Assembly: GCA_961205875.1 (NCBI GenBank)
Contig: OY540810.1
Coordinates: 31,434,001-31,498,000, forward strand
Length of the DNA stretch: 64,000 bases
Origin: Sialis fuliginosa
Taxonomy: Eukaryota; Arthropoda; Insecta; Megaloptera; Sialidae
Reading direction: 5' to 3'
Shown: piece by piece, positions 1-64,000 of the stretch
Layout of the letters: each line of letters opens with the position of its first letter
How positions within the stretch are numbered: position 1 is the stretch's first letter
The notes under the pieces: model-generated
What the model saw: the letters and a program-made list of their open reading frames with translations, nothing else
The model's database searches: none
Told to the model about the DNA's origin: nothing
Made by a program: the position numbers and the translations under genes

Positions 1-150
1 TTTCAATATATATTTATTTTAAACTCTTCAAAGAAATTAAGAGATAATTTAAAAAAAATCAAATTTCCATACAGTTGTATCTCCACGAAAAATTATTAGA
101 TTTGCATAACCAAAGCTTATTCGAAAGGTTGCACTTTCTAATTTTAGAAC
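1..150 (-). repeat. Fragment related to the 6410-6610 hAT-like element (inverted)
   Basis: Read on the minus strand, this segment matches 6470-6610: GCAAATCTAATAATTTTTCG, the 'GAGATA-AACTGT' stretch and TTAATTATCTCTTAATTTC can be aligned. It is cut by the window edge. Positions 151-577 show no further feature. Confidence 0.5.
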
Positions 151-577
151 CAAAAGCTCAAAAAAAATTATTATATCTTGCTACTCTGTGTCAAGGGTTA
201 AGAGTTAAATAACTATCCCTTATTTTTTTATAAACTTTGAAAGCGTAGGTATACAATGTAAAACGAGAAATTCAATATAAGCTATCGAAAACTTACAATA
301 ATCGGTTTTATATCATTAAAAAGCGGAAAGCTCGAATTAGTAGAATTTAATAGCTTTGTTTGGAATAGTATTGATATTGTTAAAAAATGGTAAGTAACAG
401 ATGTCATAATACTTTACTGATACTTTAACACAAATCATTAATTATTCTATCACAAACGTTTTAAATATTTTAAAAGTATACCTCTATTTTGCCTAGTGAT
501 AAAATTCGACCCTAGAGCTAGTAATTAAAACCTACACAATTCACAAACACAGGATAAATTATGAAACAAATAACTAG

Positions 578-1128
578 GTAGGGGAACGGCGGGGGTTACC
601 GTACACTTGAGGTTCAACTCTAATAACTGAACAACTAAAATAATTACCGATTAATCCTACTTATCGCCATAAAGGGTATATAGTAGGGTAATATATTTAT
701 GTAAATGAAACTAATCAAATAACTACAACTACTTTATTTTAAACGTTTCTTTAAAGTACGGAATGTTTCGACGATTTTGGTTGATACCGTACAGTATGAG
801 TAAAATATTTCAAACTATTTTACAAGACATAATTTACAAACATACTAATCATCTGGCGTGTCTTGGTCACTACCTTATTGCCCACACATTATACAGCGAT
901 ACCAGAGCTTTCGATTTTTCCCAAATTCACCGCTAATTAAACAAAGCTCGTTCATAATGTCTATTTCTCCTTCTGCATGAAAGACAATATCATCGTCATC
1001 ACTTTTTTTTATCGTACTCCACTGTATAGTGAAAAAAGGAACTATTCCTATCGGGTCAGCTGTCTGTTGTATTTTAAAATGCATGTACGATATCACCTGC
1101 TGTACGGAATATGCCGCCGTTCCCCTAC
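578..1128. mobile_element. DNA transposon remnant with GTAGGGGAACGGCGG terminal inverted repeats
   Basis: A 15-bp perfect inverted repeat, GTAGGGGAACGGCGG, bounds 551 bp. The end resembles that of the 13504-14557 element (GTAGGGGAGAGCGGGG), so both belong to one class. No convincing target duplication is seen. It carries a transposase C-terminal remnant on the minus strand. Confidence 0.7.
845..1096 (-). pseudogene. Transposase C-terminal zinc-ribbon remnant (Tigger/pogo-like, tentative)
   Basis: The minus strand reads ELCLISGEFGKNRKLWYRC followed by IMCGQ and a stop. This resembles the C-terminal tail of many insect DDE transposases of the Tigger/pogo class (C-x2-C-GEFG ... LWYRC-x2-CG-W-H). 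The second cysteine is replaced by serine. After the stop the same frame continues GSDQDTPDD, as if the expected WAHxxC segment had been deleted. An acidic stretch (KKSDDDDIVF) precedes it. It is non-functional: only the tail remains. Confidence 0.4.
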
Positions 1129-1654
1129 AATCTACTTTATTTACATCACATTAAAGTTTATCTATATATGTATTATATAACAAATCGATGAGCGCAGCAT
1201 AACTAATACATTTCAAAATATAATGAATAGAATTTGCATACAAACTACACAAACTAATACCTCGTAGCAATGAGGGGATCAATCATGAAGCACGCAAACC
1301 CCACAAAGTAATCTATCAATTTCAAATGTACCTGATCATCTATCTAGTCAGTTGTGATTTCAATTCAACAGCTACAACCAATATGGCGTATGCAGTTTTA
1401 CATGCCAAATGAGATAGGATTTACCTGGCTTTACGTGACTAAGTCGTTCTACTAAACAACTAATTACACTTTGTATTGATACCTAATAATATATTATTAG
1501 AAAATAATAAAAAAGGTATTTTTCTATATATATATATATATGTATTTGTAAAAGAAATACATTCAAAAATGTTAAGTTACTTCCAGAAGAAATAAATATA
1601 AAATTTTGTAGGTATTATCATTTCTAATAACACCAAAACAACATATTTATCAAA
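1129..1654. other. AT-rich DNA, no gene seen
   Basis: Only a short TA microsatellite (around 1526-1541) stands out. Unique AT-rich sequence otherwise. Confidence 0.5.
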
Positions 1655-1975
1655 TTTTAAACGTTGTAGACCTATATTATAGGAAATTTAATGCTCTACA
1701 AAAAAAGATTCTATAAAATTTTCACATAAGATGTCGTTCTTAAGATATCTTGAAAAAATAAATATTTTGGAATGACATCCCTCCCTCTTGGGGACCGTTC
1801 TCAAGCCAGACCTAACCATCCAACCAAGTTTCATTAATATCGGTTCAATGGTTCATAAGTTATGCGTGTGACAAGGATTCAGGGGATAGACACACAAACA
1901 GACAGACAGACAGAACGAAAAGTGTTTGTCTTGACCTGAAACGGAAAGATCATGTTAAAATTTTGAAATTGTGAA
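1655..1975 (+). repeat. Family A interspersed repeat, truncated copy A1
   Basis: It shares with seven other places the run 'CCTATATTATAGGAAATTTA' through 'ACAAGGATTCAGGGGA', the (CAGA)n tract and 'AAAAGTGTTTGTCTTGACC', but lacks both outer ends. Family A is described at 39654-40550. No coding capacity. Confidence 0.8.
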
Positions 1976-2889
1976 GAAACAAAATAAAATATATTATAAA
2001 ATTTCCATATTCGGTAATTTTAATAATGGAATGAAAATATGCATATAATTAAATACAAAGAAGAATATTTTATTGAAGGATACGAAATAGCTATAGATTT
2101 CCAATAAAAAGTAAATCGGTTTTCTAACTCATTGTTTAATTTTGCAAATAATATTAATGTCTTTATTACAAATTTATGACAGCCAAATAAGATTATTTAA
2201 ATTAATTTTCTCATGATACGAATGTGTTTTTGATTGATTTTCCGAGAAATTTTATTTTGAGGCATAGATAGTTTAAATTATAATACATTTTTTTATACAA
2301 TTTTGTATTTTTTTTAATACTGAGATATCGTCTTTCATAATTAAAAAATATATCAACATAGTATAATACATAGAACTTTATATATGGACTGTGTCAACTC
2401 TGTATCAACCAACAAAAAGCTTAATTCAATATTACGTTTTTGATGTGTGCAAAAAATACATTTGTCATTTTGTTACATTTCTTATTATTAGAAAAATATA
2501 ATTTGGTATATTTCGTTTATAATCATCCTCTCTTCAAACAAATATCGTTTTGCAGAAAATATTTTTATTGAAAGATAATTTAAATAAACATATTATAGCT
2601 CTTATTTGTAGTGTTGTAAACTTTATTTTGAATTAAACTGCATTAATAACTCAAAAATGATATTTCGTGTGTTGATAAATTAGTGTATAACACATTCCAA
2701 ACGCAATATGATACTGAATGGAAAATAACTTGTCTTTTAAAGCAATATAACGTATTTTGAAGAGGGTCAAATAAATCGATACATAAAAAAAATACGCCAA
2801 TGAACAAATAAAATTATTATTTTTTGTCAGTATAAACAAGAAGCCAGAGTGAGGGGAGGGGTTAGTTAAGAAGTACGTACTATGGGCTT
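1976..2889. other. AT-rich DNA, no gene seen
   Basis: I found no repeat ends, RNA signature or plausible exon. A short open frame at 2651-2839 (minus) has no recognisable content. Confidence 0.5.
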
Positions 2890-3315
2890 CAGAAGTCGTC
2901 TGCCACCGTAAAGGTTATATTCGCTTACAACAGATTCGAACATATTAAGACAAACATCATCGATTATCTTTTTATAGGGCGGAGCTTATATAGTTACATC
3001 ATTTTAAATAAAAACACAAATATACGTCAATTTCATTAATTAATTTTATATCAAGTTTAACATATTTAAATACTAAAATTCGGAATATCAAATATTTATT
3101 ACAACAAAATTTACTTATACAATTTTGAATAGTTTATATAATAATTTAATCGCACAAATATGTTTGGGTATTTCTTTATCTAGCAAATAAGTTTCAAAAT
3201 ATCTTTCTTTGTTTGGTACATAGAGGAATGATATAAATATTATAATAATCAAATGGGAGGAGCCTACTAAGTTTGTGATAAGCGAATTTCAATGAAAACT
3301 GGACGACCACTTCTG
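2890..3315 (+). repeat. Family C interspersed repeat, copy 1
   Basis: A 426-bp segment aligned end to end with 36655-37105 (shared: ATTAAGACAAACATCATCG, GGAGGAGCCTACTAAGTTTG, TTCGGAATATCAAATATTTA). It has imperfect terminal inverted repeats: CAGAAGTCGTCTGCCA at the left and the complement of TGCAGAAGTGGTCGTCCA at the right. The CAG ends suggest a hAT-like miniature element, but I see no 8-bp duplication. Confidence 0.7.
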
Positions 3316-3507
3316 CATTTCACTGTACATACGTATAAGCATACTCCATAATAAAATGTTACTTATTTTGAGCTGGGTGCGTGACCCGATACTCACGGCT
3401 CGCGCACAGTTTATTATTCCTAAATTGTAAGAGATATTAAAAAAAAATTGAAGTAAAAATTACTCCAATCATTTAAATCTATCATTTAGCACCCCCAAGA
3501 AATCCAT

Positions 3508-4041
3508 ATGTCTAACTTTTATATTTAAGCCACAATGACTGCTTTTATGTTACAAAGAATATTTAAAATATTTAGGTTTTGTTTACGTAGACTTATGACC
3601 TGCAAAACATTAATCCTTATCGAAATAAATTATTTCATCGTCATAAGTATTTAATATAGATATAATTTACCTTTTACAACATCCAATTTGATCGTATAGT
3701 TTAGAAAATATCGAAATATACATACGGGAACATATTATTCGCGCAATGGGAACCCGTGTCGCGGCGTGCGGTAAAGAGGTGGCGTGCCGAGTAGTCGCAA
3801 GGCAGAGAGAAGGTATTCATTTGATCAATTGTTTATTTTGTTTTCAATAATTAACTTTTAAATTTAAATAGAACAAAAATTATTTTTACTTTTTGTTCTG
3901 ATTCGCTTTTGTTAGGTAGGTAATTTAAGTTAAGTGTTTGGTTTTTATTAGAAAAATAACTAATCGTGTTTGTACTTAATTCAACTATATATTTTTTAAA
4001 TACTAAACAATAATTCCGTAGTCCACGCGAGCGAAGCTAGT
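3508..4041 (-). repeat. Family B interspersed repeat, copy B1
   Basis: This is the reverse-orientation counterpart of 11703-12290. It ends with 'CCACGCGAGCGAAGCTAGTA', the complement of the GCGGCTTCGCTCGCGTAGAC head common in arthropod retroposon-like repeats. It carries a GC-rich block at 3725-3800 that differs from B2. It is truncated before the (GACA)n tail seen in B2 and B3. Confidence 0.7.
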
Positions 4042-4536
4042 ATAAAATATAACACGTAGATAATTTTATTCATAGCCATAATCAAAACACACACCTCTAA
4101 CATTTCAATAAAGCGTCTAAGCGAACATGACACTTTAACGCAGAAACCATCGCGCGTGTACCTTCATTACAGCCCCGTTAACGAAAAGGTATCCCATAAA
4201 ATTAATTATTTTAAGCAATAATATTTCAAGGGTATAATGAAACGAAACTGCGGGACACGTTTAGTTAAACAGTTTCAATGGTTCTTGCATATCACGATCG
4301 CATTTACCGGCAGCAGACTCGGAGTTTTCCCGCACAAAGCGAATGTGTCCGATGGAACATCAAAGCGTCTGCTTGTGTGTGGCTATGTGAGCACATATGT
4401 GAAACATATATGTAGCATATGTGTAGAATATTGTATCAGATATAAAGGTAGCTTTAAGTTTGTACGATTTGACTTTTGGGACGACTTATAAAGAGCTTCT
4501 CATTATATTTTTACAATATCTGCAATGGGACCCACG
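4042..4536 (+). other. Mixed-composition DNA with an unassigned 84-codon open frame
   Basis: Somewhat richer in GC than its surroundings. The frame 4237-4491 starts MKRNCGTRLVKQF and holds a hydrophobic stretch, but I recognise no family and see no splice or promoter evidence. I do not call a gene. The segment 4390-4430 repeats ACATATGTG-like words. Confidence 0.25.
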
Positions 4537-4980
4537 GGACTTTCTTATACGTAATCCTGACAGTGAACAGTGTACATGATTCTTATTGTATCAAAACATA
4601 TTTTTGAGAAACTAATAAAAGATAGAATAAAATGAATGGGATATAAACTATAGATAATATTTTTCTCTACATTATGTACCAAATTAATTTTTTTGAACGT
4701 AATAACTTAACCGAAAACGGTCAATTTTTGAATTTTCAAACTACTTTTGAAATAAGAAAAAAATGTTTTAAATAAAAAAATGTCCAGCATGTTGTTATCT
4801 ATAATTTATTCCCTGTACATTTTTTCTAACATTTATGATTTAGTCAGAAAGATTTTTTTTTAAATAATTATTTAGAATCACCCACACTGTTCACTCTCAG
4901 TATTACGTATAAGAAAGTCCAATGGTACCTATGGTAAACACGCACACTGTTCAATCTCTGTCATACGTATAAGAAAGTCT
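4537..4980. repeat. Family D inverted-repeat element with a duplicated end
   Basis: GGACTTTCTTATACGTAAT followed by CTGACAGTGAACAGTGT at 4537 is mirrored at 4884-4920 (~37 bp). A second, diverged copy of the right end follows directly at 4943-4979, so the end is duplicated in tandem. Internal words (ATAAACTATAGATA, TTATCTATAATTTAT) recur at 16580-16910. Confidence 0.65.
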
Positions 4981-6348
4981 CATGACAGTCAAGTCAGATA
5001 TTTTTTCTCTGTTATGAACCATTTGAGTTATAAATTTAAAAAATTTGTTTTCCGAAAAAATGTATAGAACATAAACTATAGATACCTAATAGTATTACCT
5101 ACAATTTTTAACATGAGCATTTTTCTCTAACTCGCACTGTTTCAAAGTAATTCAAAAAATTCAAAAATCGACGTCAGTAAACATTCTTATCTGGTTAAAA
5201 GATCGTTTTCAAAAATTCGAGGTTTTCTTCCCAGATAGAAATTAATCTTAAATATAAAATTTCACCCTTCTGTGATTTTGACAGACCGACAGACACGTAT
5301 TATTCTATTTTAAAATAAATATCAATTATTTGAAATTATAAAATGAATTAATAATAAATGTTTTATATTGCCTTTAAGAGTATAGAATGTGATAATACAT
5401 TTTTTGCATTTATATTATACTTATATGATATGAATTTAATTTTAGAGACTATTTTCTTCCCACCACAAAAATGTATTTTATATATTATCCTATAACTTCA
5501 GGATATATATAATATATTGAAAATTTATCTCTGGGTCATATTTATATTATAGTAAAATTCTGAAATATCAACATAAAATATTTATAACATCAATTTTGGC
5601 ATAATATTGAATATTGATTGAATTCCTTGTAAAAAGGGAGAATACATGTCGGCAAACATATTCGGAAAATTCCAGAAGGAAATTGAAAAGTAATTGAATG
5701 AAGTGATAGCTGATTGCCTCTTCTTGGTGGAAAAACGTTTTCCTTAAATTATTTATGTCCCATAAAAATAACATTAAGGAATCAAATGCGACTGTGATTC
5801 CAACAATTAAATTTAAGTACAGCTCTTTATTTTAAAATTTAAAGTACACAAACAAGCAACTAAAATGATTACTACGTTTTTTATTAATTAATTATTAATG
5901 AAATTCAGAATAATTACCTGAATTAATTGATACATATTATAAAACGTACAAAAAATACAAGATTTATTTATATAATCAATTAACGAGAAGCGTTACAAGC
6001 GTTACTTAATTTATTAATTGTATAAAATTAAAAATATTTAATAGATACGAGTATCACTCAAAAAAATTTTTAGAGAAAATATCCTCTCCCCCCATTAAAA
6101 ACATTTTTGACGTATCCCATGGTTGAGGTGTTATGTACTCACATATTAAATTATATTTATTTTCTTCTTCAGTACACATATCTGCATAGCATACATACAT
6201 TTTACCATTATAATGGTAACTATTAATTATATCGTTTTCTATTTTCTTTAGGAACAATATAAATTTACTCCTTCTAAGTTATGAAATCTTATATAATAGT
6301 TCACAATTACAACTCTGATTTAATGTATAATACATTAAGATGTATAAT
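4981..6348. other. AT-rich DNA, no gene seen
   Basis: Short open frames at 5568-5774 and 6054-6257 (both minus) have no recognisable features. No RNA or element ends found, apart from a short GACAGACCGACAGACACG stretch near 5281 like the family A microsatellite. Confidence 0.45.
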
Positions 6349-6350
6349 AT

Positions 6351-6660
6351 CAGTACCGGATTAAGCAAGCGCGGGGCTTGTAGCAAATGTTATAAAGAGG
6401 CTCTTGGCAGTGGCGTCACTAGGAGGGGGGAGGCCGGGGTGAAAATCTATAGCGTCAACCCTCACCCTCAAAATTAGAAAGTGTAAACATTTGAATGAGC
6501 TTTGGATCATGCAAATCTAATAATTTTTCGCGGAGATATAACTGTTTAAAAATTTGAATTCTTTTTGCTTTTTTTTAATTATCTCTTAATTTTTTCGAAG
6601 AGACAACCTTTTTATTATTTAGAAAAATCGATTTAAAAATCAAAGATCGGAGCTTTAAAA
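6351..6660 (+). mobile_element. Two hAT-like left ends without visible right ends
   Basis: CAGTACCGGATTAAGC at 6351 and CAGTGGCGTCACTAGGAG at 6410 are typical hAT left termini, each followed by a GC-rich subterminal stretch. The second continues into sequence shared with 1-150 on the other strand. I found no matching right end, so these are truncated copies. Confidence 0.5.
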
Positions 6661-6934
6661 ATCGATTTTTCAATAAAATCGAATCGAGATCGGAAATTCT
6701 AAAATTAAATTATTAATTATTATAGATTTGGACACCCCGTATCAACCATTGGACGGTAGGTGGTAAATCCAATAAGATATATTTTTGTATACTTTTTAAT
6801 AAAATATTTGAATAAAACGATAAATCGTATCGTATATTATATTAATTAATAATAAACCCTAGATTATTTAATCGATATATACAATCAGAAACATAAAATT
6901 AACAATATCAGTGCAAATGTACGCATTGTATATA

Positions 6935-7335
6935 AAGGTATAATATATAAGGTACTGGCACCAGTCATGGGCATGATCTCAGTAATAGCTATTTTTTAAT
7001 TAAATGTACTGTATTAGAAATATTTGTTGATATTTGATTGCTACCATTTCTTAATACATATTAATCTATATAAAATACATTTAACTGTCTTACAGCGTGA
7101 TTTGCTGACAAAGTGTCAAAATGGTGGTCATTTAAACTTTAAACTAATTATTAGTATAATTTATTTATTAATTATTATAGTATCATAGCAACTGCTTTAC
7201 ATTGTTTTAAATTTGATGATTCTTTCTTTTATATCTTTTGTGTCGTAGTACTTATCATTTTGTAGTCATTAGCAAGTGTCCATCACTACGAGCTCATTAC
7301 TGGTTTTACCTTATCTATTACTGGAGAAAAAACAT
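6935..7335 (+). repeat. Family F element, copy 1 (truncated)
   Basis: It matches the reverse complement of 59475-59826, including the GGTACTGGCACCAGTCATGG end, the long shared run AGAAATATTTGTTGATATTT and the TTATCAT...ACTGGTTTTAC region. The other terminus is missing here. Confidence 0.75.
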
Positions 7336-7837
7336 AAACAAAATAAAATGCTATTATTTAAAAAACAAACTATATTTGCGGACATGTTACATTTAATTTT
7401 AATTAACTATTTATTTAAAAAACAAATTATAACAAATATGTATGTTGTCGTAATTAAAAATGAATTGTATTTAAAATTGCGCTTGTATAGTATAATATAT
7501 ACACTATACAGTGACGTATTTTCCACAAGTTATATTTCAATACAAACACATATTTAAGTATTTGTTACTTCAAATCAATAATCGAATTAAAGCATTTACA
7601 AATACAATAGTTCGAAAGTAATTTGATCGAAGGAATTTTCTCACTACTATCAAGTAACCAACTAAGCTGTTTTAATAATACATCAAGTTTCTATCATGAA
7701 AGATGACCAGTCTAAGCATTGTAATTACATTGTTGAACAGGTTTTCTTTCGTATATTTATTTTCACTGCCGCATACCCATACCGGTGTGTATGTCAATTG
7801 TTATTAAAAATATATATATATTAGTAAGTGCTGAAAA
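7336..7837. other. AT-rich DNA, no gene seen
   Basis: The 93-codon frame at 7276-7557 overlaps the end of the family F copy and is Lys/Leu/Ile-rich without motifs. Nothing else seen. Confidence 0.45.
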
Positions 7838-7981
7838 AGACTTACGGTCGTTCCAGACTATCGTGCCGATCTCAGTCCAGTCAAATATTCAGTATAGAAG
7901 TACTGTATATTTATATTTGATTGGAACGAGACCGGACCTGGACCAGCACGATTGTATGGATCGACCCTTACGGATTTTATA
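7838..7981. repeat. Imperfect hairpin (family I), 144 bp
   Basis: The left half (CTTACGGTCG...ATCGTGC...CAGTC) is mirrored by the right half (GGACC...GCACGAT...CCTTACGG) around position 7910. Related words (GAGACCGGACC, GATCGGCCCTTA) occur at 22035-22195. Confidence 0.45.
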
Positions 7982-8019
7982 AGACACAACAATTAACAAA
8001 ATAAAAAAATATTAATATT

Positions 8020-8060
8020 ATACAGGATGTTTGATTCGGCGACACGAATATTTTGAAGGA
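8020..8060 (+). mobile_element. Mariner-like left end, solitary
   Basis: TACAGGATGTTTGATTCGG resembles the TA + CAGG start of the mariner-type ends elsewhere in this window. No matching right end was found. Confidence 0.3.
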
Positions 8061-9054
8061 AGGTAGAATGAGTCATTTGGAAGTAATTTAAGCAAATAAA
8101 CCTATATACAAAGTGCAACAGTTTTTGTATATTGGCCATTTTAGTGAATTTAAAAAAAAACACAGATTTATACATGTTTATGGCAAAAGTTCAAAATTTA
8201 AAGAGCCCATGTTTTTCAAACATGATTTTTATATTACTTAAATGTCTGTGCTACACTATCAGATCAAAATAAAATTTATGAATAACAACAACAAAAAATG
8301 GCTACAGTTTAACATTTACAAAAACTTTTATTTAATAAAATTATTTCTTTAAAAATTTATTTTATATAATCTAGCACACTTACAGATGTTTAAATGGTTT
8401 TAAAAACTGCTCTATTTTATACTCTTTCGAAAAACTTACCATATACCTACATGTATTGGCTATTTTTGTTTAAAAAAAAACATACATACATACCCCTTTC
8501 ACCTTAGTCTATGATAATAGCACATCCTATTTCTCAAGCCACACAACGCCACTGGAATGTACTGCACATATGAAATAGTAAATAAATACGTCGAGAATTA
8601 TAAAAACCAATTTATTTTATACAAATGTTTACTCAAAATGTAATTAATTGCAAACTCTACCTTATACAAATAAACAAATGTTATGTTGATTCATATTTAA
8701 AGTAAAACAAATATTAATTATTTAAACAGATATCGCATGTTACCTATCACAGTACATGCATTATATGCTACAGGTATATTTGCAAACTCGTGTATGGATA
8801 TCTGTGTTATAGAGCAAACATTCGATGTAATAATTATTTAATACCTTACTGTTACTGTGTATAATACGTTAGATCTAATATCAGAGTTTCCAAACCAGTG
8901 ACCCACTAGTTATGTGTTTCTCTATAAGTAGTATGCCCTACCGACATGGTTAATGGTTTACCACCGCTGCTCAACATTTAGTACACTGTAGTTGTTTGAG
9001 TTTAATTATTTCTTCAATAAATAATCTTGCAATATAGTGCATTGATTTTAGGTA
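8061..9054. other. AT-rich DNA, no gene seen
   Basis: No repeat ends, RNA signature or exon-like block noted. Confidence 0.45.
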
Positions 9055-9055
9055 C

Positions 9056-9225
9056 ACTAATGTCAAGTATTATAAAGAATTTCCTCTAAAAGCTAGGTTA
9101 ACATTAACTACCAAGTGCCCAATAGTTATGAATTTGCTCGAGATTTTAGAATTGTGGTAATAAGTACATAATAATGTAAGTCTGCTATGCATTATATTAT
9201 GTACACTTGCTTTAAACACAAGATA
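9056..9225 (+). repeat. Family G element, left half only
   Basis: TGTCAAGTATTATAAAGAATTT after a TAA matches the left end of the intact element at 10822-11153. The following 'TTGCTCGAGATTTTAGAA' and 'TAATAATGTAAG' blocks align with it. The right half is absent. Confidence 0.6.
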
Positions 9226-9239
9226 CCGGTAAGACAAGA

Positions 9240-9510
9240 TATGTAAATAATATGTACAAGGTAGCCTCGGCGCGAGAGAGGAAAATACGTCATCTGGGGT
9301 GCCCAAATGTAGAGAGGAGGAATGATGTGCTCAATCATAACAAATATAGCTTTGTAACTCGGCACGAGAAGGGGAAAATACGTCATCTGGGCGCAAAACA
9401 GATGACGCTGATTGGTCAAAAGTTACTGAGGCGATCTGTGTATTTACTAACCTTGGCGGTAAAATACGTCGAGCGTCAAATCTTGTCACGTGACCGAATT
9501 TTGTTGTGAG
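9240..9510. promoter_or_regulatory. GC-richer island with three AAAATACGTC motifs
   Basis: AAAATACGTC occurs at 9282, 9375 and 9461. The first two extend to AAAATACGTCATCTGGG and resemble CRE/ATF-type sites. A CCAAT-like ATTGGTC (9413) and a CACGTG (9488) lie nearby. Open frames cross the block on both strands, none with recognisable protein features. It may be a promoter-like block or part of an unrecognised element. Confidence 0.3.
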
Positions 9511-9511
9511 T

Positions 9512-9625
9512 GACAAGGATTCACTCGACAAACAGACACTGGACAAAAAGTGTTTGTCTTGAACTGAAACGGAAAGATCACGATAAAATTTTCATTTTAA
9601 AAAAATCGCAAAACTTCTCTGCGAG
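9512..9625 (+). repeat. Family A repeat, short 3' copy A2
   Basis: GTGACAAGGATTCACTCGAC through 'AAAAGTGTTTGTCTTGAACT' and 'ACGGAAAGATCACGA' to a diverged CTGCGAGGAAG end. Only the right quarter of the family remains. Confidence 0.7.
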
Positions 9626-10394
9626 GAAGTTGAAATAAAAATGCTATTGAAAATTAAATGTCTAAAAATTCATAAGCTGAAAATCTACGTAATTGATGAT
9701 TACCTATGAAACTCTACACCATTTTCAAAAGCCAACAGCAATTCTCTAAAAGCATTGCAGTTATTAGCATCTTCAGCTCTTTGTCTTTTCACCATGTCTT
9801 CACGGATAGGCCTTTGCGTTGATTAAGTTATATAATCAGTGTTGCCAACTGAAATTGATGTTCTAATGCGCGGGGGATGTAATTAGTTGAATAAGTTTTG
9901 ATGCACTAGATAAATAAATACAATAAGTATAATATAAATCTTAAACTAAATGTTAATATAAGACATAACTTTCTCCGTACGCCTACTGTGATATATTAAA
10001 CAAAAAATGTTTTGAAGGAAAGTATTTGGAGTGTTAAGTTACTTGAAATATATTTTTAGAACTTTTAATGTAAAGTGTGTATTATGAAGAATCCAGATAC
10101 GTAGGTTTAAGGTAGTAAAAGAAATAAAAATAAATAACATATGGGTGTATCATTTTAAAAACGAAAATATCAAGATACAGCATGATTATAACGTAACTTG
10201 ATGATTTTAAAGTTGAACATGTGTTTAGCACTCGATTTAAATTAAATTGGCAAGAATGTTTAAGGTACCATGTGTTTGTTTTTCTGATTTTTTTGAGCAT
10301 AGATACATTATACAGATTATTTAATCGAAAAAATCGATTGAATTGTTCTTTATCAAATTGATTTAATAAAAACCAAAAAGTAAACAAAACGCAC
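9626..10394. other. AT-rich DNA, no gene seen
   Basis: The longest frame (10082-10396, minus, 104 codons) is rich in F, Y, L and N, has no motif, and matches AT-biased chance. I do not call it. Confidence 0.4.
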
Positions 10395-10535
10395 AATAAA
10401 TAAAAATTTTAACCTTTCTCGTGAAACACTCTATCCAATAGTGAAAACGGGAATAAAATCCGTTCAGTAGTTATTGAGAAAGTCGTGCACAAACAGGCAA
10501 ACATATGCGGCGAGGGACTTTGTTTTATACTACGT
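10395..10535 (+). repeat. Retroposon-like tail fragment
   Basis: 'AAATCCGTTCAGTAGTTATT' followed by GCACAAACAGGCAAACAT is the kind of 3' tail seen in RTE/CR1-like non-LTR repeats of arthropods. No coding part remains. Confidence 0.4.
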
Positions 10536-10821
10536 TATAAAATATAAATATAATTAAATAATTTTTTTACAATTTAACCACAATAAAATATAACATGTAT
10601 GAAATAGATACCATTACTTTATTTATCCATGGATTATTAATACTTCTTATGAGACAATGAAAAAAACAATAAACACATCTAAAGAGTTAAATTTAAAAAA
10701 ATTACAAACTAAAGTATTTCAAAAACCATGATAATTTTCCTAAACCCGAACAACAATCAGTGAACTTTAAAATCAGCTAGTTACTTTATAACTACCGTTA
10801 TGATTGCTTTCGCAACACTAA

Positions 10822-11153
10822 TGCCCGGTATTATAAAGAATTTGCACGCAAATTTGCTTCCAGCTAACGCTATCTACTGGGAGTCAAATTGTTGTGAAAT
10901 TGCTCGATATTTTAAAGCAGTGGTAATAAATATATAATAATGTAAATGCTATACATTTTATGAGGTACACTTAGCAGCACTTATTTTAAGTCACTAATTT
11001 CTACTTAATACGCATGCGTTAAAGTTGTTATATATACAATTTCATTGGGTATATCTGTGAGTGGTTGTCATTTATATTTAATGCCTAGCAGATAGCGTTA
11101 GCTGGGAGCTAATTTGAATTTGCACTCAAGCAAATTATTTATAATACCGAGCA
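10822..11153. mobile_element. Family G miniature element with TAA target duplication (Harbinger-like)
   Basis: The ends TGCCCGGTATTATAAAG and the complement of TGCTCGGTATTATAAAT enclose 332 bp, with inverted homology reaching about 70 bp (GCTAACGCTATCTAC against GCAGATAGCGTTAGC). TAA flanks both sides (10819-10821 and 11154-11156). Three-base TWA duplications are typical of PIF/Harbinger elements. Non-coding. Confidence 0.8.
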
Positions 11154-11156
11154 TAA

Positions 11157-11702
11157 GTTATGGTAAATAAAATGAAAACTGCAACAATTAAAACAAAAAA
11201 AGTGTTCCATTTTTCGCTAATTTTACTCGAGTTGCTTTCCTTCTAAGAAAAAGGGAACTTTTATCATCTCCTTGTACTTGTTGTAACAGTAATAATCGAG
11301 CAAACTTTATTACAATATTTTAACAATAATATTATACTCTATATTTTAACTAACACACAAAATACGCCTAATCGAGTTTCTATTAAGTTTAAATTAATAC
11401 ATAATGAAGACTAAAGTACAAACTAAATTTAACTAACATACTTATAGGTATATATGAGAATATTGTTTAAATTTGAGTAATATACATAATACATATCCAT
11501 CCAAAGTTTACTCTGAAACGTACAAATCCATCATTAACTCAATTTCTAGTTCTCTTTCAACAACAGTACACAGACTTGAGAAGTAACAGGCAACCCCCTT
11601 CAAACTTACAGCCTATAGATTCTATTACAAATGCTGAATTCCTCCACCACGTCTATGTGTGTAGTATTGGTAGTTTTGGAAGATTCGCAATTATATAACT
11701 AC
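11157..11702. other. AT-rich DNA, no gene seen
   Basis: No feature found. Confidence 0.45.
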
Positions 11703-12575
11703 TAGCTGGGCCCACGCGGCTTCGCTCGCGTAGACTACGGAATTATTGTTTAGGATTTTTGAAAAATATAGTTTAATTAATTAAGTACAAACACGATTAG
11801 TTATTATTGTAATAATAATTTATCAATACCTAAATTACCTAACAAAAACGAATCAGAAGAAAAAAGTACAAATAATTTGTGTTCTGTTTAAATTTAAATG
11901 TTAATTATTGAAAACAAAATAAACACAAACGATCAGCCGAGGGACTCCGAATATCTACCGAGCGTACGCGAATCCAGTCTGATGTACTCGCTTCGATGCG
12001 GCACGACACCATACATTTAAGATATTATCTTTATAAATATATTTTAAGATATTTTCTAAACTATACGACCAAATTGGATGCTGTAAATGGCAAACTATAT
12101 CTACATTAAGTACTTATGACGATGAAATCATTTATTTCGATAAGGATTAATGTTTTGCAGGTCATAAGTCCATGTAAACAAAACCCAAATATTTTATGTT
12201 TTTTTTGTAACATAAAAGCAGTCATTGTGGCTTAAATATAAAAGTTAGACATATCGTGTCGCTGACTTAATTGTAGAACTTTTGATTCTACACAATTCTT
12301 TAATACATTATTTTGTTCTATATTGAACGGTTTAGGCAGCGTATTACAAAACAGAGCGCCGACGGCAAAATTTTTTCCGACTTGATTTACTATTATCGTC
12401 ACTGCTTTGTTGTTATGTTACCTAACGTAAAAAAATATAGCCTATAACCTGGCCAGAGAACGTACCTATGAATAAAAAAAAAAACTCGTAAATCGGATAA
12501 GTGGTTCTCGAGTGATAAGGTAACTAACGGACAGACAGACAGAGAGACGTTGAGCTTTATATATGTATATTAAGG
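11703..12575 (+). repeat. Family B interspersed repeat, longest copy B2
   Basis: It begins CTAGCTGGGCCCACGCGGC and continues TTCGCTCGCGTAGAC. It shares with B1 the AGTACAAACACGATTAGTTA region and the ATGACGATGAAATCATTTAT region, and with B3 the 'TATAACCTGG-CAGAGAA' and 'AATCGGATAAGT' parts. It ends in (GACA)n followed by TA-rich microsatellite. Head and tail fit a non-LTR retroposon or SINE-like repeat; no open frame. Confidence 0.7.
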
Positions 12576-12730
12576 ATGATCGATATATGATATCGTTCCG
12601 AAGCTATTAACATCATTAAAGAAAACATCAATCAAATAAAACGACCAAGTGCGTATTGGGCACGCATCATTCTCACTACGATTTATAAAAAATAGTTATT
12701 TCAAAAATGTTCATTAACTATTTTTGCTAT

Positions 12731-13135
12731 ACAGTGTTCGTTATAATTTTCATTAAAAGTAATAATTAAAAGCTACATTCTGGAATTTTTTCAATTTTTT
12801 TTCTAGTTTAGAAATTAGAGGGGAAGGATGCTCTGATGACGACATTGAAAAGCAAATATATCGTGACAAGGTTTAAAATTAAAAGGTCATATGTATGACA
12901 TTTTTTATTGCATTGAAAAGTGTACAAAAAATTTTTGACAGTGTTCGTTATAATTTTCAGTGAAAGTACTAATTAAAAGTTACATTTTGCAATTTTTAAA
13001 AATTTGATTCGATAGTTTAGAATATAAAGGGAGGGAGGGCGCTCTGGTAACGACTATGAACACAATTATAACGTGACTGAAGGGTTAAAATCAAAAGGTC
13101 ATAAAACATTTTTTGTTGAAAAGGTGAAAAGGTGA
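12731..13135. repeat. Tandem duplication, ~207-bp period
   Basis: ACAGTGTTCGTTATAATTTT begins both units (12731 and 12938). Both continue through a 'TTAAAAG-TACATT' block, an AGGG-rich block with GCTCTG, and AAAAGGTCAT. The units have diverged, so this is not recent. Confidence 0.7.
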
Positions 13136-13263
13136 AAAGTTGAAGTAGGTGGTTACTTAATTACTTAGCCAGAGCTTGAGGTAGAAAACTTTTCGTTTCA
13201 TGCGACAATATAATTATATTAAATGTATGATAGTATATACCTTACAACTTTTTTATTGTGAAC

Positions 13264-13449
13264 CACACGGAGAAAAATGGAACTAAAATCTTAGGAAAAA
13301 TTATAATTCCTAAATAAAAATTTACTATCCGTATTACAATAATTTACATACTTATTATATTATAATTATAAAATTATAATATGGTAATAAATTTTTATTT
13401 AGGAATTGTAATTTTTCCTAAAGTTTGAGTTCATTTTTTTCTTCGTGCA
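13264..13449. repeat. 186-bp palindromic miniature element
   Basis: CACGGAGAAAAATGGAACT at the left and GTTCATTTTTTTCTTCGTG at the right are mirrored. The inner runs (TTAGGAAAAATTATAATTCC, TAAATAAAAATTTA) are mirrored as well, leaving an AT-rich loop. No target duplication was found. Confidence 0.65.
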
Positions 13450-13503
13450 CAATTCATGTGGTCTTGTATATAGTAAAAAAATTAACATTTGAATTATTTG
13501 TAG

Positions 13504-14557
13504 GTAGGGGAGAGCGGGGCTATTCGGCCCCCTTTTTTCCATTGCGTTTTTCAGGAACAAAATGCAATTTTTTGTAAACGATTCTTTGATGGTTTGTTGA
13601 GGAAATGTATCAAAAACATAATATGGTTACTCATATAACTGAAAAAATTTCTGACTATAAGTTGGAATAAAAATAATCAAAAGTGTCAAAATCGATACTT
13701 TAAAAAAAACGCAGGGCTATTCGGCCCCCTCCCTGGGGTTATTCGGCCCCTGCAATTTAAAAGTGTAATGATCCTTTTTTGGGTATAGATTTTCCGTATT
13801 CAAGAAAAAACATTGTTTATTTGTCACTTGTAGATACAAAAATTATGAAAAAGAAGTTCTGAAAATATAAATTCAGTGACATCCACTGACATTAGAAAAT
13901 TAAATCCGATTTATGCTACATAATCGCTATCGGAATTGCTTGTTACATCCTGCGCTGTTTTTATAATTCTTGACTGTTCTTTACACACCAGGTTCCTTGC
14001 GTTATAAACATAGGGGGCCGAATAGCTCCACAGGCATATTTTACAGTTATCTCTATCTACAAACTTTCCACATACAAACAGTGGCGTATTTACGTTAAGT
14101 GCCGCCCTGGGCAAAAAAAAATTCCGCCCTGGGTAAAAATTAATTGCCGCTCTGGGCAAAAAAAATTGGCGCCCTGGGCAAAAAAAAATTGCCGCCCCTT
14201 TATCAAGGGAAAATATAATTTATTTTTGACAGTCAGAATTCCTATGAACTGAAAAGTTAGAATTTTTACAAATAATGGAAAATATAATACATCTACCGCC
14301 CCTCTCAGCCTGCCGCCCTAGGTCATGGCCCCCATGGCCCCATGGTAAATACGCCTCTGCATACAAACCCTTAGAAACAAAGACCGTATCAACGTTCAAT
14401 ACCATCTATTTGAAGTATATTACTTACATTTTTTCAATTTGCGTGCGAATTACCAGTGGAAACTGAAAAGTTTGAAACTCGAAAATCTCCAAATCATTTT
14501 CAAACTTACTAAATCACGAGATAGATGGAGGGTGCCGAATAACCCCGCTCTCCCCTA
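13504..14557. mobile_element. DNA transposon derivative with GTAGGGGAGAGCGGGG inverted repeats
   Basis: A 16-bp perfect inverted repeat bounds 1,054 bp, including a later hAT insertion. The flanks TTATTTGTAG and TTATATTTAG agree at 8 of 10 positions, a possible degenerate target duplication. The near-palindromic word GGGCTATTCGGCCCC or its variants occurs five times (13515, 13713, 13735, inverted at 14013, and at the right end), suggestive of transposase-binding sites. No intact transposase; an 82-codon minus frame (13911-14159) has a cysteine-containing segment of uncertain meaning. Confidence 0.75.
14081..14359 (+). mobile_element. hAT miniature element with TSD CATACAAA, nested in 13504-14557
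   Basis: Ends CAGTGGCGTATTTACG and GTAAATACGCCTCTG are followed by GC-rich subterminal repeats of the type CCGCCCTGGGCAAAAA. The 8-bp direct repeat CATACAAA flanks it exactly (14073-14080, 14360-14367). It matches the copy at 21145-21511. Non-coding. Confidence 0.92.
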
Positions 14558-14559
14558 CT

Positions 14560-15060
14560 TATATTTAGTTGCAAGCAGTTGGATATACGAGGAACGTCAA
14601 GAAGAAGTCGTTAAACTATATGAATTACAGAAAGTATCGCACGTCTGAAAATACAAATACGTATCAGGTGTTTCAATCAGCACAGTCCTGCACCCACTCC
14701 AATACACATCTAAAGTTTAGGCAGATTGTTTCAGCATCACTGAAACGTTCCACACACTTTGTTCCTTTTGATGTAGTGGATGGAACTCTTGAGAAGTGTG
14801 ACGTTGAACGATTGTCTACCTGAGTGCACTTCTAACAGCTGGGCAGAAACACGCGTTTGTCAGATGTTCACACACACACTCTCACATACTACTAGCGTTA
14901 CTGGCTCTACGTTTAGCCGACAGATGGCACGCTCCGATCGGCAGGGTACTACGAAGAATATCGTCTACAATTCATCGCCGATAGAATTGAGACAATTGAA
15001 GCAAATATGGCTTAAACCACATTTATGTTTTTATACGTTTTTGAAGAAACCTTAAAAGTT
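14560..15060. other. GC-richer unique island, function unknown
   Basis: Composition departs from the AT-rich background. Open frames of 69-91 codons overlap in different plus-strand frames, none with recognisable content or good splice sites. It may be unique host sequence worth comparing across species. Confidence 0.3.
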
Positions 15061-15356
15061 TTCAAAACCGATGATACAAGCCATCTTGTTAAATATTTTA
15101 AGATGTCACTCTTCTTACTTTTCTTAAAACTAGTTCCTACCGGTTTTAGTTAAAAAATGACCTTACTCAATTTTGATAAATCTTTATTTATTTTTTTTAA
15201 TAGGAAATAACAACTATTGTTAAGGGGTTACATCTAATCGTCACTTCGGAAAATGATACTTTTTTAAGATTTTTTTTTAAATAATAAAAAAAGCAATCAA
15301 ATGAAATTTGGAGTGTTTATTGTACATGTCTCAAAACATACGAAAATTTGTTTTAA

Positions 15357-18069
15357 TCATTGACATGGCTGGACCGATGATAAGTCAGACATGATGGCTG
15401 AAATTGAATATTTCCTAACAACCGAAACTGATTATGCGCATGCGTCAACGGATGTTCGAAATTTAAATTTATCAAATTGATTTGTTAAATATATAAATAA
15501 ATACATACAAGTTCGATTGTATATCAACTACAATACACTTATTTAACACACGAATACCTGTAATTTATTTGAATTATCAAATAATAACTAAATAAACAAC
15601 CATAGATGCATATTAACTGTCAAATGTGAATAACAATTGAATAAAGAAAATATAGAATCACGTCACATACCTCTAAATTATATTAAAATTTAGTTCAGTG
15701 TTGCGGCTCGCGCATGCGCAAATGGAAACGATACTGTTATAGTACGTCTGGTTCGTGGCAAATAAAGCCAAAAAGCTGCACTTTATGATTGGGGTATGCC
15801 ACTTTCGGTGGTCATATATAAGGTCAAAAGAAACATTTTCAGATAGAGAGCCACTTTAAAATCCGTGTAGAACACCATTATATCGGCTATTAATGATGGC
15901 CCTCGCGGTTTTTATTAAATTGGCTGTATCTCAGCTCCTAATCATCTGATTTCAATTTTCTTTTGTTTATTTTAAAGTTCTTATTAAAAAAAATAGTTTT
16001 TATCATTATTCATTTTTCTCTAAATATTAAGGGTTCCCCACAATTTTCCGAAATCTGAAGATTTCACTTTTCTTACAAACTTAATTGTTATATAACTTTT
16101 TTATTGTGCCCTATATCATTTTTTTACCGCATATAAAAAAGAAAGACATTTTTGTCTACGTTCCATCGATAACAAGATAATACTGTTTTAATTAACAACT
16201 TCTTTGGAAATAGCGTGTTAAACTAAGAAAAATAGATTATTTTTGGATCATTCCATGTCAAGTTTACCTGTATTGGTTTCTCGGATTCGAGATTTTGATG
16301 GAAATGTCCATATATACTTTCCCTGAATCAATTCTGACTATTTTTATCACCATGTCTGTCTGTCTGTCTGTGTGTGTATCTGTTTGTCTGTAAACGTTGT
16401 AACTCAAAAATGACAGTACATAGAGGGGTAAAATTTTATATTTAGGATTAATTTGTTTTAAGAAAGAAAACCTGATTTTTTTAAAACCGGAAACGGATGT
16501 TTACTGTAATTTTTATAATTATTCGAATTATTTCTGAAACGGTACGTGTTGGAAGAAAATGTTTAAAGAAAAATTTGTTTAGAATATTATTATTTATAAT
16601 TTATGTTATGTTCAATTTCTCCTAAAAAAGTTTTTAGGTTATAATCGTTTTTTTCAATTATATTTGAAATGGTTTAAAGCAGAAATAAATCATTGAAATA
16701 AAAGTTGTAGAGTATATTATTTTCTATAGTTTATGTTCCATTAATTTTTTTATATCTCTTACCAATTAAAAAAAAATGTCTTTTTAATTATATTTTTAAT
16801 TTTTTCCATTTTATTTGAACAAGTTCATGACAGAATGAAATGTTCATAACAAAAAATGTAGAGAACGTTATTATCTATAGTTTATGTTCTATTAATTTTT
16901 TTATATCTGTCATCAGTAAGCCAAAATTATTTGTTTTATAATAGTAGATACACGTACATTTTTTTATTGTATAAGAAAGTTCAGTGACATCCATGACAGA
17001 TTTTTCAATTTTTTTACTATGCCATATGAGAAAATTGATCCCAACATAAAATTTCATATGATAAAAGGTAAACTTGACATGGAATGTTCCAAAAATAGTC
17101 TATTTTTCTTAGTTTAACACGATATTTCCAAAGAAGTTGTTAATTAAAACAGTATTATCTTGTTAACAATGGAAAGCAGAATAAAATGTATTTCTTTTTT
17201 ATTTGAAGTAAAAAAATGATATTGGGCACAATAAAAAAGTTATATATAAATTAAGTTCGTAAGAAAAGTAAAATTTTCAGATTTTCTAAAATTGTGGGGA
17301 ACCCTTAAGATTTAGAGAAAAATGTATAATGACAAAAAATAATCTTCTAAATAAGAACTTTAAAACAAGTAAAAGAAAATTGAAATCAGATGACTAGGAG
17401 CTGAGATACAGCCAATTTAATAAAAACGGTGGGGGCCATCTTTAATAGCCGATATAATGATGTTCTACACGGATTTTAAAGTGGCTCCCTATCTGAAAAT
17501 TATTCTTTTAACCTTATCTATGAGCACAGAAAGTGTCATACCCCAATCAAAAAGTGCAGGGTTTTTTTACGTACCAGACGTACTATTAGAAAAAGTATGA
17601 AATTTAGCCATCCGGTTTAATAGTAATTCCATAGGTATCATTGACATGGCTGGACTGATGATAAGTCAAACATGATGGCTGAAATTGAATATTTCCTAAC
17701 AACCGAAACTGATTATGCGCATGCGTCAACGGATGTTCGAAATTTAAATTTATCAAATTGATTTGTTAAATATATAAATAAATACATACAAGTTCGATTG
17801 TATATCAACTACAATACACTTATTTAACACACGAATACCTGTAATTTATTTGAATTATCAAATAATAACTAAATAAACAACCATTGATGCATACTAACTG
17901 TCAAATCTGATTAACAATTGAATAAAGAAACTATAGAAGCACGTCACATACCTCTATATTATATCAAAATTGAGTTCAGTGTTGCGTCTCGCGCATGCGC
18001 ACATGGAAACGATACTGTTAGAAAAAGTATGAAATTTAGCCATCCGGTTTAATAGTAATTCCATAGGTA
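15357..18069 (+). repeat. 432-bp tandem duplication, first copy split by a foldback insertion
   Basis: Unit 1 is 15357-15739 plus 17589-17637; unit 2 is 17638-18069. The 383-bp and 49-bp parts have the same length in both units and differ at few positions. Both contain GCGCATGCG words at the same places. Unit 2 is uninterrupted. Confidence 0.88.
15740..17585. mobile_element. 1,846-bp foldback element with TTA target duplication (Harbinger-like)
   Basis: The termini TAGTACGTCTGGT and ACCAGACGTACTA lead arms of roughly 540 bp (15740-16280 and 17065-17585) that mirror each other, for example TATCGGCTATTAATGATGGC and AACTTCTTTGGAAATA. TTA precedes and follows it, and the empty site in the second duplication unit reads CTGTTAGAAAAAG (18015-18027). 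The central part holds three diverged copies of a 'TTATCTATAGTTTATGTT' block (near 16590, 16715, 16868) and a (GTCT)n microsatellite at 16350. Confidence 0.9.
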
Positions 18070-18143
18070 TCCACTATCCAGTTAAATAATACCAGATCAG
18101 TGATAGGTATCCACTATCCAGTTAAATAATACCAGATCAGTGG
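18064..18143 (+). repeat. Exact 40-bp tandem repeat, two copies
   Basis: TAGGTATCCACTATCCAGTT starts at 18064 and again at 18104, with the following 19 of 20 bases also the same. It overlaps the end of the 432-bp unit, so it is a later duplication. Confidence 0.9.
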
Positions 18144-18169
18144 TTTTAATGAAATATAAAACAAAATGG

Positions 18170-18570
18170 TGACTAGCGTTGCTACACTGACAATGAGTGC
18201 ATATTTTTTGTTATGTGCTCCACTGCGAAAAACAGAAGTTCATTGGATCAACATCCAGAACAAAAAAAATTATCTTTATTTTCATGAGTTTTCCTATCGA
18301 AGTACACACGAGTCGATCGGATGGAAAATGGCCAAGAAAAGTTTTCCGCAGTTTTTAAAAGCGTGGTTTCGATAAAAATTAGTTTAATTTTCGAGGCTGT
18401 TGGATTGAGGCCGAATTACGACACCGCTTTATATTACCATATACTTATTATCACTCATTTTTAGGTGAATTGTTTAGACACATTTTGAATATCATTTTTA
18501 AATGTTTATACATCATTGAAGCCAATAAAAAAAATTATCAAAAATTAATTAATAGATTAGATGTAACCCT
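18170..18570 (+). repeat. Family E sequence
   Basis: TTATGTGCTCCACTGCG, 'GGATCAACATC-AGAACAAA' and GTCGATCGGATGGAAAATGG are shared with 42775-43110, which has about 120 bp more between them. The right end (18497-18574) is shared with 57356-57427. Confidence 0.7.
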
Positions 18571-18647
18571 TTAATACAGATCTTCTCTAATATCTAACGT
18601 CAATTATCATATAAATAATGAAAATAAATTAAATTATCATATAATTA

Positions 18648-18740
18648 TCATTTAAGAATGCAGTGGTTGCCAAGGTTTTGACGGTACGAATCGTACATTT
18701 TACCGTCAAAAGCCACGACGATCACTGCATTCTTAAATGA
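18648..18740. repeat. 93-bp hairpin
   Basis: TCATTTAAGAATGCAGTGG and TTTTGACGGTA are mirrored by TACCGTCAAAA and CACTGCATTCTTAAATGA around a short loop at about 18695. It could be a tiny miniature element or a structured RNA; nothing distinguishes them here. Confidence 0.55.
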
Positions 18741-19022
18741 AATAGAGTATACACATATTTATGTATGTATATCCTTAACCAATTTCAGTAATATTCGTGT
18801 TAATTCGGAACACGCAAACACGGAAAAAATTTCGAAAAACTATCTGTGATTTGTACTGATAGATAAAGAGAGAGACAATAGGATTTGTATGACAATGACA
18901 GTAGCTGGATTTGTTCTCTTTTATGTATGATAGATTTGGTACATTCTACAGAAAATAGAAAACTTCGAATTTCTAGGACAGGGCAGCTGGTTTGTAGTCA
19001 TATAAATTAGACACTACAAATA

Positions 19023-21140
19023 TTCCTCGACTTACGACGGTTCGCACTTACGACCAAAGGCTGCCGGGTAAGCATGCAAAACATGCCTTTACATGGATTT
19101 GGCTGATTATTTTTTTGGAAGTCACATTCTATTAAACATTCAACCTGACCAAATATTAGCTTCCAAAAATTTATAGTTTTCGAAAAAAAAATTTTTTTTG
19201 ATTTTCAAATTCGAATTTGATGGTGCTTGAAATATATTATAGAGGTACTTATGACTCATCAGAGGTAATTTTATTATGATCCTCTGTACATAATAAAGCA
19301 GAAAAAAAAATTAATAAAATTTAAAAAATCAAAAAAAACCATGTTGTCTTCGGAGGGCAATCACAATTTTTTTTATATTATACCTTGTATGTACCCAAAC
19401 AACATATCAAAATCCCAAATTGATACAAAGGGTATAACATACTCGTATAAATTCGCATGCGGTCGTATCGGAGTGGCGCGAGCGTGGCGCAGGCGAGTGC
19501 AAGTGTCTTAATACTTTTAAAATATCTCTAATTTGTTGCTAAACAGGACTGGGCTAGCCCAGAGGTATATTAAAAATTTGACGGGGCCCATAGTCTGACA
19601 AAAACAAAATATAGAGGCCGTAGCCGGGAATATATGGGAACTGCTCCATTGAATTAATTTTACAATTTTTTTCTCATAGGTTGCTTTTTAAGTAACAAAA
19701 AATCACCCCAAATCGCTTAGAAATGTTTATAATCGACTCTAGTAGTAACAAATCACATTTCCGCTGTGAACTAGCGAATCTTCTTCCATTAAAAACTATA
19801 GTCAAGATTTATTTATTTTTTCTAAAAATGATCTGAGCAAAAATGAATATATTGAAGCACAGACATTTAGGGCGATTTAATTTTACTTAAAAAGCAACAT
19901 ATGAGAAAAAAAATTGCAAAATTAATTCAATGGAGCAGTTCCCATATATTCCCGGCTACGGCCTCTATATTTTGTTTTTGTCAGGCTATGGGCCCCGTCA
20001 AATTTTTGATATGCCTCTGGGCTAGCCCAGTCCTGTTTAGCAACAAATTAGAGATATTTTAAAAGTATTAAGACACTTGCACTCGCCCGCGCCATGCTCG
20101 CGCCACTCCGATACGACCGCATGCGAATTTATACGAGTATGTTATACCCTTTGTATCAATTTGGGATTTTGATATGTTGTTTGCATGGGCGCCGGCAGAA
20201 TTTCCTTTAGGGGGGTGCATTCAGATATATGAGATGAAAGTACATACGAAAAAAATGAGTAAAAAAAAAAAAAAGTAATTCGAAACTGCCACGACTAAAA
20301 AAAAATTATTATTATTCACCGAGTGAATTTTTTATTATTTTGCCAGGGGAATGCAAATGTATTAAATTTTAAAATAACAATTGTATTTTTTAATTATTTC
20401 ATTTGCCAGGGGGGTGCAAGTACACCTCCTTGCACCCCCCTCCCGGCGCCCATGGTTGTTTGGGTACATACAAGGTATAATATATAAAAAAATTGTGATT
20501 GCCCTCCGAAGACAACATGGTCTTTTTTGATTTTTTAAATTTTATTAATTTTTTTCTGCTTTATTATGTACAGAGGATCATAATAAAATTATCTCTGATG
20601 AGTCATAAGTACCTCTATAATATATTTCAAGCACCATCAAATTCGAGTGAACGATTATCAAATTTTTTTTCCGAAAACTATAAATTTTTGGAAGCTAATA
20701 TTTGGTCAGGTTGAATGTTTAATAGAATGTGACTTCCAAAAAAATAATCAGCCAAATCCATGTAAAGGCATGTTTTGCATGCTTACCCGGGTACAGCCTT
20801 TATTTTCTTCAGGACTTCTTAAATTCCTCATTAACTTTATTGTACAATAATCCTCAAACACAAATTACAAAATAAATCAAATTCAACAATTGAATCAAAT
20901 AACAACAATCGACAATTATTTATCAACAATTGAACTTTTTGAAAAAAAAACTACGCTGACATGTAAATTAAATAATATAATATGAACCTAACCTATACAT
21001 ATTTTTATTATAATTTTGAATAAAGAATAATAAAGATTGAACTATGAATTTGAATTGTGTATCTAATAATCTTTTTGTTGTTCTTTGTTTTTATTTTATG
21101 AAACTCGACTTACGACCGATCTCGGTCGTAAGTCGAGGAA
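19023..21140. mobile_element. 2.1-kb palindromic element with TA flanks
   Basis: TTCCTCGACTTACGAC at the left and its complement at the right are flanked by TA (19021-19022, 21141-21142). Long arms run 19051-19690 and 19876-20803, about 640 bp each once the nested hAT insertion is removed. Shared words include CATGTTGTCTTCGGAGGGC, CGGTCGTATCGGAGTGGCG and GGGAACTGCTCCATTGAATT. The loop (19691-19875) is unique. The right side has an extra ~300-bp AT-rich segment (20804-21100). Confidence 0.8.
20184..20454. mobile_element. hAT-like miniature element with TSD GTTGTTTG in the palindrome's right arm
   Basis: Ends CATGGGCGCCGGCAG and its mirror CCGGCGCCCATG, with GGGGGGTGCA subterminal blocks on both sides. 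GTTGTTTG flanks it (20176-20183, 20455-20462). The mirrored left arm of the host palindrome keeps the uninterrupted site (near 19393-19405), which proves insertion after palindrome formation. Confidence 0.92.
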
Positions 21141-21144
21141 TACC

Positions 21145-21511
21145 CAGTGGCGTATTTACGTTAAGTGCCGCCCTGGGCCAAAAAAAAATGCCGCCCTGGG
21201 TAAAAAATAATTGCCGTTCTGGGCAAAAAAATTGTCGCCGTTGTCAAAAAAAATTGCCGCCCCTGTACCAAGGGAATATATAATATATTTTTAACAGTCA
21301 AAATTCCTATATGAACTGAAAAGTGAGAAGTTTATATAAATAATATAGACCATATAAAAAACTGATGACCTTTTTTTTCATTTTTTTTTAGTCTTGCTAC
21401 TCATTTTTTGTTCCCCTATAATTTTTTAAATATGCTAAAAAAATCTACCACCCCTCTCGGTCTGCCGCCCTAGGCCATGGCCCCCATGGCCCCATGGTAA
21501 ATACGCCTCTG
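21145..21511 (+). mobile_element. hAT miniature element with TSD GGAATACC
   Basis: Same family as 14081-14359: CAGTGGCGTATTTACG and GTAAATACGCCTCTG ends and CCGCCCTGGG repeats inside. The 8-bp flanking repeat GGAATACC (21137-21144, 21512-21519) includes the last bases of the 19023-21140 element, so it inserted after that element. Confidence 0.92.
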
Positions 21512-21519
21512 GGAATACC

Positions 21520-22034
21520 TGTATAACAATAATGTATCAATTCACAAAAATATAATTTTTGAGTTATGAACGCAGTTTTATTCAAATTAAAGTTTACATT
21601 ATAGAAAATAGCTCATGGCTATTAAAATTGTATTTAAATTATAATAAAACAAAAACACTCACTGCAAAAAAAACCTTTGAAGTTTGGTTAAAGAGGGAAT
21701 GATTATAAAAAAAACAATGTTTTTCAGATTTTATTGAAAGGTGTAGGTATTCTAATTAACCAACCAAATAAACTTTTTCCAATAAAATGAAATGTAACAA
21801 AATAACAAATTTATTTTTCTTTGTGCGCATCAAAAACGTTCGTATCTCGAAATGAGCTTTGTGTGGGTTGATACATTAATTAGTGCATAACAGTGTCCAA
21901 TTATTGAAGTAAAATAGTCTATTGATATTTTATATTCTCTGTGCATGTTGACATTTTATCTGTATAGAGTAAGTGGGGGAAAATTGGTGGTATGTTTTTG
22001 AAATTCAATCCTACAGTAACACTTCATCGTTATA
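21520..22034. other. AT-rich DNA; one possible transposon end
   Basis: AAGTGGGGGAAAATTGGTGG at 21971 weakly resembles the GTAGGGG-type end. Otherwise nothing seen. Confidence 0.35.
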
Positions 22035-22222
22035 AATATATCTGGTCTTTATTTTGACATTAGTTTCAAAATGGCGGTCTACAGTAACTGCAAAGTATTC
22101 CGTTATAGAAAATTCAGTGTATATCGGAACATAGCCATAGTATTTACTATACTGAATATTTAACTGAATTGAGACCGGACCGGGATCGGCCCTTATAATA
22201 ATTTTGCCCGGTATTATAAAGA
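22035..22222. repeat. Family I relative plus a solitary family G end
   Basis: GAGACCGGACCGGGATCGGC at 22171 recalls 7838-7981. TGCCCGGTATTATAAAG at 22206-22222 matches the left terminus of family G but no element follows. Confidence 0.45.
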
Positions 22223-22286
22223 TATTGAATATGACCAACTTGTACAGGTTTTGTTCTATTACTCGATCTTACAATGTGATTATACT

Positions 22287-22721
22287 CAGGCGCGTACACA
22301 AGGGGGGGTCAAGGGGTCATGACCCCCCCCCCCAAGAATAAAAAAATACACTAAATATTATTAAGAAATCCGAAAGTTATTTAAAGTAGTCAGATGAGTT
22401 CAAATCTCTATGTATTAATAAATTTTCAACTACAAAATCATTTGAATAAAAAAATTATTTTTTTATAATTACCTCCTTGATACGTAGAATTGAAGATTGA
22501 GAGACTATTTTTAAAATACTTAATTAGTATCTAATTATTTTATATCAGTTATAGGAAACTGATTTGACTTCATTTCTAGTTACCATATTGTGTATCTCTC
22601 TCTACATCCGTTTATTGCTAAATTCGAATTTGTAAAATAAACAATTAAAGAATTAAAAGTCAAATTTATAATTTTTTTTCTGTAGGACCCCCTCCGAGAA
22701 GTGAGGCTGTATACGCGCCTG
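22287..22721. mobile_element. hAT miniature element with TSD ATTATACT
   Basis: Ends CAGGCGCGTACACAAGG and GCTGTATACGCGCCTG, with an exact 8-bp duplication ATTATACT (22279-22286, 22722-22729). Poly-G and poly-C blocks lie just inside the ends. 435 bp, non-coding. Confidence 0.93.
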
Positions 22722-22729
22722 ATTATACT

Positions 22730-23084
22730 ATACCTATAACACTTAAGTATATAATTTTTTCCTGCAAAATACTTTTTAAATTGAACTGTAGTTCTGAAAT
22801 TTTGAAGTACAAAACCTACTCTTCTATTAAATTATCAACAAATTGTTCGCAAAAATTTATATTATTTGGCACTTTCCAATTATCCACTACTACTCGAGGA
22901 TTAATTAAATCGATAATTTAAGCAAGCTTCGAAATACCAACTGTTAAGCACTCTCACAATAAGTAATTGGGTCAACTTTTATCAGAAGGTCTTTAATTCT
23001 TCCTCAATCCGCCCCTGTATATACGTAACTTGTTAATGTAAAAAATTACATTAATTATTAGTTTTTAAACCAATATTTTTACTT
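22730..23084. other. AT-rich DNA, no gene seen
   Basis: Nothing recognised. Confidence 0.4.
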
Positions 23085-23340
23085 CACGAGTCAACTCTGG
23101 TCAAAGTAATGTTCACGGTACGTCACTGGTAACAGCATACATTCATATTATCTCCGTGTCCGTGTGTCTGTCCACCACAGTTCGGTTTCCGATTCTGGAC
23201 ACGTTCACGGCATAGACCGGGATAAAACGAAATTGGTTTCAACAACATTTCATTTTATGATATCGGTAACGACGTTTATACGACTGCCATCTTATTAGAA
23301 CATTTGCTTCGATAGGGGTGATGATAGATTTTCCCCGGGA
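23085..23340. other. GC-richer unique island
   Basis: Contains GTTCACGG- and GTGTCCGTGTGTCTGTCC-like stretches and lacks any similarity to other parts of the window. A 64-codon frame follows (23318-23512, plus) but has no motif. Unassigned. Confidence 0.25.
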
Positions 23341-23550
23341 CCGTAAAATGAATAAATTATACTTCGTTTACCGCTTGTTGATAGATTGCAGTTTATTTCT
23401 GATCGTAACGTACATATTTTGTTATAAAATTTATTTTATGTCATGTAATGTACATTTAATACAAAATATAGTATGCGTTTTTATGTGTTGGTACTGTATG
23501 TTTATGTATTAAAATGAGACCACAAAATGTGTTCTGTTATCTCTTATTCA

Positions 23551-24254
23551 GTACAATCAGCACCGGTTTTAGGGGAGGGCGAACCAGGGCGAACCAGGGC
23601 GACCACCCAGGCCAGGTGGAGCGGCGCACAATAGGGTATAAGTGACTTTTTTGGTTCAAATCAGTGTACAGACTGTAATTTTTGAGTAAACTTTTTTTTT
23701 ATCTTTAAATTTTGTGTCGTTCTGTTGAACCCGATTTAGCAAAAAATATTGCTAAATATAAACAATGCCAATTTAAAAAAAATCTATTATTTGATAGTTG
23801 CTAACTAACAAATCATATGTACGATTTTTCACGTTTTGCGTTTTAACTAATTTGTTAATTTATCAATTTTAATTTGTTAATAATAGTGGAAGGAGGTCTC
23901 AACGGTCTTAGGGCATTTGATAGTCTTAAAGTTAATGATATAAGTTATATTTTAAAAAAAGTTGGAGTCAGTAGGATCGCGCCAAGCTGAGATATTAACT
24001 ATTCAACTTATTTGTTAATTTATCAATTTTAATTTGTTAATAATAATGGAAGGGAGTCTCGACGGCATTTGATAGTCTTAAAGTTAATGATGTAAACTAT
24101 ATATTTTTTAAGTTGGAGTCTATAGGATCGCGCTAAGCTGAGATATTAACTATTCAACTTATTTGTTAATTTATCAATTTTAATTGACATTGATGATTTT
24201 TGAATATTCTTTTAGGGAGAGAGGGTGGAAAAATAAATCTCGCCCAGGGCGCTA
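23551..24254 (+). repeat. Degenerate element with a 150-160-bp tandem repeat
   Basis: GGCGAACCAGGGCGAACCAGG near 23579 and CGCCCAGGGCGCTAGAC at the other end look like GC-rich transposon termini. Inside, TTTGTTAATTTATCAATTTT recurs at 23851, 24011 and 24162, with 'GATAGTCTTAAAGTTAATGAT' and 'AGCTGAGATATTAACTATT' in each full unit. Confidence 0.65.
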
Positions 24255-24777
24255 GACTTGCTTAAAATTATATTATTTCACATAATAAATGATATGTTTT
24301 TAATGTATATAAACATTTTTCCGCATAGTAATAAGGGGCTATATCGTAGGCTAGAGTGTTTATCAAATGAGACGCGGAACAAAAGCAACACTATCTTATT
24401 ATTATTTTATAATTTAAAAATGGCTAAACCAATTTTTTAATAAACCTGCACCACGGTAATTCTTTAAAATCTCAGAAGTTCTATAGAAAAAGTTAAAGCA
24501 CGCTATTACTCAAAACAGCTGAGCAGTAACTATATTAGTTACTCAATTTTTTTTTAAATAGCGAGCGACAGTTCCATGGCATTTATTAATGTCTCATGCG
24601 TGGTAAGTGACAGTATTAAATCAAGTGGTATATTTATATGAAAAATATCTTCTATGGTCCACTGTTCAAAAATTCTTCAAGCTAGGTTTCATTTAATTTC
24701 ATTATAGTTTCGGGCAAATCTTTAACAAAATTAACAAAATATACTAAAGCAATAGATACCAATAAAATACAAACAAT
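24255..24777. other. AT-rich DNA, no gene seen
   Basis: A 60-codon frame (24258-24440, plus) has no recognisable content. Confidence 0.4.
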
Positions 24778-25113
24778 GGTCACGTTCACGATTGACTAAA
24801 AACAGTGAACAACGAACTTTGATTGGTTGATTCATGAAATGTACCAGAAATTTAACAATGTCATTTTTTAAGCGTGTAAGGAAGTGAGAAAGAAGTAACT
24901 AGAAAGAGATAGAAACTAGTGACCAGGCTAACCAAAGAACTTTTATGTTCACTTCATGTTGAGTTTCTATCTCTTTATGGTTACTTCTGTTCACTTCCTT
25001 ACACGCTTAAAAAATGACATTCTTTAAATTTCTGGTACAATCCACCAGAAATTCCATAAATCAACCAATCAATGCTCGTTGTTCACTATTTTTGGTCAGT
25101 CGTGAACGTGACC
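24778..25113. mobile_element. 336-bp palindromic miniature element
   Basis: GGTCACGTTCACGATTGAC and 'AACAGTGAACAACGA' mirror the right end. The inner words AAATTTCTGGTACA, AAAAAATGACATT, CTTACACGCTT and 'GAGTTTCTATCTCTTTA' continue the symmetry almost to the centre at ~24945. AAT flanks both sides, possibly a 3-bp duplication. Confidence 0.8.
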
Positions 25114-25405
25114 AATATTAATGCTTATTAGTCCACATTCAATAAAATACGACCTACACGCAAAAATTACAAAATCAACAAAGTTAAATCAGTATTGTAA
25201 AAAAACTGATTTCAAACTAAAAATAAAATTAAACGGATACCTAAAACCAATCTGAAATATTAAGGAGCTAATTAGTACTCATTATGAGCGTTATACAATA
25301 TTTGTTTTGGCAAATACAATATGATAATTTCCATTAGCGGTGTACCTCTAACAATAAATTATTTATTTATTCTCTATCGTAAAATTATACTCTTCTAGTG
25401 TTGTA

Positions 25406-26474
25406 CAGGCTGGGTCAAAAGTCACGAAGAGGTCTGAAGTTTGAATAACGTTTTTTAAATTAACTTTTTTTTAATTTTTATTTACACGTTTTGTAAATAA
25501 GACCTTGGAGATCCACCATGGGAAAATTCACGATCGACAGGCACAAATTGTGAAATTTTATTATTAAAACCCAGAGTCAATATTTTGACCCAACGAGCAT
25601 ATACATCGTCATAACGGCGTGAGAAATTCTATACACTTAAAGGTTCGCAATTCCTTTGATGAATAATTCTAGGGTTTTCCGAACCCCAAATCTTTAAGTT
25701 TTGTTTGTTAATGAAAATGTGTTTCATCTGACATTATCACTCTCTATAACTTAGTAATAATATCTTACCGCTTAACCTTAGCGATTATGGAACACATAAA
25801 AAATTCAAATTGTTGCATCAACAATTTAAGTGTTCCTTAAGTCGTTAAGTATCACCTAAATTTAAGTCCTGGTCGAAGTGATACTTTAGTTCCACTTAAC
25901 CTTAAAACTGTACACAAAAATGAATATTGTAAACATTTTTGATAAAATTATTGATGGCAATGATGCAGATATCATAGGTATAATAGTTTATAGCATTTCA
26001 AGCCAAATTTATTATATGTAGATATAACTAACCATTTTCATGATATGTCAAAATTAACCTTTTTATAACTGTTTCGTTTAACAAAGCCTCCAGTGTTAGC
26101 TTTGATACCTCGTTTGAAAAATAGACTCGAATATTTATATGACATGTTAGTAATATTTCTTAAATCTAATATAAAAATAACAAAAATTATAATACTTTGA
26201 AATTATTTAACAATAAATCAAGTAAGTTTATTTATACAAAACTTAAAAAATCTATTCAAAAATAGTTTTTAGTGTGTTTGTAATAAATTTTTTTCATTAA
26301 TTTTGATTCTCAATCACGTGTGATGATTTTCTATTTATTTATGCTTATTCAATAATGAATGAGTTTTTTAGATTGCATGGTGAATTTCTAAGGTCTTCTC
26401 TATATAATGTGTAAATTAAAATTTAAAAAAGTTATTAAAACTTCAGGCCCCTTCGTGATTTTTGAACCAGCCTG
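25406..26474. mobile_element. Mariner-like element with TA duplication
   Basis: CAGGCTGGGTCAAAAGTCACG at the left is matched by the complement of CAGGCTGGTTCAAAAATCACG at the right, with homology for about 60 bp and TA outside both ends. 1,069 bp, with a decayed transposase stretch. Confidence 0.85.
25505..25738 (-). pseudogene. Decayed mariner/IS630-type transposase fragment
   Basis: The minus strand reads MSDETHFH and then, one frame over, NKQNLKIWGSENPRIIHQRN. This is the block around a catalytic aspartate (SDExHF ... VNKQN ... WGxENP) of mariner-type transposases common in insects. A frameshift and stop follow the histidine, another stop comes after ...EPLSV, and the N-terminus is not visible. 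Non-functional. Confidence 0.75.
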
Positions 26475-28041
26475 TATATTATTATTAATTTTTTGTAAAG
26501 ATTAATAATAATCCCCCTTTATATGAAATATTGTATACGCTACTGAATAATTTTAATTGAATATACGCACAAATAATAATTACTATAAAGTTCAATCTAC
26601 ATACAAAAAAGTATTGTATTACTAAAATTAATGTTAATTTGATTTTAAAGCAACTAAAAATTACCATATTATTTTAATTATTATAATAGAACTAAATAGC
26701 GTCCACATAAAATATATTACACAAATATTTTGAATACATGTTAAGTAATAATTTGTAATTATGTATAATAATAATGTTTAGAATTTTGTGATATACCTCT
26801 ATTTTAGCAAATTCATTATACGTGCCAATTAGTATATAAAATCCTAATATGCGTATATAAATATTTATGTATTAAAAATAAATTGTTCCTGTACCGATGC
26901 TCCGTTGTTCATATTAAAAAAAATTTGTTTTAATGAATGCGTAAGCTGTTAGATCATGTTTCCCTAGTTTACGATACAATGTTTTTTAATAAAAAATATC
27001 TATACTTGCAATTAAGTGTAATTAAACCGCCTATTTATAAATAATTTGTGGTTTACTGGTTTTTACTTAGGCATATTTTGTTTTTTTTTATAAGCGAATG
27101 GTTTTTAAAATTAGTTAATCTACGCATTTTAATAAAAATATTATATACGAGTAATATATATACACAGGTATCTCGAAAACTATAAGAGATAGAGTTTACG
27201 TTAAAAGAGACAAAAGTTACCTTTAAGAGTGGATATTTTAATTGTGTATTTACATTTCACAGAATTTTCATAACCTGCTAGATATTGGCCAATAACCGTT
27301 TTAGTCTGGAATTTTCCATCGTGATTATTTCTTAAATGACTCTAAAAAAGTTTCAAATAAATATTGTAGAGTTCAGTATTCTCTTGCAATTTTTAAATGA
27401 AGTTTTTCAATTTTTTAACAAACAATTTTTATTACCTTTTCAATGATACTTATACAACTTGATAAACTTACTTTTCAAGATATTTGAAAAAATATTACAA
27501 AAAGTATTTTTTATTTATTTTATATTTGCAGATATTGTATTTTGAAATACTAAAAAATGTATGATGAAATGAAAATTAGAAAACTGATAAAAACTTTGGT
27601 TTCAGAATTGATCATAAATAAAATCCCGTACCTAATTATTTGACAAAAAATACATATTTATATAGAATCTGAATAAATATTATAAAAAATAATACTAATT
27701 ATTATTTATTTGTGTCAGGTATAAATTTTACTTTTATGTAGGTAGATATATACAAAAAGTAAGTGGTGGAAAAAAGATACAAAAACGAAATAGAAGGAAA
27801 TTAAATGTTAAACATATTTTACATCATTATAATAAAGTTCAAACGAATGATTAAGTTCATTACATTATATAGTGACATTAATTTAACAAAAATTATTTTT
27901 CAATTTGAGTTGACTTATAGGAAGTTGTATTTTAATTTTAGGTAGTTTATTAAAAATATTTATATAATTATTAATAAGGTTTTTGTAGACAATTTGCCTT
28001 TTTTTCTTTATTATATTAATCAAGAATTTAAATAACACGAC
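26475..28041. other. Long AT-rich stretch, no gene seen
   Basis: 1.5 kb of unique AT-rich DNA. A 60-codon frame at 26485-26667 (minus) is hydrophobic but featureless. No element ends seen. Confidence 0.5.
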
Positions 28042-28044
28042 TTT

Positions 28045-28355
28045 TGTCTGGTTTTATAAAGGAGCTCACAAAATTTGCATGCTTACAAACACTTCCAAAC
28101 GAGGTATCAAACTTATATGACAGTTCTCTTTGAGTTTTAACAGATAATTTCACGCGCAGTAAGTCAATTTTTACCGTTGTTACTCAAGATTAGTAAATAC
28201 ACTTTAGTAAATATACTTTACCTACCTTTGTTTTTACTTCCTATGCATGAAACTATCTGTCAAAAACTCTAATAAAACTGTCATATAAGTTTGATACCCC
28301 ATTTGAAAGTGCTTGCAAGCTTTCAAATTTGCGAGCTCCATTATAATACTTGACA
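28045..28355. mobile_element. Family H palindromic element with TTT flanks (Harbinger-like)
   Basis: TGTCTGGTTTTATAAAGGAG at the left and the complement of TGTCAAGTATTATAATGGAG at the right start arms of ~100 bp that share 'TTGATACCCCATTTGAAAGTG'-type sequence. TTT lies on both sides (28042-28044, 28356-28358). Ends are related to families G and H1. Confidence 0.75.
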
Positions 28356-28358
28356 TTT

Positions 28359-29329
28359 GTGTGTAATGTTGGGTTATTTGTTAACAATAATCGCAAAATA
28401 CTAAACCGATTTGGATGAAACATTTACCCAAACATGATCTCAGGAGTAACAAAGAATATGTAACATCACACTATCATATGCCAGCGGATAGTGCAGTAAA
28501 AAGAAGTCTAATAAAAGCGAGAAAAATTTTTCATTCTGATCACACAAATATTATGACTAAATATTAATCACCTAATAATGTTTACCTGGGCAACATTTTT
28601 ACAATAGCTATTTCATAACAATATAATTTACTGTGACTATGATTAAGTCAAAATATTTGTTTAAAAAATAAATACAAATCGTATGTACCTCTAACCAATA
28701 CTTTTCCAGTTCTTTTTTCTTGTTATTTTATTTCTGTCTATACGTTTGTGGTCAGACATTTGTTAAAGAACAAGAGGATATTGTGTCTACATTTCTCGTA
28801 GAATTCCACCTTTGTGTTTTTTATTGGGAAAGAAATCTCTTCGTAATGATATCGATTCGATTTAAAAAATATCGTAGAATTTTTTTACTTTTTTAATAAT
28901 TAATACAAAAATGAGACTTCATTATTATCTTAGGAGTATTATTATATATTTTATTTTAAATATATTTATTTTCTCAACTGAATAATCCAAAGTAACTATT
29001 TATTTAAGAACAATTTCACAGTCAATTGTTGGGGGTTTATAAATCCGAATTATCAATTTGTCCATGTATATACATATATGTATGTACTTACTCATTAAAA
29101 AAAGCTATGTACTTACCGTAACGATGTTAGTGCATAGATTGAAAAAAAAAACATAAAATCTGGAATCTCTACTTTTCAATTTTGATTTCGTGAATTGAAA
29201 TTTAATTTATTTCCCTTAGGATTAAAATCAAACAAAGTATACAAAATTCGCTGTAAACTTTTTTTGTAAACAAAATCTGTTAAAATAATATTGAAGTGTA
29301 AAATTGCAACTTAAAATATTTTTGTGTAG
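28359..29329. other. AT-rich DNA, no gene seen
   Basis: AAACCGATTTGGATGAAACA at 28402 resembles a common retroposon tail word. No other feature. Confidence 0.4.
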
Positions 29330-29400
29330 CAGGGCCGTAACTAGAGGCTCTGGGGCCCCGGGGCATTAAGTGGCCATACCATTTTCTTTATTTTAAATAA
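29330..29400 (+). mobile_element. hAT-like left end, solitary (family of 46075 and 50743)
   Basis: CAGGGCCGTAACTAGAGGC followed by GGGGCCCCGGGGC matches the left ends at 46075 and 50743. No right end was found before the next element. Confidence 0.55.
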
Positions 29401-29788
29401 TATTTTTTATATAAAAGTGTATAATATATTCTTATAGATAGATGTCTTCCGAATGATTATATTACAATAGATTTTGATTTCAAAAATTGATCAGTAGGGT
29501 TTGTATCAAATTATTTCAGTTACAATTTAGTAAGATATGTTTTATTCCGAAAACATCACCGTTTTCGAGATATTTGAAACATACTGTTTTCGTTAACTTT
29601 AACCCCTCCTAATGGACATTTGCAGCGATTAAATTGATGAGGACTTTCACACATTATTAAAAACTCTAATACTAAAATCTATGCAAAAATTTAGCCTGTT
29701 ACAATTATTTTCCTTGTTGGATGTCTATTTTTATTTTTTATTTTAAACTATCTCGACAAAAAAATCGTAGAGTAAAAAGTAAAAAGTT

Positions 29789-30251
29789 AGCACTAGGCAG
29801 ATTTACGGAAATCGTTTATTCATGTATTGTACATCATGGGAAAAATAGTCCCAACCCCCACACCCGGGGATAAAGAGGTTTAATTCCTTAGTGAACATGT
29901 AAAGAAAAAGTGCTTTTTTGCCCCATGTGAGCAATATAAAATCACCTCAAAGAGTTAGTTTATGAAAAGTTAGATAGTGAAAGAGCAATTGGCAGACGCG
30001 TATAGTGGGGATAAGGGGCAGGCAGACGCACTCAAAGATACAATTATTTTTTAAATTGCCCTATTTGAGCATTGGTGAATTTTGGAGGGATGACAGTTTT
30101 TATTATTGCTCACATGGAGCAAAAATGCACTTTTTCTTTACATGTTCACTAAGGAATTAAACCCCTTTATTCCCGGGTGTAGGGGTTGAAACTATTTTTC
30201 CCATGATGTACAACACATGAATAAACGTTTTCCGTAAGTCTACCTAGTGCT
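29789..30251. mobile_element. 463-bp miniature element with ~155-bp inverted arms
   Basis: AGCACTAGGCAGATTTACGG at the left mirrors CCGTAAGTCTACCTAGTGCT at the right. The arms continue through 'TACATCATGGGAAAAATAGT', CCCGGG and 'CACTTTTTCTTTACATGTTC' to GAGCAATA. The loop (about 29945-30100) holds a GCAGACGC repeat. No target duplication seen. Confidence 0.85.
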
Positions 30252-30254
30252 CAG

Positions 30255-30844
30255 ATGGGGCAGAAAAATATGCCATCAGCTCATGTACTATATAGTACTA
30301 TTTAACTTTAGAAAAAAATTATATTAATTTATATGTATGAAAGTTTTGTATAAAATATAATAATTTAAGAAAATCTTAACTTATTAAGTATTTGGTTATC
30401 CTCTCCCTTAACCTTTTCTGCGAAACCAACCTTTACACAGTATATATAACATGTGTATAAGGTACAATGTACAAGTTCACAGAGCTATGAAATTGAAATA
30501 GGCGTACTCTGTGGAGCGTGTGACACAGACCGGGATAGTTCTGCTCTCTGTACAATATCTGTGAACACCCCCACCACAATGCGAAATAGGACCTTTCGTG
30601 GCGTGTTCATAACCCGAGATATGTTCCTTCTTTAATGAACAACATTGGGAGAAGAAAAATTGTTTTTAATAACTGTGACATCGCGATGTGTTTGGTAGAT
30701 GAAAAGGAATAAATTATAAATGTATGTGGATATTAGATGTTTTTATAGGTGTTTATAGGAATAAATAAGTTGATATCGTTGAAGGCGTAGTTGTTTATAA
30801 GTATTATATTTCTGTTTGTAATAAGATTTCTGTTATTATGTTTA
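30255..30844. other. Unique stretch with a GC-richer patch and a 60-codon frame
   Basis: 30430-30650 is less AT-rich than its surroundings. The plus-strand frame 30453-30635 (MYKVQCTSSQSYEIEIGVLC...) has four cysteines but no recognisable family. Not called as a gene. Confidence 0.25.
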
Positions 30845-30846
30845 TA

Positions 30847-32203
30847 CAGGGTGTCCCAAGACTGTGTCAAAGTTCAATATTTCATTTATTATAACAAATG
30901 GAAGAAAACTTTAAATACAAAAGTTGTTAGGTTAGACAAGCGGCATATTTTAAAAATAGTTATATTTATATAGGGTGTCCCATAAGTGCGTTACAAATCA
31001 AAGTTTTTTTTTAAATACAATGCGTATATTTTTGATTGATAATCTAAAAGCATTTATTTTTCTGGATATTTTGATATAAGCATGTGTAGGTTTATACTGA
31101 GCGGTTTAGAAATTATGACCATTTTTGTATGAAAATTGGGTTATTTTCAACACCTTGTAATTTTCTAATTACAACAAAAAAACTTTTGTTTTCTGCTAAA
31201 AATAATTTTGGCATATGCTCTATTATTGCGATATTACATCAAACATTTACAAAATTGTATTCTTTGTACAGGGTGTATCAAAACTCTGAACTTAACTTTT
31301 TTCAAAATTTTCAAATGGAACACCCTATATATTTTCACATTTTCAAATTGCCTGTTTAATTCTAAATACATTTTATAAACTATGTTCTATACCTAAATCC
31401 AGCCGTTAAAAAGTTTATTTGAAGATTTAATTGAATTTGAATGATAGGTCTTAACCGCCGTTGGTGGACATTTTGAACAAAAAAAATTAACTATTGTGTA
31501 TCATTTTGTTTATTTAATTTCTAGATTTTCATGTTGTTAAAGTTTGTAAGTTCTAGCAAATTGTTTTATGGATAATAATAAAGTTGTATTGTATTTATAA
31601 AACATGTTAAGATTTAAAAAATCTTCAAATAAACTTTTTAACGGCTGGATTTAGGTATAGAACATAGTTTATAAAATGTATTTAGAATTAAACAGGCAAT
31701 TCGAAAATGTGAAAATATATAGACTGTTCCATTTGAAAATTTTGAAAAAAGTTAAGTTCAGAGTTTTGATACACCCTGTACAAAGAATACAATTTTGTAA
31801 ATATTTGATGTAATATCGCAATAATAGAGCATATGCCAAAATTATTTTTAGCATAAAACAAAAGTTTTTTTGTTGTAATTAGAAAATTACAAGGTGTTAA
31901 AAATAACCCAATTTTCTTACAAAAATGGTCATAATTTCTAAACCGCTCAGTATAAACCTACGCATGCTAATATCAAAATATCCAGAAAAATAAATGCTTT
32001 TAGATTATCAATCAAAAATATACGCATTGTATTTAAAAAAACATAACTTTGATTTGTAACGCACTTATGGGACACTCTATATAAATATAACTATTTTTAA
32101 AATATGCCGCTTGTCTAACCTAACAACTTTTGTATTTAAAGTTTTCTTCCATTTGTTATAATAAATGAAATATTGAACTTTGACACAGTCTTGGGACATC
32201 CTG
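30847..32203. mobile_element. 1,357-bp foldback element with ~580-bp arms (mariner-type ends)
   Basis: CAGGGTGTCCCAAGACTGTG and its near-mirror at the right are flanked by TA (30845-30846, 32204-32205). The arms 30847-31428 and 31620-32203 match closely throughout. Each arm contains two further internal ends (TATAGGGTGTCCCATAAGTG at about 30971 and TACAGGGTGTATCAAAACTC at 31267), so the arm itself is a mosaic of mariner-type termini. The loop is ~190 bp. Confidence 0.9.
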
Positions 32204-32292
32204 TATGTATACTATTATTAATTTATTATTTTTCTTAATGTTTTATAGTACATTCCATTTATTACTAATTCTAATTCATTTTAAAACTTTTA

Positions 32293-32635
32293 TGTCAAGT
32301 ATTTAATATAATAAAGGAGTTAGAAAATTTGCTAGCTACCAAGCACTTTCAAATGGGACATAATTCTATGATAGTATCTATGGATTAGCTATGAAAAGAG
32401 CAGTGATTCTTCAACTTATTGTAACACAGTTGGCGACTCTGACAACATAAAATAATTTTCATAATATTGCCACTGTTATAATACCGTTAGTGTTTACATA
32501 TCATGCGTGCGCAAAAATTGTCAAACACTTCATGAAACTAAAGAAGAACTGTCAGATAGGTTAGAAACCTCGTTTGAAAGTGCTTGCTATATACCTAGCT
32601 AGCAAATTTTGCTAACTCGTTTATAATATCGGACA
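32293..32635. mobile_element. Family H element with TTA target duplication
   Basis: TGTCAAGTATTTAATATAAT at the left and TTATAATATCGGACA at the right, with arms sharing AAATTTGCTAGCTA and CACTTTCAAA words. TTA flanks both sides (32290-32292, 32636-32638). Harbinger-like by its duplication. Confidence 0.8.
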
Positions 32636-32638
32636 TTA

Positions 32639-33046
32639 CTGAATTTAAAAAAGTATAATATAAAAGTTTATATTATTTTTTTTTAAATGTCTATAACGCG
32701 GAAACAATATTTTCCAATATAATATAAATTGCCAATAATGTAAACATTTTTTTCTAATCCACTACAAAAAATAATAGGCGCATCTACGCAGTATTTTATA
32801 TGTTACTTAATACAAGCCTGTCCTAATTTCAATATATATAATAACCTAAATTAATTATAAGACATTAGGATTTCCAACAATGAAAGTCTCATAAAAATCG
32901 GTTCTGTAGTTGTTTTTATCATGTCGGTACAAGCAAACATATACATAGACAAAAATTCTAAAAACTAACAAAATTTCCTGAAAAAGAAAGTATTAAAAAC
33001 ATATACCCACATCGTGCAGACAGAATCTACAAATCTATTTATATTG
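32639..33046. other. AT-rich DNA with a retroposon-like tail
   Basis: AAAAATCGGTTCTGTAGTTG at 32894 with GTACAAGCAAACAT following looks like a non-LTR tail fragment. Nothing else. Confidence 0.35.
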
Positions 33047-33048
33047 TA

Positions 33049-33870
33049 CAGGGTGTCCCACGGGAAGGTATTGAAATTTGAAACTAATTAGCTGTCATTT
33101 TCAAATGGATGCAGTTAAATTGAAAAACAAAAATTGTGTTGAAAAGAGGAGCGTCTGCAATTTTATTCGAGCTATGGTAGAAGCAAGTACGTGCGCGCAA
33201 AATGAATAATCTGACTTTTACTCTCGAAAAGTGTTTATTTTCGAGAGTGTATGACATTTCTTGTATGGGATTTCGTATTAAATACGGAAAACATAAAGTT
33301 AAGAGTGAAACCACACTAAAAAGGTTATATATTTAAACTTATGCATTACGTTACTCCATTTTTGGGTAATAAATCTGCATAGAAATCATTTTTGTGTTAT
33401 TTTTAACAGAATAATCGATGATTTCAGCATATTTTTCATCAATAAAATATATTGAAGTACTAATGTTTTATTAAATTTTATTTATACCCATTAAAAACTA
33501 CACACTTTCTTCTTTTCAACGCTTTTTTCAATAACAGCATCCATTTTAAAATGACAGCTAATTAGTAGAGATTGGAAAAATAGTTTTTCAACTATTGCGA
33601 AAAATGCATTTATTGTAATTTTTATTACATCTCTCCACCGTTTTCAGAAAACTGGTTTGATTGAACACAATTTGAAATCAAATAATTTTAAACTATTTGC
33701 GATACTTTTTACTGCTTCATTTGCACTAATTATTATTAAATCGTAAAAAAAAAACTATTAACCAACTATTTTCCGAAAAATAATTCAACTAGTAACTATT
33801 TCATTGAAAATAACAACAATTTTTCCAATCTCTACTAATTAGTTTCAACACCTTCCCATAGGACATACTG
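33049..33870. mobile_element. Mariner-type miniature element with TA duplication, interrupted by a hAT element
   Basis: CAGGGTGTCCCACGGGAAGG at the left pairs with CCTTCCCATAGGACATACTG at the right; TA lies outside both (33047-33048, 33871-33872). Inverted homology runs ~65 bp and includes AACTAATTAGCTGTCATTTT. The right arm is split by 33566-33834. Confidence 0.85.
33566..33834. mobile_element. hAT-like miniature element with TSD CTAATTAG
   Basis: TAGAGATTGGAAAAATAGTT and its mirror 'AATTTTTCCAATCTCTA' bound 269 bp. CTAATTAG is duplicated exactly (33558-33565, 33835-33842), and the intact site is preserved in the mirrored left arm of the host element near 33085. Confidence 0.93.
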
Positions 33871-33872
33871 TA

Positions 33873-34796
33873 GGTATATCTAAGTCTTGTATAAATGCAA
33901 TTTCTTATAAAAAAAACACTCAATCTAAAGCCTATATGATGAAAATTAAAATATATAAATTTTTAATTTAAAATTTGATTTCCATACACAGGAATTGGCA
34001 TTAGTATGCCGAATGTAATCATTTTAATGGAAAATTCGAGTCCTGAAACACATTTCAAATTTTTATTTCCTGTTTAAATGTAATTCACATTATAGGGTTT
34101 TCCCATTAACGCTTTTCCATCCGTGCGTGATGTATTTTTGACAGAGCGTTTTTCTCCGGAAAATTTATATACACACATGCGTCATATTGACACAAATATA
34201 ATTAATATTATGATGGTGTTAACGTGTAATTTCTAATTTCGTTTTTATCGCTTTCCCTACGTATTATGCCATGTTGTTATATCGGTCCACCATAATTACC
34301 ACATAGCCCCATAAAATTATCTTTTTCGTACGTATTTTTGACATTAGAAATTCTTGCTAAAGCCCTAATTTTAGAAGAAAAAAAAATAGAAACCTAATAT
34401 GATTTTTAAGAGCCTACTATATACTTTTGTAAATGAAACTCTTCTCTACAGTTTGCTATTTTTGTATCACTAAACGATCGTATTAGACCGAAAATTGAAA
34501 GACTTTCAAAATTCCAAATCTTCCCTTAGAATTGTTTTGCGATTATTTTTCCCTAGTTATACTTTCAAAGTTAAAAATGTCGTACAGCAATACAAATAAA
34601 GTAAATTGAAGAGAAAAGTCTGAGCTACAAAAAAATTGATATATTTTTGTAATTTTTTTAGGAAACAAAAATTTTGGAGGTCAACGAGCTTTTTTATTGT
34701 CAGTCATTTTTAGTGTCCAAAAATAAAAATTGTTAAACAAAAGTTACAATAACAACAATAAAAGTAACAAATAATATAAAATAATAAACTATTACA
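33873..34796. other. AT-rich DNA, no gene seen
   Basis: Nothing recognised. Confidence 0.45.
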
Positions 34797-35556
34797 AAAA
34801 AACATCTGCCAAGTAAATGCACAGTGCTTCCTCGTGCTAAATTCATCAAATGTAGTTAATTATTCAACAATTTAAATAAAAACCGATAATATTCAGATAA
34901 ATTGCCTGGCATTGGTTAACCATTTAATTTTTATATAAATACTAAAAAATCTTAGTTCGAAATTTTTCTTAAAACGCACTTGATTATTTTTTCGTATATT
35001 TTTAATTTTTTGACAATTTCAATCTAAATCTAAATTTATGCAAATGTCAAAATGACATTTAATATGGCCAAGCAAATATCAATTTAGAAAAACAAACCAC
35101 GAATTTTAAAAATAAATTGAGATAAATCTTTGTAAGGAAATATTTTACAACAAACGTTGTAGACCCATATTATAGGAAATTTAATGCTCTACAAAAAATA
35201 TTCTATAAAATTTTCACGTAACATGTGTCGTTCTTGAGATATCTTTGAAGAAATAAATATTTTGGGGTGTCACCCCTCCCCCTTACACACGATTTTGATG
35301 ATTTTGAAATATACCGTCCTCAAGCCAGACCCAACCATCCGACCAAGTTTCAATAATATCGGTTCAGTGGTTCATGAGTTATGCGTGTGACAAGGATTCA
35401 GGGGACAGACAGACAGACACGGAACGAAAAGTGTTTGTCTTGACGTAAAACGGAAAGATCAATTTAAAATTTTGAAATCGGAGAACATTTTTTTTGTCTC
35501 AATCTAAAACGATCACAAAGCTTCTCGTATCTTTGATATTACGAGGAAGCAAAAAA
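34797..35556 (+). repeat. Family A copy A3
   Basis: Starts with ACATCTGCCAAGTAAATGCA and ends in GATATTACGAGGAAGCAAAA. It has one unit of the 20-bp GTCAAAATGACATTTAAAAC repeat (35046). It lacks the left terminal inverted repeat present at 39654. Confidence 0.9.
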
Positions 35557-36167
35557 TGTTCTTACTTTTTTTTTGATAGTAAGTATGACAAGTTACATAA
35601 AGAGTTACGTAAATTTAATATCTGTTGATTTTAAAATCTGTCTAAGTTATTCCAATTCACTAGTCTTACTAAAGAGGTTTCACTTTAATAAATAGGAACG
35701 TGGAAGTGTTTCTCATTGTTTCTTCAGTTAATCTGCACCTTTACTAACATAACTTTTCTGCAATGATATCCCTATTTACAATGTTTTGATAATAACATCC
35801 TACATCTGCAAACACACTTATGAACTACACAAACAGCATCTGTTCTGCGAGAGATATAGATCAGTAACGTGGCCGCAAGGCCGGCACGTGTCTTTATCCA
35901 GCGGTAACTTGATTGAAAACGCATTTATATTCCTAACAAACTGTTCGAGTCTGGTAGAATAACCGTCAAGTAGGCGGTGGTGGTGTGCGTTACCATATGT
36001 CTGTAATAACTAGAGATCGAGAGTTGTAGTTAGCGTGGAGTGTAACGGAGATGCAGGGAGAATACTAATGCCATATTTAGGCAGGTGCAAAGTGGAGACA
36101 GAACCCCCTTGCTTGCTTACTGAACATGTTTATATGTATATTATATACATGTATGCAGAGTCGATGT
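35557..36167. other. Unique stretch with a GC-richer patch
   Basis: 35840-36110 is richer in GC (CGTGGCCGCAAGGCCGGCACG, GTAGGCGGTGGTGGTGTGCG) and not repeated in the window. No open frame or splice pair worth calling. Confidence 0.3.
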
Positions 36168-36530
36168 TGTGCTTTCTCGCAATATCGAAGATACAAGAAG
36201 CTTTGTGATCATTTAAAAATAAGACAAAATGCTCTCCTATTTTAAAATTTTAATTTGATCTTTCCGTTTCAGGTCAAGACAAACACTGTCTGTCTATGTG
36301 TTCGTGTGTATATCCCCTGAATCCTTGTCACACGCATAGCTCATGAACCACTGAACTGATATTAATGAAACTTGGTTGGATGGTTGAATCTGGCTTGAGG
36401 ACGGTCCCTTTTCAAAATCATCAATAGGGGGGAGGGGTGACATCCCAAAATATGTTTTTTTTTTAGATACCACAAGAACGACACATGTTACGTTTGTTGT
36501 AAAATATAATAAGATTTATCTCATTGTCAG
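36168..36530 (-). repeat. Family A copy A4
   Basis: Reverse orientation, from the outer GCTTTCTCGCAATATCGAAG end inwards to 'AAATATAATAAGATTTATCT', where it is truncated. With A3 it forms an inverted pair separated by ~610 bp. Confidence 0.85.
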
Positions 36531-36654
36531 TACAATATAAAAATACTTAACAATTAATACAAAAAGTAGTCAAATAATAATTACAAAATTAACTAGTGAA
36601 GTAGTCATACAAGGTTCATTCTGAAATAATAGTTAAGTTTTTATTTATGTAGGT

Positions 36655-37105
36655 ACCATTGGCTTACAGTAAAGGTCAGAATCGTTTACAACAGATTCCA
36701 AAATATTAAGACAAACATCATCGGTTCTTTTTCTAGGACGGAGCTTACATACTTACAACATTTTAAATAAAAACACAAATATACGTCCATTTCATTAATT
36801 AGTTTTATATCAAGTTTAATATATTACTTAAATACAAAAATTCGGAATATCAAATATTTATTGCCACAAAATTTACATATGGGTACAATTTTCAACAGAT
36901 TACACAATAATTTAATCGCACAAATATATATGAGTATTATAAACGAAAAGTACTTCTTTATCTATAACAAATGAGTTTCAAAATACATATATATCATTGT
37001 TTGGTACATGGAGAAATAATTTAAATATTATAATAATCAAATGGGAGGAGCCTACTAAGTTTGTGATAAGCAAATTTGAATGAAAATTGGTCGACCACTT
37101 CTTCA
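36655..37105 (+). repeat. Family C copy 2
   Basis: Direct repeat of 2890-3315, at roughly 85% identity by eye. The left end is degraded; the right end reads GGTCGACCACTTCTTCA. Confidence 0.75.
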
Positions 37106-37609
37106 TGCGTCTCTACATATTAAATTTTCTCTTAACTTTAACAAAGAATGAAAATTATTTTTATCTTTATTCAAATTTACGTATATATTTTTACGTGATT
37201 TAAATTAAAGAATACAACAAAAACAACGCATATATATTTCACATGATTGCCATCATTTTTACGTAACATAAACACATAAAAATAATGAATAAATCTCTGA
37301 ACGTGATTGGAAAAAAGCAATACAGTGTGATATAAAATATTTTTCAAAAAAATGTATACGCTACATAAAATTCATCCATGCCGAATGATACAAATTCTGG
37401 CGAAATGTTCATAAAAGAAATAAAGCAAATAAATTGAAAACATCACGACGAGCTTTACTTGGAATGTATGTCTAGTGGCGGCGGGCGGCAAGAAATAAAA
37501 ATACACGGTTTTAATATCAGTTTTTATAAAATATTAAATATAGGTACCTAAAGACTTTTCATAACAATTTTTTTTCATAAAAGTTAATCAAATTAATTAA
37601 TCAACACAG
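37106..37609. other. AT-rich DNA, no gene seen
   Basis: Nothing recognised apart from a G-rich GGCGGCGGGCGG patch at 37475. Confidence 0.4.
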
Positions 37610-37611
37610 CC

Positions 37612-38402
37612 CCACAAAAAATATACCTTTTCAACTTCAAATTGAGACTAATCAATTTCAAATTGGGAATAATCAAATTCAAATTGGGAATAATCAATTT
37701 CATATTGGGAATAATCAATTTCAAATTGAGACTAAACAATTTCAAATTGGGAATAATCAATTGCAAAGTGAAGTTGATTGTTCCCAATTTGAAAATGTTT
37801 AGTCTCAATTTGAAATTGATTATTCCCAATATGAAATTGTTTAGTCTCAATTTGAAATTGATTATTCCCAATTTGAAATTGATTAGTCTCAATTCGAAGT
37901 TGAAAAGGTATAGTACTGTTCTCTTAACCGTATTTTACGTATTTTTTAGGTACTAACCCCCCAAATTGTAACGTCAAAAATAGAGAAATTATATCAATTT
38001 TGATCTTTAACGAATAATTTGTAGATTAGACTATTTTCTTCAAAAAAACCTCACTAACCCCATAAATTTTTTACTGGTCATAAAAAATAGCAAAAAATTT
38101 AAAAATTTATATCAATTTTAACTAAATTTAACGAATGATTTGTAGATTAGAATTTTTTCTTCAATTTTTATCAGCTGTTTTTGATCAAACTGGTCGTACA
38201 ACGATATAATATAAAAGTCTAATTTACAAAATTCATTAGGTTTACTCATAAAAAACTTATTATAGCTCGTAGGGACTCTCAAAATTGATATAATTTTCTA
38301 TTTTAGTAGTAAAACATTTTGGGAGTAAAATTATCGAATTCGTTTTCAAAAATACGCAAAAAAACATAGTCTGGTTAATAGAACAATACTTTTTTTGTGG
38401 AT
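37612..38402. mobile_element. Element with CCACAAAAAA ends, hosting the minisatellite palindrome
   Basis: The left end, once 37624-37910 and one flanking TA are removed, reads CCACAAAAAATA followed by GTACTGTTCTCTTAACC. The right end is the complement of CCACAAAAAAAGTATTGTTC then TATTAACC. The ends match only if the palindrome is treated as an insertion. The interior has internally repeated TTATATCAATTTT...TTTGTAGATTAGA blocks (37990 and 38107). Confidence 0.65.
37624..37910. repeat. Palindromic 21-bp minisatellite, open on both strands
   Basis: TACCTTTTCAACTTC at the left is mirrored at the right, with TA on both outer sides. Each arm is made of about six 21-bp units of the type TCAATTTCAAATTGGGAATAA, alternating with units containing GAGACTAA. 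As 21 is divisible by three, both strands are open: a plus frame at 37642-37956 and a minus frame at 37593-37892, encoding INFKLG-type and LIIPNLK-type heptads. I read it as a foldback repeat; a protein product is unproven. Confidence 0.85.
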
Positions 38403-38588
38403 TTGTAATTTTAGTTGCTAGTTGTAGTCAAACAGGCACACCCTAATCTTGTTAACTATTACCCATTCCAACTGAAATACATGCAATTGTAAGCGCAGAA
38501 AGAATTCAGAAGTTGGGGGGGAAACGTTAAAAAGTTCGAGGTAGACAAGTTTCGAATTGAAGTGGTTTTTATACACAGTTTTTATATA

Positions 38589-38922
38589 CAGTACCGGAAT
38601 TCCGGCCGGAGTTCACGTCTAACGTCACTACTATTATATTTGAAATATAAATACATAGATTATTATCTTAAATTAATATAACATTGTTCTATCTGTTATT
38701 TCTTTAAGAAAATACATTAAATTATAAAAATTGTGTTTTCTACATATTCTGCAATTTTTACAGCTTCGTATAACTATAATTTCTTTTCGATCGAATGTAA
38801 TTACATTCATAGTGTCAATAATAATATAATATAAAACTAATAATCATATAATAGTAGTGACGTTAAAATATTCACTTTAAATCTACATCGTGAGTTCCGG
38901 CCGGAATTCCGGTACACCTCTA
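38589..38922. mobile_element. Family K element with ACCGGAATTCCGGCCGG ends (hAT-like)
   Basis: CAGTACCGGAATTCCGGCC at the left mirrors GGCCGGAATTCCGGTACACC at the right, and the outer right end CCTCTA suggests the common TAGAGGTGTACCGG hAT terminus. The interior block TTTTTACAGCTTCGTA is shared with 44145. No clean 8-bp duplication. Confidence 0.75.
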
Positions 38923-39653
38923 GTAAAAATGTATTGAAAATACCTTATGCAGTAAAACTATAATTGTATAATACTTATGTATAAAGGATTTTGAAAGATA
39001 CGAAAAGCATGTTTTCTGTACAATGCCATATTTTCAACAGAATTTATTTTATGACCCATGTGATATCATAACAGAGTCATAACTGTGACCCATATGATCT
39101 GCTTCCTGGTCATTTTGTTGGTTAAACCCATTGTTATTAAAACATATAATTCATTTTAATACACGTATGTTATATCTCCTTGTCTAAGAAATAATTAACG
39201 TCTTGCGACTTGTAGCTTTTTGTATTGATCAAAAAAATGTAAATTTTAAATATGTATAGTTTGCATTTAGACTTTGAAATACAAATAAGTGGAATTTTAT
39301 CTACAAGCAATATCAGTTTTATCCATATATCAATAAAAATGTAACTTCAACAATACTGCAAAATATGAAATAAATTTTTAATGTAAATACGAGCCGCTAC
39401 TGACTTCTGAATAAGTCCAATAAATGTTTGCGTGGGTCCATTTCGCACATATTGAAAGCTTCAAGACGCGTGTAGACTTTTTATGTGATAAGTCTTGTAT
39501 ATTATAACGTGTCGTTATAGAGTAGAGTATACAGATGTGATTCAGAATATTTTCCAGGTGATTTGAACGTAAAAAAAAATATGTTTGTAATGTACACAGA
39601 TATATATGTACGTACCAATTAAAATTAATTGCTGCTTTTTGTAAGTAATGATA
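38923..39653. other. AT-rich DNA, no gene seen
   Basis: Nothing recognised. Confidence 0.4.
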
Positions 39654-40550
39654 TTTTGCTTCCTCGCAATATCAAAGATACGAGAAGCTTTATGATCATT
39701 TTAAAATGAAACAAAAAACATCTGCCAAGTAAATGCACAGTGCTTCCTCGTGCTAAATTCACTAAAACCGATAGTGTTCAGATAAATTGCCTGGCATTGG
39801 TTAACCATTTAATTTTTATACAAATTTTACTAAAAAATCTTAGTTCCAATTTTTTCTTAAAACGCACCTGAATATTTTTTCATATATTTTTAATTTTTTG
39901 ACAATTTCAATCTAAATCTAAATTTATGCAAATGTCAAAATGACATTTAAAACGTCAAAGTGACATTTAAAACGCCAAAGTGACATTTAAAACGTCAAAA
40001 TGACACTTAATATATCCAATCAAATATCAATTTAGAAAAACAAAACACGAATTTTTAAAATTAATTTAGATAAATCTTTGTAAGGGAATATTTTACAACA
40101 AACGTAGTAGACCCATATTATAGGAAATTTAATTCTCTACAAAAAATATTCTATAAAATTTTCTCGTAACGTGTGTCGTTCTTGAGATATCTTGAAAAAA
40201 TAAAAATTTTGGGGTGTCACCTCTCCCCCTTACACACGATTTTGATGATTTTGAAATGGGACCGTCCTCAAACCAAACCCAACCATCCGACAAAGTTTCA
40301 ATAAAATCGGTTCAGTGGTTCGTGAGTTATGCGTGTGACAAGGATTTAGGGGACAGACGGACGGACGGACGGACGGACACACGGACACACGGACACACGC
40401 ACAGACAGACAGACACGGAACGAAAAGTGTTTGTCTTGACGTGAAACGGATAAATAAATTTAAAATTTTGAAATTGGAGAACTTTTTTTTTGTCTCAATC
40501 TCAAACGATCACATAGCTTCTCGTATCTTCGATATTGCGAGGAAGCAAAA
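39654..40550 (+). mobile_element. Family A, most complete copy A5, with ~60-bp terminal inverted repeats
   Basis: TTTTGCTTCCTCGCAATATC continuing to GAGAAGCTTTATGATCA is mirrored at the right end (GATCACATAGCTTC...GCGAGGAAGCAAAA). Inside are four units of a 20-bp repeat (39934-40013) and a (GGAC)n/(CACGGA)n microsatellite (40349-40417). The superfamily is unclear: long inverted repeats could suit a Mutator-like element, but I see only a weak TGATAT/TGGTAT flank. The 76-codon frame at 40214-40444 spans the microsatellite and recurs in other copies; I see no evidence it is a gene. Confidence 0.8.
39934..40013 (+). repeat. 20-bp minisatellite, four units
   Basis: GTCAAAATGACATTTAAAAC is repeated four times with small changes. 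The same site holds three units in copy A8 (52426-52485) and one in A3 (35046-35065), so the array expanded or contracted between copies. Confidence 0.9.
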
Positions 40551-40552
40551 TG

Positions 40553-41192
40553 GTATTCCGATTTAAAAATTTTAAATTGATCTTTCCGTTTCAGGTCAAG
40601 ACAAACACTTTTCGTTCCGTGTCTGTTTGTCTGTCGAGTGAATCCTTGTCACACGTATATTTCATGAACCACTGAACCGATATTAATGGAACTTGGTTGA
40701 ATGGTTTGGTCTGACTTGAGGACGGTCCCATTTCAGAATCATCAAAATCGTGTGTAAGGGGGAGGAGTGACATCCCAAAATATTTATTTTTTCAAGATAT
40801 ATCATAGAATTTTTTTTTGTAGAGCATTCAATTTCCTATAATATACGTCTACAACGTTTGTTGTAAAATATTTCCTTATAAAGATTTATCTCAATTTGCT
40901 TTAAAAAAATCGTTATTTGTTTTTTTTTAAACTGATATTTACTTTGACATATTTTTAGATTTATTTAGTTTAAAATTGTCAAAAAATAAAAAATTTACGA
41001 AAAAAAATAATCAGGTACCTTCGTCTTAAGAAAAGTTTCGAACTAATATTTTTTAGTAAAATTATATAAAAATTAAATGGTTAACCAATGCTAAATTTAT
41101 CTGAATACTTTCGGATTTTATTTAATAATAAACTACCTTTGCTGAATTTAGCACGAAGAAGCACTCTGCATTTACTTGGCAGATGTTTTTTA
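40553..41192 (-). repeat. Family A copy A6, inverted and adjacent to A5
   Basis: Reverse orientation, running from 'TTAAATTGATCTTTCCGTTTC' to the shared end TTACTTGGCAGATGTTTTT. It lacks the outer ~90 bp on its 40553 side. With A5 it makes a ~640-bp tail-to-tail inverted repeat. Confidence 0.9.
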
Positions 41193-41220
41193 AACTGATA
41201 ATATTGAAATTAAAAACTTA

Positions 41221-41572
41221 TTACCCCCTCTTAATTTAGCAGACCCACTTTTCTGGTCCGCCACAGGTGTCACCCTCAATGGGGTGACATCCGTGTAATA
41301 TGTTAAAAAATAAAGCCTATTTACCTTATTTGTTGGTTATTTTAAGCTTCCAGGGAGTAAAATATGTAAAAAAAATAACGAGTGTGATAAATTCTGATAA
41401 TCATCCAATTTATTTTTAAAAATATATACTTTTTCTGTTGATAAAAAATCACAGGGGTGACACCCGCCTAATGTGTAAAAAATAAAACCTATGGACTTTT
41501 TGGAAGGGGGGGGGGGGGGGGGGTCACTCACGATTTCCGTCTCAGGTGTCACCCACCCTATCGACGCCACTG
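41221..41572 (-). mobile_element. hAT-like element remnant with an 18-base G run
   Basis: The right end reads TATCGACGCCACTG, the complement of a CAGTGGCGTCGATA hAT terminus. GGGGTGACA / TGTCACCC words recur internally (41273, 41455, 41545). A run of 18 Gs lies at 41506-41523. The left end is not recognisable. Confidence 0.5.
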
Positions 41573-42356
41573 TGCGTAATCAAAACTGAACGTTAAAGGT
41601 CCGATACTAAACGTAGGCCCAACTGTCGGTAAGTACAGAGAGAACATTAGTTTTCCTCTTATAACACACTGAAACCACTTATTTCGCGATCACCCCGAGT
41701 TCGTGATTACCCCACTCTCCCCTATATCATAAAGTTAATGAAACTCGACACAATAATTACACTTTAAATTAACTTTGTAAAAGATCATAAAAATCAAATG
41801 ACAATCATACATGAAACGTATGCAATACATCAAAAATAATGTGCAAGTTGCGTGAATTTTAGATTTTCGCGTGCTGGACGGGAGTGGGTTCTGTTCTCGT
41901 TTACAGTAACGACAACGCTATATAATTACACAGCACGAAGACAATGCATTCAAAAAAATAATAAATTAATTAAGTTTATGAAACACCCAACACATTTCAT
42001 CGAAACGATAAATCAGTTGACAACACGCTAGCAAAGTAGAATCTTGTTTTTGTTGTGTAATTCTTTTAAACTTTTTTTCTGACTCTACTTTGTAAATGGG
42101 TTATTCGTAATTGATAACTGAGTACTTTTTAGCTTTTTTATAAATTAAATATGCATTATTATACTTACATAATACATATTTTAAATCATAATAATATACT
42201 AGTAGTGACGTTAAATATAATAAATAAAAATAACTTTTTTGTCTAAACGTCAAAATTTATTAAAGAATAAGTATTCGCAAGCTTTCGATTCAGAGAATCA
42301 TCGTCAGGCTATTAAGAAAGAATAAAATGTGAGAATATTGTTGAGATAATATATAC
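41573..42356. other. AT-rich DNA with two element-end fragments
   Basis: ATTACCCCACTCTCCCCTA (41706-41724) looks like the right end of a GTAGGGG-type element without a left partner. 'GCAAGCTTTCGATTCAGAGA' with ATCATCGTCAGG (42278-42309) is reminiscent of Penelope-like element termini, a weak guess. No gene. Confidence 0.35.
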
Positions 42357-43370
42357 AGTGTCCAAGATAAGCGTGAAATGCATTAATTCGGTTAAATGAG
42401 ATGAATTATTTGTAAAGAAGGAGTGAGTATTACTACATCAAAAAATATTATTAATTGTATGTGGTTTCGGTGGTATACCCAAAAATTTCGAAAATTCGAA
42501 AATTCTTTAAACGGCTATAACTTTTTTGTCAAAGTAGATAGATACTTTTTGTTTCCGGTTTCTTAAAGAACTTTTTGTGTAGAATTAATTAATGTGATTA
42601 GAATTTTTTTATCGCTTTTGGTTTCCGAGTTATAAGCTCTAACTTTAGTTTATCTTAGGGGCAACTAAGTTGGCTATAGCATATTTGAACGTGTTTTTTA
42701 GTCTATTTTACAACGATATATAATTTCTCATATTTATTTTGTATTGACTTTATTTTTTTATTTTGTGTATGACTTAAGCATTGCTACACTGAGTGCATTT
42801 TTTTGTTATGTGCTCCACTGCGGAAAACAGAACTTCCATGGATCAACATCTAGAACAAAAAAAATCTCGTTATTTACATGATATTTAAAAAATTTCGATT
42901 TTTGCAAAATTTGTATCACTTTTTTAACAAAAAATCGCAGTCTTAAATTGTTTATAAAAACAATAATTGCTAACCAATCGTAAAAATCATATTTACTTCG
43001 ATGTAAAATCTATCTAAAAAGTAACAGTTAAAATTTCAAGTCGATCGGATGGAAAATGGTCAAGATACATACGTTTTCCGCAGTTTTTTAAAACGTGATT
43101 TCGATAAAAATGAGTTTAAAGTTTGAAAACTGTTTTACTACATACAAACATCAACGTTAGTTCCGACTTTTTTCGAGACTGTAAGTTTTGCGGTTTTCGA
43201 TAGCTTATTTTGCTTCTGTTTTGGCTTGAAATCGAATTATTAAAAATCAACAATCGTGAAAAATTTGGACATATAAAAAATAATAACTACACACTCATAA
43301 ATAATAATCAAACGATTTAAACAAGATCGATACTGTTACAGTTGTAGATAGAATAAATTTCGAGAGAAAC
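42357..43370 (+). repeat. Family E sequence with a mariner-like left end
   Basis: TACAGTGTCCAAGATAAGCG at 42356 looks like a mariner-type end. 42775-43110 matches 18170-18380 and holds ~120 bp absent there (42890-43035). The right boundary is not clear. No coding frame. Confidence 0.55.
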
Positions 43371-43882
43371 GATAACGTCGGGGATCACCAGAAGTGTTGT
43401 ATAACTAATGGTGCGCAATTAATGAATAAAAAACGCAATAACACCGCCAAGTCTCCTGGGTAATACACGCCACACCTCCCGCGCCGGTGGCAGTATTTGC
43501 CGACTACGAATTTGTTCCCAACTATCCATTCATCAAGGACGATGAAAAAAATTGATAATCTATTCAGTCAAGGTTTTGCGATGCTCTATTTATAATTTGC
43601 TTTGTGAAAATTTATATTAAAGATTGAAAATTTATGGTTTTATTTGTGTTAGATAATTCGTTGGATTTTGTAATCGTATAGTCTTCATATTTCTCTAATG
43701 TGTTTCTTATTAAGTGTTTTCTTAAAAATGATAAGTACGACTATAGTTATTACATCTACTTTCTATTTTCATGTTGTGTGTCTAAATATGTATTATAAAT
43801 GTGTGTAACTGTTTGTGAAGGAGCACAGGAATAGAAGATAGGAAATAAATGTGCTAATCAGCCAATCATAGCATGTTTTAAC
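43371..43882. other. Unique stretch with a GC-rich patch
   Basis: 43430-43540 is GC-rich (CCACACCTCCCGCGCCGGTG). The minus strand is open for ~60 codons across it without an ATG near the start. CCATTCATCAAGGAC recurs at 46504. Unassigned. Confidence 0.25.
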
Positions 43883-44260
43883 TAGGGGTGTACCGGAACT
43901 GGAATTTTCAATTCCGGCCGGAACCAGAATCGCCAGAATTCACAAAAAAATCTGGCCGGAACCGGATTTTTTTTTAAAAACGTTATATTTTAATTACTAA
44001 TAATAATTAAAATGGTTTTTTACATTTATCAAAAATTTATATTTTATATGGTATTTCTTAAATAGTAGAGGCGTAGAGTCCTACATTAGGTAGGTACATA
44101 TATTATAAAAAATATTATTTTTTCAAAATCTTGTAATTTTTACAGCTTCGTAAGATCGATTGTATTAAATTGTTTGCATATCATACGTTCTTCTTGATCG
44201 AATCTAATTACATTTCTAGTGTCAAATTATAAATGTGATAAATCACAAAAAGCATCTAGA
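43883..44260 (+). mobile_element. Family K copy 2, right end missing
   Basis: TAGGGGTGTACCGGAACTGG is a hAT-type terminus; AATTCCGGCCGGAACC follows. The shared block TTTTTACAGCTTCGTA and 'TTGATCGAATCTAATTACAT' align with 38755-38825. Confidence 0.65.
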
Positions 44261-44512
44261 CATATTCACAACAGAGAATATTGTATAAATTTTTACAGAT
44301 AAAAGAATGCCTACTACTCGAAATAAAAGCACCAATACATTCTTATTATAGTGCATGTATCATAAACAATACTGCATTATCTTAATACTATTATCTAAGT
44401 TCAGATAGTTTTTGAAGAAAACATATTTAGGGCTGCAGTATTATTAAAAAATTCAGAACAAGTCTTATTTTTACACCATAACAATTGGAAATTTTAAAAA
44501 ATCTTTGATATA

Positions 44513-45380
44513 CAAGGAGAGTCATATCAGGTGGAACAAACTTGAACAGTTAATTAAGAAAAAAATTCATATACCTAAACATGAACAGACTCTTTTGTCT
44601 CAAATTAGTTTTTATTTAATATTTTGAGAACCCATTGTGATACAGTATACTTAAATTTGACACCCGGTTTAATATTATACGTGTTATCGATTTCTAGTAT
44701 CAACCAATGATTATTTAGACCAGGGATTCCGACCAGTGGGCCCATTGAGTTATATCTAATTTTTTTTGTTCTTAATTTTTTTCCTAAAAAATCAGTTTTT
44801 CTCCATGTGGCCGTCCGCCGCCCCTTCTGAACTGAAACCCAGAGCAATCGCCCAGCCTCCCTCCCTAAAGCCAGCATTGCTGTTATACATTAACAAAATA
44901 AGCAACGAATTTTAATAAATATAAAAATTTTAAACATCAAGTATCTTTTTTCCAAAGCTTACTTGACTTTTTAATATTGCACTCGAGTGATTGTTGTAGT
45001 TTTGGCTGCTAACAAAAATATTTTAGTTTTCCATGGCAATTGTGATTTTTATTCAATAATTAATAAAATGCGTTATATCTTAGTTATATCTAAGTTTTGC
45101 GATCATTTTTTAAAGAATAATTGTTCTTCGATTTCAATATCGATCTTTCTTTTTATAATCGGTTTAGTATTAATAATACGTGTTTAATACTAAACCGATT
45201 ATAAAATTTCATAACTGTTTCACAATGGATTCTCAAAATATTAAATAAAAACTTATTTTAGACAAAATATTTGAGTCTGTAGTTCTCTCGCGAAGAAATT
45301 CCGGACACATGTTTATGAACTTTTTTTCTTCAAATATTTTTCTCGATCAACTGTTCAAAGTTCCACCTGATATGACCCTG
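44513..45380. mobile_element. Mariner-type palindromic element with TA flanks and nested sequence
   Basis: CAAGGAGAGTCATATCAGGT at the left pairs with ACCTGATATGACCCTG at the right, with TA outside (44511-44512, 45381-45382). A second mirrored pair (44607-44641 with 45222-45255) lies inside. Between them is a hAT-like CAGGGATTCCGACCAGTGG end (44721) followed by a GC-rich block (44815-44875), seemingly an insertion without a clear right end. Confidence 0.7.
45156..45207. repeat. Perfect 21-bp inverted repeat with short loop
   Basis: TTATAATCGGTTTAGTATTA is exactly mirrored by TAATACTAAACCGATTATAA around a ~9-base loop. It lies inside the 44513-45380 element. It could act as a cruciform or RNA hairpin. 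Confidence 0.8.
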
Positions 45381-45539
45381 TATAAACAGTTCAATGTCTG
45401 TAATATAATGACATTTTTGTTAATATATCATTATAAAAAAATTACTTATTTTTTTAAGGTCAATTAATGTTATAAATTATACAATCATACTTTTGCTGCA
45501 CAAAATATTAAAAGACAGCATTTGTGTTATGAAATGAGA

Positions 45540-45935
45540 AAAAAAGTGATCTCCGATTTCAAAATTTTAATTTGATATTTCTGTTTCAGGTCAAAACAAA
45601 CACTGTTGTGAGTCCGTGTGTCTATCCCCTGAATCCTTGCCACACGCATAACTCATGAACCACTGAACCGATATTAATGAAACTAGGTTGGTTGGTTAGG
45701 TTTGACTTGAGGACGGTCCCATTTCAAAATTATTAAAATATTTATTTTTTGAAGATATCTCAAGAAAAACACGTTACGTGAAAATTTTATAGAATCTTTT
45801 TTGTTTATGTGCGGTTCTTGGTAGATTGGGTTTATGTTATGTGGCCCAAAAGGTTCAAAAGGTTGGACACCTATGATATAGACCACCACAACGTTTGTTG
45901 TAAAATATTCCCTTACAAAGATTTATTTCAATTTG
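45540..45935 (-). repeat. Family A copy A7 with a foreign insertion
   Basis: Reverse family A sequence, with the usual AATCCTTGCCACACGCATAA and 'GAACCACTGAACCGATATTA' blocks. Around 45808-45880 it carries unrelated sequence ending AAAAGGTTGGACACCTATGA, which looks like a hAT right end. Confidence 0.8.
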
Positions 45936-46074
45936 TTTTAAAGTATCATTTTGACGATTACATCGTATCATGAATTTTGCTGTATTCTTAAATGCAATAT
46001 TCTCCATAATATCATATGTATATTAAACATACTGTGTGTTTAATATATGATAATATGTTCAAAAGGGCTGTATT

Positions 46075-46300
46075 CAGGGACGTAACTACCACCGGGGCAG
46101 TGCCTCAGGACCCACGAGCATAGAGGGCCTCCATAGCAGCGTAACAATTAGGGTCGGCAAGATTGAAGAACAAAAAAAAGGTCATTGTAGACTGAGCAAC
46201 GAAAAAAGTTCTTCAATTTTTATATTTATATTTTGCATATAATGAGAGTCCCTTAGTTACCTGTTGCCCCAGAGCCCCATATCGTCTAGTTACGCCCCTG
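46075..46300. mobile_element. 226-bp hAT miniature element, TSD GCTGTATT/ACTGTATT
   Basis: CAGGGACGTAACTACCACCG and CTAGTTACGCCCCTG bound it. The flanking octamers (46067-46074, 46301-46308) agree at 7 of 8 bases. Same family as 50743-51463. Confidence 0.88.
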
Positions 46301-46308
46301 ACTGTATT

Positions 46309-46760
46309 TATTTTCACACATATTTATTAACTAATACATACTAAAATATAAATTACTTTTGAGTTATGTCTAAAATAATAATTTCAAATACATCGCACGC
46401 ATTTTAGAATGCGTAGAGTTTTGATTTAATTGCAGATGAACAAAACGATGTCCCCGGGGCACACTGAGTGATGCATTCCATCTTAAATTAATTCCTTGTA
46501 CCCATTCATCAAGGACTGCATGCAGAGCACATTACTTTACATGGAAATAATTTTATTATCTCGCTTCATTTCCGTATCCCGTATTTATTATGTTACTCCA
46601 GAGACGCAGAATTATATTTGGAACGAGATCTGTGTACTGATAGGGTAGACAAGTGTTAACTCTTACATTTATTCTTCGATTCTGTCTATTTTAGTCAGAC
46701 CTTGTAGACTTTCAAAAGAAATTTTCAGTGGCAATAAATGATAAAACTTTAATCAAATTA
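46309..46760. other. AT-rich DNA, no gene seen
   Basis: A small GC-richer patch (46440-46540) has no recognisable function. Confidence 0.35.
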
Positions 46761-46768
46761 GTTTAGAT

Positions 46769-47012
46769 CAGAGTTGTCACAAGTATGCAGTGAAAGTACT
46801 TAAAGTGCAAGTACTAAATACTAGGTGAAAGTACTTGAAATATTAAGTACTTTAAGCTATTTTTAAATGTGGAGTACTTGTTAAGTACTGTAAGTACTTT
46901 ACTTGTTAAATTCAAGTATTACGTTCAAATAGTACTTGAAGTAAAGTGCTTTAAGTACCAAAAAGAACTTGAAGTACTTTTTCAAGCATTTTACTTGAAG
47001 TAGACAACTATA
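46769..47012. mobile_element. hAT-like miniature element packed with AGTACTT motifs
   Basis: CAGAGTTGTCACAAGTA at the left pairs loosely with 'GTAGACAACTATA' at the right. The octamers GTTTAGAT and GTTAAGAT flank it (7 of 8). The 244 bp contain ten AGTAC cores, mostly as AAGTACTT, the arrangement expected of subterminal transposase-binding repeats. Confidence 0.7.
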
Positions 47013-48411
47013 GTTAAGATATAGATTTTAGATACGAATAAAAGTAAATATTATAAATTATATTTTTTTTAAATATGGCCACTTATTTGTATGTTAATAC
47101 CATGATACAAATATATCTTTCCACCATGTGTTAATACATTAATTTCATTGCAAATATTCGATTAAGATAATAATATCTTTATTGGCCACTGTATTTAAAG
47201 TTTAATTGAATAGATCATTTAAAAACTTAATAATAAACATAGATTTTTAATGATATGGTATTTCATTTCATCACCGATATTATAAAAATAAATCAAACAA
47301 ATAATTAAGTCAGAGCTGTATTAAGGAAACTTTTCAATCAATTTTATAACAAACTATCATATTCAATTAATAATGTACATTTTATTTTTTACTTTTTAAA
47401 AATACAGTATTATTTTTTAATACATTCATATAAAATGTCAGATTTGTATTAAGGTTGTTTTTTGTCCATTTTATGAAACAATAATATAATAGTAATAATA
47501 ATAAAGCAAAAAAATATTTTTTTTTAATAAACCTACTCGTATTTTAGTAAATATAGTTTAACAATTAATACCACTTTACCCTACCATTAAACATGTACAT
47601 ATATGTATATGTATATACGAAAGTGTTCATCTATGTAAATATATATACCAAATTTACATTTTCTGTGTGATTTTGTTGTGGAATTAATAAACGTTCTAAT
47701 AATTTCACAAAAGGAATCTCACCCACTTATGTTTTCACTCTAGGGAATTTATTCTTGAATTATTAGAATTAAAACAAGTATAAACTTTTAAGTAAATTCA
47801 GTACCACATAATATAATATACGTCAAAATATTCATTAAATACCAGTGAAATTGTTTTTATTAAATAAATTACATTATTTAAATTATATAAGATGTTTGTC
47901 ATAAATTATTTATTAATGAAAATATTAAAAATTATAATGCAAAAGTAAACGATGTTAAATTATTTTATTATATTAATTAACAAACATCTTGATTGTTTTT
48001 AATATCAAAATTTACAATAATGTACATTATACTCGTATCTACACTACATGTTATATTTAGACTTTATAATTAATTAAACATAATATATTGTATATGTTTA
48101 TATTTTACTGATTAACATAATAAAATTGGTAAAAAAATTAATATAATAAGTTAAATGGAATATCCTTTAATTCAAAATAGCATGCATATATATATTTTAA
48201 TTATTTATTCGCATTGATGGACAATATAGCCAATAAGCTATATTTAACTAAATCTACCTATTTATACTTGAAGGGAATGAAAATTGTCAAAAAAAATTTT
48301 ACCCATTGTTTAAAAATTTATTACCTTTTTAGAAAGGCCGATTTAGAGAAATGTTAAATTGTGTAGTTTTAAAATATAGTGGTTCAGAAGCTAAAACAAC
48401 TGACACTACTG
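47013..48411. other. Long AT-rich stretch, no gene seen
   Basis: 1.4 kb of very AT-rich unique DNA without element ends or exon-like blocks. Confidence 0.5.
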
Positions 48412-48650
48412 ACCTCGGGTTGCATAAAGCAAAATTGACCACAATTAGTTAATCAATTGTTTTCAAACCATGATTGATGTTAATTCTAAACTTATTGTTA
48501 GTCTCAATTTGTAAATGAAAAATTCACTAAATATGATAATTTTTTACCTTATAAAATATATCTTATCCGCGATTGTTTTTTAGAATTGAAATAGTTTTAA
48601 AACAACTGATTAACTAATTGTGATTAATTTTGCTTTGTGCAACCCAAGGT
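48412..48650. mobile_element. 239-bp miniature element with GGGTTGCA ends
   Basis: ACCTCGGGTTGCATAAAGCA at the left mirrors the right end (GCTTTGTGCAACCCAAGGT), and the inner AATTAGTTAATCA(A/G)TTGTTTT blocks pair too, ~55 bp in all. No clear target duplication. Confidence 0.8.
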
Positions 48651-48844
48651 GAGTTTTTTAAACACTTTAAAAAAATTATTAAACTTGTCTACATGCAGTG
48701 TAATTAAACGTACAAAAAATTTTATTTATAATATATCAAAAATAAATTTTCTATTCATTATCTACTTATACAAAATTTTTAAAATTAAAAGTACTAAGAA
48801 TTTTATTTTTCCTAAATCCTTTAAACAAGTTTTTATCAAGCTTT

Positions 48845-48893
48845 AGTGACGTAACCAGATTTTTTGAGGGGGCCCCTACTGGTTACACCACTG
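48845..48893. mobile_element. Very short (49 bp) hAT-end pair
   Basis: TAGTGACGTAACCAGATTTT and TACTGGTTACACCACTG face each other with only a GGGGGCCCC core between them. It looks like a hAT element deleted down to its two termini. Flanks do not show a clear duplication. Confidence 0.5.
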
Positions 48894-49276
48894 TCGAGTA
48901 GTCATAATTAATATTTAATAACATAGTCCATATTCTCTTCAATATTGTATGATATATGTAAAACTTTACAGTCACATATACTGCGCACTGCGCATATTAT
49001 TATTTATTTCAAATAATACATTTCACGGAAGAAATACATGTATCATTTGAGACAAAAATTACAACGTTTCTCCGAATACATCAATTTATTTTTTACAGTG
49101 GTTGAATTCTTATAAAGCGAAGCCAAGCAGGCGTACCAAATGTAACCCTTGTGCCACCCTCGTTAACAACAATAATTATCATCGAAAACTTACAGTATAT
49201 ACATATATGTATTTTTTTTTGTGCAGAGTCGTAATGAAAACCCAAATAAAATGTTTTGTATTTTGTATGTAGGTAG

Positions 49277-49862
49277 TAGTGATGTAACGAATATTCGCAT
49301 TCGCAAGAAAAAGTGCGGATATTTTTGCGAATATTATACTTTTTTTTGTAATAATAAAAAAAATATTATTTTATCTATTATATTAAATAATTCTTTTTAA
49401 GAACTTAAGAACAGTCAACATTTATTTTTACTTCCATGTTCTGAAGAAATGGAAGTATTGTAATAACGTCGAAAAATCGTGTACGAGATAAAAGCAAATT
49501 CTGATTGTACTAACTTCAAAATGTAGAAGAAAGTTGATTTACTCATGACGGCTGTGCGTGTGTGTGTCTGAATGTAAATTTTCTTTCGTTCACGATAACT
49601 ACTGTAAAAATGCACCGATTTGAATTATTTTTGGGGGAAATTAAGAGAAGGGATTATATGGATCGTGCTCCTCCTCTCACAAAAAAATACAAAAAACTTA
49701 TCAAATTAATACTTATTAAAATTTACAAAAAAAAAGTTGAGGGAGCTTATATGTCTACATGCCCCCCCTCAAAGCGAAAAAATATGAAAAAGAAAATTTA
49801 ATAAAAAAAAGTCAATATTCGCATTCGCGAATGTTTAAAATCATACATTCGTTACATCACTA
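49277..49862. mobile_element. 586-bp hAT element, TSD GTAGGTAG/CTAGGTAG
   Basis: TAGTGATGTAACGAATATTC and its mirror GTTACATCACTA bound it, with GCATTCGC subterminal words on both sides. Octamers agree at 7 of 8 bases (49269-49276, 49863-49870). Short open frames on both strands (49415-49615 minus, 49562-49801 plus) have no recognisable transposase content. Confidence 0.88.
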
Positions 49863-49870
49863 CTAGGTAG

Positions 49871-50734
49871 TTATGTATTTGAAATAGTTTTCTAATTTTT
49901 CACATCTCTTCACTGAAAATAGATTTTCTATAAACATATTCGAAAACAAAATTCCGAAAATTAAATTGGAGATACAAAATTAACCTACATATAGTTACGA
50001 AGTGATTCTTGCCTTCTGGGTATAAGTCGCGTCGGTTTGGTCGTTCTATCTATCAACATTTCGTCACACATTACACATCTTCAGGGCACTATCGAAAGTT
50101 ACGAAGTTTTATAATTTTATTTTGTGAAATTTAAAAATTAACTCTTGTGGCCATCACAAGACTTTTTCATGAATTTGTTTTCTATTATGCACAAAAAATA
50201 ATTCGAAACTTAAATTTCCGGTACTCACCTACTGTATAGATACAGGAACTTTAAAATGTCATTTTTGTGTCACACACACATTATTAAGATAATGGTCGTA
50301 CTCCAATCAGGAAACCTAAAAACGTGTATTTCCGCTGAAATCTTGCGTTAAATTTTTCATGATAACTCATTTAATTAGTGTACATATTACATAAGATCGA
50401 AAAGTGCACTTACCCTGGGCGGCAAAATTGAAGGAGAAGATAAGCGCGAACAAAGTAATTTTTTAACTATGGCTTGACTATTGAAAATATTGGTAATTTA
50501 CATTTTTTTAATCAACGCCTAAAATTATTAAAACAAAATTTTATGTATTATAAAATAGCCAGAATGGAGAGCGATAAATCATATTTGCAAAGACGACACT
50601 GTACATAACATACGTTTCATATACGTATATAAAAGTAATTATATAACTGCTGAAGGGTGATCTGTTCTGTCAAAGTATTTATTTCAACTTTGTTTCTATT
50701 CGTAATTCACGGTAGACTTATTTCTTACAATTGT
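49871..50734. other. AT-rich DNA, no gene seen
   Basis: Nothing recognised. Confidence 0.4.
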
Positions 50735-50742
50735 TAAGAAAT

Positions 50743-51463
50743 CAGGGCCGTAACTACCACCGAGGCAGTCGGGGCGATGCCCCGGGTCCCCCGAACAAGG
50801 AAGGTATTTTTTTACGAAATCAGATTTAAAAAAAAATTGAGTTAAACTCATTTTAATTCAACACGGAGAAAATTTTTCAAAAACAAAAACCCAAAAAATT
50901 ATATTTTTAAAACATTTATAGAGTTATCTTTAGCGCCATCGCATAGTACAAAAAAAATAATGTCTCATTTGTTGCCCACAAGATATCAATGAGTAAATTT
51001 TTATTTTTAAATATGTTTATTAGCCGTTTTGATTAGGAACTTGTCACATTTACATATTTATAATCATAAGGAATATATTTTCCCAAAATTTTGTTAAAAT
51101 CCATTTACTATATTAGTCGTTGTAAAAAAGTACTTATGTTTTTTTTTAAGTTATGTAATAAAATTATAAGATTTGTAAATATTTAGTTTTATAGGGAAAA
51201 TGATTTTTTTATTTTTGTAATCCGGCCAATAAAACTGGAGATATTTAAAAAAAAGAAACGTAAAAATGGCCATTTTTCAACAAGATACAAAAAATTTCGC
51301 TAATATGATTCCACTAGAAATGATTGTATGTTTTTTGAAAAAAAATATTTACTGATGTAATTTTAATCGTTAACAAAAAAATATTAAAAATTAAAATTTA
51401 TAAAGGGCCCCTCAATCACTTGCTGCCTCGGGGCCGCATAGCATCTAATTATATACGGCCCTG
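50743..51463. mobile_element. 721-bp hAT element, TSD TAAGAAAT/TAGGAAAT
   Basis: CAGGGCCGTAACTACCACCG and TATATACGGCCCTG bound it; octamers agree at 7 of 8. GC-rich CCCCGGG blocks lie inside both ends. Larger relative of 46075-46300. No transposase frame. Confidence 0.88.
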
Positions 51464-51471
51464 TAGGAAAT

Positions 51472-51944
51472 ATACTCGTTCAAATTTTACCTACAAATCT
51501 ATTAAATGTGATATAGTTTCCAAATAATAATAAACAACATAATTATAATAATTGTGATTTTACAACATTCAGTTTTATAATAAATTAATACATAAACAAA
51601 TAAATTACAGAGAAAAGAGATAATTCTGACATTTCTGACAAACGGAAACATATTCAATTCAATTCAATTACATTTTTAAATAAAATATTAAGTAGAGAGA
51701 AATTAAATTAATCTGACAGAAACAAATTAAATTAAATTTAATAAAACCAAAATACATTAATATTTAGCTATACCTACTGATTCTTATTTTAAATAATTTC
51801 ATGCCTGTAATACTAAATTTTAATTTGGAAAATATATTATTATACGTACCTTAAAATCAAGTAAAAAATAAATAAATCTGATAAGAAACAGAAAGATATT
51901 AAATTATTTTTTAACACGGTGCACAAAAATGCAAATAAACTTGG
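51472..51944. other. AT-rich DNA, no gene seen
   Basis: Nothing recognised. Confidence 0.4.
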
Positions 51945-51995
51945 CTTACAGTCGGTCCAGGTGTGGCACGCGCCGGCAGCTGCGGTCCAGCTTAC

Positions 51996-52061
51996 GTTTC
52001 TTATAAACGACATTTCTAAATGACCACCACCGGCCACGAGAGTGTAGATCAACAAATACAT
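51996..52061 (-). CDS. Candidate first coding exon (22 codons), unproven
   Basis: Within a GC-rich patch (51945-52085), the minus strand opens with ATG and reads MYLLIYTLVAGGGHLEMSFI plus two residues, then meets a good splice donor GTAAGC (complement 51990-51995) in phase 0. The upstream CGCAG could be an acceptor but lacks a pyrimidine tract; the patch could equally be a 5' exon beginning upstream. The hydrophobic start could be a signal segment. No downstream partner exon was identified. Read through the donor, the frame remains open to 51840. Confidence 0.2.
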
Positions 52062-52184
52062 CTGCGCGAACAGGTCACGGACCGACTTTTTTTTAAACTT
52101 TTTTAAACATGTTCGGAATAAATTTTGAAATAATTGGTAAACAAAATAGAAGGCAGGGTAGTAAAATATGAAGTTCTAAAAAAA

Positions 52185-52980
52185 CATCTGCCAAGTAAAT
52201 GCACAGTGCTTCCTCGTGCTAAATTCACCAAATGTAGTTAATTATTCAACAATTTAAATAAAAACCGATAGTGTTTATATAAATTGCCTGGAATTGATTA
52301 ACCATTTAATTTTTATACAATTTTATTAAAAAATATTAGTTCGAAATTTTTCTTAAAAAGCATTTTTTCATATATGTATTTTTAATTTTTTGACAATTTC
52401 AATCTAAATCTAAATTTATGCAAACGTCAAAATGACATTTAAAACGCCAAAATGACATTTAAAACGTCAAAATGACGTTTAATATGTCCAAGCAAATATC
52501 AATTTAGAAAAACAAGAAGAATTTTTAAAATAAATTGAGATAAATCTTTGTAAGGGAATATTTTACAACAAACGTTGTAGACCCATATTATAGGAAATTT
52601 AATGCTCTACAAAAAATATTCTATAAAATGTTCACGTAACATGTGTCGTTCTTGAGATATCTTGAAAAAATAAATATTTTGGGGTGTCAACCCTCCCCCT
52701 TACACAAGATTTTGAAATGGGACCATCCTCAAGCCAAACCCAACCATCCGACCAAGTTTCAATAATATCGGTTCAGTGGTTCATGAGTTATGCATGTGAC
52801 AAGGATTCAGGAGACAGATGGACGGACACACGGACGGACAGACAGACAGACAGACACGGAACGAAAAGTGTTTGCCTTAACGTGAAACGGATAAATCAAT
52901 TTAAAATTTTGAAATCGGAGAACATTTTTTTTGTCTCAATCTGAAATAATCACAAAGCTTCTCGTATCTTCGAAATTGCA
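52185..52980 (+). repeat. Family A copy A8
   Basis: From ACATCTGCCAAGTAAATGCA to GCTTCTCGTATCTTCG, with three 20-bp minisatellite units (52426-52485) and a (GACA)n tract at 52820. It stops within the right terminal repeat. Confidence 0.9.
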
Positions 52981-53193
52981 ATTTAAAAAAATTTATTGTT
53001 TGCATTTTCTGAAAAATTATAGTTTTAAGAATAAGCCTACCAAAAATTAATAAAATAATAAATTTGTCAAATTTGTGATTTTTCGGTACCAAAAAGAAAT
53101 TAACACATTCATTCATCATCATTTAGTAGAAAATTGAAATTTTGAAAAATTCATAAGCTTAATGAAAGCTATAAATACTTACATATATTTATA

Positions 53194-53582
53194 CAGTGTA
53201 TTCCAAGTTGATTAAACCATAGGAAATTTAACATAGGGACAATTATAAGTGTTGTAGTAACCTTTGATTGAATTTAACGATGTGTCATTGGTGCAATTTG
53301 AAATGCCGCCTCGAATCTAACTGATAAATTTTAAATTAATCAACAGTATTTTGTTCTCAACTTTAATTTCATTAATTTAAGCATCCTAGATAAAATTATA
53401 ATAATATTTTTTGGCAGATATAAATTTGAAAACAAAATACTAATTACAATTTTATTAAATTTTGTGGCGGCATTTCAAAATGCACCAATGACACATCGTT
53501 AAATTCGATCAAAGGCTACTACAACACTTCTAATTGTCCCCATGTTAAATTTCCTATGGCTTAATCAACTTGGAATACACTG
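53194..53582. mobile_element. 389-bp mariner-type palindromic element
   Basis: CAGTGTATTCCAAGTTGATT mirrors the right end exactly over more than 20 bases; TA lies outside both ends (53192-53193, 53583-53584). The arms (~150 bp) include CCATAGGAAATTTAACAT, CGATGTGTCATTGGTGCA and TTTGAAATGCCGCC. Inner ATTAATCAACAGTATTTTG and its partner extend the symmetry. Confidence 0.9.
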
Positions 53583-53684
53583 TATATATCATTTAAAAGA
53601 CAGGCGTTTTTTTTTAAATTTATTGGCATTCTTCTCTACAAAATCAGCTATCTAATTGTCTTTAAATGTTGTTTCTTCTTCCAG

Positions 53685-53762
53685 ATGTGTGAGGAACGCC
53701 TACACGTACAACATACAAAAACGGGGACACACGAGATGGAGGTTGCCTCTGTGCCTGTCAGG
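53685..53762 (+). CDS. Candidate coding exon (26 codons), unproven
   Basis: A good polypyrimidine tract and acceptor (TTGTTTCTTCTTCCAG, 53669-53684) precede ATG. The block reads MCEERLHVQHTKTGTHEMEV plus six residues and ends before a GTAGGA donor-like site, keeping phase 0. The patch is clearly GC-richer than its flanks and is not repeated in this window. No partner exon or family was recognised; the donor is not ideal. Confidence 0.3.
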
Positions 53763-53799
53763 GTAGGATTCGACATACAGTACGGCCGGGTTGTCTAGG

Positions 53800-54174
53800 A
53801 TTAGGTATTGGGTATTACACATTAAGAGTAGGTACGTTTTGTAATTGTTATATATTTTGTTCGATTAAAATTTTATATTTTTAAATTCTATTATGGCATC
53901 ATATTTTTTTTGTTTTCAAGCGTTGGCAATGTAATTATTATTTATGCTCGTGACATTTTACTGCTGATTTCATTAGTGTTCCAAATTATTGTAATAATAT
54001 CGTTAAAATATTCATTCTGTAGTAACAACGCGTATACTCAAAAGTGATTGCATTGAAGTTTTAATTTTTTTGATATACATAGAAAGTTACTGTAAAGGTA
54101 CAGGTGTATTTTATTAAATATTTTATTAATGCATTATAAGCACTAACCTATCGAACTATTGATAAGACATAATT
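53800..54174. other. AT-rich DNA, no gene seen
   Basis: Nothing recognised. Confidence 0.4.
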
Positions 54175-54188
54175 AATATTTAGTTGGT

Positions 54189-54530
54189 AAAAATCCTAAT
54201 GTGTTAACCTTTTAATGTAAACCCACATTCCCGACCGTACTGTTCGTTTTCAAACCTGCTCCGACAGGTCCGGTAGCAAACTCCTCATCCATCAATCCAA
54301 AAATCCCAAGTGATGTCTATACTAATTAAGTAGTAAGCAAATAGAATAGAAATAAACAAACAAAAATAGGAAAAAAATTTAAAAAATAAAACATAAAATA
54401 ACAACAGAAATAAAAATAAAAATAAACACAAGAAAAAAAATATATATATATATTATATAACACTACAGTTCAAGTCTGGCTGAGGGGCTACGCCCGATGG
54501 CCAATAATTTAAATTAAAAAAAAAAAAAAA
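54189..54530 (+). mobile_element. Short poly-A retroinsertion with TATTTAGTTGGT duplication
   Basis: The 12-base word TATTTAGTTGGT lies directly before it (54177-54188) and directly after an A tail (right copy 54531-54542). The 342-bp body ends GGCCAATAATTTAAATT then a run of As. These are the signs of target-primed reverse transcription. The body, with a GC-richer start (CCGACCGTACTGTTCG), could be a 5'-truncated LINE tail, a SINE or a copied host RNA; none is recognised. Confidence 0.8.
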
Positions 54531-54542
54531 TATTTAGTTGGT

Positions 54543-55511
54543 TTTTGTTTTTGATAGTTTCACAAAAAAAAGAAGCCGAAATAGTTAGGGGGAGGGGGTA
54601 TTAATAAATTATGTACCTAACGTATTTTATTTATTTATTCACACCTCCTTCCTTCTAAGTAACAAATCATCAGACCTCTCCCCAAATTCAGAGTTACGTA
54701 AAGTTTTTCTTACTCGACAAAAAAGAATCATATTATTTATTGCAAAAAAGAAACATAATATTTTTTCGTTGCGTAACACATATTTTCTCCTTAGTCATTA
54801 TAAATCTTATCAAATTGATTAACCCCTCCTGTTTTCTACTTATGTAACGTAATTTATTCAAATAGTGGCTCAGTAATATCTTCTTGACAATAAAATAAGA
54901 AATATCGTTTTAAAAACCCCTAAACTAACTAGATACTCCGAAAGTCTATACTCGTAGAGAATTTAAACGAAAATATCAAATCTTATGTAAATACATTTTC
55001 TCGCTAAATAAAAATACCACACCATATATTTTACAAATGTCAGCTAATAACGCACAAATAAATTCCATTCGAACCTCACATGAGCTTATATAAAAATAAC
55101 TCATGTGGGTGAAAAACGCGGAAAGATTTCCGAATCACCGTATCCGGTATTAAATTCAAGAAAAAATATATTAAACGGCAAAAATCACGGCGCACATACG
55201 TTCACGAACGGCTCGTTCCGAATGAATTTATAGGGGAATAAATCAGAGAGGCCCCTCCTACATTAAAAATGCAGTACAATAAAACGTGTTACGAAAATTG
55301 TCATAAAAGCGACCGCTCGAAAAATATTTATATTTTCCAAGTAAATATTTAAATGGCTGCTATTAAAGTCGTTAAAAGGAAACTATTCATATATATAATA
55401 TTATTTTCTTTCAAAGCTAATTTTACATTTGATTAATTTAATCTCGACAAGAAGATATACTTAATGTAAATAGTTACTATCTACACTATACATTATTAGA
55501 TCATAACTATA
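54543..55511. other. AT-rich DNA, no gene seen
   Basis: A purine-rich GGGGGAGGGGG (54590) and a pyrimidine-rich tract (54645) stand out. No gene or element end. Confidence 0.4.
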
Positions 55512-56025
55512 TATAAGACCAAATTGAATGCTGTAAAGGGCAAATTATATATACATTAAGTACTTATGACGATGAAATCATTTATTTCAATAAGGATTAA
55601 TGTTGTCCACGTAAACAGAACCCAAACATTTTTAGTTTTCTTTGTAACATAAAAGCAGTCATTGTGGCTTAAATATAAAAGTTAGATATATGATATCGCG
55701 GACTTTATTTTAGATCTTTTAACCCTACACAATTATTTATTACATTATATTGTTGAATATTTAACGATTTAGGCAGCGTATTGTAATAAGAGCGCGTTGG
55801 CGGAAAACTTTTTTCCGACTCGATTTACTATTATCGCCACTGCTTATTCCTTATGTTACCTAACGTAACAAAATACATCCTATAACCTGGTCAGAGAACA
55901 TATCTATGAATTTAAAAAAACACACGTAAATCGGATAAGTAAATGGTTCTCGAGTTATAATCGCACTAACTAATAGACAGACAGACAGAAAGACGTTAAG
56001 TTTTATACATATATAAGAAGATATA
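55512..56025 (+). repeat. Family B copy B3, head missing
   Basis: Matches the second half of B2 from 'GACCAAATTGAATGCTGTAA' to the (GACA)n tail and TA-rich end. 5' truncation with retained tail fits a retroposon. Confidence 0.75.
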
Positions 56026-56942
56026 TGTATATGGATATGGATGAGTGGGAAAAAGATCAATTATTAGTTGGGTTATATCTCTATCTTCACTTATGATGTG
56101 AATCATATCTTACACATTACGGTAATACCAAATACGCAGTTCATGTCTCTATGTCTATGGATACAAGAAAAAAAAATATATTAAAAATTTTAGAATAATA
56201 TTAACAATAAAACAAATAATATCTGTACGTATCTGAAGTAATATTGATTTACCATCCATAATTAAATGCTAGAGCAGTGGCTTTTAAACAAAGGTCCGCG
56301 AAAAATGTTTGGCATAAATTAAAGTACTTTTATATTTCTATTTACCAGTGATTAATTAATATCTATCGATTTTCTTTGTTTTTCTATCCGGGAGAGGAGG
56401 TTCCCTGAAAAATAATTATTCAAAAGGGGGCCCCTAGACCGTATAAGTTTAAAAACCGCTGTGCTTGAGGAGATAATAGATAATATTCCGAATTGTCGGT
56501 ACCTTGAACCAACCCTGTTTCTTATGAAACAAAATAAGTTTTAAATTAAAATACATTACCCAAATATGTCACAGGTTAATAAAATAAACAGGCAAACTCT
56601 GCAAGTATTATTATAATAAATAACATCTTTTAACTTTTAATGTTAATTAAATTTATTATCGCATTATTCCACCGTAGCAAGAAAAACTAAAACAATGTTT
56701 TTTTTTCTTTCGGGCTGACGCACTTGAAAAAGTAAAAGGCGTACATAAATAATCTCGTTCTATTGTGTTGAAGTAATATTTCTTGCAGATATTTTCATTT
56801 AAAAAAAACTACTTGAAGTAGGTATAAACACATTTAACGTGTAGAATGAAGTATTCGCGAAAAACACATAGGCGTCGCACAGTGTGGTATAACGGTGTTT
56901 TTTTGTACAAATGTTCGCCCAACTTTCAATTTAATCACTAAA
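56026..56942. other. AT-rich DNA, no gene seen
   Basis: Nothing recognised; 56390-56440 has a small G/C-rich patch. Confidence 0.4.
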
Positions 56943-57215
56943 AATCTAAAAAAATTCTGGAATATACTTTATTAAATCCCCAATGTAGTTAACAAAAAAA
57001 ATCTGAAAAAAGTCCTGAAATTTTTGTTTACGTTTTAAAATTTTATAATTCAGTTACGTACAAAATCTGAAAAAAATATGGAATATGCCTTACTAAATTC
57101 CTAATAATACATTTAACAAAAAAAATCTGAAAAAATTCCTAAAAAATCCTGACTTTTTTTTACTTTTTTATTTTTTTTTAATTCAGCTACATAAAAAATC
57201 TGAAAAATATGGTAG
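56943..57215. repeat. Tandem repeat, ~125-bp period
   Basis: Blocks of the form 'AAAATCTGAAAAAAATATGGAATATGCCTTACTAAATTCC' recur starting near 56943, 57065 and 57197, separated by AT-rich sequence containing AATTCAG-TAC. Diverged. Confidence 0.5.
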
Positions 57216-57224
57216 ATGACCAAC

Positions 57225-57345
57225 TAGATTCACTCGACAGACACACATACAGTGTTTGACACACGAAAAGTGTTTTTCTTGATTTAAAACGGAAAGATCA
57301 ATTTAAAATTTTGAAATCGGAGAACAAATTTTTGTCTCAATCATA
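57225..57345 (+). repeat. Family A copy A9, right part only
   Basis: 'GATTCACTCGACAGACACAC' through ACGGAAAGATCAATTTAAAA to 'GGAGAACAAATTTTTGTCTC'. The terminus is replaced by family E sequence. Confidence 0.75.
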
Positions 57346-57427
57346 TTTTGACTATCATATTTAAGATGTTTATACATCATTTAAGCCATTAAAAAAATTG
57401 TCAAAAATTAATGTAGCCCCTTAATAA
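57346..57427 (+). repeat. Family E right end
   Basis: 'GATGTTTATACATCATTTAAGCC' and 'TTGTCAAAAATTAATGTAGCCCCTTAATA' match 18497-18574, the right end of the TTAA-bounded element. The junction with family A at ~57346 marks an old insertion or rearrangement. Confidence 0.6.
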
Positions 57428-57766
57428 AACTGACACTAGAAATTTCTAGATTTTAATTTAAGTACTATAGAATAAATCTGGGTGGATAAAGAGTAAGTGA
57501 ATTCTACGATTAATGAGCAAGAAACTGTAATGAATGAAGTTTTTTGCTCACTCCTTAATAGATATCTAGTCGAACGATGCCACGTCCAGGTTGACATGTC
57601 TGATTTAGAAGTTTCCACATCTCCATTAATGTCTTGGTATGTGAGAGTTATTTAAGTTCTAGACTTGGCATTTATTAACTACAAAGTATTACTTACAAAT
57701 AAATTTATTTTCTTCAAAAGTTGTTGATTTTGTTATCTATAGGTATATTATTATTCTTACATTTTA
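57428..57766. other. No gene seen
   Basis: The 60-codon minus frame (57436-57618) is Ser/Thr-rich without motif. Confidence 0.35.
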
Positions 57767-57774
57767 ATTGATAT

Positions 57775-58114
57775 CAGGACGCGGAATGATAATTATAATT
57801 ATTTTGATAATTATCTTGATAACAAAAATTTTTAACAGTAGAAATTTTTTTTTTAATCTTTGAGTAAACAAGTAACATAACTTACTCAGCTATTACTTAA
57901 TTTCCCCGACTATCTCTTGTTTCATTGTGTGAACCCTTTTAATTTTGTTTTAGTTTTTAAGTTTAAAAAAAAGTAAGGATGTAAATAATGTTTTTATATA
58001 GGTACTTTAAAAAATATATTTTATAATTACTAATTTTCATTAATCAGACCCATATATCTGATAATTATTTTGATAACTATCAAAGACTAATTATCTTGAT
58101 AATTTCGCACCCTG
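57775..58114. mobile_element. 340-bp hAT element with TSD ATTGATAT
   Basis: CAGGACGCGGAATGATAATT and AATTTCGCACCCTG are the ends, flanked by an exact octamer ATTGATAT (57767-57774, 58115-58122). GATAATTATC-type palindromic words cluster near both ends, as expected for subterminal binding repeats. Confidence 0.92.
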
Positions 58115-58122
58115 ATTGATAT

Positions 58123-58608
58123 AAACAAAAAAATAAAATTAGATAAAGGGTTTATAATTAACTAAAGAAGTTGACTATTTTAAGACATTATTATAGCCGT
58201 TCTTAAGCTTAAGCGAATAGCTTCGTCAAAAAAATTTTGTTTTAAATAAGTCATTTACTATGGAATGTTAAACAAGTTCAACAATTAATTAGTAAATAAA
58301 TTAAATATTTGGGCTTCACGCAAGACTGAAAATAATTTCTTAAACCTTCAATGCGTATTGGTAAAAATTAATTTAAAACTTAAAAATTCTAAAAAAACAA
58401 ATTTATAATAGTGACACTTTTCTATTTCCCTTATACCTATCAAGTCAGCTGTCAGTTGTTAGTTTGACAAACGTGTTTAATTAAAATGGGAAATTGTTTT
58501 GAATATATTATACTTATTTTCTTTATAAAAGAAATTAAATACTCTATTAATTGTATAAATATAATCAATGATTTAATTGTTTATTAAATATTGGTTAAGT
58601 TAGGTTAG
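58123..58608. other. AT-rich DNA, no gene seen
   Basis: Nothing recognised. Confidence 0.4.
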
Positions 58609-59115
58609 ATGACAATTAACCCGATTGTGTTAGTTTCAATTTTCACCACTGAAGGCGTCGCTACCATCGACCACACATATCAATTACAACAAACAAAACA
58701 AAAATTTACAAATTATTACCATTATAGCAAAATAGATGCAACTTACAACCAGGCCAATCTTACAAAACACCGGTACACACATATTTCTGTAGTAAGGGTA
58801 AAAGGGATATAGTTAATTTCCCGCATGAGATATCCACCCCTGTCCCTTCCCTCGGGCGATGACGGCGCTAGTGACGACGATTAGCAGAGGTTAGGTTTTT
58901 ATCGCTCATCACGACTAGGCCCGCGAGGGATGTTTTTCAATCTGGTGTATGCAGTCAACCGACAGGTAATGTATTTCAAAGGGGGAGGGGGCAGCGCAAT
59001 TACCTGCCCTGTTAATGAAGTGGATTGGATCACGTGAACCGTAAACACATTGCCAGCGATAATGTGGATTTTAAAATTATCACCTATAGACTGTTTGAGA
59101 TATTCTGGGGCCAAT
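58609..59115. other. GC-richer unique island
   Basis: A 67-codon plus frame (58609-58812) and a 71-codon minus frame (58899-59114) are open but unrecognised. 58850-59100 contains CGATGACGGCGCTAGTGACG, AAGGGGGAGGGGGCAGCGC and TCACGTGA. It might be a promoter or 5' exon of an unseen gene. Confidence 0.3.
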
Positions 59116-59297
59116 GTGACTTACTCAAAAAAACAATCAAGAAGTTAATAATATTGTGCAATTTTTTTGTATTCTGAACAGATTAATAAATGACACATTA
59201 TATAATATATACAATAACCTGTTTTTTTATTGAATAATTTAGTAAATATAATAACAAAAAATTTTTTAGAAGTAAAAGTGACTAAAAACTTTTAGAT

Positions 59298-59826
59298 AAG
59301 GTATTGGCACCAGTCTTGGCCCCTTTAAGAGCACGGTATACTATTTTTTGGGACTAATGGGTTTCTTTTTTGTAATTCTCATGAACTCATGTTACTAATA
59401 AAACAACTACCTCTTTATTAATTATAAATGTTATTTAATTAAGTCCACAAATACAATTTTTTTACTATTCCTTTTATTTTGATTCTTTTTTCTCCAATAA
59501 TAGATAGTAAAGTAAAACCAGTTATGGATGATAAGTACTAAGACACAAAAGTTATAAAATAAAGAATCGTAAATTTTGAAACAATGTAAAGCAGATTATA
59601 ATAATTAATAAATAAATTACACTAATTATAATTTAAATGTCCATCATTTTAACACTCATTGACCGATTGTCATCAAATTAAGCCGTTTTACAGTTAAGTG
59701 ACTATAGATTATGATTCAGTAATAGCATTAATCAAATATCAACAAATATTTCTAATTCAGTATGTTTAATTAAACAAGAATCCAACACTGGGGTATGATC
59801 CAAGACTTGTGCCAGTACTTTACCTT
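59298..59826 (-). mobile_element. Family F element, copy 2 with both ends
   Basis: AAGGTATTGGCACCAGTCTT at the left pairs with the complement of 'AAGTACTGGCACAAGTCTTGG' at the right, and the outer AAGGTA is present at both ends. 59475-59826 matches 6935-7335 in reverse. Non-coding. Confidence 0.75.
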
Positions 59827-60688
59827 CTTTTACATGTAAATAAATAATATTTCAAGTCTCCCAAGCGACTCCCTTCCTACAAAAAATATGTGTATAAAAA
59901 GCAAAATTCGTTATAAAAAAATTCTCAACATAAAATACACTATCTGTATATACCTACATATTTTTTGTAGAACAATAATTTTCATGAAAAAGTATTTGGA
60001 ATATAAATAGAGATCTCAAAGGTGGAGCGAAAAAAAAGTACATTTAATTAATATTTATACTCTCATATATTTTTCATGAAAACTAATGGCTAATAAAATA
60101 TTATTTGTTAAAAAATTTATGATCTTAAAATCATAAAACATTTTCTATAAAACCGTGATTGCTAAAAATCAGATACTCAAAAATCAATCAACTTACTTAT
60201 TGCAAAACCAAATAAAACCTAAGTGTAGCTTATTGAAAACGGTGTTACAAACTCAATTTCTCAAATTAAATCTAGTGGGAAGATTGTAAACACATATTCC
60301 ATTTTCTCCTTTCCGTAAGTTGTTCATCCATTACGTGTGGTTGACATATATACTTACCAGATTAAAAAAAAATCAAATTGAAAATTCAATCACTGAAGTA
60401 TCATTCCCTTCAATTTGTGTTCATTGCTTTTTATTTATTTATACCCAACAGTAGATTTCAAAAGTATGTAGGTATTCTTTTATATCTCGAAAAGGTCGAC
60501 ACAGGAGTAATTCTTAATAATTTAAAGGTAGGCGTATAACTTCAAACGAGTCTGCTTAGTTTAAATTACATCTTACGATTTTCTCGTTTTGTATTGTATA
60601 CTCTACATTAGGCTACAGGCACACGGTAGGTTTTCCGCCGCTTTTATGTTACATGTATTTCAATACAAGTGAAATGGAATACGTGTGG
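59827..60688. other. AT-rich DNA, no gene seen
   Basis: Nothing recognised; 60600-60690 is a little richer in GC. Confidence 0.4.
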
Positions 60689-60824
60689 TAGAAGTGGGCG
60701 AATTCGAATGTTTCATTCGAATAACTCGATATGTATTCGATTGTGAAAACTATATAGAATTTTTAATTCGAATGATTTTAGTCATTCGAATGATATTCTA
60801 AGTAAATATATATACAAGGTGTCC

Positions 60825-61023
60825 CGTAAACATAGGTACCGACAAACTTTCAGGAGTTGTTGAGGACATTGAAATAATCGCTTTTTGTTAATAAATGTTT
60901 AATTTTGTTAACAAATGAGTCGTTATATCAGTAGAACACAAGAAAGGACTCCATAGAAAAAAAAAAAATTTCAAGGTTTGGACAACTCTTGAAAGTTTGT
61001 CGATATGTTTACGAGGCACCCTG
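60825..61023. mobile_element. 199-bp mariner-type element with TA flanks
   Basis: CAAGGTGTCCCGTAAACATA at the left pairs with 'TATGTTTACGAGGCACCCTG' at the right; CGACAAACTTTCAGGAGTTG continues the symmetry. TA lies outside both ends (60823-60824, 61024-61025). Confidence 0.85.
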
Positions 61024-61145
61024 TATCAATTGACAACTTATTTCAATTTCATTAAAATTCGTTACATTAAATTTTTCCTTGTCATAAAATAATACAATTA
61101 CAATTAGAAATTTACAGACTATGAGAACACCGGACAACGAATATA

Positions 61146-61991
61146 CAGTGCGTTCACGATGAAAGGAACAAATTCGTTTAAAATTCAGGTAATTATTTTG
61201 TGGAAAAACGCTCGGACCCGTCGATTAGTATTTTTAGTTGTGGATTTTTTGACATAAGAAAATTGTATACAGGGTGTCTGAAGAAGAACATATGCAGTCA
61301 TCATTGATTTTTTTAAATGGAACACCCTATATATTATACCATTTTTGAATTGTACGCTAAATTCTGAACACTTTTTGTACAGTATATCATATCTCTAAAT
61401 TCAGTGGTTTTTGGAATAATGACGTTTGAAAATTGACATTTTGAAATACACACAAGTCAAATAAAATGTTTAAATTGAAAAAATAAACTTTGAACATTTT
61501 TTTAAAAGCCAACAAAAACATCCTGGTATTGCAAAAAAAAGAAAAAAAGAAGAAAAAAAAGAAAAAAAAAAGTTTAATGTTTTTTCTTTTTTTTTCTTCT
61601 TTTTTTCTTTTTTTTGCAATACCAGGATGTTTTTGTTGGCTTTTAAAAATTTATTTTTTCAATTTAAACATTTTATTTGACTTGTGTGTATTTCAAAATG
61701 TCAATTTTCAAACGTCATTATTCCAAAAACCACTGATTTTAGAGATATGATATACTGTACAAAAAGTGTTCAGAATTTATCGCACAATTCAAAAATGGTA
61801 TAATGTATAGGGTGTTCCATTTAAAAAAATCAATGATGACTGCATATGTTCTTCTTCAGACACCCTGTATACAATTTTCTTATGTCAAAAAATCCACAAC
61901 TAAAAATATAAATCGACGGGTCCGAGCGTTTTTCCACAAAATAATTACCTGAATTTTAAACGAATTTGTTCCTTTCATCGTGAACGCACTG
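61146..61991. mobile_element. 846-bp near-perfect hairpin (mariner-type ends)
   Basis: CAGTGCGTTCACGATGAAAG and its mirror are flanked by TA (61144-61145, 61992-61993). The two ~420-bp arms match almost base for base, including a second set of ends (TACAGGGTGTCTGAAGAAGA at 61269), down to a purine tract (A/G, 61531-61572) facing its pyrimidine complement (61580-61617). The loop is about a dozen bases near 61573. A long open frame here is a by-product of the purine tract. Confidence 0.93.
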
Positions 61992-62274
61992 TATATTCGA
62001 ATGATGAATGATAATTCGATTATAGAATTCAAAATCATTCGAATATTTATATTCTTCACTCTTTCAACAATCGCGCACCTCTAATGTGAACAAGTTGTAA
62101 TAGTCTTTCGTTTACGTTATGTAGAACTGGTTATTTTATGTTCCTAGTAATTTTATTTTTTTCAAACCACCGCGCCGGGGATATAATAGACAAGTACCCG
62201 TACTTTAAGTAGGTATAGAGGGCTCTGATCATTAAGAATATAATAATATAACCATATTCATTTTTATTTTTATA

Positions 62275-62280
62275 TTTATT
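62275..62280 (-). promoter_or_regulatory. Candidate polyadenylation signal of the transporter gene
   Basis: AATAAA on the minus strand lies 74 bp beyond the TAA stop, within an AT-rich stretch. Position and sequence fit a normal cleavage signal. AT-rich DNA yields this hexamer often, so the call rests mainly on position. Confidence 0.5.
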
Positions 62281-62353
62281 GATTCGACTAGATCAAAATA
62301 ATACATATTATGTCATTGTAATGTAAAAATATATGATATTATAATAATTTAAC

Positions 62354-63313
62354 TTAAACTTCAGTTGTTAATTTTTCTGTTGTATCATCACACACTTGTT
62401 TAGGAGTGATATTTTTCCAAAACACCAAATACGTATAAATAACACTCCCCAAAACACCGAAATTAAGACCAATAAAATTAATCCATGTAAAAATATAATC
62501 ACCTCCAACGAACATCCCCACATAAGTGACACAAATGTTCTTAATCGATCCTATTATATTCACTGTTAATGCCGAATTATAATCAGTGCAAGTTATCATC
62601 GAATAACTCAACAAAAATCCCATAAAACAGGATATTAAAAAATAAAATAGAAATGTGGCAGTCCATTCTTCGAAATTCCAAGCACTTTTCAAATCTCCCG
62701 AAACAACAGCAAGTAGTAAAGTTGGAAAGAACACTAGCAATGAATTATAAAACATCAGTCCGTACTTTTCAAGTTCTCCCGAAGTCATTTTTCTCTTAAT
62801 TAAAATACTATTAACAGCCGTAAATAAGTTATTTGAAAACACATACACGTATCCGACTAAATCAAATGTTAAGTCGTTCATTGCAGCTACCAAAGCTCCC
62901 AATATCATCAGATAAACACTTATCTCAACTCTGTAATCCGATTCGAGTCCTAATATGTAATATTCACCAACCATGGTCATCCAAATTGCAAATCTTCTTA
63001 GCGCGGTAAACATTGGCAAACTCAATTGTTGCGTCGATCCTAATCCGAATACCATATTCCCAAAGTACAGTAAAGGTAACGGCCATATCTTCTTCAATAT
63101 ACCTCTATTAAACGGTGGATAGTCAATAAAATTTAATTTCTTCAACAAGTATATAAATACAATCGTAACTGCTATCTGACCAAGACCTAAAACTTGAAAC
63201 GACGCAAACTTGAACGACGTTAAAACAATTTTATTGACTACCGTTAAAAGGAATGACGAAACACCAAAAAGCACGGCTGATGATATCTGTTTAAACAGTA
63301 ATGACTTTTCCAT
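62354..63313 (-). CDS. SLC35D-type nucleotide-sugar transporter (UDP-sugar transporter, fringe-connection/UST74c-like)
   Basis: This encodes a 319-residue polytopic membrane protein resembling SLC35D1/SLC35D2 and insect fringe connection, which import UDP-sugars into the Golgi/ER in exchange for UMP. Visible landmarks are FGVSSFLLTVVNKIVLTSF (16-34), the GLGQ motif (43-46), LPLLYFGNMVFGLGSTQQLS (79-98), LPMFTALRRF (99-108), DLTFDLVGY (147-155) and the conserved C-terminal block NSALTVNIIGSIKNICVTYV with GGDYIFTWINFIGLN (246-284). About ten hydrophobic segments run from residue 11 to 298, followed by a short polar tail. The start is well supported: an in-frame TAA ends 7 nt upstream, A lies at -3 and G at +4. 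Family members are usually 320-370 residues, so this is complete with a short N-terminus. It has no intron, while related genes as I know them are commonly split, so it may be a retrocopy or an intron-losing lineage. Sugar specificity cannot be read from sequence. Confidence 0.93.
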   Translation of the reverse strand: MEKSLLFKQISSAVLFGVSSFLLTVVNKIVLTSFKFASFQVLGLGQIAVTIVFIYLLKKLNFIDYPPFNRGILKKIWPLPLLYFGNMVFGLGSTQQLSLPMFTALRRFAIWMTMVGEYYILGLESDYRVEISVYLMILGALVAAMNDLTFDLVGYVYVFSNNLFTAVNSILIKRKMTSGELEKYGLMFYNSLLVFFPTLLLAVVSGDLKSAWNFEEWTATFLFYFLISCFMGFLLSYSMITCTDYNSALTVNIIGSIKNICVTYVGMFVGGDYIFTWINFIGLNFGVLGSVIYTYLVFWKNITPKQVCDDTTEKLTTEV

Positions 63314-64000
63314 AATGATTTATCTATTGCTTCTTAATATCGTGGTTGTTAATTTGTAGATATTTTATATTCTTGAAAATTCACAAAAATCCATTTTTCA
63401 TTATTACATTTTCTTCTAAATATTTTATCGTATTTTTATTGATTTTTGCCTCATTATCACTTTTTATTAATTTTATATTTTTAATATATAATACCTATTC
63501 GATTTTGTTCATACTGCTGGACATTTATTTATTGACATTTTAATAATTTTATTACACTTCATTTGTCACCTAAACGTCAGAGCACGTGTCAGAACACTGC
63601 AGATTGGTTTAAATTTACATTGTACCTTATCTTTTTACTTTAATATTTATTAAGGTATAGATTACTTTATATTGATCTCAAACAAATAATATTCAATTAA
63701 AATGAATATTATGTCTTTTCGCTATACATATATTTTTATCATTATGTATTTTAGCTTGCAAATTAGCTGTACTTTTATTCCATAATATAAAAACAAATAA
63801 TTTGCACACATCTAGGACATTTTTATACTAACAATGAATAATATTACGTTATGCACATGCTATGCTGAAAGTGGTTAGATATCTTATCAGTGTTTAATAA
63901 TATTGAAATACTGTACATTTTGACAGTGGCAGTCCATTTATATTTTAAAATTAATTAAATCCTTTCAAATATTTTAAGTACTTACCAAATTTATATTCGA
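63314..64000. promoter_or_regulatory. 5' flank of the transporter gene with a CACGTG E-box
   Basis: This region lies upstream of the minus-strand start codon. It is AT-rich with one GC-richer patch at 63565-63605 containing CACGTG (63583-63588), 270 bp from the ATG. No clear TATA box or initiator stands out. The 65-residue open frame on the plus strand at 63346-63543 is low-complexity (I, F, L) and I do not treat it as a gene. I see no repeat-element ends here. Confidence 0.3.

Follow-up and report, generated by a model that had tools for sequence, protein, structure and literature searches.

Long palindromes with almost no loop are expected to be unstable. The 64-kb window analysed here (the whole stretch of Sialis fuliginosa DNA under study, to which all plain coordinates refer) holds one of 846 bp beside a transporter gene, and it raises the question of whether such symmetry was formed and held at this locus, whether it serves the host as a source of double-stranded RNA, or whether it was brought in as a finished structure. 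The last answer is the one that we favour: with a probability of about 0.9, we are dealing with a single copy of an abundant long-arm (foldback-like) MITE of the Tc1/mariner type, which codes for nothing and duplicates TA at its target.

Geometry and predicted fold of the palindrome

An earlier note on this DNA had described a near-perfect, almost loop-free palindrome of 846 bp at 61146-61991; both the coordinates and the length are exact, and only 11 nt separate the arms. The pairing falls into two ungapped blocks, one joining 61138-61494 to 61643-61999 (357 nt, 98% complementary, the outermost 8 bases on each side being flank) and the other joining 61499-61568 to 61580-61649 (70 nt, 97% complementary). 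In a gapped alignment left and right arm are identical at 415 of 440 positions (94%, with 14 gap positions), and the main regions of mismatch are 11 nt found only in the left arm and a purine/pyrimidine tract at the centre. The inverted repeats constitute nearly the whole element, a foldback-like feature, and a scan of the six frames of the window copy found no stop-free run longer than 87 codons. The features of the locus are as follows:

61144-61145, no strand: left TA of the target-site duplication (TA/TA in 61 of 62 copies; empty sites with a single TA)
61146-61991, no strand: whole element, long-arm palindromic MITE, 846 bp (inverted repeat; same ends in hundreds of copies; no frame above 87 codons)
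61146-61568, plus strand: left arm (inverted-repeat detection and arm alignment)
61488-61498, plus strand: 11 nt of the left arm that the right arm lacks; copies L009 and L010 have the same deletion in their right arms (arm alignment)
61569-61579, no strand: central unpaired spacer, 11 nt, containing all or part of the family motif GTTYAATG
61580-61991, minus strand: right arm, without 11 nt of the left arm (inverted-repeat detection and arm alignment)
61992-61993, no strand: right TA of the target-site duplication (same basis as the left TA)
62263-62280, minus strand: a pair of AATAAA hexamers resembling polyadenylation signals, 74 and 86 nt beyond the stop codon of the transporter, in the interval between gene and palindrome (consensus match only)
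62354-63313, minus strand: transporter ORF, 319 aa, triose-phosphate transporter family, with a PDB match to a GDP-mannose transporter; outside the element

The RNA of the element is predicted to fold into one hairpin of −635 kcal/mol, against a mean of −149 kcal/mol for 20 shuffled controls, none of which was as low; the expectation that transcription through the palindrome would yield a long dsRNA hairpin is supported by this predicted fold.

Long inverted repeats are also found elsewhere in the window: a scan for arms of 60 nt or more, no further than 3 kb apart, detected 30 pairs, several of them overlapping. Those at 30844-32206, 19064-20790, 15770-17565, 53187-53589, 40052-40907 and 37622-37912 include several of 98-99% complementarity, so that mirror-image elements are common in this stretch. 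Just upstream of the palindrome, at 60811-61027, lies a further inverted repeat; it is imperfect, its ends resemble TATACAAGGTGTCCCGTAAAC, and it looks like another small element of this kind. Within each arm (at 61266-61331 on the left and at the mirrored place on the right) a pair ACAGGGTGTCT...AACACCCTATA resembles, by eye, the remnant of yet another inverted-repeat element; its occurrence in both arms suggests that it predates the doubling of the arms, or that it was copied from one arm to the other.

A family with defined ends and TA flanks

The genome from which the window comes (392 Mb, 20 contigs) was searched with each half of the palindrome, giving at least 85 matches to the left arm (40 of 912 candidates scored) and at least 87 to the right half (40 of 906 candidates scored). 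The 33-nt end of the element (CAGTGCGTTCACGATGAAAGG...) was found, with up to 3 mismatches, 489 times in forward and 473 times in reverse orientation, while the control with the reversed pattern gave 0 and 0; from these numbers we estimate about 480 two-ended copies in the genome. The only copy in the window is the one at 61146-61991, and scans for the exact ends gave 0 matches in viral contigs and 0 in bacterial/archaeal genomes.

Two sets of copies were read: 40 loci picked by similarity to the window arm (the window copy included), and 27 exact-end pairs on contig C1, picked by their ends alone. Both ends were present, 500-1700 bp apart, in 62 of these 67 copies, and in 61 of the 62 there is a TA on both flanks, with a preference for TATATA. 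Because the C1 copies were selected with TA in the search pattern, TA is no independent evidence there; the set picked by similarity is free of this bias. In an empty-site comparison the two flanks of each of 55 copies were joined, one TA being removed, and matched to the window and to the genome loci that had been read; 14 spanning matches resulted, from 3 of the 55 copies. Junction alignments for 8 of the 14 comprise six that are ungapped with a single TA (L025 against four related repeats, L044 against two) and two that are gapped (L025 and L087, each against window sequence). Flanks of TA/TA together with clean empty-site junctions point to a target-site duplication of TA, as in Tc1/mariner elements, of which it is a known trait. 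A longer duplication, TATA, was considered and rejected: the flanks agree over 4 bp in 47 of the 62 two-ended copies (over 2 bp only in 14, and not at all in 1), yet the junction alignments fit just one extra TA.

The ends of the element read CAGTG, and transposase-bearing elements of the same genome likewise end in CAGT; termini of this type are typical of Tc1-like elements. A DDE_3 profile gave 454 candidate places in the genome, of which 150 were scored, and among the 33 loci read from these none has the ends of the element around its transposase. At one of them, L053, a 3-mismatch end match lies on either side (at 291 and 3133), outside the different inverted repeats of that locus, and among three further DDE_3 loci the nearest ends are those of L108 (TACAGTCTGTTCAA, 3 mismatches in 14). 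A Transposase_1 profile gave 150 scored places, used by their listed position; when the C1 places of both profiles were compared by eye with 100 listed C1 ends (of the 962), one, C1:33199678, was within 3 kb of an end, on its outer side. With no transposase bearing these ends found at the 33 loci, it is the TA duplication and the CAGT termini that carry the superfamily assignment.

Of 52 copies, 48 showed the spacer motif GTTYAATG, 23 of them in plus and 25 in minus orientation (the other 4 were unreadable), so that copies can be given an orientation. Copy L012 (C4:32915800-32919200) carries four consecutive arms with outer ends 1628 bp apart, and resembles two elements fused with a truncated junction.

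We infer that the ends common to the copies were recognised in trans by a transposase of the Tc1/mariner type, which moved the element by cut and paste. Mirror symmetry is a property of the family and arrived with the transposon, so that youth of the palindrome, one of the two options in the earlier note, can be dispensed with as an explanation.

The neighbouring transporter

The gap of 363 bp that had been claimed between the palindrome and the end of the transporter's stop codon is exact, and the palindrome lies on the side toward which the minus-strand ORF is transcribed. These facts, with a predicted fold that would make an excellent Dicer substrate and with long inverted-repeat transcripts being a recognised source of insect siRNAs (PMC4423592), are the attraction of the best-surviving alternative: that this is a host hairpin-RNA locus, whose transcripts, started at a promoter of its own or reaching it by read-through from the transporter, would be diced to siRNAs, a function for which the palindrome would be maintained. 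We consider it improbable, because with hundreds of copies dispersed in the genome nothing singles out this one, and because the AATAAA hexamers come before the palindrome. All three of them do so, a third lying 197 nt past the stop, and routine read-through of the transporter, a possible source of dsRNA, is thereby less likely by default. Given several hundred copies of the same element, the site beside the transporter is most likely a chance, ordinary insertion and no dedicated RNA-silencing locus. A transposon copy could still act as an incidental source of siRNAs, which would be compatible with the MITE reading and with the hairpin-RNA alternative alike.

Divergence and re-matching of the arms

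Arms were compared in a sample of 52 full-length copies (30 of the 40 picked by similarity and 22 of the 27 picked by ends), the other 15 being excluded because an end was missing or because they fell outside the range of 780-900 bp. The mean arm-to-arm distance is 0.0270 within copies and 0.0400 between copies, and none of 5000 random re-pairings gave a value as low as that observed within copies, in either set or in both combined. This result could reflect subfamily ancestors with matched arms alone, and a sharper test was therefore made with alleles present on exactly two arms. Ten of 42 such alleles occupy both arms of one copy (7 copies in all), where random pairing would give a mean of 0.38 and at most 4 in 5000 runs; of the rest, 17 occupy corresponding sides in two copies and 8 opposite sides, while 7 are undecided. 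"One copy" is here relative to the 52 copies sampled out of about 480. At 12 diagnostic columns, with gaps set aside, 17 of the 52 copies have no difference between their arms, and these 17 span 11 different haplotypes.

Judging from these allele patterns, re-matching of arms does occur in the family, repeatedly but incompletely and not in every copy; of the earlier proposal that such a palindrome is either young or kept by gene conversion, it is the second half that finds support, at the level of the family. Just 14 of the 52 copies have no arm closer to either arm than its own partner is, and lineages with unlike arms hold their left/right order once oriented by the spacer (L013, L014 and L045; L024, L027, L038 and L099), which argues against strong concerted evolution. 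The family has many copies, defined ends, a TA duplication with a preference for TATATA, and unlike-arm forms that are inherited as whole elements. Arm-to-arm copying, by gene conversion or by template switching between the arms of a hairpin, would have re-matched arms repeatedly and incompletely, and transposition would then have dispersed both matched and unmatched forms. As a separate observation, 10 of the 12 copies with at least 5 arm differences and a readable spacer have the minus orientation relative to their contigs, a skew that is probably due to chance.

In the window copy, 6 substitutions and an 11-nt gap distinguish one arm from the other over 415 nt (distance 0.0175). Within the 52-copy sample, 5017 of 5304 between-copy arm pairs (~95%) are further apart than this and 287 are as close, and among the 102 other arms one is closer to the left arm than its own partner, while one is closer to the right arm and one more is equal. 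Sister copies outside that sample are closer still to the left arm, with 2 mismatches in 407 for L010 and 3 in 415 for L009. The right arm has 6 mismatches in 411 to its own left arm and 9 in 363 to the right arm of L010, and its 11-nt deletion is common to L009 and L010, both elsewhere on the contig. From the shared deletion it follows that the unlike-arm form predates these insertions; and because L009 and L010 resemble the left arm more than its partner does, there can have been no full re-matching after the separation of those copies. Among the grounds on which the earlier note would have given up its reading are arms no more alike than any two copies of the family; this holds for the sister copies alone and not for the sampled pairs, so that the evidence at this locus is mixed.

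That some exchange between arms took place in the sublineage of the window copy and L010 is likely, in view of the marker TACGCTA, which is in both arms of L010 and in the left arm alone of the window copy, and of the mismatches between the two copies, which number 9 in 363 for the right arms and fewer, 2 in 407, for the left. At this locus some conversion may also have followed the insertion, though only in part of the arms.

The same comparisons bear on the idea that an inverted duplication formed at this very place, its symmetry being held since by arm-to-arm conversion. The resemblance of the window arms, beyond that of ~95% of between-copy pairs, would agree with it, as would the greater closeness of the right arm to its own partner than to its counterpart in L010; we nevertheless regard it as very unlikely, for palindromes that share these ends and have TA on both sides are found throughout the genome, the left arm is nearer to L009 and L010 than to its partner, and an origin specific to this locus is contradicted by those genome-wide copies together with the shared deletion. 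Least credible of all is an assembly artefact in which one arm was copied or inverted by the assembler: long palindromes are presumably hard to sequence, but the arms differ at specific sites and by the 11-nt indel, these markers recur in other copies, and the form itself recurs with precise ends and TA flanks.

Relation to known elements

The element has parallels in other systems. Aphid LTIR mariner-like elements and their MITEs, such as MITE5.1, have a TA duplication, TIRs of ~460 bp, MITE lengths of 790-822 bp and no coding capacity (PMC5490172). The Sialis element is like these MITEs in its duplication, long TIRs, similar size and lack of coding sequence; it differs in that the TIR sequences listed there are unlike its end, in that 5 copies are reported for MITE5.1 as against hundreds, and in that the aphid TIRs are said to show no palindromic motifs (PMC5490172). 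Non-autonomous copies of the foldback-type elements Tetris (PMC4079207) and Galileo (PMC3573991) consist mostly of two long inverted repeats, as does the Sialis element, whereas their duplications are of 8-10 bp in Tetris (PMC4079207) and of 7 bp in Galileo, a member of the P superfamily (PMC3573991), instead of TA. Chimeric Galileo copies with unlike TIRs are described (PMC3573991), and in Tetris the repeats group within two of three copies, which is read there as possible homogenisation (PMC4079207). MITEs derived from Bari are non-autonomous, mobilised in trans and of the Tc1/mariner superfamily, the one that we assign to the Sialis element, with the difference that the inverted repeats of Bari1 are of 26 bp and the Sialis arms of ~415 bp (PMC8834629). 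Template switching between inverted repeats homogenises their arms and can invert the spacer (PMC8604942); it is the process proposed here for the re-matching of arms, described in that source for short repeats in yeast coding DNA, with no mobile element.

Among the papers listed by literature searches no title or abstract describes this palindromic element, and an exact-phrase search for palindromic MITE returned one paper, which is unrelated. The family is a TA-flanked, long-arm, foldback-like MITE of a familiar type, and the locus itself is an ordinary, well-formed insertion of it: a caution that a striking hairpin next to a gene can be a routine transposon insertion. What deserves further study is that arms in this family have been re-matched repeatedly but never throughout. 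A tentative idea, which we hold to be rather doubtful in its full form, is that the two arms of this high-copy palindromic MITE evolve in concert. When elements transpose or are repaired, a hairpin or template switching would let one arm serve again and again as the template for its partner, and many matched-arm haplotypes would arise beside unlike-arm hybrids; the palindrome would in this way be regenerated and not just passed on, and hundreds of dispersed hairpins might stand ready as a supply of dsRNA. With hundreds of surviving end pairs, and with arms that can be compared within each copy, the family provides a natural experiment on the loss, exchange and re-matching of palindromes in a eukaryotic genome.
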